IMG/VR virus record: IMGVR_UViG_3300001373_000014
Location: 5,126 to 29,759 of that record
Source of the DNA: a virus
Strand: one strand, 5' to 3'
Length of the DNA stretch: 24,634 nucleotides
A program made the position numbers and the translations under genes. The notes under the pieces are model-generated. The model was not told the DNA's origin. It searched no databases and saw nothing but the letters and a program-made list of their open reading frames with translations. Shown piece by piece: positions 1 to 24,634 of this stretch (its first letter is position 1; each line of letters begins with the position of its first letter).

Positions 1-185
1 TATAGCAATTCAATTTCAGATAATTCTTCAGCCAATATTTCAGCCACTTTAGTTTGAGCAAGTTGCTCATGTACTGTTTTATTAGCTATTACATTAACTC
101 TTTTTTCAAGGTTATTAGCTTGTTCTTCACTAAAGCCCATACCATCTAACAAACTGCTAGAATTGTGATTAAAATTTGTTTTCAT
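1..185 (-). CDS. Hypothetical protein, 3' part beyond window
   Basis: This is a minus-strand reading frame opening with ATG at 185-183 and staying open to the window edge, so only about 61 N-terminal residues are visible. They begin MKTNFNHNSSSLLDGMGFSE and continue as a Glu/Lys/Leu-rich helical stretch (EEQANNLEKRVNVIANKTV). No family is recognised. It lies 14 nt downstream of the stop of the 200-472 gene, in the same orientation, so it is probably the last visible gene of the left operon. Coding status is inferred from the uninterrupted frame and operon-like spacing. The true length is unknown. Confidence 0.6.
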   Translation of the reverse strand, partial: MKTNFNHNSSSLLDGMGFSEEQANNLEKRVNVIANKTVHEQLAQTKVAEILAEELSEIELL

Positions 186-199
186 ATTTTTTTGTGATT

Positions 200-472
200 T
201 TAATAAATTTCGTAATTTTCTTCCTCTGGTATTAATAATTCAAAAGCATCATCATAAATATGAAATGAATTATTTTTATAATATGTAGTATAATTAGCAC
301 TATCATAGGCTATACCATCTCTCATACAAACTTTTATCATATTTTTAACATAATTAGTATTTGTTTCACTAATTACAACAACTTCTTTAATATGTTCCAA
401 GCATATATAATTACTACTTCTTTTACCTTTTATAGGTTTAAGAATATCTCCTTTTTTAAATTTATTGGCCAT
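200..472 (-). CDS. Hypothetical 90-residue protein
   Basis: The protein is small (MANKFKKGDILKPIKGKRSS...), with a basic N-terminus and an acidic C-terminus (LLIPEEENYEIY). The opening 'FKKGDILKPIKGKRSSNYICLE' style is reminiscent of small SH3-like beta-barrel proteins found in phages (a KxGD turn followed by strands), but this is only an impression. It is translationally coupled to the upstream gene: the stop TAA of the 472-942 gene and this ATG share one base (TAATG). No catalytic motif is visible and no function is assigned. Confidence 0.65.
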   Translation of the reverse strand: MANKFKKGDILKPIKGKRSSNYICLEHIKEVVVISETNTNYVKNMIKVCMRDGIAYDSANYTTYYKNNSFHIYDDAFELLIPEEENYEIY

Positions 473-942
473 TAGTCTTCATTTAAAAGTTCACTAATTT
501 TTGCAAGGTCATTAGCAAGTTTCATTTCTTGAGATAAATTAGCCTCTAATGTAGCTTTAACAGATTTTAATTTGTCCAATTCTTTTTTGTGACTAATTTC
601 AGCAATTTTAATACTAATCACTTCAATCCAAGCAGCTGGTGAATGTCCTTCAATAATAAATGCAGGTTTTTTAACACCTTCAGGAAGATATTTATCTGCT
701 GCTTTATTGTAAGCTTCCATTTTACCTTCAATTGATGAACAAGCTTGTAAAAGCTTCATTACATCATTAATATTAGCAATTGGTCCAAATCCTGGTAATC
801 CTTGTGTAATAACAGGAACAGTTGAATCATTTTTGCTTAATTCTTTGATTTTAGCATTCACTGTCTCTAATAGAGCAGGAATATCTGCTTGTGTAAACTT
901 TGTTTGTGTGCTTAATGCTACACTTTCTTTTTCTGTTTTCAT
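472..942 (-). CDS. Hypothetical 156-residue protein with C-terminal coiled coil
   Basis: The product is soluble. Residues 1-60 are Thr/Val-rich with a Gly/Pro loop (QGLPGFGP), and residues from about 108 to 156 form a charged heptad-like helix (KKELDKLKSVKATLEANLSQ), suggesting a coiled coil and oligomerisation. No signal peptide or catalytic motif is seen and I do not recognise the family. It lies 11 nt downstream of the 31-residue membrane peptide and overlaps the next gene by one base, so it belongs to the same minus-strand operon. A role in the early, host-directed phase is a guess from its position away from virion genes. Confidence 0.7.
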   Translation of the reverse strand: MKTEKESVALSTQTKFTQADIPALLETVNAKIKELSKNDSTVPVITQGLPGFGPIANINDVMKLLQACSSIEGKMEAYNKAADKYLPEGVKKPAFIIEGHSPAAWIEVISIKIAEISHKKELDKLKSVKATLEANLSQEMKLANDLAKISELLNED

Positions 943-953
943 TTTTGTTTGTA

Positions 954-1049
954 TTAAGGATTAATTTTTAAAGTTTTTAAGATAATTAATATGCCAATTA
1001 TTAATATTATAGCTTCTATAATTATTAATGCTATTAGTCTTTTTTTCAT
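954..1049 (-). CDS. 31-residue single-span membrane peptide
   Basis: This short frame encodes a peptide beginning MKKRLIALIIIEAIILIIGI and ending KTLKINP: three basic residues, about 20 uninterrupted hydrophobic residues and a basic tail. This is the layout of a one-pass inner-membrane peptide with N-in topology. Its ATG lies 4 nt after the stop of the beta-barrel gene (1054-1539), and its stop lies 11 nt before the 472-942 start, so it fills the gap in the operon exactly. Phages use such peptides as holin-like, superinfection-exclusion or membrane-anchoring factors. Which of these applies cannot be told here. AT-rich DNA readily yields Ile/Leu-rich frames by chance, so coding status is moderate. 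Confidence 0.45.
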   Translation of the reverse strand: MKKRLIALIIIEAIILIIGILIILKTLKINP

Positions 1050-1053
1050 AATA

Positions 1054-1539
1054 TTAAAATTTAGTTCCTATTCGTAAATAACCACTATATTTCATACTAT
1101 TTGGATAGTCATAAAACTCTTGATCACTTCTATAATCATATGATAATCTACCACCAATAAACCAATTATTAAAATTATAATCAGCTCCCCATTCAATACC
1201 AATAGTAGCATTAGTTTCTTGTCTATTAATAACACCAAGTCTAATACCAGCATAAGCTCTAATTTGATCATCAAAGCCATACATTTGATTCATTCCAATA
1301 CCACCAATAACTGATGTATAACCATCTTCCAACACTTGGAAATTCTCCACACCCAAACGAGTGTAGAGAAATCCAACATATTCAACTTCCGCACCTATAT
1401 ATAATCCTCCTTCTTTAATAGAAGCAACAGGATCTGTTAAGACAGCAAATGTGAAATATTCTTTTTGTGTTGAATGAAAACAATGTTGAGCATTCATTGA
1501 CATTGTCAATAATAATGCTATTATTAAATATCTTTGCAT
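1054..1539 (-). CDS. Exported outer-membrane beta-barrel-like protein
   Basis: The 161-residue protein starts with a classical signal peptide (MQRYLIIALLLTMSMNAQ). The likely signal peptidase I site is after SMNA, and the 'NAQ' ending is common in Bacteroidota exported proteins. The mature part (about 145 residues) alternates polar and aromatic/hydrophobic residues in short strands separated by Gly/Asn/Asp turns (AYAGIRLGVINRQETNATIG, NNWFIGGRLSYDYRS), and the last residue is Phe (GYLRIGTKF), as in beta-barrels recognised by the BAM complex. The length fits an eight-stranded barrel. The gene overlaps the upstream 84-residue gene by 16 nt. Known phage-encoded outer-membrane proteins alter the receptor or block superinfection; that role is inferred here. 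An exported enzyme-free adhesin is the alternative. Confidence 0.7.
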   Translation of the reverse strand: MQRYLIIALLLTMSMNAQHCFHSTQKEYFTFAVLTDPVASIKEGGLYIGAEVEYVGFLYTRLGVENFQVLEDGYTSVIGGIGMNQMYGFDDQIRAYAGIRLGVINRQETNATIGIEWGADYNFNNWFIGGRLSYDYRSDQEFYDYPNSMKYSGYLRIGTKF

Positions 1540-1778
1540 AATGCAATAGGTTTATAATTTAAATTTATCATTTCTTCCCTAGAATAGTATGTATTTAATT
1601 GAATTAATGGATCATAACTAAAATCATCAATTTCAATTATCATTATATCATCAGAATCAGGAGCTAATTTTAAATTTTCTACTTTTTCTTCTGCTTCTTG
1701 TTGCGTAAATGCTTCTACAACACAAACACCATTATTCTTTCCTTCAAAGGAATAAGAAAACCAATATATTTTTTTCAT
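1524..1778 (-). CDS. Hypothetical 84-residue protein
   Basis: The protein is small and acidic, starting MKKIYWFSYSFEGKNNGVCV with a helix-like 'FTQQEAEEKVENLKLAPDS' segment. The pattern strand - 'A.t.eEAe.kv' helix - strand (DDIMIIEIDDFSY) resembles small phage proteins that take up a beta-alpha-beta fold, with no enzymatic motif. The C-terminal 16 nt overlap the start of the beta-barrel gene, and only 2 nt separate it from the upstream 94-residue gene, so all three must be co-transcribed. No function is assigned. Confidence 0.65.
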   Translation of the reverse strand: MKKIYWFSYSFEGKNNGVCVVEAFTQQEAEEKVENLKLAPDSDDIMIIEIDDFSYDPLIQLNTYYSREEMINLNYKPIALCKDI

Positions 1779-1780
1779 AA

Positions 1781-2065
1781 TTATAATGAATTAATATGTT
1801 GTTTAATGAAATCATTATCCACCAATATAGACTTCTCATATATGAGACCACTAGTTGAATATTTCTTCTGTATCCAGGATAATGTCTTAACATCATCTTC
1901 TTCATCTGAGGAAGAATTTCTACCATTATATTTAATAGCAGTGTCATCAAAACCAAAGAAGATAAGGTCTCTAATAATAGAAATCACTTTGTCATCTTCT
2001 TCAGTTTCTTTGGTCATTGTATAACCAATAGCTCTTTTACCATCTCTTATGATTGTTATTTTCAT
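1781..2065 (-). CDS. Hypothetical 94-residue protein
   Basis: The protein begins MKITIIRDGKRAIGYTMTKE and carries an acidic middle (SSSDEEDD) and a mixed C-terminus (KSILVDNDFIKQHINSL). No recognised domain, signal peptide or membrane span is present. Its ATG overlaps the stop of the 2062-2337 gene by 4 nt (ATGA-type), a classic sign of translational coupling. It is part of the left minus-strand operon of small proteins, a typical location for fast-evolving early phage genes that manipulate the host. That role is inferred only from position. Confidence 0.65.
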   Translation of the reverse strand: MKITIIRDGKRAIGYTMTKETEEDDKVISIIRDLIFFGFDDTAIKYNGRNSSSDEEDDVKTLSWIQKKYSTSGLIYEKSILVDNDFIKQHINSL

Positions 2066-2337
2066 ATTCTAGAATTTTTAATTAATTCAACTGGATTTAT
2101 TCCTGATAGTATTAATTTCTTTAATAATATAATATAATCAAGAAATTCATTCTCATCATTTGCTGATATATAAATACCTGCATTATCATTACCTATAACT
2201 ATCCATTCAACAAAGTTTAATTGTTTATCAATTACAACTAATGTATCTGAACTAAGAGCTAAATAGTATTCATAATTATCATCATTAACAATCTTCTCAG
2301 GATGAATTAATGTTATTGTTTTTAATATATTGTTCAT
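2062..2337 (-). CDS. Hypothetical 91-residue protein, first gene of left operon
   Basis: The product (MNNILKTITLIHPEKIVNDD...) appears beta-rich, with alternating short strands (YYLALSSDTLVVIDKQLNFV, EWIVIGNDNAGIYIS), and ends in a leucine-rich helix. No family is recognised. As the most upstream gene of the left minus-strand cluster, its promoter should lie in 2340-2420. I could not find a convincing -33/-7 pair there, so this operon may use a different promoter class, for example one read by a phage RNA polymerase. It is coupled to the next gene by a 4-nt overlap. Confidence 0.65.
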   Translation of the reverse strand: MNNILKTITLIHPEKIVNDDNYEYYLALSSDTLVVIDKQLNFVEWIVIGNDNAGIYISANDENEFLDYIILLKKLILSGINPVELIKNSRI

Positions 2338-2542
2338 AATGCTATATTATTTTAATTGAACGTTGTTTTTTCTGTTTGTTTTTGAAGACGTTTATACAAT
2401 GAAAGGTGTCCACAACCCCTTTTTAACCAACTAACACAACTAAAAATATTAGAAGATTGTTAGTAATATGCCATTTCTATTGAAGAATAAATAATTGAAC
2501 TTTTAAAAAGACGTGTTTAACTTTTTTTCATTGCGAATAATG

Positions 2543-2585
2543 CAATAAATAAGAAAAATGGACTTCACCATCGATAATGAAGCCC
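2543..2585 (-). terminator. Rho-independent terminator, distal of a tandem pair
   Basis: On the minus strand GGGCTTCA pairs with TGAAGTCC (one C/A mismatch; 10-nt loop) and is followed by ATTTTTCTTATTT. The plus-strand stem positions are 2560-2567 and 2578-2585. It lies about 115 nt downstream of the first terminator, so it either catches read-through from the GC-rich gene or ends an unannotated small RNA. Confidence 0.6.
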
Positions 2586-2652
2586 AATTCCCAAACAATA
2601 TAAAAAACACATTCAACATTTATACCTATATATATATATACATTTTAAGAAG

Positions 2653-2683
2653 CCCACCCAAACGTTGAGTCATCAACCCACCC
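2653..2683 (-). other. Paired GGGTGGG tracts around a hairpin
   Basis: The minus strand reads GGGTGGG, then 17 nt containing a 5-bp hairpin (GTTGA/TCAAC, loop TGAC; plus coordinates 2664-2677), then GGGTGGG again. Four GGG runs could form a quadruplex whose long loop is itself a hairpin. In a genome this AT-rich the paired identical heptamers are conspicuous. The role is unknown. Confidence 0.4.
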
Positions 2684-2690
2684 TATATAT

Positions 2691-2726
2691 AAAAGGGGAA
2701 ATTAGGGCGTTAGCCCTAAGATTCCC
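2691..2726 (-). terminator. Strong terminator overlapping stop of 2716-3189 gene
   Basis: On the minus strand TTAGGGC-TAAC-GCCCTAA forms a perfect 7-bp stem (plus 2702-2708 and 2713-2719). It extends outward by GGGAA/TTCCC pairing and is followed by CTTTT. The TAG stop codon of the GC-rich gene is inside the stem, so translation ends within the terminator itself. Confidence 0.8.
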
Positions 2727-3189
2727 AAGCAAGAGTGCGTGGTGCTTTTTTAGCAGCAGGCAAGTCTTTCTTAGCTTTGCGACGAGTTGTTTTCAAGTCG
2801 TCAGCAATGCGTTCTTCGTCGAGGTAGAATACCACGTCGATGACAGGTTGACCTTGCTTGTCAAGGACAGCCTTGCCACGACGAGTGGTTCGCTCTGCCT
2901 CTGACGCAGTCACGATGCAGGCGAGACATTCGTCAAGGCTTGTTTGAAGTTCAGCTTCAGATGAACTTTCACGAATGAAGTCAGAGATTGCTTGCGAGCA
3001 ACAAACTCTGTCTTCTTCGTTTTCAGAATTGACGACACGTAAGAGTAAGCGAACGTCGTCATTCTCGAAATTGTCGATGCTGTAAAGCTCGACATAACCC
3101 TTAGGACCTAAAAGGTCATTAAGGGTTCCACAGTTCTCTGAACTTGTTTCAGTTGAACGTTTTCCAAATTTACTTTTTAAATTTGCCAT
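2716..3189 (-). CDS. GC-rich, apparently highly expressed 157-residue protein of unknown function
   Basis: I chose ATG at 3189 (MANLKSKFGKRSTETSSENC). The frame can be extended upstream to a GTG at 3291, but that extension runs through hairpin-forming, low-GC leader sequence. The middle is acidic and helical (Ser/Glu-rich, about residues 65-90), followed by a beta segment (VIDVVFYLDEER) and a very basic C-terminus (TTRRKAKKDLPAAKKAPR) that could bind nucleic acid. Base use is unlike its neighbours: a hand count over 2821-2940 gives 67 of 120 G+C, against 14 of 60 at 6361-6420 in TerL. Codons such as CGT, CGC, GAC, ATC and TTC dominate. The gene stands alone between a hairpin-bearing leader and a strong terminator. 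Strong expression or recent acquisition both fit; no family is recognised. Confidence 0.75.
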   Translation of the reverse strand: MANLKSKFGKRSTETSSENCGTLNDLLGPKGYVELYSIDNFENDDVRLLLRVVNSENEEDRVCCSQAISDFIRESSSEAELQTSLDECLACIVTASEAERTTRRGKAVLDKQGQPVIDVVFYLDEERIADDLKTTRRKAKKDLPAAKKAPRTLAWES

Positions 3190-3214
3190 AATTATTGATT
3201 TTAGAATAAAATTA

Positions 3215-3300
3215 ATGATTGGTGGGGCATAGCCCAACCTTTTATTTTTGTGTGGGGTTTTGAATTGGTAGTGGTCTCCCATAGGGGACACATAATCTTT
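3215..3300 (-). promoter_or_regulatory. Two hairpins in leader of the GC-rich gene
   Basis: On the minus strand GGTTGGGC-TAT-GCCCCACC forms an 8-bp stem with one G.T pair. Upstream, an imperfect GC-rich hairpin surrounds CCCC-TAT-GGGAG, near 3271-3291. If transcription starts upstream of both, they would stabilise or regulate the messenger. If it starts near 3200 (the TAATTTTA element), they lie in the promoter instead. Confidence 0.35.
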
Positions 3301-3406
3301 TTCCTAATTTTGAAAAAAAAATTTTTGAAAATTTTCCAGAAAATCAAGGGGTTATGATTTTAACGAAAAAAATAATTTTATTATTCGAGATTTTGTTTTT
3401 ACCTTT

Positions 3407-3420
3407 GGTGGGTGGGTGGG
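3407..3420 (+). other. G-quadruplex-like run
   Basis: The sequence GGTGGGTGGGTGGG has three GGG and one GG tract joined by single T loops, the tightest parallel-quadruplex geometry with one vacancy. It sits about 120 bases upstream of the virion-module promoter in otherwise AT-rich DNA. The function is unknown. Confidence 0.4.
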
Positions 3421-3525
3421 TTTGTTCTTATTGTATGTTCTAGAATTTTAAGCTTCCTTATATAGAATATATTTGAATATTTGTAATATTTTTGGTATAA
3501 TATAGCAATTGGATTAAAAAAAATA

Positions 3526-3555
3526 TTGTTAATTCATTTTATGTTTATATCTTTG
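3526..3555 (+). promoter_or_regulatory. Bacteroidota-type promoter of the virion module
   Basis: TTG at 3526-3528, a 19-nt spacer and TATCTTTG at 3548-3555 match the primary-sigma consensus described for Flavobacterium and Bacteroides (-33 TTG, -7 TAnnTTTG). Initiation would be expected about 7 nt downstream, near 3562, leaving only a few leader nucleotides before the ATG at 3569. A nearly leaderless first gene is implied. Confidence 0.6.
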
Positions 3556-3568
3556 TACAAACTAAATT

Positions 3569-3940
3569 ATGGAACCAACTATCATAATACAGAAATTACG
3601 TCTTCAGCATGAAGATGTTTATAGACAAGCTGAGAAATATTATGCTATTCTGTCAGCTATTAATTCTCTTCATTTAACAGAGAGAGAATTACAACTTATT
3701 GCTTTTACAGCTATTCATGGTAATATGTCCTATGCTTATATTAGGGAAGAGTTTTGTAAAAAGTATAATACGTCCAATCCAACGATTAATAATATTATTT
3801 CCAAGCTTAAGAAGAGTAAAATCTTGGTTAAGGAAGCTGGAAAGATTAAAGTGAATCCAAGGATTGTTCTTGATTTTAACAAGGAGATAAGATTGGTAAT
3901 AACACTTAATATTAAAGGAGATGGAAAGAGTAGTGATTAA
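3569..3940 (+). CDS. Winged helix-turn-helix protein
   Basis: The 123-residue protein opens with an amphipathic helix (HEDVYRQAEKYYAILSAI). Residues about 36-95 look like a winged helix: LTERELQLIAFTAIHG, a second helix (YAYIREEFCKKY), the recognition-like helix after 'NTSNPTINNIISKLKKSKIL' and a wing (VKEAGKIKVNPRIVLDF). It is the first gene after the virion promoter. It may regulate that promoter or bind DNA for packaging; both are known roles of such folds in phages, and the sequence does not decide between them. Its last 20 nt overlap a 44-codon frame. The start is set by the promoter just upstream, with no in-frame alternative nearby. Confidence 0.75.
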   Translation: MEPTIIIQKLRLQHEDVYRQAEKYYAILSAINSLHLTERELQLIAFTAIHGNMSYAYIREEFCKKYNTSNPTINNIISKLKKSKILVKEAGKIKVNPRIVLDFNKEIRLVITLNIKGDGKSSD

Positions 3941-4055
3941 AACAGAAAAAAGAACAATGGTTTATTGGATGAATAAGTATGCCTATGAACAGGTTGAAAA
4001 AGCTCTTAAAGAAGCCTTAACTAAAAATATAATTAAGGAGAATGAAACCAACTAA
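3921..4055 (+). CDS. 44-residue overlapping small protein
   Basis: The frame begins ATG at 3921, inside the end of the winged-helix gene, and ends TAA at 4053-4055, inside the start of the HU-like gene. It fills the gap between them with overlaps of 20 and 15 nt. The product starts MERVVIKTEKRTMVYWMNKY and then forms a Lys/Glu/Ala helix (EQVEKALKEALTKNIIKENE). The amphipathic helix and the gap-filling position favour a real gene. No function is assigned. Confidence 0.5.
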   Translation: MERVVIKTEKRTMVYWMNKYAYEQVEKALKEALTKNIIKENETN

Positions 4056-4392
4056 TATGACAGTGAAGGAATATTTACAAAAGAGATTGTCTATTTCTTT
4101 AGTGGTTCCTGAAAAGATTATAGATGCTGTTATTACACATCAGTTTGATTCTGCCAATGATGCTACAAACACTTGCCAGAGTGTAGAGATTTCAGGATTT
4201 GGCAAGTTTTGCTTTAATCAGAAAAGGGCATTAAAGTTGATGGAGAAGTATTTGAGTCAAAAGGAAGTGTTTACAAACATTTTAAATGACGAGAATATTT
4301 CTGAACAAAGAAGAAGGAATATAGGGATGAAGCTTGAACAAGCTTTGAGTAATATAAAATCATTAAAACCAAAATTACATGAGCCTAGCTAA
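4042..4392 (+). CDS. HU/IHF-fold-like DNA-binding protein
   Basis: The N-terminal 70 residues follow the HU/IHF pattern: helix (TVKEYLQKRLSISL), helix (PEKIIDAVITHQFDSANDAT), then SVEISGFGKFCFNQ. This last corresponds to the family's hallmark 'V.l.GFGtF' strand-turn that precedes the DNA-binding arms. Here the basic arm region is replaced by a helical extension (KRALKLMEKYLSQKEVFTNI and onward to residue 116), so DNA bending by the usual beta arms is doubtful. HU/IHF homologues are known in the structural modules of crAss-like phages. The ATG follows AAGGAG by one base, too close for an ordinary ribosome-binding site. The next gene overlaps by 14 nt. Confidence 0.65.
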   Translation: MKPTNMTVKEYLQKRLSISLVVPEKIIDAVITHQFDSANDATNTCQSVEISGFGKFCFNQKRALKLMEKYLSQKEVFTNILNDENISEQRRRNIGMKLEQALSNIKSLKPKLHEPS

Positions 4393-4660
4393 TATTTATG
4401 AGGGATGGATGAATAATCTTTTTCCACAAGAGGATAAAAAAGAGATAATAAAAATGGTTCAAGATTATAGAATGGAGATATGTAAGGGATGTCCTGAACA
4501 TTCTTCCAACAAGAAACCCTCTAACACCCTTAGATGGGATGACCATTGTACTAATTGTGGCTGTACACTTTCTGCAAAAACAGCCTGTCTTTCATGCAAA
4601 TGTCCATTGGATAAATGGGCTGCAATGATTTCTGAAGAACAAAAAAATATATTGTTATGA
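4379..4660 (+). CDS. Small zinc-binding (Cys-rich) protein
   Basis: Of its 93 residues, the second half carries at least two zinc knuckle pairs: CKGC (about 35-38), then HCTNCGC (about 56-62) and CLSCKC (about 70-75), ending in CPLDKW. This spacing suggests a zinc ribbon or treble-clef fold binding one or two Zn ions. The combination 'hC..CGC.l..Kt...s.kCPl.KW' is, from memory, common in small proteins beside terminase genes of Bacteroidota phages, where the function is not established. It overlaps the preceding gene by 14 nt and the following by 4 nt (ATGA). Confidence 0.75.
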   Translation: MSLANIYEGWMNNLFPQEDKKEIIKMVQDYRMEICKGCPEHSSNKKPSNTLRWDDHCTNCGCTLSAKTACLSCKCPLDKWAAMISEEQKNILL

Positions 4661-4944
4661 AAAGTAGATTAAACGCCAACACATTTAGAAAAATTCCTCT
4701 AAAAAATTTCATAGATACATTGATTCAAGTGTATAATAGTGGAGTGGATTATATTGATATTGTGGGAAAGAACACGCCCACAGATAATAGGGATATTATT
4801 AATATTCGTGTGAAGCAGGAATACAAGTCTGATGTTGATATGGAATATGATGTTCATGAATATGAGGAAGAACCAGAGCAAGAACAAGAACAAGACCAAG
4901 AACACAAACCTTTTTCTGATCTTGATATTGCAGATTTAATTTAA
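4657..4944 (+). CDS. Hypothetical acidic 95-residue protein
   Basis: The N-terminal half has an ordered helix-strand look (RKIPLKNFIDTLIQVYNSGV, DYIDIVGKN). The second half is extremely acidic (YEEEPEQEQEQDQEHK) and ends SDLDIADLI. There is no catalytic motif. The acidic tail may mediate contact with a basic partner or DNA mimicry; this is a guess. It is translationally coupled by ATGA overlap to the zinc protein and lies 6 nt upstream of the next gene. Confidence 0.65.
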   Translation: MKSRLNANTFRKIPLKNFIDTLIQVYNSGVDYIDIVGKNTPTDNRDIINIRVKQEYKSDVDMEYDVHEYEEEPEQEQEQDQEHKPFSDLDIADLI

Positions 4945-4950
4945 GAATAT

Positions 4951-5229
4951 ATGAAACCAAGCTATTCTCACAAAATTACAAAGATTCTGAATGAATTAAA
5001 AAGAGATTTTCCACAATGTAATTTAGGAAAACATTTAGCAACAGCTCTTGATGAGCAGGATATATGGTCTCTTTCTGATAAGGACATGTTTAGTCTCTTG
5101 GAAGAATATGCTTCAGAGCTCTCCATGGATAAACCACATGAGGATGAAGAGCTAGAAAAAATAATTAAACAAGGAATGAATCTCACAACTCTCATTTATG
5201 ACGATGATGATAGTGATGAAGAAGAATAA
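4951..5229 (+). CDS. Hypothetical acidic 92-residue protein
   Basis: The product is mostly helical (KITKILNELKRDFPQCNLGK, SDKDMFSLLEEYASEL), with a tail of consecutive Asp/Glu (DDDDSDEEE). With the previous gene it makes two successive small acidic proteins directly ahead of the packaging genes. No family is recognised. A role in assembly or packaging is suggested by position only. The stop is followed 8 nt later by the next ATG in a leader shared with two other genes (AACTACATTATGG). Confidence 0.65.
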   Translation: MKPSYSHKITKILNELKRDFPQCNLGKHLATALDEQDIWSLSDKDMFSLLEEYASELSMDKPHEDEELEKIIKQGMNLTTLIYDDDDSDEEE

Positions 5230-5237
5230 ACTACATT

Positions 5238-5570
5238 ATGGCAATAAAAAAAACTACATACATAAATGCAGAACTTGATTGGGCTGAGACACAATTGTCT
5301 AGCTGGAAGAGTTATGTTGACAACAATCCTTTACATGAAATGAAGGATAGGGTGGAATACAAAGAAACTAGAGCAGGGGGTGTAATGCCCATGATTGTTG
5401 CTACAATTGAAGCTCAGGGAAAATTTGTCCAGGAAACAATGAAGAATTATTTGTCTCTTTTAGAAGTGGTGGATAATTTAAGGAATAAAGAAGAAACAAA
5501 GAAAGTTGCTGTTAGGGGAGATGTACAATTAGGAAGTATGGCTGATGAATTCTTGGAAAGAAGAAAATAA
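5238..5570 (+). CDS. Candidate small terminase subunit
   Basis: The 110-residue helical protein (MAIKKTTYINAELDWAETQL...) has a long central helix (GVMPMIVATIEAQGKFVQET to LLEVVDNLRNKEETKKV) and a charged C-terminus (ADEFLERRK). It is immediately upstream of TerL, with the TAA stop and the TerL ATG sharing one base. That is the usual place of TerS, whose job is to recognise phage DNA and load the TerL motor, and its size and helical content fit. There is no clear N-terminal helix-turn-helix, which TerS often has, so the assignment rests mainly on position. Confidence 0.5.
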   Translation: MAIKKTTYINAELDWAETQLSSWKSYVDNNPLHEMKDRVEYKETRAGGVMPMIVATIEAQGKFVQETMKNYLSLLEVVDNLRNKEETKKVAVRGDVQLGSMADEFLERRK

Positions 5571-7594
5571 TGAAAATATTAGAAGTAGATTTTAAGGATT
5601 GGTTCATCAATCAGAAAAGAATTCCTGCTGAAGATTCAGAAGAGTATAAAGCTTTTTTTAATTTTCATAAGGAAATTTGTATAAATGGATGTATGATGGA
5701 TGGGGTGTATATAAATCCTTTCTTATATTGGCATTTAAATTTTTGGAATACTGAGGTAGATATAATAGATGATTATGGGAGAATTAATCAAAAGTATGCT
5801 AACCCATTTCTTAGAGATAATGAATGGTTGGTTACTAATGAAATAGACAGGGCACATAAAGAAAAGAAAGGACTTGTTATTCTAGGGATAAGACGTTTTG
5901 CAAAATCAGTTCTTGAGGCTAGTTATATTGGATGTGGAGCTACATTTGATGAGAACTCACAGAATATTATTGCAGGATTGAATAGTCCTGATATTAAGTT
6001 GATTACAGATAAGATTGACAAAGGATTGAACTTCCTTCCTAAAGCATGGAGATGGCAGAGGGTAGAAGACAACTGGAAAAGTCAGGTGACTCTTGGTATT
6101 AAAACCAAGGCAGGGGAAAGAATACCATTTTCCCAGATTCTTATACGTAACTTGGATGGTGGAGCAAATGAAGAAGCCATTGCAGGTACAAAACCTAGAA
6201 GATTAATTATTGATGAAATAGGTAAAGGTAATTTTATTAGAGGACTTCAAGCTGCTATTCCTGGTTTTACAACACCATATGGATGGGGATGTAGTCCTAT
6301 ACTTACAGGAACTGGTGGTGACATGAAAATGTTCATGGATGCCAAGAGTCTTATGTTTGATGTAGAAAATTTTAATTTCCTTGAATACAATAATTCAAAA
6401 GATGAGAAAAGAATACATGGATTATTCATTTCTCATAAATATAGAATGGAAGCTAAAGAGGAATCTTCTCTTGGAGCTTTCCTAGAAAAACCAGAAGGTT
6501 CTTGTCTTTACCAAATTCCTATGTTGGTTGGTAATGAAGAACGTGCTACAGAAATTACAAATGCAAATCTTGAAAGGCTTAAAAAAGCAGGAGATAGAGT
6601 GGCATATTTAAAAGAGAAAATGTATTACCCACAAGAAGTGGATGATATATTCTTGAATGAAGATACAAATATATTTGATATAGAAGGAGCTAAACGCCAG
6701 AAAACCAGACTATTAGCACAAGAAAGAACAGGAACTCCTGTTGTTTTGTATGATGATGGAGATGGAATTAAACATGAGTTTACAGATAAACTTCCTATAT
6801 CAAACTTTCCATTGAAAGCTATTGACAATAAAGAAGCTCCAGTAGTGATATATGAGTTCCCAATGGCAGCCCCACCATGGGGATTATATGTTGCAGGAGT
6901 TGACCCTTATAGACAAGGCAAGTCTGCATATAGTTCGTCTCTAGGAAGTGTATACATATATAAAAGGATGCATAGCATCACTGGTGAAAAATATCAGGAT
7001 ATGTTTGTAGCCAGTTATTGTGCCAGACCTGAAAAGAAAGAAACCTGGGAAGAACAAGCTCGCCTACTTATTAAGTATTACAACGCTAGAGTGTTATGTG
7101 AAAATGATGAAATCAGCTTTATAGATTATATGATCTCGAAAGGTGACTCGCATTATTTAGAACGCCAACCAGATTGGTTAAAAGAAATCGTTCCAAACAC
7201 CACAGTTAGAAGGGATTATGGAATTCACAGGTCTTCTGACAAGATTAGGGATTTCTTACATGGCTGTCTGAAGAAGTATACAGAGGAAGTTTTACTAGTG
7301 GACAAAAATGATGATGGTGAAATAATACAACAGACCAAAGGAATGGTCAAGATATTTGATCCTGTATTATTGGAGGAAATGATACAATATAATGAACTGG
7401 GTAACTTTGATAGAATTGTTGCTGCAGAGTTGGCTATTGCTTTAGCCATGAAAATGGATCCTATAATGGGAAGAATAGGAGCTAAAGATGATGTAAGGCT
7501 AACAGCAATGCATACTAAAAGTAAAAACAAACTCTTTACAGAGAGTAGAGGAATGTTTACCAATAACAAAACAAGAAATAAATTATTTACATAA
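5570..7594 (+). CDS. terL: Terminase large subunit (packaging ATPase and nuclease)
   Basis: This is the motor that pumps DNA into the prohead and cuts concatemers. ATPase domain: Walker A variant GIRRFAKS at residues 106-113, Walker B LIIDE at 212-216 with catalytic Glu216, and coupling motif PILTGTGGD at 243-251. The RNase H-like nuclease domain has acidic residues Asp445 (AGVDPYRQG), Glu511 (VLCENDE) and Asp557/Asp561 (RSSDKIRDF), plus FDRIVAAELA near 613-622. At 674 residues it is within the usual range for Bacteroidota phage enzymes. It is coupled by 1-nt overlaps to the candidate small subunit upstream and the portal downstream, so the three are produced together. The assignment is secure. 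Confidence 0.95.
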   Translation: MKILEVDFKDWFINQKRIPAEDSEEYKAFFNFHKEICINGCMMDGVYINPFLYWHLNFWNTEVDIIDDYGRINQKYANPFLRDNEWLVTNEIDRAHKEKKGLVILGIRRFAKSVLEASYIGCGATFDENSQNIIAGLNSPDIKLITDKIDKGLNFLPKAWRWQRVEDNWKSQVTLGIKTKAGERIPFSQILIRNLDGGANEEAIAGTKPRRLIIDEIGKGNFIRGLQAAIPGFTTPYGWGCSPILTGTGGDMKMFMDAKSLMFDVENFNFLEYNNSKDEKRIHGLFISHKYRMEAKEESSLGAFLEKPEGSCLYQIPMLVGNEERATEITNANLERLKKAGDRVAYLKEKMYYPQEVDDIFLNEDTNIFDIEGAKRQKTRLLAQERTGTPVVLYDDGDGIKHEFTDKLPISNFPLKAIDNKEAPVVIYEFPMAAPPWGLYVAGVDPYRQGKSAYSSSLGSVYIYKRMHSITGEKYQDMFVASYCARPEKKETWEEQARLLIKYYNARVLCENDEISFIDYMISKGDSHYLERQPDWLKEIVPNTTVRRDYGIHRSSDKIRDFLHGCLKKYTEEVLLVDKNDDGEIIQQTKGMVKIFDPVLLEEMIQYNELGNFDRIVAAELAIALAMKMDPIMGRIGAKDDVRLTAMHTKSKNKLFTESRGMFTNNKTRNKLFT

Positions 7595-10179
7595 TGGCAA
7601 TAATTAGATATACAAAAGATGCTACTATACGCTATGCGTATTTAAACATATTTCCTGACCAGTTTAAAACTGAAAAAGAAAAGGAAGATGAAAGTTGGAT
7701 AAAGAATACGATGGATTATTTTTCAAATAAAGCCTATGCTGAATATATAAAGAATAGGGATACGTTTGTAAAAAATTACGATCTGATGAAAGGTATTCTA
7801 CGTATGGAAGACTTTTATCAAGACCCTGAAGTAAAAAGCTTTACAGATGTTCTTACACAAGATATTGCATTGCCTGCACACGTACAGATGTATTCCATCC
7901 TCACTACCCCAATCAATGAATTGGTAGGTGAAATAACAAAACGTCCTGATTCAATCAAGGTGAAAGCTTTCGATGACGATTCGCAAGCAGCTGAATTGCA
8001 ATTTAAAACAGATACATTACAGAGTTATATTATTGCCCAAGCTAGACAAAAAATTATTGAAAAGGCTTCCATTGAAGGAAATGAAATTCCAGATGAAGAA
8101 TTAGAGCAAATGACAATGGAGCAAGTTCAGGATCAATTAGATTCATACACTTCCATAGCAGAAAAATGGGCCAATCATACATTAACTTGTGCTAAAGCTG
8201 AGTTTAATTTAAAAGAACAAAGCGAAGATGCTTTTAGAGATCTTTGTATAGCCAATAGAGAATATTTTCATTTATATGAAGACAATTCTAAAGTGGGATA
8301 TAATGTAGAAGTGGCCAATCCAAAAAACACTTGGTTCCTTTCCACACCAGACAGAAAATACATTTCAGATCCAACAGGTAGAGCAAGAGGTGCTTATGCT
8401 GCTGGTACTGTGCATGTTATGGAACTTTCTGAAATTATAGAAAGTATTCCAGAAATAACAAAAGATGAAATAGACCATTTAAGAAGTTCATTACAAGATT
8501 ATGGATTGATTAATGTACGTGAGTCTAATTTAGGAAACCCAAATGCTATTGAAGGACAAGAATCTATTCAATATGATACATATGATCCTGCTATCTTACA
8601 AACTAGAATGATTATAGAATCTGAGATGAAAGAAAATAATGATGGACTGCAAGACTTTCTTGGTCTTACATCTAATGTTTCTTCTTTTGGATATAAATAT
8701 GTAGTGGTTAGATCTTATTGGATATCTAAAGTGAAGATAGGTAAAGTGATATATACAGATGAGATGGGTAATGAGCAATCAATTCTTGTTGATGAAACTT
8801 ATAAATCTAAGACACTTCCTACAGAAATATCATTAGAATGGGGTTGGATTAATAGATGGTATCAAGGAACCAAGATTGGTCCAGATATTTATCATGTTAA
8901 ACCATTTAAACTTTTAAATTATTGTCCTATTGTAGGATTTGTTCATGAGATAAAAAATACTGAATCAAAATCTTTAGTAGATCTTATGAAACCATTCCAA
9001 GCTATTTATAATGTTTGTATGAATCAGTTATGGAAACTTCTTGAAAAAGAAGTGGGTAAAGTGCAACTCATGTCATTACGTCATATACCAATTCCAAAAG
9101 ATGGAGATGCACAAGATGCTCTTGATATTTGGGAAATGGAAGCACGTAATAGAGGAGTGGTATTTATTGATGATAGTCCTGAGAACTTAAAATCTCCTAG
9201 TTCTTTCAATCAATTTACAGCTCTTGATCTTACACGTACACAAGAAATACAATCTCGTTATACTCTTGCTCAACAAATAAAAGCAGAATGTTGGGAACTT
9301 ATTGGTATGTCAAGACAAAGAATGGGAGATGTATCAGCTAGTGAAAGTGCCACAGGTACTAATACAGCTATGCAAATGTCTTATTCTCAAACAGAACCAA
9401 TGTTTATTGCTCATGAATATAATCTTTTACAATTGTATCAAGCAATTATAGATGCTGCATTATACATTGAAAGTTCTAAACCTGAATCTACACAGTCTTA
9501 TGTTAACTCAGAAGGAACTTCTTCCTTTGTACAAGTTAATGGTACTGACTTGAAATTTAGAGATTTGAAAGTATTTCCTACAAATCGTCCAGAAGATACC
9601 AAAATGTTTGAAGAATTTAGAGCTCTTGCTCAACCATTTATGCAAAATGGAGGTTCTTTATATGAAGTGGCTGAATTGTATAGCACTAAATCTTTAAGAG
9701 AATTGAAAAAAACATTTAAAGACCAAAGAGATCAACAAACTAAAGAAAGACAACAAGCATTTGAACAAAAACAACAAGAGCTTCAACAACAACAAGCTCA
9801 ATCTGAAGCTGCATTACAACAAGCTGCACAATTACATCAGGCTGATTTAGCTCATGAAGATTATCAAAATGAACTTGATAGAATCAACAAACTTCAAATA
9901 GCAAATATAAATGCTTTGGGAAGAAATGAAAATGCTACAGCAGATGTTGATAATTCAGGAATTTCTGATGCAATAGAAATGACTAACCTCAGCATGCAGC
10001 AAAATAAAGCTAAACAAGATTATGCTACCAAACTTATGGACATTCAATCTAAAACTTATCAAAATGCACAAAAAATGCAGATAGAAAAAGAAAAGATTAA
10101 ATTAGGTAGGGATAATATGGCAAATGATCTTGCTATTGCAAAAGAAAATGCTAAAGGACGAAATAACAAAAAAGGTTAG
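7594..10179 (+). CDS. Portal protein
   Basis: The 861-residue protein directly follows TerL (1-nt overlap), as portal genes do. The portal dodecamer forms the DNA channel at one capsid vertex and docks TerL. The N-terminal third includes ALPAHVQMYSILTTPINELV; the central part has long helices (LVDLMKPFQAIYNVCMNQLW) and the segment SRQRMGDVSASESATGTNTA, of a type seen in portals of crAss-like phages. Residues about 707-755 are Gln-rich coiled coil (QQELQQQQAQSEAALQQAAQ), followed by a further charged helix ending in Lys/Asn. This long C-terminal extension corresponds to the barrel or tunnel-loop region and accounts for the large size. Identification is by position, size and helical pattern. 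Confidence 0.85.
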   Translation: MAIIRYTKDATIRYAYLNIFPDQFKTEKEKEDESWIKNTMDYFSNKAYAEYIKNRDTFVKNYDLMKGILRMEDFYQDPEVKSFTDVLTQDIALPAHVQMYSILTTPINELVGEITKRPDSIKVKAFDDDSQAAELQFKTDTLQSYIIAQARQKIIEKASIEGNEIPDEELEQMTMEQVQDQLDSYTSIAEKWANHTLTCAKAEFNLKEQSEDAFRDLCIANREYFHLYEDNSKVGYNVEVANPKNTWFLSTPDRKYISDPTGRARGAYAAGTVHVMELSEIIESIPEITKDEIDHLRSSLQDYGLINVRESNLGNPNAIEGQESIQYDTYDPAILQTRMIIESEMKENNDGLQDFLGLTSNVSSFGYKYVVVRSYWISKVKIGKVIYTDEMGNEQSILVDETYKSKTLPTEISLEWGWINRWYQGTKIGPDIYHVKPFKLLNYCPIVGFVHEIKNTESKSLVDLMKPFQAIYNVCMNQLWKLLEKEVGKVQLMSLRHIPIPKDGDAQDALDIWEMEARNRGVVFIDDSPENLKSPSSFNQFTALDLTRTQEIQSRYTLAQQIKAECWELIGMSRQRMGDVSASESATGTNTAMQMSYSQTEPMFIAHEYNLLQLYQAIIDAALYIESSKPESTQSYVNSEGTSSFVQVNGTDLKFRDLKVFPTNRPEDTKMFEEFRALAQPFMQNGGSLYEVAELYSTKSLRELKKTFKDQRDQQTKERQQAFEQKQQELQQQQAQSEAALQQAAQLHQADLAHEDYQNELDRINKLQIANINALGRNENATADVDNSGISDAIEMTNLSMQQNKAKQDYATKLMDIQSKTYQNAQKMQIEKEKIKLGRDNMANDLAIAKENAKGRNNKKG

Positions 10180-10248
10180 TTTTGAAAAAGCATAAAAAAT
10201 ATTAATGCTATATTATTTACAAAATACAATGAAATGAAACAATAAAGC

Positions 10249-10279
10249 TTTGATATTAAAAACTCTTGTCATAATTTTA
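10249..10279 (+). promoter_or_regulatory. Possible promoter of scaffold-capsid genes
   Basis: TTTG at 10249-10252, a 19-nt spacer and TAATTTTA at 10272-10279 fit the Bacteroidota -33/-7 pattern except for A instead of the final G. It lies in the only sizeable gap (133 nt) of the head module, just upstream of the scaffold and capsid genes, which need the highest expression. Confidence 0.4.
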
Positions 10280-10312
10280 CACTATAATAAAACCAAATAA
10301 ATACAACTACAT

Positions 10313-11563
10313 ATGGCTAATGAATTAGATTCAATAGGAAACTTTAGTATCCAAGATACTATTGAAATGGGAATGGGTAATCCACAATTGATCAATGATC
10401 TATTTACTGATGAAGCTTCTGCTTCTCCAGAAAGTATTACACCTATTATATCAGAAATTACTCCTCCAGCAGCACCAGCTAAACCAGCTACACCTGCAGG
10501 TAAAGAAATTGTACCTCCAAAAAATGTTGATGGATTTACAGAAGAGGAAAAGACTGATGGACAGTCACTTATATCCAATTTCTTAGGAAATGGAGATGAA
10601 GATGAAGAAGAGGAAGAAGAGAATAAAACAATCGTAAATAAATCTAAACCTGTTTCACAAGAGGTGGTTGATGAACCAGAACAAACTGAATTTACAGCAT
10701 TATCAAATGATTTATTCAGACTTGGTGTTTTTACCAAAGATGAAGATGAAGAAGAAGATGTTCTCATTAAATCTCCACAAGAGTTTTTAGAAAGATTCCA
10801 GAATGAAAAGAAAAAAGGTGCTATTGAAATTGTAGACAATTTTATAGGACAGTTTGGAGAGGATTATCAGGAAGCGTTTGATGCCATATTTGTTAAAGGA
10901 GTAAATCCAAAAGATTACTTCACTGTATATAATAATGTAGTTTCATTTGCAGAATTAGATCTTACAATAGAAAGCAATCAAGAAAGGGTTGTAAAGCAAG
11001 CTTTACTAGATCAAGGGTTTGAACCTGAAGATATAGATTCAGAAATTGAAAGATTTAAAAATTATGGTGATTTGGAGACAGTTGCTACAAAACATCATAA
11101 AGTGTTAGTTAAGAAGGAAGCTTCTAAACTACAAGAAATGGAACAAAAAGCTGAACAAGACTTACAAGTTAAAGCTGCACAAAAAAGTAAATATGTAGCA
11201 AACGTTCAAAGTATTATTCAGGATAAATTAAAAAATAAAGAGTTTGATGGTATTCCTATCAATCCAAAATTAGCAGGTGAACTACAAGACTTCTTAATAG
11301 TAGATAAGTGGAAAACTCCATCTGGAGAAAATCTTACAGATTTTGACAGAGCTATTTTAGATATGAAGAGACCAGAAAATCATGAAATGAAAGTGAAGGT
11401 GGCTTTATTACTAAAGATTTTAGAAAAAGATCCCACATTATCAACTATTCAAAAGACAGGCTTGACAAAAAAATCTGATCAGTTATTTACTGAAGTTGCA
11501 AGACAAGTAACAAAACAAAAATCAGGAACTACACCAGCTAAACCTAATTCATGGTTTCAATAA
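10313..11563 (+). CDS. Putative capsid scaffolding protein
   Basis: The 416-residue, strongly acidic protein lies between portal and capsid genes, the standard scaffold position. It has an N-terminal disordered region with Pro/Ala-rich residues (about 49-65, PPAAPAKPATPAGKE), a Glu/Asp block (GDEDEEEEEENK, about 94-105), a second acidic patch (KDEDEEEDV) and a long helical centre (VKKEASKLQEMEQKAEQDLQ, about 265-290). The C-terminus is basic and mixed (RQVTKQKSGTTPAKPNSWF), compatible with a capsid-binding tail. Scaffolds fill the prohead and leave or are cleaved during maturation. No protease domain is seen. A prohead internal protein is the alternative. The ATG is preceded by a leader nearly identical to the one at 13386-13411. 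Confidence 0.7.
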   Translation: MANELDSIGNFSIQDTIEMGMGNPQLINDLFTDEASASPESITPIISEITPPAAPAKPATPAGKEIVPPKNVDGFTEEEKTDGQSLISNFLGNGDEDEEEEEENKTIVNKSKPVSQEVVDEPEQTEFTALSNDLFRLGVFTKDEDEEEDVLIKSPQEFLERFQNEKKKGAIEIVDNFIGQFGEDYQEAFDAIFVKGVNPKDYFTVYNNVVSFAELDLTIESNQERVVKQALLDQGFEPEDIDSEIERFKNYGDLETVATKHHKVLVKKEASKLQEMEQKAEQDLQVKAAQKSKYVANVQSIIQDKLKNKEFDGIPINPKLAGELQDFLIVDKWKTPSGENLTDFDRAILDMKRPENHEMKVKVALLLKILEKDPTLSTIQKTGLTKKSDQLFTEVARQVTKQKSGTTPAKPNSWFQ

Positions 11564-11599
11564 CAATAATAAATAATTAACAACAAAAACTTATAAACA

Positions 11600-13162
11600 A
11601 TGGCAATTCAAACAATTCCTGGGTTAACAGGCTTTAGTTACGCACGTGTTTCCTCTATGGATAAACGTGCAGTAGGCAAGCTTACAGACTCAAATCACTT
11701 GGAGTCTTTTCACTCCACAGAACCTGCTGACTATGATAAAAAAATCATAAGTCTATATACGCAGAGCACATTGTATAGTAATGACTTCTTGGACATGATT
11801 AACAAGAGCACACCGTTTTACATTGATAACAACAGTGATGCTTGGAAATGGCAAGTTGCAGTACCTTACAAATTCCCAAAAATTATTGATGTACCTACAT
11901 CTACTCAAACCTTAATTAGTGAGAGTAAAACTGGTATTGATGGTCAAGAATTTCAATTAGTATTAGATACTAATGAATTCTCTAAAAATGCCATCATCTC
12001 TGTAGGTTCTCGTCAATATGGTCCACGTTTTTATGTAGTGAAAGATCCACTTCCTTGGAATATGGGATATCTTTACACATTTACTTTGGTAACAGATAAT
12101 CCACGAGTTGACTTTGTTTCTCCTACCTTCTTAAAAATTGGTATTGAGCTTGAACTAGTTGATGCTGCTATTGGAGAATTTGATCAAGACTTGTTAGGTC
12201 TTCCTAGATTAGGTGAGCAAATCACTATGTTTGAATCTTTGGGTTCTGGATATGGATATGAGCACAAAATCACAGAATGGGCTGATGACAAAACAATGAA
12301 GGATGCTGCTGGAAATGCTTTAGACATTTTAGTATATGCTCCTCAAAGACGTGGTCAACTTCCTTTAACTCGTAATGATGTTAAATGGGAACCATTCATT
12401 GAGTTCTGGATGCGTAAATCTATGATTGAGCTGAAAGTTAAGAAAATGATTTGGGGTCGACCAGGAACAGTGAAAACTAATGGTTCTAAACAAGAAGTTA
12501 AACGTACTTCTGCTGGTATCTACCATAGAATGCGTGTTAATGGAAATGCAGTACAATATAATCGTGGTGAGTTCTCTGCTAACTTGATTCGTTCAGTATT
12601 TGGAGATCTTTTCTACAGACGTGTGGATGTTAAAGACAGACATGTGAAAATGTACACCAATGAATCTGGATTTGATGTATTCCAACAAGCTTTGAAAAAT
12701 GATGCACTTAACAGTGGTCTTACATTTATGGCAGATTCTGGAAACAGATATCTACAGGGTGAAGGACAACACATCACTTATAACTTTGCATTTGATGCAA
12801 TGGTTACAAGAGAAACTGGACGTGTTGAATTAATTCACTTGAAAGAACTAGACTTACCACAATCTAACCTAGAGTTTGGACAAAACAAAAAATCTACTCC
12901 TGTATTTATGGTGTTTGATGTTTCTCCAATGTCTGATGGTTCAATGTTGAATAACATTCGTGAGGTAAGAATGAAAGGTGCTCCTTCTATGACTTGGGGG
13001 TATATCGATGGTACTCGTCATCACTTAGGTTTTGCTAAATCTCAAGGTATGAGCTCAGCAAACAAATTCCCTGGATATGAAATCTGGATGAAAGATAGAT
13101 GTGATGTCTTTGTAGAAGACTTGTCTAGAACTGTGTTGATTGAGGAAATACCACAATTCTAA
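11600..13162 (+). CDS. Major capsid protein (probable HK97 fold)
   Basis: The 520-residue protein follows the scaffold gene by 36 nt and is the best positional and size match for the shell protein. Codon choice differs from neighbours: CGT for arginine and CAA/GGT/GCT are frequent, as in a heavily expressed gene, while the flanking genes prefer AGA. The start MAIQTIPGLTGFSYARVSSM lacks an obvious cleaved delta domain. Mixed beta/alpha content with GQLPLTRNDVKWEPFIEFWM and the C-terminal YEIWMKDRCDVFVEDLSRTV are consistent with, but not diagnostic of, an HK97-type fold. It is followed by a highly structured intergenic RNA and a tRNA rather than by the next gene directly. Confidence 0.8.
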   Translation: MAIQTIPGLTGFSYARVSSMDKRAVGKLTDSNHLESFHSTEPADYDKKIISLYTQSTLYSNDFLDMINKSTPFYIDNNSDAWKWQVAVPYKFPKIIDVPTSTQTLISESKTGIDGQEFQLVLDTNEFSKNAIISVGSRQYGPRFYVVKDPLPWNMGYLYTFTLVTDNPRVDFVSPTFLKIGIELELVDAAIGEFDQDLLGLPRLGEQITMFESLGSGYGYEHKITEWADDKTMKDAAGNALDILVYAPQRRGQLPLTRNDVKWEPFIEFWMRKSMIELKVKKMIWGRPGTVKTNGSKQEVKRTSAGIYHRMRVNGNAVQYNRGEFSANLIRSVFGDLFYRRVDVKDRHVKMYTNESGFDVFQQALKNDALNSGLTFMADSGNRYLQGEGQHITYNFAFDAMVTRETGRVELIHLKELDLPQSNLEFGQNKKSTPVFMVFDVSPMSDGSMLNNIREVRMKGAPSMTWGYIDGTRHHLGFAKSQGMSSANKFPGYEIWMKDRCDVFVEDLSRTVLIEEIPQF

Positions 13163-13173
13163 TAATAACAATA

Positions 13174-13237
13174 GTTGTCTAGTACAACTTATTTTCTGAG
13201 AAAGATCCCCTCAACTCCTCTCCCTCCTAGAGGGGAT
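13174..13237 (+). terminator. Hairpins in the 3' leader of the capsid message
   Basis: Two hairpins follow the capsid stop. The first is GTTGT-CTAGT-ACAAC (13174-13188) with TTATTTTCT after it, a weak intrinsic terminator. The second is GC-rich, ATCCCCTC (13205-13212) with GAGGGGAT (13230-13237) and a 17-nt pyrimidine-rich loop, without a following T run. They may cause partial termination or protect the capsid message from 3' exonucleases. Confidence 0.45.
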
Positions 13238-13246
13238 TGATCTCAC

Positions 13247-13297
13247 AGAGTGATGGATTGGTATAACTAGTCGCATTTCCTTCAATGGAAACACTCT
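13247..13297 (+). ncRNA. Predicted three-way-junction RNA element
   Basis: Outer stem AGAGTG (13247-13252) with CACTCT (13292-13297) encloses two hairpins. One is a 7-bp stem, GATTGGT/ACTAGTC with loop ATA (13256-13272, two wobble pairs). The other is a 5-bp stem, TTTCC/GGAAA with a 6-nt loop (13276-13291). The second hairpin stacks directly on the outer stem, as a T-arm does on an acceptor. It lies 6 nt upstream of the tRNA. It may be a tRNA remnant, a processing signal or a chance fold. Confidence 0.35.
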
Positions 13298-13303
13298 ACA
13301 AAT

Positions 13304-13376
13304 TGCGTGGTGGAGCAGATGGAAGCTCGTGAGACTCATAATCTCAAGGCCATGGGTTCGAGTCCCATTCACGCTA
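13304..13376 (+). tRNA. tRNA with CAT anticodon, initiator-like
   Basis: It folds as a full cloverleaf. The acceptor TGCGTGG/TCACGCT has a T.T mismatch at 1:72 and G.T at 7:66. The D stem is GAGC/GCTC; the anticodon stem TGAGA/TCTCA has loop CTCATAA and anticodon CAT at 13337-13339; the T stem ATGGG/CCCAT has loop TTCGAGT; the discriminator is A13376. CTA rather than CCA follows, so CCA must be added after processing. The 1:72 mismatch and the A11:U24 pair are hallmarks of bacterial initiator tRNA, and GTGGAGCAG and AGCTCGT match the E. coli initiator as I remember it. The three G:C pairs of the initiator anticodon stem are missing, so an elongator Met or an Ile (AUA) role is not excluded. 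Confidence 0.9.
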
Positions 13377-13411
13377 CTAAGTATTAAACCAATTAATAAA
13401 ATAACTACATT

Positions 13412-14377
13412 ATGGGTAAATTAGGTAAAGTCTCAACTATTAAACGTGAGTTTAGTAACTCTCAGTTGCAGACAATGGAAAGTGGACTTTCTCAACATGG
13501 ATTAACAAGAGTTCCTGGAACAGGGGTTTTTAAATATCCTTACAAAGAACTTGATGGTAAATATAGAACAGGACTAGATCCAAATGCTTCTTATATTTTA
13601 CGTATTAAAGATCAAACAGAAAGAGAATTAGAAATTGAAAGAGTTACTAAACTGAAAGACAGATTAGAAAAAGAACTAGGAATAGATCTTGGACCTAGAG
13701 CTCTTTTTTGGAATTATAGTTTAGCTACGTCGACTTCTGATGAAATGCATGTTCAACCAGTTAAATTAATGGATGGTGACAATTATTTTGATTTGTCAGC
13801 TACATTTCAAGAAATTGCTTTCTCTTGGTTAAGAGTTCATCCAACAATTGCTTCAAGCTATCAAGCTTGGGAACGTGGAGATTATCCTGCAGATACACAA
13901 TTTTATGTTGTTGATGATGATATTGAAAATGCAATCATTTACAAGAAAAAACAATTAATCAATAAAGCTATTGTTAAATTTGATGTGATGTCTCCTGACA
14001 AGAAAAAGAAAATTGCCAGACTTATGGGACTTCCTGTGACAGAAGACACAAAAGAGGATGTTGTTTATAACCAGGTTGATACATTACTGAAACAAACTGA
14101 GTTTAAAGAAGGTAAGCACTTAGGATTAAATCCTATCACTGTTTTCAATTCTTTTGCAGAAATGAAAGAAAATTTACTCCATATTAAAGATGTTGTAAAA
14201 CAAGCTACTGCTCATTCAATTTATAGAATTAAACCTAATGGTAAAGTTTATGAAGGAGAATTTGAAATAGCTAAAGATGAAGAAGATCTTATTAAATTTT
14301 TAGCTGATGATGATAATCAGGATGAACTTTTAATATTAGAAGGAAAATTAAAAATGAAAAAACTAGCCTCTGTATAA
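13412..14377 (+). CDS. Putative virion structural protein, 321 residues
   Basis: The protein begins MGKLGKVSTIKREFSNSQLQ; it is soluble and mixed alpha/beta, with a charged helix (ERELEIERVTKLKDRLEKEL, about 70-90) and a basic helical segment (MSPDKKKKIARLMGLPV). No family is recognised. It sits just after the capsid gene and the tRNA and before two further structural-type genes, so a head-completion, decoration or neck role is likely but unproven. The C-terminal segment (IYRIKPNGKVYEGEFEIAKD) has a beta-hairpin look. Its leader AAACCAATTAATAAAATAAC closely resembles that of the scaffold gene, suggesting similar translation control. Confidence 0.7.
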   Translation: MGKLGKVSTIKREFSNSQLQTMESGLSQHGLTRVPGTGVFKYPYKELDGKYRTGLDPNASYILRIKDQTERELEIERVTKLKDRLEKELGIDLGPRALFWNYSLATSTSDEMHVQPVKLMDGDNYFDLSATFQEIAFSWLRVHPTIASSYQAWERGDYPADTQFYVVDDDIENAIIYKKKQLINKAIVKFDVMSPDKKKKIARLMGLPVTEDTKEDVVYNQVDTLLKQTEFKEGKHLGLNPITVFNSFAEMKENLLHIKDVVKQATAHSIYRIKPNGKVYEGEFEIAKDEEDLIKFLADDDNQDELLILEGKLKMKKLASV

Positions 14378-14403
14378 GAGGTTAGTTTCAAAATATTAAA
14401 CTT

Positions 14404-15135
14404 ATGATACCAGTAGATAGTTTATTATATAAAATAGATCAAAAACTAAATAAGCTATCCACTAATGCTCATCAACAAATACCTTTAGAAGACAAAATTT
14501 TAGCTCTTAATGAAGCTCAAATAAAATTAATAAAGCAAAAGATTGATGGATTTAGTGTAGTTGGTGGAATGGGTATGGATGCTTTCAAAAAGCGTTATGA
14601 AGATCTACAGAGTCTTGTTGTAAATTATAACAGTCAGCCTTTAGATCTTGAATTAACAGATCCACAATTAAATCAATGGTCTGCAAATGTGCATGAATTA
14701 GAGCCAAAATATATGTTTTATGTTGATTCATATGCATTGGCTTCTAAAGGAAGATGTAAGGACAGAAAGATTTGGATAAATAAAGATCTTGCTAAACATG
14801 GTGACCTTTCATTACTTATGAATAATAACCATTACAAACCAAGTTTTGAGTATCAAGAAACTTTCAATTTTCTATCTTCAGACCAAATTAGTATTTTTAC
14901 TGATGGAACATTTACCCCTAGTAAAATACACATAATGTATATGAGATATCCAATTTATATTGATAAAGAAGGATATATCAAATTTGATGGAACAGATTCA
15001 ATTAATCAAAATTGTGAACTTGAAACTTATCTAGAGGATGAACTTCTAGACTTAACTGTTCAAAACCTGGCAATGTATATTGAAAATAATTCAGCTGTAC
15101 AGAGTGCCCAATACAGAATTCAAACAAATGAATAA
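14404..15135 (+). CDS. Putative head-tail connector/neck protein, 243 residues
   Basis: The N-terminus MIPVDSLLYKIDQKLNKLST, followed by a helix IPLEDKILALNEAQIKLIKQ, is the type of start I associate with adaptor or ring proteins of Bacteroidota podoviruses (P22 gp4/HK97 gp6-like helical adaptors). The C-terminal part is beta-rich (DQISIFTDGTFTPSKIHIMY) and ends in a helix (EDELLDLTVQNLAMYIENNS), a pattern seen in adaptor proteins. It lies between capsid-proximal and tail-type genes, which suits a neck component. The assignment is from pattern and location only. The last visible gene of the window (23792 onward) has a similar general layout. Confidence 0.5.
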   Translation: MIPVDSLLYKIDQKLNKLSTNAHQQIPLEDKILALNEAQIKLIKQKIDGFSVVGGMGMDAFKKRYEDLQSLVVNYNSQPLDLELTDPQLNQWSANVHELEPKYMFYVDSYALASKGRCKDRKIWINKDLAKHGDLSLLMNNNHYKPSFEYQETFNFLSSDQISIFTDGTFTPSKIHIMYMRYPIYIDKEGYIKFDGTDSINQNCELETYLEDELLDLTVQNLAMYIENNSAVQSAQYRIQTNE

Positions 15136-15165
15136 TTATATTAACAATTAAAACAAAAACAAAAA

Positions 15166-16329
15166 ATGGCTGATTTTTCATTAACCACTGTCTTTGTGGT
15201 TCCAGTAGGACAAACTGCGCTTCCTAGCTCTGGCTCCACACAAAACCTAACTCCTGGTCAGTTTGGTATTTATCGCAACGATTATTCTGTAGCTAATGCA
15301 GGAAACATCGCTGCAGCTCCTTATTTCTATCTAGCTCAAGGTAGAGCTAATACCTTTTTACAAGGGTCTAAACGTTCTGATAAAATTAAAGGATGTGCTA
15401 CAGCAAACTGTACTTCTAATGTAACTGAATGGTATAAAGTTAGTGGGTGTTCTACTCCTGCAACTCAAATTACTGATGTTTCAGGGTTTAGTGTAGGTTG
15501 TGGTGAAGTTCTTACATTAACATTAAGAGCACACTCTAGTTATATTGATACATTGTATTTCAATGGATTCACACGATCAGTAACTGTTCAAGCACCTTGT
15601 TGTGATTGTGATGGTGGAGATCCATGTGTTGATGTTGATACTGATGCATTGATTAATCAATTGATTACCAAATTAACTCAAACTATTAAAGGAACTAACC
15701 CTGATAACATCAGCTTTAGTACTTTCTGGAACTTTGAAAATGTTGGTGGAACAATTCTTCGTATTTCAGCGAAACCTTTAACAGCATATGGACAAACATG
15801 TGATGTTGCTGCTTTCCCTTTTGAATATGACAGAATGTATTTTAGAACTTTTGTTTACAGTGGACCAGCAACTACTGCTGACTTTATTGTAGCAGATTCT
15901 TGTAACATTGTTGCAAATTCTGTAATCACTCAACGTTCTTCTTATGCTACTGGTACTTCAGCAGAAATTGCTCAATTAGAGAAAAACTATTACAGCTATC
16001 AAGCAGGGTATTTAAAACACCTTTATAGAATGGCTGGATATAATGAAAATTTTGAAACCTATGTAGATAGTGGTTCAAATTATACAACTTATTATATCAA
16101 GTTCAATGATATTGACAAAACTGCTCAAAACTGGAATGCTAATCTTGCTACAGACAGTTCTGTAATTATTGCTGCTGTTACAGGATCTACAGTTGCTACA
16201 GAAATTGAAAGTGTATTAGAAGCTGCTTTAGGAACTGTTGCTGACAACAATGCTTGTATTACAACTACAACTACTACTAGTGCTGCTCCAACAACCACCA
16301 CTACTACTAGTTCTACAAACATTCCTTAA
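15166..16329 (+). CDS. Virion structural protein with Thr-rich C-terminal tail
   Basis: The 387-residue product starts MADFSLTTVFVVPVGQTALP and has the segment LTPGQFGIYRNDYS, of a sort found near the N-terminus of tail-tube or sheath-like proteins. A Cys cluster (QAPCCDCDGGDPCVDVDTD, about 143-162) separates two domains, and further Cys residues (GCATANCTSN, GCSTPATQ) suggest disulphides or metal sites. From about residue 366 the protein ends in Thr/Ser/Ala/Pro repeats (TTTTTTSAAPTTTTTTSS), the same linker type as in the fibre genes downstream. Codon bias is capsid-like, implying high copy number. It could be a tube, decoration or capsid-fibre protein. A strong terminator follows. Confidence 0.65.
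   Translation: MADFSLTTVFVVPVGQTALPSSGSTQNLTPGQFGIYRNDYSVANAGNIAAAPYFYLAQGRANTFLQGSKRSDKIKGCATANCTSNVTEWYKVSGCSTPATQITDVSGFSVGCGEVLTLTLRAHSSYIDTLYFNGFTRSVTVQAPCCDCDGGDPCVDVDTDALINQLITKLTQTIKGTNPDNISFSTFWNFENVGGTILRISAKPLTAYGQTCDVAAFPFEYDRMYFRTFVYSGPATTADFIVADSCNIVANSVITQRSSYATGTSAEIAQLEKNYYSYQAGYLKHLYRMAGYNENFETYVDSGSNYTTYYIKFNDIDKTAQNWNANLATDSSVIIAAVTGSTVATEIESVLEAALGTVADNNACITTTTTTSAAPTTTTTTSSTNIP
16261..16320 (+). repeat. ACN microsatellite coding a Thr-rich tail
   Basis: Imperfect tandem ACA/ACT/ACC codons interrupted by AGT, GCT and CCA encode the C-terminal Thr/Ser tail of the 15166-16329 protein. Similar tracts occur at 18575-18748, 20654-20680, 20922-21009 and 21189-21212. Confidence 0.8.
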
Positions 16330-16354
16330 GAATAAACTGAATTAACATAACCTA

Positions 16355-16399
16355 TGCCAGAGGATAAAGGGATTATTTCTCTGATCCTCTGGCATTTTT
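16355..16399 (+). terminator. Strong rho-independent terminator
   Basis: An 11-bp perfect stem, TGCCAGAGGAT (16355-16365) with ATCCTCTGGCA (16384-16394), is followed immediately by TTTTTATTA. It closes the head module after the 15166-16329 gene. The next gene starts only 13 nt later without a visible promoter, so some read-through is needed. Confidence 0.9.
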
Positions 16400-16411
16400 A
16401 TTATAAAAAAT

Positions 16412-16966
16412 ATGCCAACATTAAAATTAGATTTTGTTGTATTACCTACCAATGATATTGAAACTCTTGGTTTACAAGATATTTCAACCTATCCTGATGA
16501 TCCTCCTGTTGTATCTGCACCAACAATAGAAATAACTCCGCCTTCATTTAATACTGTGAGTCTTCCCTTTGTTGTAGAAGAATATAATGGATTTAACTCA
16601 TACACTTTAGGTATCACTGCAGTGGATGTATATGAACCTCTACCTGATGGTATATATCATTTTAAATATTCTATAGCTCCAGCATATGAAAACTATGTTG
16701 AAAAATCTTTTCTTCGTACAGATCTTTTACAACAAAAATTTGATGAAGCATTTATGACATTAGATATGATGGAATGTGATCAGGCAATTAAAAAACAATC
16801 GTTTGTAGACCTTATGACAATTTATTTCTTTATGCAGGGTGCTATAGCAGCAGCAAATAATTGTGCAGAAATAGAAGCAAATAAGTTATATTTGCAAGCA
16901 GATAGAATGTTAACCACTTTTATACGACATGATTGTGGTTGTTCAGGAACCAACTATTTAAATTAA
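16412..16966 (+). CDS. Hypothetical virion-associated protein, 184 residues
   Basis: The N-terminal half is beta-rich and Pro/Thr-rich (PTIEITPPSFNTVSLPFVVE; PDGIYHFKYSIAPAYENYV), resembling an Ig-like or attachment domain. The C-terminal half is helical with Cys residues (MTLDMMECDQAIKKQSFVDL; AAANNCAEIEANKLYLQADR) and ends HDCGCSGTNYLN. No known family is recognised. It opens the fibre cassette directly after the terminator, 6 nt ahead of a Cys-rich micro-ORF. A role in fibre attachment or as a chaperone for the fibre genes behind it is plausible from position. I see no promoter of its own. Confidence 0.6.
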   Translation: MPTLKLDFVVLPTNDIETLGLQDISTYPDDPPVVSAPTIEITPPSFNTVSLPFVVEEYNGFNSYTLGITAVDVYEPLPDGIYHFKYSIAPAYENYVEKSFLRTDLLQQKFDEAFMTLDMMECDQAIKKQSFVDLMTIYFFMQGAIAAANNCAEIEANKLYLQADRMLTTFIRHDCGCSGTNYLN

Positions 16967-16972
16967 ATCAAT

Positions 16973-17116
16973 ATGGCAACATGTAAAAACTGTGGAGCTC
17001 AAGTGGGTTGTGGCTGCCAATTAAAAAATGGACTTTGTACATATTGTCAAAGTAAATTATCAACAACTCAAAATACAAATAGCAATGTTATATTCAAAGC
17101 TTACCAACTGTCCTGA
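16973..17116 (+). CDS. 47-residue Cys-rich zinc-ribbon-like protein
   Basis: The peptide MATCKNCGAQVGCGCQLKNG continues LCTYCQSKL and ends at TGA (17114-17116). Six Cys in the order CxxC...CxC...CxxC look like a compact zinc ribbon. The last 30 codons overlap the +1 frame of the next ORF, which itself has a TNCPECEE CxxC pair. The two may therefore be halves of one gene separated by a frameshift. The Cys-rich N-terminus recalls those of the two fibre proteins downstream (MSCSNCFNGC, MSCQDPCSNK). Coding is supported by the 6-nt gap to the upstream stop and by the Cys spacing. Confidence 0.55.
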   Translation: MATCKNCGAQVGCGCQLKNGLCTYCQSKLSTTQNTNSNVIFKAYQLS

Positions 17117-17216
17117 GTGTGAAGAGATTCCTGCTTTATTAGCAGATATAGATTGCAAAATTAAAGTATTTCTAGTTATGCTATATTTGCTCTCTTACAG
17201 TACAAAAAAATATTAA
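17028..17216 (+). CDS. 62-residue Cys-containing ORF in +1 frame, possible frameshift partner
   Basis: The frame opens at 17028, but the protein-like part starts about residue 20 (MLYSKLTNCPECEEIPALLA), so the true start could be ATG at 17085 or the coding could continue from the 16973 ORF by a +1 shift. The C-terminus is hydrophobic (KIKVFLVMLYLLSYSTKKY), perhaps a membrane-active or buried helix. The frame ends TAA, followed at once by the ATG of a 28-codon ORF. The role is unknown. Overlap with the zinc-ribbon ORF over 89 nt means at least part of one of the two is not independent. Confidence 0.45.
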   Translation: MDFVHIVKVNYQQLKIQIAMLYSKLTNCPECEEIPALLADIDCKIKVFLVMLYLLSYSTKKY

Positions 17217-17218
17217 TA

Positions 17219-17305
17219 ATGAAAAATTGTAATCCAGATTATTTATCTACCTTTACAATACCAATGATAGCTAGTAGAATTAAAATTTTAAAATATAAAC
17301 CATGA
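17219..17305 (+). CDS. 28-residue micro-ORF coupled to tail-fibre gene
   Basis: ATG at 17219 (3 nt after the previous stop) to TGA at 17303-17305 encodes MKNCNPDYLSTFTIPMIASR followed by IKILKYKP. The stop overlaps the fibre gene start as ATGA, a 4-nt overlap typical of translational coupling, which is the main reason to list it. The single Cys near the N-terminus again follows the local style. It may be a translated leader for the fibre gene rather than a functional protein. Confidence 0.4.
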   Translation: MKNCNPDYLSTFTIPMIASRIKILKYKP

Positions 17306-18402
17306 GTTGTTCAAATTGTTTTAATGGTTGCTCAGAAACCACAAGTGATAAATGTGTAAAATATACAGGAATAGCTGTTCCTGAATTAGGAATAGAAAAT
17401 GGAGATACTTTATTGAGTGTTGAAAGTGCCATCACTACTTATTTACTTACAGCATTAGATGGAACAGGAATAGTTCCATATATCAATCCAGCATCATTGT
17501 GTGCCCTTGTAACAGGTTATTTACCTGGTAGTGGTACCATAACACTAATTAATGTAATTGATGCCTTAATTAAGTCTATTTGTGATTTACAAGAACAGGT
17601 AGATGGAAATACATCAGCAATCAATATATTGAATGCTGATTATACTATTGGATGTTTGACAGGAGTTACAGCTTCCTCAGATACTCATGCTATACTACAA
17701 GCAACAGTAACTAAAGTTTGTGCAGTTAGTTCTGCCCTTACAGCTCTTGCTTTAGATCTTTCCACAAATTATGTAGCAATTGCAGATATTGATGCATATA
17801 TTCAAGCATACTTAGATTCTATTGGTGGAGGTGGTGGAGGATCCACTACTAACATGAAAGATAAAATGGTTCCTTATACAGTGGTAGAATATTATGGAAG
17901 TCTTACTGTTTTTGATGGAACAGGTGCTGGAACAGGAGTTTGGGATAAAGTTTATCTTTGTAATGGTCAAAATAGTACTCCTGATAAAAGAGGAAGAGTT
18001 GGTGTTGGTATTACAGATGGAACAATGTTGGGAGCTACAATGTCTGCAACTGTTAATCCTTCTACTCCTGGTAATCCAAGTTATTCTTTAAACACTCCAA
18101 TGGGTTCTAATACTGTTACATTAACCAGTGCTACTCAGATTCCATCTCATACACATGCTCCTACAGTTACAGTTACTGATCCTGGACACAGTCACACTAC
18201 AGAAATTGGAGGATATAAGGATGCAAACACTTCAGGATCTTCTTATACTTGGGTACAAAAAGGAACTGGAGTTTTTCTACCTTCTTCTACAATAACTACA
18301 GGAATTACAGTGGGAGTGTCTAATGCATACACAGGAGGAACAGACTCTCATGCAAACATTCAACCATCTTTAGGTTGTTATTATATAATGTATATACCAT
18401 AA
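17302..18402 (+). CDS. Tail fibre with collar domain and HxH motifs
   Basis: Three parts are visible in 366 residues. First, a Cys-rich N-terminal module (1-50: MSCSNCFNGC..., Y-T-G...P..GI...D.L) is shared with the next gene. Second, a helical shaft (about 80-170) ends in a glycine hinge (GGGGGG). Third, the C-terminal domain from about 185 has the phage tail-collar signature: PDKRGRVGVGITDG, TSATQIPSHTHAPT, DPGHSHTTE and the final DSHANIQPSLGCYYIMYI. The HxH motifs in such trimeric fibre tips bind iron or other metal ions in T4-type fibres. The protein is most likely part of the adsorption apparatus that recognises host surface glycans or proteins. It is the best recognised member of the fibre cassette. 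Confidence 0.85.
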   Translation: MSCSNCFNGCSETTSDKCVKYTGIAVPELGIENGDTLLSVESAITTYLLTALDGTGIVPYINPASLCALVTGYLPGSGTITLINVIDALIKSICDLQEQVDGNTSAINILNADYTIGCLTGVTASSDTHAILQATVTKVCAVSSALTALALDLSTNYVAIADIDAYIQAYLDSIGGGGGGSTTNMKDKMVPYTVVEYYGSLTVFDGTGAGTGVWDKVYLCNGQNSTPDKRGRVGVGITDGTMLGATMSATVNPSTPGNPSYSLNTPMGSNTVTLTSATQIPSHTHAPTVTVTDPGHSHTTEIGGYKDANTSGSSYTWVQKGTGVFLPSSTITTGITVGVSNAYTGGTDSHANIQPSLGCYYIMYIP

Positions 18403-18412
18403 AACCAAATAA

Positions 18413-18934
18413 ATGAGTTGTCAAGATCCTTGCTCTAATAAAACATCATCTGATGATATTTCTTATGTTGGACCAAACTTACCTGGTTCAGGCATACAAA
18501 CTTGTGATAATTTGACTCTAGTTATACAAAAGTTGGATAATAAACTTATTGTATTACAGAATGAAATTTATCGTACAACTACCACTACAACATCAACATC
18601 ATCTACATCAACAACAACTAGCACAACCACTATAGCCCCTAGCACAACTACAACCACTTCTTCTTCATCAACAACTACAACTACAAGTTCTACAACTACT
18701 ACTAGTACAAGTTCAACAACAACAACTACTACTACATTAGCTCCTGTCACTTGTAAAACATTTACAATACAATCTACTCAAAATAGTGCAAGTTGGTTAG
18801 CTTTAGATTGTGATGATAATATAGTGGGAGGATTAATACTATTGGCAGGTACAACAATTAGTACAGGATGTATATGGAATAATTCATTAGAGTTATATGA
18901 TATGACAATTATCTCTCAAGTAGATTGTCCATAA
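18413..18934 (+). CDS. Modular fibre protein: Cys N-module, Thr linker, 60-residue Cys module
   Basis: Of its 173 residues, 1-50 repeat the N-terminal module of the collar fibre (MSCQDPCSNK..., Y-V-G...P..GI...D.L). Residues 55-110 are almost pure Thr/Ser with a few Ala/Pro/Leu (STTTIAPSTTTTTSSSSTTT). Residues 114-173 form a compact module (CKTFTIQS...WLALDCDDN...GC...QVDCP). The last module aligns with that of the 20703 gene: both have Cys, 17 residues, Asp-Cys, an Asn 3 residues later, and a terminal Cys-Pro about 39 residues on. It is probably an adhesin-like appendage anchored at the same site as the collar fibre. The linker would be extended, and O-glycosylation by the host is conceivable. 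Confidence 0.75.
   Translation: MSCQDPCSNKTSSDDISYVGPNLPGSGIQTCDNLTLVIQKLDNKLIVLQNEIYRTTTTTTSTSSTSTTTSTTTIAPSTTTTTSSSSTTTTTSSTTTTSTSSTTTTTTTLAPVTCKTFTIQSTQNSASWLALDCDDNIVGGLILLAGTTISTGCIWNNSLELYDMTIISQVDCP
18575..18748 (+). repeat. Long ACN microsatellite coding the Thr/Ser linker
   Basis: About 55 codons are almost all ACA/ACT/ACC mixed with TCA/TCT/AGT/AGC, encoding the linker of the 18413-18934 protein. This is the longest of the five related tracts in the window and a natural site for length change by slippage or for homologous exchange. Confidence 0.85.
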
Positions 18935-18949
18935 TAAAAATAAAAACCA

Positions 18950-20683
18950 ATGACAGCAGTAATAACATTAACTTTAGCAGGAGCAGACACAGGCCCATTT
19001 AATTTGTATTCAAATGTAGATGGGTATATTTCTGCTTTTGCAAATAATATAACAAGAGCACAACTTCTTGCAGGATATGCTACTGATGCTCTTCCTAATT
19101 TTACCACTATAGTAAAAATAAAATCTGTTGGAGAATGTTTGAATTCTGTTGAAGTAGTTGTTCCTCCACAAACTTGTTATAACTTCCTTCCAACAGATAG
19201 TTATTATCTTTTGGATTATATAATTAAACCTACTACTAGTTACTTCTATGGATTCTTTGATGGATATGTAGAAAATGATATTCCTACATTATATAAAAAT
19301 TTAGTTAAACTTAATTTAGATCTTACTTTAGATACTTCTTTTGATGTAGGAGTTGGATTTGATGAAATACTTTATACTGGTTGTTCTATTTTAGAACAAC
19401 CAGATGGTAAAATAATAGTGACAGGAACTTTCTTGACTTATCAGGGAGTCACTAAAAATAGAATAGTAAGACTTAATACTGATGCTAGTATAGATGCTAC
19501 ATTTATTACAGGTACTGGATTTGATGGATTTACACAAAGTCCTGCTATAGATTCTAATGATTCTGTAATTATTACAGGATTATTTTCTGATTATAATGGA
19601 ACACCTGCTTTTAGAATAGCAAGACTTCTTTCTAATGGAACTATAGATCCAACCTTTATAACAGGAACAGGTTTCAATAACACCACTACAGATGTATTAG
19701 TCAATCCAGATAACTCAATGTTTATTCTTGGATACTTTGATACATATAATGGTGTAGCAGTTTCTCCTGGTATAATTAAATTAATGGAAGATGGTTCTGT
19801 AGATCCTTCATTTAATGCTGGAACAGGTATAGACCCATATCTTCCTAATAATGCTAACTATTTTGCTAGGATAGCAGGAGAAACATCATTCTATGTAGGA
19901 GGATATCTTACAGATTATAATGGTACAACTATATCTCAAATTATTAAATTGAATATAGATGGAACAGTTGACACTTCATTTAACTCAGGAACAGGATTTG
20001 ATGGAATAAATTTATATTCAATGAATGTAATATGGGGAGATAAACTTCTTATAGAAGGAGATTTCTTGAATTATAATGGAACACCTTCTAATTATTCTAT
20101 TATTCTTAATTCAGATGGAACAGTTTATTATACATTTGATCTTGTTTACAGAGGTCCTGTAGTTATAGGGAATAATCTTTTTGCAGCTGAAGATAATGAT
20201 TGTTTAAAATTATTGCATACTTTTGTCCCAGATGTTACACCTCCAACTATCATTAATGGGGGTGCTTTATATCAAGCTAATCCAGTAGATCCTTGTGATC
20301 CTCTGATGTATCCATATACTGTTGAAATTCCTTTTCCAACTCCTTATAGTTTTGGTTTAATGTTTAGTCCTTATAAAATATGGAGTGATATTGAATACAT
20401 AGAAGTTATGAGTGTTACTCTTGTAGCAGGATTAGAAATTAAATATAATGGAATAACAGTGACTCCTGGAGACTTACTTTATCCTATTTCAGCAGATGTA
20501 TGGGTAAATACTATGGAAACTATTAGAAGTACTTTTGATTGTGATTTAATATCAGAAGTGTGGACAGTAAGAATAAAATTGTATGATAGTCCTATATCAA
20601 ATGTAGCAAATTATACTATATATTTTAATCAACAATCATGTCCTGATTGTTTAACTACTACATCAACAACTACAACTATATAA
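18950..20683 (+). CDS. Beta-propeller (delta-60-type repeat) fibre protein
   Basis: Residues 1-72 are an N-terminal module (MTAVITLTLAGADTGPFNLY...) shared with the next gene. Residues about 115-400 hold six imperfect repeats of about 50-56 residues, each with 'RLN.DG.iD.tF..GtGF' then 'pD.ki...G.F..YNGt', e.g. LNIDGTVDTSFNSGTGFDG and LIEGDFLNYNGTP. This matches the delta-60 repeat family, which folds as beta-propeller blades and is frequent in secreted Bacteroidota proteins. Residues 420-565 form another beta-rich domain with Cys. The end is a Thr tail (CLTTTSTTTTI). The protein is likely an adsorption or glycan-binding spike. The propeller was probably acquired from a bacterial surface protein. 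The 577 residues are intact. Confidence 0.75.
   Translation: MTAVITLTLAGADTGPFNLYSNVDGYISAFANNITRAQLLAGYATDALPNFTTIVKIKSVGECLNSVEVVVPPQTCYNFLPTDSYYLLDYIIKPTTSYFYGFFDGYVENDIPTLYKNLVKLNLDLTLDTSFDVGVGFDEILYTGCSILEQPDGKIIVTGTFLTYQGVTKNRIVRLNTDASIDATFITGTGFDGFTQSPAIDSNDSVIITGLFSDYNGTPAFRIARLLSNGTIDPTFITGTGFNNTTTDVLVNPDNSMFILGYFDTYNGVAVSPGIIKLMEDGSVDPSFNAGTGIDPYLPNNANYFARIAGETSFYVGGYLTDYNGTTISQIIKLNIDGTVDTSFNSGTGFDGINLYSMNVIWGDKLLIEGDFLNYNGTPSNYSIILNSDGTVYYTFDLVYRGPVVIGNNLFAAEDNDCLKLLHTFVPDVTPPTIINGGALYQANPVDPCDPLMYPYTVEIPFPTPYSFGLMFSPYKIWSDIEYIEVMSVTLVAGLEIKYNGITVTPGDLLYPISADVWVNTMETIRSTFDCDLISEVWTVRIKLYDSPISNVANYTIYFNQQSCPDCLTTTSTTTTI
20654..20680 (+). repeat. Short ACN tract coding a Thr tail
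   Basis: Nine codons, mainly ACT/ACA with one TCA and a final ATA, end the propeller protein just before its stop. It looks like a linker whose following domain is absent. Confidence 0.7.
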
Positions 20684-20702
20684 ACCAATTAAATTTATTA
20701 TC

Positions 20703-21218
20703 ATGACAGTATTAATAACCTTAACAGCAGCTGGGACAGACTCTGGTCCTTTTGATTTATATTCAAATTTTGATGGATATGTCACTGCATTTGAAACAGG
20801 AGTTAGTAAAGCAGCATTATTAGGTGGATATACCTCTGCATTAGTGCCAGACTATACAACAATAATTAGAGTGATGTCTACAGGAGATTGTATAAATTAT
20901 GTAAATATAACATTAGAAAACACTACAACAACAACAACATCTACTAGTAGCACAACTACTACTACTACTGTAGCACCTACTACTACTACAACTTCTACTG
21001 CAGTACCAGGTTGTAGTCTATATGAAAGTGCCCCTTATGATGATCAAATTACTATATCTTATATTGATTGCAATGGTAATCCTCAAGCTACTATAGATTT
21101 CTGTTACTCTGCTATATGTACATATGAAGTGTGTGCTCAAAGTATTATAAGTAGTACTGAGACTATGTTTAATATGGGACCATGTCCTACTACAACAACC
21201 ACTACCACTACACCATAG
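20703..21218 (+). CDS. Modular fibre protein: MT N-module, Thr linker, 60-residue Cys module, Thr tail
   Basis: The protein has 171 residues. Residues 1-73 (MTVLITLTAAGTDSGPFDLY...) align without gaps over most of their length with the start of the propeller protein. Residues 74-101 are a Thr/Ser linker (TTTTTTSTSSTTTTTTVAP). Residues 104-162 repeat the module of the 18413 gene (CSLYESAP...YIDCNGN...GPCP), here with three additional Cys (C-x4-C-x4-C). The protein ends TTTTTTTTP at a TAG stop. The block order mixes elements from both upstream genes, which is the clearest sign of module shuffling in the cassette. It is followed by a strong terminator. Confidence 0.75.
   Translation: MTVLITLTAAGTDSGPFDLYSNFDGYVTAFETGVSKAALLGGYTSALVPDYTTIIRVMSTGDCINYVNITLENTTTTTTSTSSTTTTTTVAPTTTTTSTAVPGCSLYESAPYDDQITISYIDCNGNPQATIDFCYSAICTYEVCAQSIISSTETMFNMGPCPTTTTTTTTP
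20922..21009 (+). repeat. ACN microsatellite coding a Thr linker
   Basis: About 29 codons of ACA/ACT with AGT/AGC/TCT and a GTAGCACCT interruption link the N-module and the Cys module of the 20703-21218 protein. A second short tract (21189-21212) codes the Thr tail of the same protein. Confidence 0.85.
21189..21212 (+). repeat. Short ACN tract coding a terminal Thr tail
   Basis: Eight consecutive Thr codons (ACT ACA ACA ACC ACT ACC ACT ACA) precede CCA TAG. It matches the linker tracts in composition but leads nowhere, as if a downstream domain were lost or not yet gained. Confidence 0.75.
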
Positions 21219-21283
21219 ATGCATGTGGGTCTCCTTATTAGAATAATTTAAAAATCATAGTTTATTGGTTTTCTATGTTTTTG

Positions 21284-21312
21284 CTCCCCAGAATTAACCC
21301 TGGGGAGTTTTT
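21284..21312 (+). terminator. Strong rho-independent terminator ending the fibre cassette
   Basis: An 8-bp perfect stem, CTCCCCAG (21284-21291) with CTGGGGAG (21300-21307) and an 8-nt loop, is followed by TTTTTGTTT. It lies 65 nt after the last fibre gene and before a new promoter, so it marks a transcription-unit boundary. Confidence 0.9.
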
Positions 21313-21360
21313 GTTTATAACTAATCTGATTATCAATAATAATCATTCTTGTTAAATATA

Positions 21361-21393
21361 TTTGGTATATATGAAATTTATTTTTTATCTTTA
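21361..21393 (+). promoter_or_regulatory. Bacteroidota-type promoter for the phosphoesterase unit
   Basis: TTTG at 21361-21364, a 21-nt spacer and TATCTTTA at 21386-21393 closely match the element at 3526-3555 (TATCTTTG). It sits just after a strong terminator and 28 nt before the next ATG, as expected for an independent promoter. Confidence 0.55.
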
Positions 21394-21421
21394 CCATATT
21401 TTTTAATTAATAAATAAAATT

Positions 21422-22633
21422 ATGAATGAAAATCAAAATTTATTGCAGGAATTAGAAGAATTATTAAGACAGAAAAAGAGCAAAAAATTCTATGCTGAAA
21501 AGCTGGGAATAAGTGAAGAAGAAGTCAGTCTTCTAATGAAAGAATTAAGAAACAAAGGGGAAGAGCCTCCTGAATGCAATTCTTCAATAAGAAAAGTAAA
21601 TGTTGAGAAAGGTACTATAGAAAGTACAATAACTACAAAATTTGAACCAAAAGATGATATAGAACTAGCAGCATTACATAAGATAAATTTAGACAAATTC
21701 ATAATTACAAACTACTGGTCTAAATTACAACCAAATGGAGATTTTACATCTTCAGTCTTCTCTAAAAGAAAACAACCATCAGATTATACACAAGAAGATT
21801 TTGTTAAATTTTTAGACTCTTTTACCCCTAAAAATATTACTATTACCAAAGTAAGAACAGATATTGATAAAGAATTTATTGATATTGAATTATCCCTTTC
21901 AGATTATCACTTAGCAAAAAAACAAATTGATGGTGATAATGATCCAACTACAAGAGCTCTTCGTTACTACACTGCAGCAGTAGAACTTATTAAGAAAGTA
22001 AGAAGTATTTATAACATAGATACAATTGTTTTTCCTATATCAAATGATTTTTTCCACACTGATAATATACACAATACAACTACAAATTTTACTCCCCAAG
22101 ATACTATTATGGAATATCATTCTGAGTATGAGTTAGGGTTTGTACTATTAGTAGATACTATTAATATGTTGAGAAGTAACGGTAATACAGTAAAAGTGGT
22201 ATTGGTTCAAGGTAATCATGATAGAACAAAGTCTTTCTATTTGGCACATGCTTTAGAAGTTTTCTTTAAAAATCAATTAGATGTTGAATTTATTAGAGAA
22301 CATTCCACAATAAAAGGATTAACTTTGGGGAATACATTTATTGGTTGGCATCATGGGAATTGTAAAATAGATGATCTTCCTTTATTGTTTGCTACAAGTC
22401 CAAAATTTAGCAAGCAGTTTGGGGATGCTTTATACAGGGAAGTTCATACAGGAGATAAACATCATTATATGGCTAAAGAAGTTAAAGGGGTAAGAATACA
22501 ACAAATGCCTAGTTTGTCAGGTACAGATAAATGGCATGAAGATAATAATTTTGTAAACAGTGTAAGAGCTGCTCTTGTTTTAATGTATAATAAAATAACA
22601 GGTAAATCAGGAGAATTTGAAGTTCGCATTTAA
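21422..22633 (+). CDS. Calcineurin-like metallophosphoesterase with N-terminal HTH-like region
   Basis: The metal-binding motifs of the superfamily appear in order over 403 residues: DxH (Asp161-Tyr-His163, SLSDYHLAKK), an Asn-Asp pair (ISNDFFHTDN, 207-214), GNHD (264-267, VQGNHDRTKS), WHHG (309-312) and GDKHH (344-348). The enzyme should bind two metal ions and cleave phosphodiesters or phosphomonoesters; the substrate is unknown. Residues 5-45 (KKSKKFYAEKLGISEEEVSL) look like a small helix-turn-helix, suggesting DNA targeting. Phosphoesterases of this kind are known in crAss-like phages. It has its own promoter and begins a new unit that continues into tail-assembly genes. It may act on DNA, nucleotide signals or host defence products; none is shown. 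Confidence 0.85.
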   Translation: MNENQNLLQELEELLRQKKSKKFYAEKLGISEEEVSLLMKELRNKGEEPPECNSSIRKVNVEKGTIESTITTKFEPKDDIELAALHKINLDKFIITNYWSKLQPNGDFTSSVFSKRKQPSDYTQEDFVKFLDSFTPKNITITKVRTDIDKEFIDIELSLSDYHLAKKQIDGDNDPTTRALRYYTAAVELIKKVRSIYNIDTIVFPISNDFFHTDNIHNTTTNFTPQDTIMEYHSEYELGFVLLVDTINMLRSNGNTVKVVLVQGNHDRTKSFYLAHALEVFFKNQLDVEFIREHSTIKGLTLGNTFIGWHHGNCKIDDLPLLFATSPKFSKQFGDALYREVHTGDKHHYMAKEVKGVRIQQMPSLSGTDKWHEDNNFVNSVRAALVLMYNKITGKSGEFEVRI

Positions 22634-22645
22634 ATAATATATAAC

Positions 22646-22816
22646 ATGGCAATATTAAGAAAATTAGTGAGTGATGTACGTAGTGTACATAAATTACTAA
22701 GTACAGATAGTCTTATTACAGATAGGGTGATTGCTTCTGAAGTGAAGAACAATGCTTTATTATTAATAAAAAGAGAAACAAACCTTAGAAAGCCAGCATG
22801 GAAAAATGGACGTTAA
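22646..22816 (+). pseudogene. N-terminal fragment of split structural gene
   Basis: ATG at 22646 begins 56 codons (MAILRKLVSDVRSVHKLLST... LLLIKRETNLRK, then PAWKNGR) ending at TAA 22814-22816. The first 49 residues look like the helical N-terminus of a conserved tail/ring protein of Bacteroidota podoviruses, as I remember it. The last seven do not. Downstream, the same reading frame (offset 204 nt, a multiple of three) resumes after the TAA and runs into the 22850-23299 ORF. In the homologues as I recall them, the joining region is some tens of residues longer. An internal deletion with a stop, or two deliberate polypeptides, are both possible. Confidence 0.5.
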
Positions 22817-22849
22817 ACCGATGATGATAATATTTATGTTGTTTGCTTT

Positions 22850-23299
22850 ATGTCAGAAGGTAATTACCAATATGTCATCCAGGGGGTTTATTCTATTAAT
22901 GTAATGGGGGGTAAAGGCAAAAAGTTAAAAGAAATATCAATTAACAGATATTTAAATCTATTAAGGCTTCCTGTTATTAAAAAAGAAGAGTATTTTTGGA
23001 TATCTGATGGATATCTTTATGTAACTAATCCTTACGTACAAGCCATAAGATTAGTAGCCTTCTTTGAAGAAGATGTACCTAATGATATTTTATATCCTGA
23101 ATGTGGTTGTGGAGATACAGCATATACACAAGATGAACTTTGTAAAAATCCTTTAGATAAAGAGTTTGCTCTTCCTGGATATTTAGAAAAGCAAGTGTTG
23201 GATCTCACTTCACAGAAACTTCTTCAAACCTATTTCAATTTAAAAACAGATATTTCACAAGAAGGATTGGATGGTCAAGCCCCTAATTCCCCAAAATAA
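22850..23299 (+). CDS. Tail/ring structural protein, C-terminal part of split gene
   Basis: The ORF has 149 residues from ATG 22850 (MSEGNYQYVIQGVYSINVMG). The frame is open back to the TAA at 22814-22816, that is, in frame with the N-terminal fragment. Features: YQYVIQGVYSI, a basic segment (GKGKKLKEISINRYLNLLRL), a beta stretch (EEYFWISDGYLYVTNPYVQA), VAFFEEDVPND, a Cys pair (ECGCGD) and a C-terminal helix (PGYLEKQVLDLTSQKLLQTY). This general layout, followed by an HU-like and an adaptor-like gene, matches the tail-assembly block of crAss-like phages. Whether it is translated alone from 22850, fused by read-through, or defective cannot be decided from sequence. Confidence 0.6.
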   Translation: MSEGNYQYVIQGVYSINVMGGKGKKLKEISINRYLNLLRLPVIKKEEYFWISDGYLYVTNPYVQAIRLVAFFEEDVPNDILYPECGCGDTAYTQDELCKNPLDKEFALPGYLEKQVLDLTSQKLLQTYFNLKTDISQEGLDGQAPNSPK

Positions 23300-23305
23300 A
23301 AATAA

Positions 23306-23785
23306 ATGCGTACAAAAGTTGATTGGAGGAGTTCTAGTAAGGAGAATTATGGAAGGTTTTGTAAGAAACATCCTTCTATAATTTTAACTTTTAATGAATG
23401 GAGAAATATAATATATTCTTATAATGAATCATTTAAAGAATATATTCTTGAAACAGGAGAAAAGGTTAAACTTCCTTTTGGTTTTGGTGAATTTGCCATA
23501 AATAAAAAGAAAAGAAAAAGATTAACAGCCCCAGTAGGAGGAAAAGAATATATTAATCTTCCTATAGATTGGAAGAAAACTAAAGAAAAAGGAAAAATAA
23601 TCTATAATTTTAATTACCACACAGAGGGATTTTTCTTTGGGTGGTATTGGTTTAAAAAATCAGCAAGGTTTAAACATTCAGATCTTTGGTATTTTAAACC
23701 TGCTAGAATAACTTCTAGGCTTTTGTCTCATTACTTAACAACTAATGAAAAATATCAACACATTTATTCAGAATGGAAAAAATAA
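23306..23785 (+). CDS. HU/IHF-like conserved tail-block protein
   Basis: The 159-residue basic protein has MRTKVDWRSSSKENYGRFCK, helix LTFNEWRNIIYSYNESFKEY, then KVKLPFGFGEFAINKKKRKR. The last is the HU-family turn (l.GFG.F) followed by a basic cluster. The C-terminal half is rich in Trp/Tyr/Phe (GFFFGWYWFKKSARFKHSDL). Proteins of this exact flavour are, from memory, widespread in Bacteroidota phages next to ring/adaptor genes, and some are annotated as IHF subunits. A role in binding DNA at the portal or in tail assembly is plausible. It is the second HU-like protein of the window, and the two are divergent in length and ends. The gene follows by 6 nt. Confidence 0.7.
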   Translation: MRTKVDWRSSSKENYGRFCKKHPSIILTFNEWRNIIYSYNESFKEYILETGEKVKLPFGFGEFAINKKKRKRLTAPVGGKEYINLPIDWKKTKEKGKIIYNFNYHTEGFFFGWYWFKKSARFKHSDLWYFKPARITSRLLSHYLTTNEKYQHIYSEWKK

Positions 23786-23791
23786 AATATC

Positions 23792-24634
23792 ATGTCATAC
23801 TATTTTAAATATAATTTTGTATCACCAGAACCTGTTTATGCAACTGTCAAAGAAGAACTAAAATCTTATTTTGATACAGGAGCTGTAGATGATCTTTTGT
23901 TTCCTACATTTTTAGATAAGGCTTTACAAAAATTAGGAAGAACAACTTATGTTATTTCTTCAGAAGTTTTAACAGTTTCAGATTTTGAAGCAAGACTTCC
24001 TGATAATTTTTATGCTGTAAGAGAAGCTTGGTTATGTGCAGAAATTCCTGGATCAAGTTATCAGTCTGCAAATTCCTTTTATTCACAGACTTCTTCAATG
24101 ACCATACAAATTGCCCCTATGACTATTGGTGGAACACCATGTAATAATCCCTCATGTCAAAATCCACAATGTGATGGAAACTGTCAACCAGAAGGATTGC
24201 TTGCTGTATATAAAACAAATACACAAGTGGCAAGAACCTTTCATAAGGAGTATCTCTTAAAACCTGGCAACATATCTGCAAGGAAAAATTGTGATGTTGA
24301 ATATACTTCTCTTCTTGATGAAAGCGAGAGGATTACCAATCATTTACATACTGGCTCTTCAGGATATGATAGTTTTGATATAAGAGACAACAAGTTTGTT
24401 ACCAACTTCAGAACAGGGGAAGTGTATTTGATATTCTATGCTACAGATTATGATGAAATAGGTAATCAGCTTATTCCTGATAATTATAGAATTAAAGAGT
24501 TTATTGAGAAGTTTTTAAAATATAAAGTGTTTGAAACTCTTACTAATCAGACAAATGATGAGACTTTCAAACAATTACAGGAGAAAATGATGTATTATAG
24601 AAGTGAAGCTGATGAAGCTTTTATAATGGCTGAT
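23792..24634 (+). CDS. Ring/adaptor-like structural protein, 3' end beyond window
   Basis: ATG at 23792 opens 281 codons that reach the last base. The product starts MSYYFKYNFVSPEPVYATVK, then DTGAVDDLLFPTFLDKALQK, followed by a beta-rich centre and a helical end (YRIKEFIEKFLKYKVFETLT; FKQLQEKMMYYRSEADEAFI). This helix - beta insert - helix arrangement is typical of head-tail adaptors of the P22 gp4/T7 gp11 type. A Cys-rich loop (CNNPSCQNPQCDGNC, about 113-127) is unusual for that family and could bind metal. It lies 6 nt after the HU-like gene, in the same operon. The adaptor assignment is from layout and context. Confidence 0.65.
   Translation, partial: MSYYFKYNFVSPEPVYATVKEELKSYFDTGAVDDLLFPTFLDKALQKLGRTTYVISSEVLTVSDFEARLPDNFYAVREAWLCAEIPGSSYQSANSFYSQTSSMTIQIAPMTIGGTPCNNPSCQNPQCDGNCQPEGLLAVYKTNTQVARTFHKEYLLKPGNISARKNCDVEYTSLLDESERITNHLHTGSSGYDSFDIRDNKFVTNFRTGEVYLIFYATDYDEIGNQLIPDNYRIKEFIEKFLKYKVFETLTNQTNDETFKQLQEKMMYYRSEADEAFIMAD

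Follow-up and report, generated by a model that had tools for sequence, protein, structure and literature searches.

Modular receptor-binding proteins are already known. In the tailspikes and fibres of Ackermannviridae and of Klebsiella and E. coli O-antigen phages, a conserved N-terminal base carries an exchangeable C-terminal receptor-binding part, and exchange occurs at a defined junction. The fibre cassette described here is similar: among close relatives the N-terminal base is conserved while the C-terminal parts can be unrelated, and exchange is confined to a defined junction. It differs in that several unrelated bases and a tail-tip protein appear to draw on one head pool via Thr linkers, and in that each head is a small domain, with several often present in one protein. 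The BACON and Ig-like modular adhesins of gut Crassvirales likewise consist of tandem adhesive domains that vary between relatives, but the joints here are Thr linkers, and the Pfam matches of 97 cassette proteins include no BACON family. Tail proteins diversified by retroelements (DGRs) also change their host-contact part rapidly, whereas here whole domains are replaced. Thr joints common to four unrelated carriers appear to be a new variation on this known plan; we found nothing relevant in the literature on polythreonine or Thr-rich linkers in phage fibres. The virion plan and the gene order around hub, ring and muzzle are those of crAss001 (gp22-gp26 fibres, gp38/gp39 hub, gp44 muzzle), but the crAss001 fibre genes follow the portal, whereas this cassette lies between the hub and ring genes.

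The window, 24,634 nucleotides of IMG/VR record IMGVR_UViG_3300001373_000014, comes from a crAss-like phage of an abundant and uncultured lineage. It encodes a crassvirus major capsid protein (MCP; Pfam Crass_capsid, E 5e-30; PHROG major head protein, E 1e-33) and has the conserved Crassvirales order portal, gp31, MCP, gp33, rings, AUX, hub, R2, gp42, R1, muzzle. For six flanking genes the top crAss001 match by hhalign was the gene in the same slot, with probabilities of 96 for gp42, 69 for gp31 and 62 for gp33, and weak values of 18-35 for gp38, gp40 and gp43; the ring, AUX and THB slots were assigned from position alone. The probable tail-hub protein A (Table 1) has gp38 as its best, weak crAss001 match (hhalign probability 18.5, E 0.0013) and also matches PHROG 31752, a virion structural protein.

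Our data suggest, with a probability of about 0.78, that the cassette is a plug-and-socket system for adhesin display, built from conserved bases, Thr/Ser linkers and interchangeable heads that recombine at the linkers. The N-terminal bases N0, A and B would attach the proteins to the virion, with the tail hub as the probable site, the linkers that follow would act as flexible spacers, and the heads, many of carbohydrate-binding or adhesin type, would contact the host. Recombination between phages may swap, add or delete entire heads; the crossovers would lie in the Thr-codon linkers on the 5' side and at gene ends or in the next linker on the 3' side. Domain types and genomic position suggest that the assembly serves adsorption, and whole-head swapping is probably how these phages alter what they stick to. 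The first-pass annotation had described four consecutive fibre genes made of shared blocks; all four ORFs were confirmed with that composition (Table 1), and reading them bore out the combinations A+collar, A+Thr+Cys, B+propeller+Thr and B+Thr+Cys+Thr.

Table 1. Features of the fibre cassette and its upstream flank, in window coordinates.
Position	Strand	Feature	Basis
15166..16329	+	Virion protein, slot of crAss001 gp36 (auxiliary capsid protein)	synteny with crAss001
16412..16966	+	Probable tail-hub protein A, slot of crAss001 gp38; upstream boundary of cassette	gene order
16973..17116	+	47-aa Cys-rich ORF, zinc-ribbon-like	
17085..17300	+	N0 base gene remnant, slot of crAss001 gp39, disrupted	
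17302..18402	+	Core fibre gene, 366 aa: A base, helical shaft, putative T4 Gp10_C/HxH-type collar tip	
17302..17481	+	A base of 17302	HMM families
18413..18934	+	A + Thr linker + Cys module gene, 173 aa	
18413..18574	+	A base of 18413	HMM families
18575..18748	+	Thr/Ser linker of 18413	
18746..18925	+	Cys-module head of 18413	
18950..20683	+	B + DUF5122 propeller gene, 577 aa, short Thr tail at end	
18950..19165	+	B base of 18950, predicted small beta-sandwich fold	
19166..20647	+	Head of 18950: DUF5122/delta-60 beta-propeller + trailing domain	
20648..20680	+	C-terminal Thr tail of 18950	
20703..21218	+	B + Thr + Cys + Thr gene, 171 aa	
20703..20918	+	B base of 20703	
20922..21005	+	Thr/Ser linker of 20703	
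21006..21182	+	Cys-module head of 20703	
21183..21215	+	C-terminal Thr tail of 20703	

The bases fall into three unrelated families that are always N-terminal. The cassette was found in 125 distinct relatives or loci, where 466 of 549 cassette ORFs begin with N0, A or B and none carries these bases internally. Kinship of the B bases of 18950 and 20703 is clear (49% over 71 aa, E about 1e-22; alignment score 214, where shuffles reached at most 49), and the fold is predicted with confidence (pLDDT 94.5). The A bases of 17302 and 18413 are weakly similar as a pair (32%, E 0.01-0.03 within a six-protein set, a level reached by 0/500 shuffles) but convincing as a profile family: four A seeds converged by HMM on an identical 183 proteins, all with the module at the N-terminus, and the family HMM had no match outside the cassette. 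The N-module similarities noted at first pass thus persist in profile alignment. The third family, N0, is encoded directly upstream of the 17302 position, is present in all 125 loci and has an intact core of ~88 aa in relatives. By hhalign it had no match to crAss001 gp39 (tail-hub protein B); it agrees with gp39 in gene position alone and was therefore not classed as tail-hub protein B. Both the N0 family and the continuation of the system on a muzzle-like protein in relatives were overlooked at first pass. None of the three bases matched a solved structure or a crAss001 protein. Of the two anchor types originally proposed, the plurality of bases stands but not the number, since the cassette has three, to which the muzzle-like protein adds a fourth carrier. 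Base order (N0-A(collar)-A..-B..) is constant in nearly all complete cassettes; block content is not fixed, as copy number and heads vary between homologues.

The collar gene 17302 belongs to the core of the cassette. Its collar part matches tail-protein PHROG 8763 (E 1e-16), there is a match to the solved tail fibre 9qgo (E 0.0013), and H.H pairs are conserved in the alignment of its homologues; Gp10_C (PF21939) was detected in 10/20 of these (best E 4e-4), the window copy being without a match. The tip varies between relatives. The predicted structure of 17302 was of low quality (mean pLDDT 59), which is no surprise for a monomer model of a fibre that is probably trimeric. The collar had been regarded as one of the heads exchanged on base A, which is not the case: A+collar is present in 116/125 loci.

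Variable heads include the Cys module, Fib_succ_major, propellers, collagen and CBM. Among the Pfam matches of the 97 cassette proteins, recognisable heads include adhesin-type domains, and no depolymerase-type family occurs. The propeller of 18950 belongs to Pfam DUF5122 (E 6e-42; 142 bits, curated cut-off 27), and L143 and L092 have relatives of this head, also on base B; a further relative on base A (L024, 41% over 135 aa) was not counted, as Pfam gave no confirmation. The Thr linker plus Cys module reported in both 18413 and 20703 is convincing only as a profile family: pairwise similarity is not significant (8/500 shuffles reach the same score), but profile iteration from each copy (167 and 177 heads) converged on 162 in common, and the two families align by hhalign with probability 98.8 (E 9e-17). 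Pairwise comparison alone would have spoken against this kinship, and the profiles reversed that. The module is carried by A, B, N0 and the muzzle-like tail-tip protein. In relatives the latter matches crAss001 gp44 (E 9e-6), bears the same linkers and heads as the cassette genes, has a Thr linker in 69/70 complete copies and usually has B genes following it.

Heads are gained, lost and replaced as whole units. Across 730 heads in close pairs, 63% were absent, 34% whole and 3% partial. In a distance-matched comparison that used each genome at most twice, and whose locus pairs are not phylogenetically independent, DNA similarity switched across the linker in 30/102 cases (29%) and within the head in 2/121 (1.7%; Fisher p 1.2e-9). 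A first breakpoint count, in which 62% of similarity ends lay in linkers making up 10% of the sequence, was set aside because low-complexity runs lengthen alignments; linker-masked, all-or-none and distance-matched tests took its place. Comparison of close phages revealed swapped heads directly, with breaks in the linkers. The backbones of L001 and L016 are 99.9% identical and differ by one whole head: the N0 protein is 340 aa with a Fib_succ_major head in one and 121 aa ending in the Thr linker in the other, divergence begins within the first Thr codons, and identity returns just before the next gene. In L008 and L043 the B base is 99% identical and the head replaced. Heads also cross between bases, as in L017 (base B) and L052 (base A), which have the same head at 86% DNA identity, beginning in the Thr linker and extending to the C-terminus. 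Such crossing between unrelated bases does occur but is limited, and most exchange stays within one base type; multi-locus head clusters spanning at least two base families number 16/55, where random labels predict about 36. The core of the first-pass proposal, heads exchanged on base types with Thr-coding joints, therefore held in both tests, but with limited crossing between bases and without the collar as a head.

The linkers could themselves take part in this exchange. They follow the bases and precede the variable heads, and one linker type is common to four unrelated carriers (N0, A, B and the muzzle-like protein). All linkers consist of consecutive ACN codons, so AC-with-AC pairing preserves the reading frame and the linkers can be frame-safe joints even between unrelated bases. 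It is possible, at somewhat less than even odds, that the Thr-codon tracts are maintained as a frame-keeping recombination joint, that N0, A, B and the muzzle-like protein share a population-level pool of adhesin heads, so that the joint is in use across the virion, and that empty linkers can receive a head; this would amount to a retroelement-free host-range switching system in this lineage. Alternatively, ordinary tail-fibre mosaicism, to which we give close to an even chance, would have genes diverge and recombine at any place that allows it and linkers mark domain borders where chimeras survive and Thr tracts serve as protein spacers with no role in recombination. It has head exchange in common with the plug-and-socket reading and differs solely on the active role of linker DNA. 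Selection alone would place breakpoints between domains, and crAss-like tail-spike regions are very diverse (PMC10136315). Exact runs common to two linkers of one genome are short (median 16 nt, maximum 30), and specially uniform codon use, once proposed for the linkers, was unsupported on testing: their Thr codon use is no more uniform than elsewhere and so gives no sign of DNA-level selection for joints. These points fit mosaicism, but the direct cases break within the Thr codons themselves, and the same linker type recurs on all four carriers. A short C.FTG.A motif also occurs near linkers, too rarely for interpretation.

The position of the cassette and the nature of its tips make it unlikely that the Thr-linker proteins decorate the capsid or surface, for example as a brush or a coat that binds glycans weakly, instead of being tail fibres for adsorption. 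The crAss001 head fibres dock through short N-termini (PMC10172136), Ig-like proteins of gut crassviruses are surface adhesins (PMC13370021), and the gp36-slot protein, which has no sequence match to crAss001 proteins, bears a headless C-terminal Thr tail that recurs in 146/147 homologues, so the tail may serve another job. However, the cassette is flanked by the tail-hub and ring slots, the muzzle-like tail tip bears the same heads and linkers, and the first cassette gene carries a putative tip of the T4 Gp10_C/HxH tail-fibre type.

Assembly artefacts across low-complexity Thr-codon repeats are a very improbable source of the variable heads: the relatives are all metagenomic contigs and the breakpoints fall in repeats, but within-genome exact repeats are no longer than 30 nt, genes remain open across the joints, and phages at least 98% identical, including some from different metagenomes, keep 77/81 heads in the same order (8/8 in several pairs). 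A DGR, as reported in linkage with tail genes in Crassvirales (PMC10136315), might fit the variable collar-gene tip but was rejected, as variation is by whole domains and reverse transcriptase (PF00078) was found in 0/10 near-complete genomes (107-119 kb) in which controls were detected.

If the plug-and-socket reading is correct, the cassette would provide a concrete mechanism for changing host contact without a retroelement in an abundant uncultured crAss-like lineage. It would also account for some of the diversity that has long been noted in the tail regions of crAss-like phages. The grammar of base, linker and head would make heads predictable and cataloguable from metagenomes, and natural pairs with and without a head on 99.9% identical backbones could be used to compare host association.

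Among 50,697 phage records, A+collar and base B had no match, the MCP only a 25% match, and the 18950 protein a match in its repeat region alone, to two Stenotrophomonas phages. Base B was absent from the genome contigs searched, where the MCP matched one short contig binned as Tissierellales, too little for naming a host. The B fold recurs in five undescribed predicted proteins of Virus NIOZ-UU157 (Foldseek E 1.5e-7 to 8e-5, 32-49% identity). Finally, ORFs of 47-50 aa resembling the Cys-rich ORF in the window lie 5' of the N0 gene in many relatives.

The fibre cassette of this crAss-like phage (genes named by their start) is assembled from conserved N-terminal bases, Thr/Ser-rich linkers and variable heads. 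The first-pass annotation had described four genes built from interchangeable blocks, with heads swapped on anchors A and B through Thr joints, and these genes and blocks are present in the window as it gave them. Across 125 non-identical loci, 72 of them with a complete cassette, 549 cassette ORFs carried base A in 270 cases, N0 in 125 and B in 71, without exception inside the first 40 residues. Base order is nearly fixed, running from N0 through A+collar and further A genes to the B genes, and the number of further A and B genes differs between loci. A+collar, found in 116 of the 125 loci, is a core gene; in two of the 72 complete cassettes (L071 and L073) the first-position A gene lacks the collar tip. 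The third base family, N0, is encoded directly upstream of 17302 and was matched in 125/125 loci. Its break in the window may be genuine decay or an assembly error at this site. Small ORFs like the one overlapping the N0 remnant stand before N0 in one subgroup of relatives.

Features of the window in and near the fibre cassette
Feature	Position (nt)	Remark
tRNA-Met	13304-13377	one in the window
gp36-slot (auxiliary capsid) protein	15166-16329	Thr tail
Small ORF	16973-17116	47 aa, Cys-rich, zinc-ribbon-like; overlaps N0 remnant
N0 remnant	17085-17300	frame stops at 17216, remainder in another frame
Fibre gene 17302	17302 (start)	base A, collar
Fibre gene 18413	18413 (start)	base A, linker, Cys module
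Fibre gene 18950	18950 (start)	base B, propeller, linker
Fibre gene 20703	20703 (start)	base B, linker, Cys module, linker
Metallophosphoesterase-like gene	21422-22633	closes the cassette

The likeness between the two B copies was beyond doubt in pairwise comparison, and that between the A copies, weak pairwise, was upheld by profiles: four separate seeds converged on one HMM family of 183 proteins, with all matches N-terminal and none outside the cassette. Base B was confidently predicted to be a mostly beta domain of 72 residues (pLDDT 94.5), with no significant match in the PDB; in BFVD its fold matched five proteins of Virus NIOZ-UU157, an unclassified virus whose genome may hold a similar cassette. 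The A+collar protein was predicted to have a flexible N-terminus, a helical shaft and a poorly predicted tip; in half of the tested homologues the tip resembled T4 Gp10_C.

The bases are followed by 559 linkers (57% Thr, 23% Ser; median length 17 residues) and 454 heads. Recognisable heads include Fib_succ_major (FISUMP), collagen-like, S74 chaperone, several propeller families, CBM_5_12, CHU_C and Lcl-type. The head seen most often is the unnamed Cys module, which spans about 60 residues, has two or three near-invariant cysteines and had no match among solved structures; its two window copies are not significantly alike pairwise, yet their profiles converge (162 heads common to both; hhalign E 9e-17). 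Among genes near the cassette, Thr linkers are nearly restricted to the cassette itself and the gp36-slot protein, whose Thr tail bears no head in 146 of 147 copies and usually ends in [ST]T[LN]IP. Such tails also end 105 of 319 A, B and N0 proteins (about one third); they may be empty sockets, or tails with a function of their own. In relatives, a muzzle-like tail-tip protein matching gp44 of the reference phage crAss001 (blastp E 9e-6) has Thr linkers, often joined to heads, in the C-terminal part of 69 of its 70 complete copies; 32 of its 114 heads are related to cassette heads, mainly those on A and N0, and on B twice. B genes follow the muzzle-like gene in most loci, and in L248-L327 this protein carries Thr linkers and cassette-family heads and precedes B-based genes.

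Close relatives, compared for swapped heads, differed mostly by whole heads, with similarity switching mainly at the linkers. In 85 close pairs, all with complete cassettes, 63% of heads were absent, 34% whole and 3% partial, while N0 was whole in 99% of cases and B in 80%. In a distance-matched test (31 pairs, each genome used at most twice; median spacing 64 nt in heads, 55 nt across linkers), 30 of 102 neighbours separated by a linker showed a switch in similarity, versus 2 of 121 within heads (Fisher p 1.2e-9). L001 and L016, with 99.9% identical backbones, have differing N0 proteins: one is 340 aa long and bears a Fib_succ_major head (Pfam E 1e-40), the other stops in the linker at 121 aa. 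The two diverge within the first Thr codons, and identity returns some 11 nt ahead of the next start codon. One head stands on base B in L017 and on base A in L052, with 86% DNA identity that begins in the linker. In L008 and L043 the B bases are 99% identical, and the L008 head has no L043 counterpart above 32%. Head clusters spanned base families in 16 of 55 cases versus 36 expected under random labels, so most turnover occurs on a single base type. The sequences show the block families, their order, whole-head exchange with its breakpoints, and heads common to several bases; that the bases dock on the tail hub, that heads mediate adhesion and that recombination runs through the linkers is inferred.

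The main rival to recombination through linkers is that they merely mark sites where chimeras survive, and linker codon use, which lends no support to DNA-level selection, is consistent with this. Misassembly across repeats is an unlikely source of the head differences, since near-identical phages, also across metagenomes, retain 77 of 81 heads and the exact runs shared by two linkers of one genome have a median of 16 nt and never exceed 30 nt. Receptor-binding proteins built as modules on conserved N-terminal anchors are well known, and no account of Thr linkers serving as shared joints turned up in the open-access papers searched; for these reasons we rate the cassette a probable variant of a known modular type. 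Crassvirales tail-spike regions are strikingly different in gene number and type, for which retroelements and BACON duplication have been named as causes (PMC10136315). A retroelement is unlikely to drive the variation here, as reverse transcriptase was absent from the 10 near-complete genomes searched.

The window (24.6 kb of a 29.8-kb IMG/VR virus record) encodes TerL, a P22-type portal and a crassvirus major capsid protein (MCP; Pfam Crass_capsid E 5e-30). The lineage is abundant in metagenomes and essentially uncultured, since an MCP-based search of IMG/VR found at least 599 related stretches (the best 80 at 91-93% identity) versus a nearest MCP of 25% identity in 50,697 phage records. One relative, a 13.4-kb contig in a Tissierellales MAG bin (L247, JACIXZ010000023.1; MCP 85% identical), is probably a mis-binned phage contig and hence gives no host. 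The genes around the cassette run as in crAss001, with gp31, MCP, gp33, ring and the gp36 and gp38 slots before it and gp40, gp42 and gp43 after it, and in profile comparison each of six flanking genes had the same-slot crAss001 gene as its top match, strongly for gp42 (96%), gp31 (69%) and gp33 (62%) and weakly for gp38, gp40 and gp43 (18-35%). The cassette thus lies directly downstream of the tail-hub genes, whereas the fibre genes of crAss001 come after the portal. The metallophosphoesterase-like gene shares about 60-75% identity with its counterpart in some relatives and only 28-32% in others, as if swapped there for a distant homologue.
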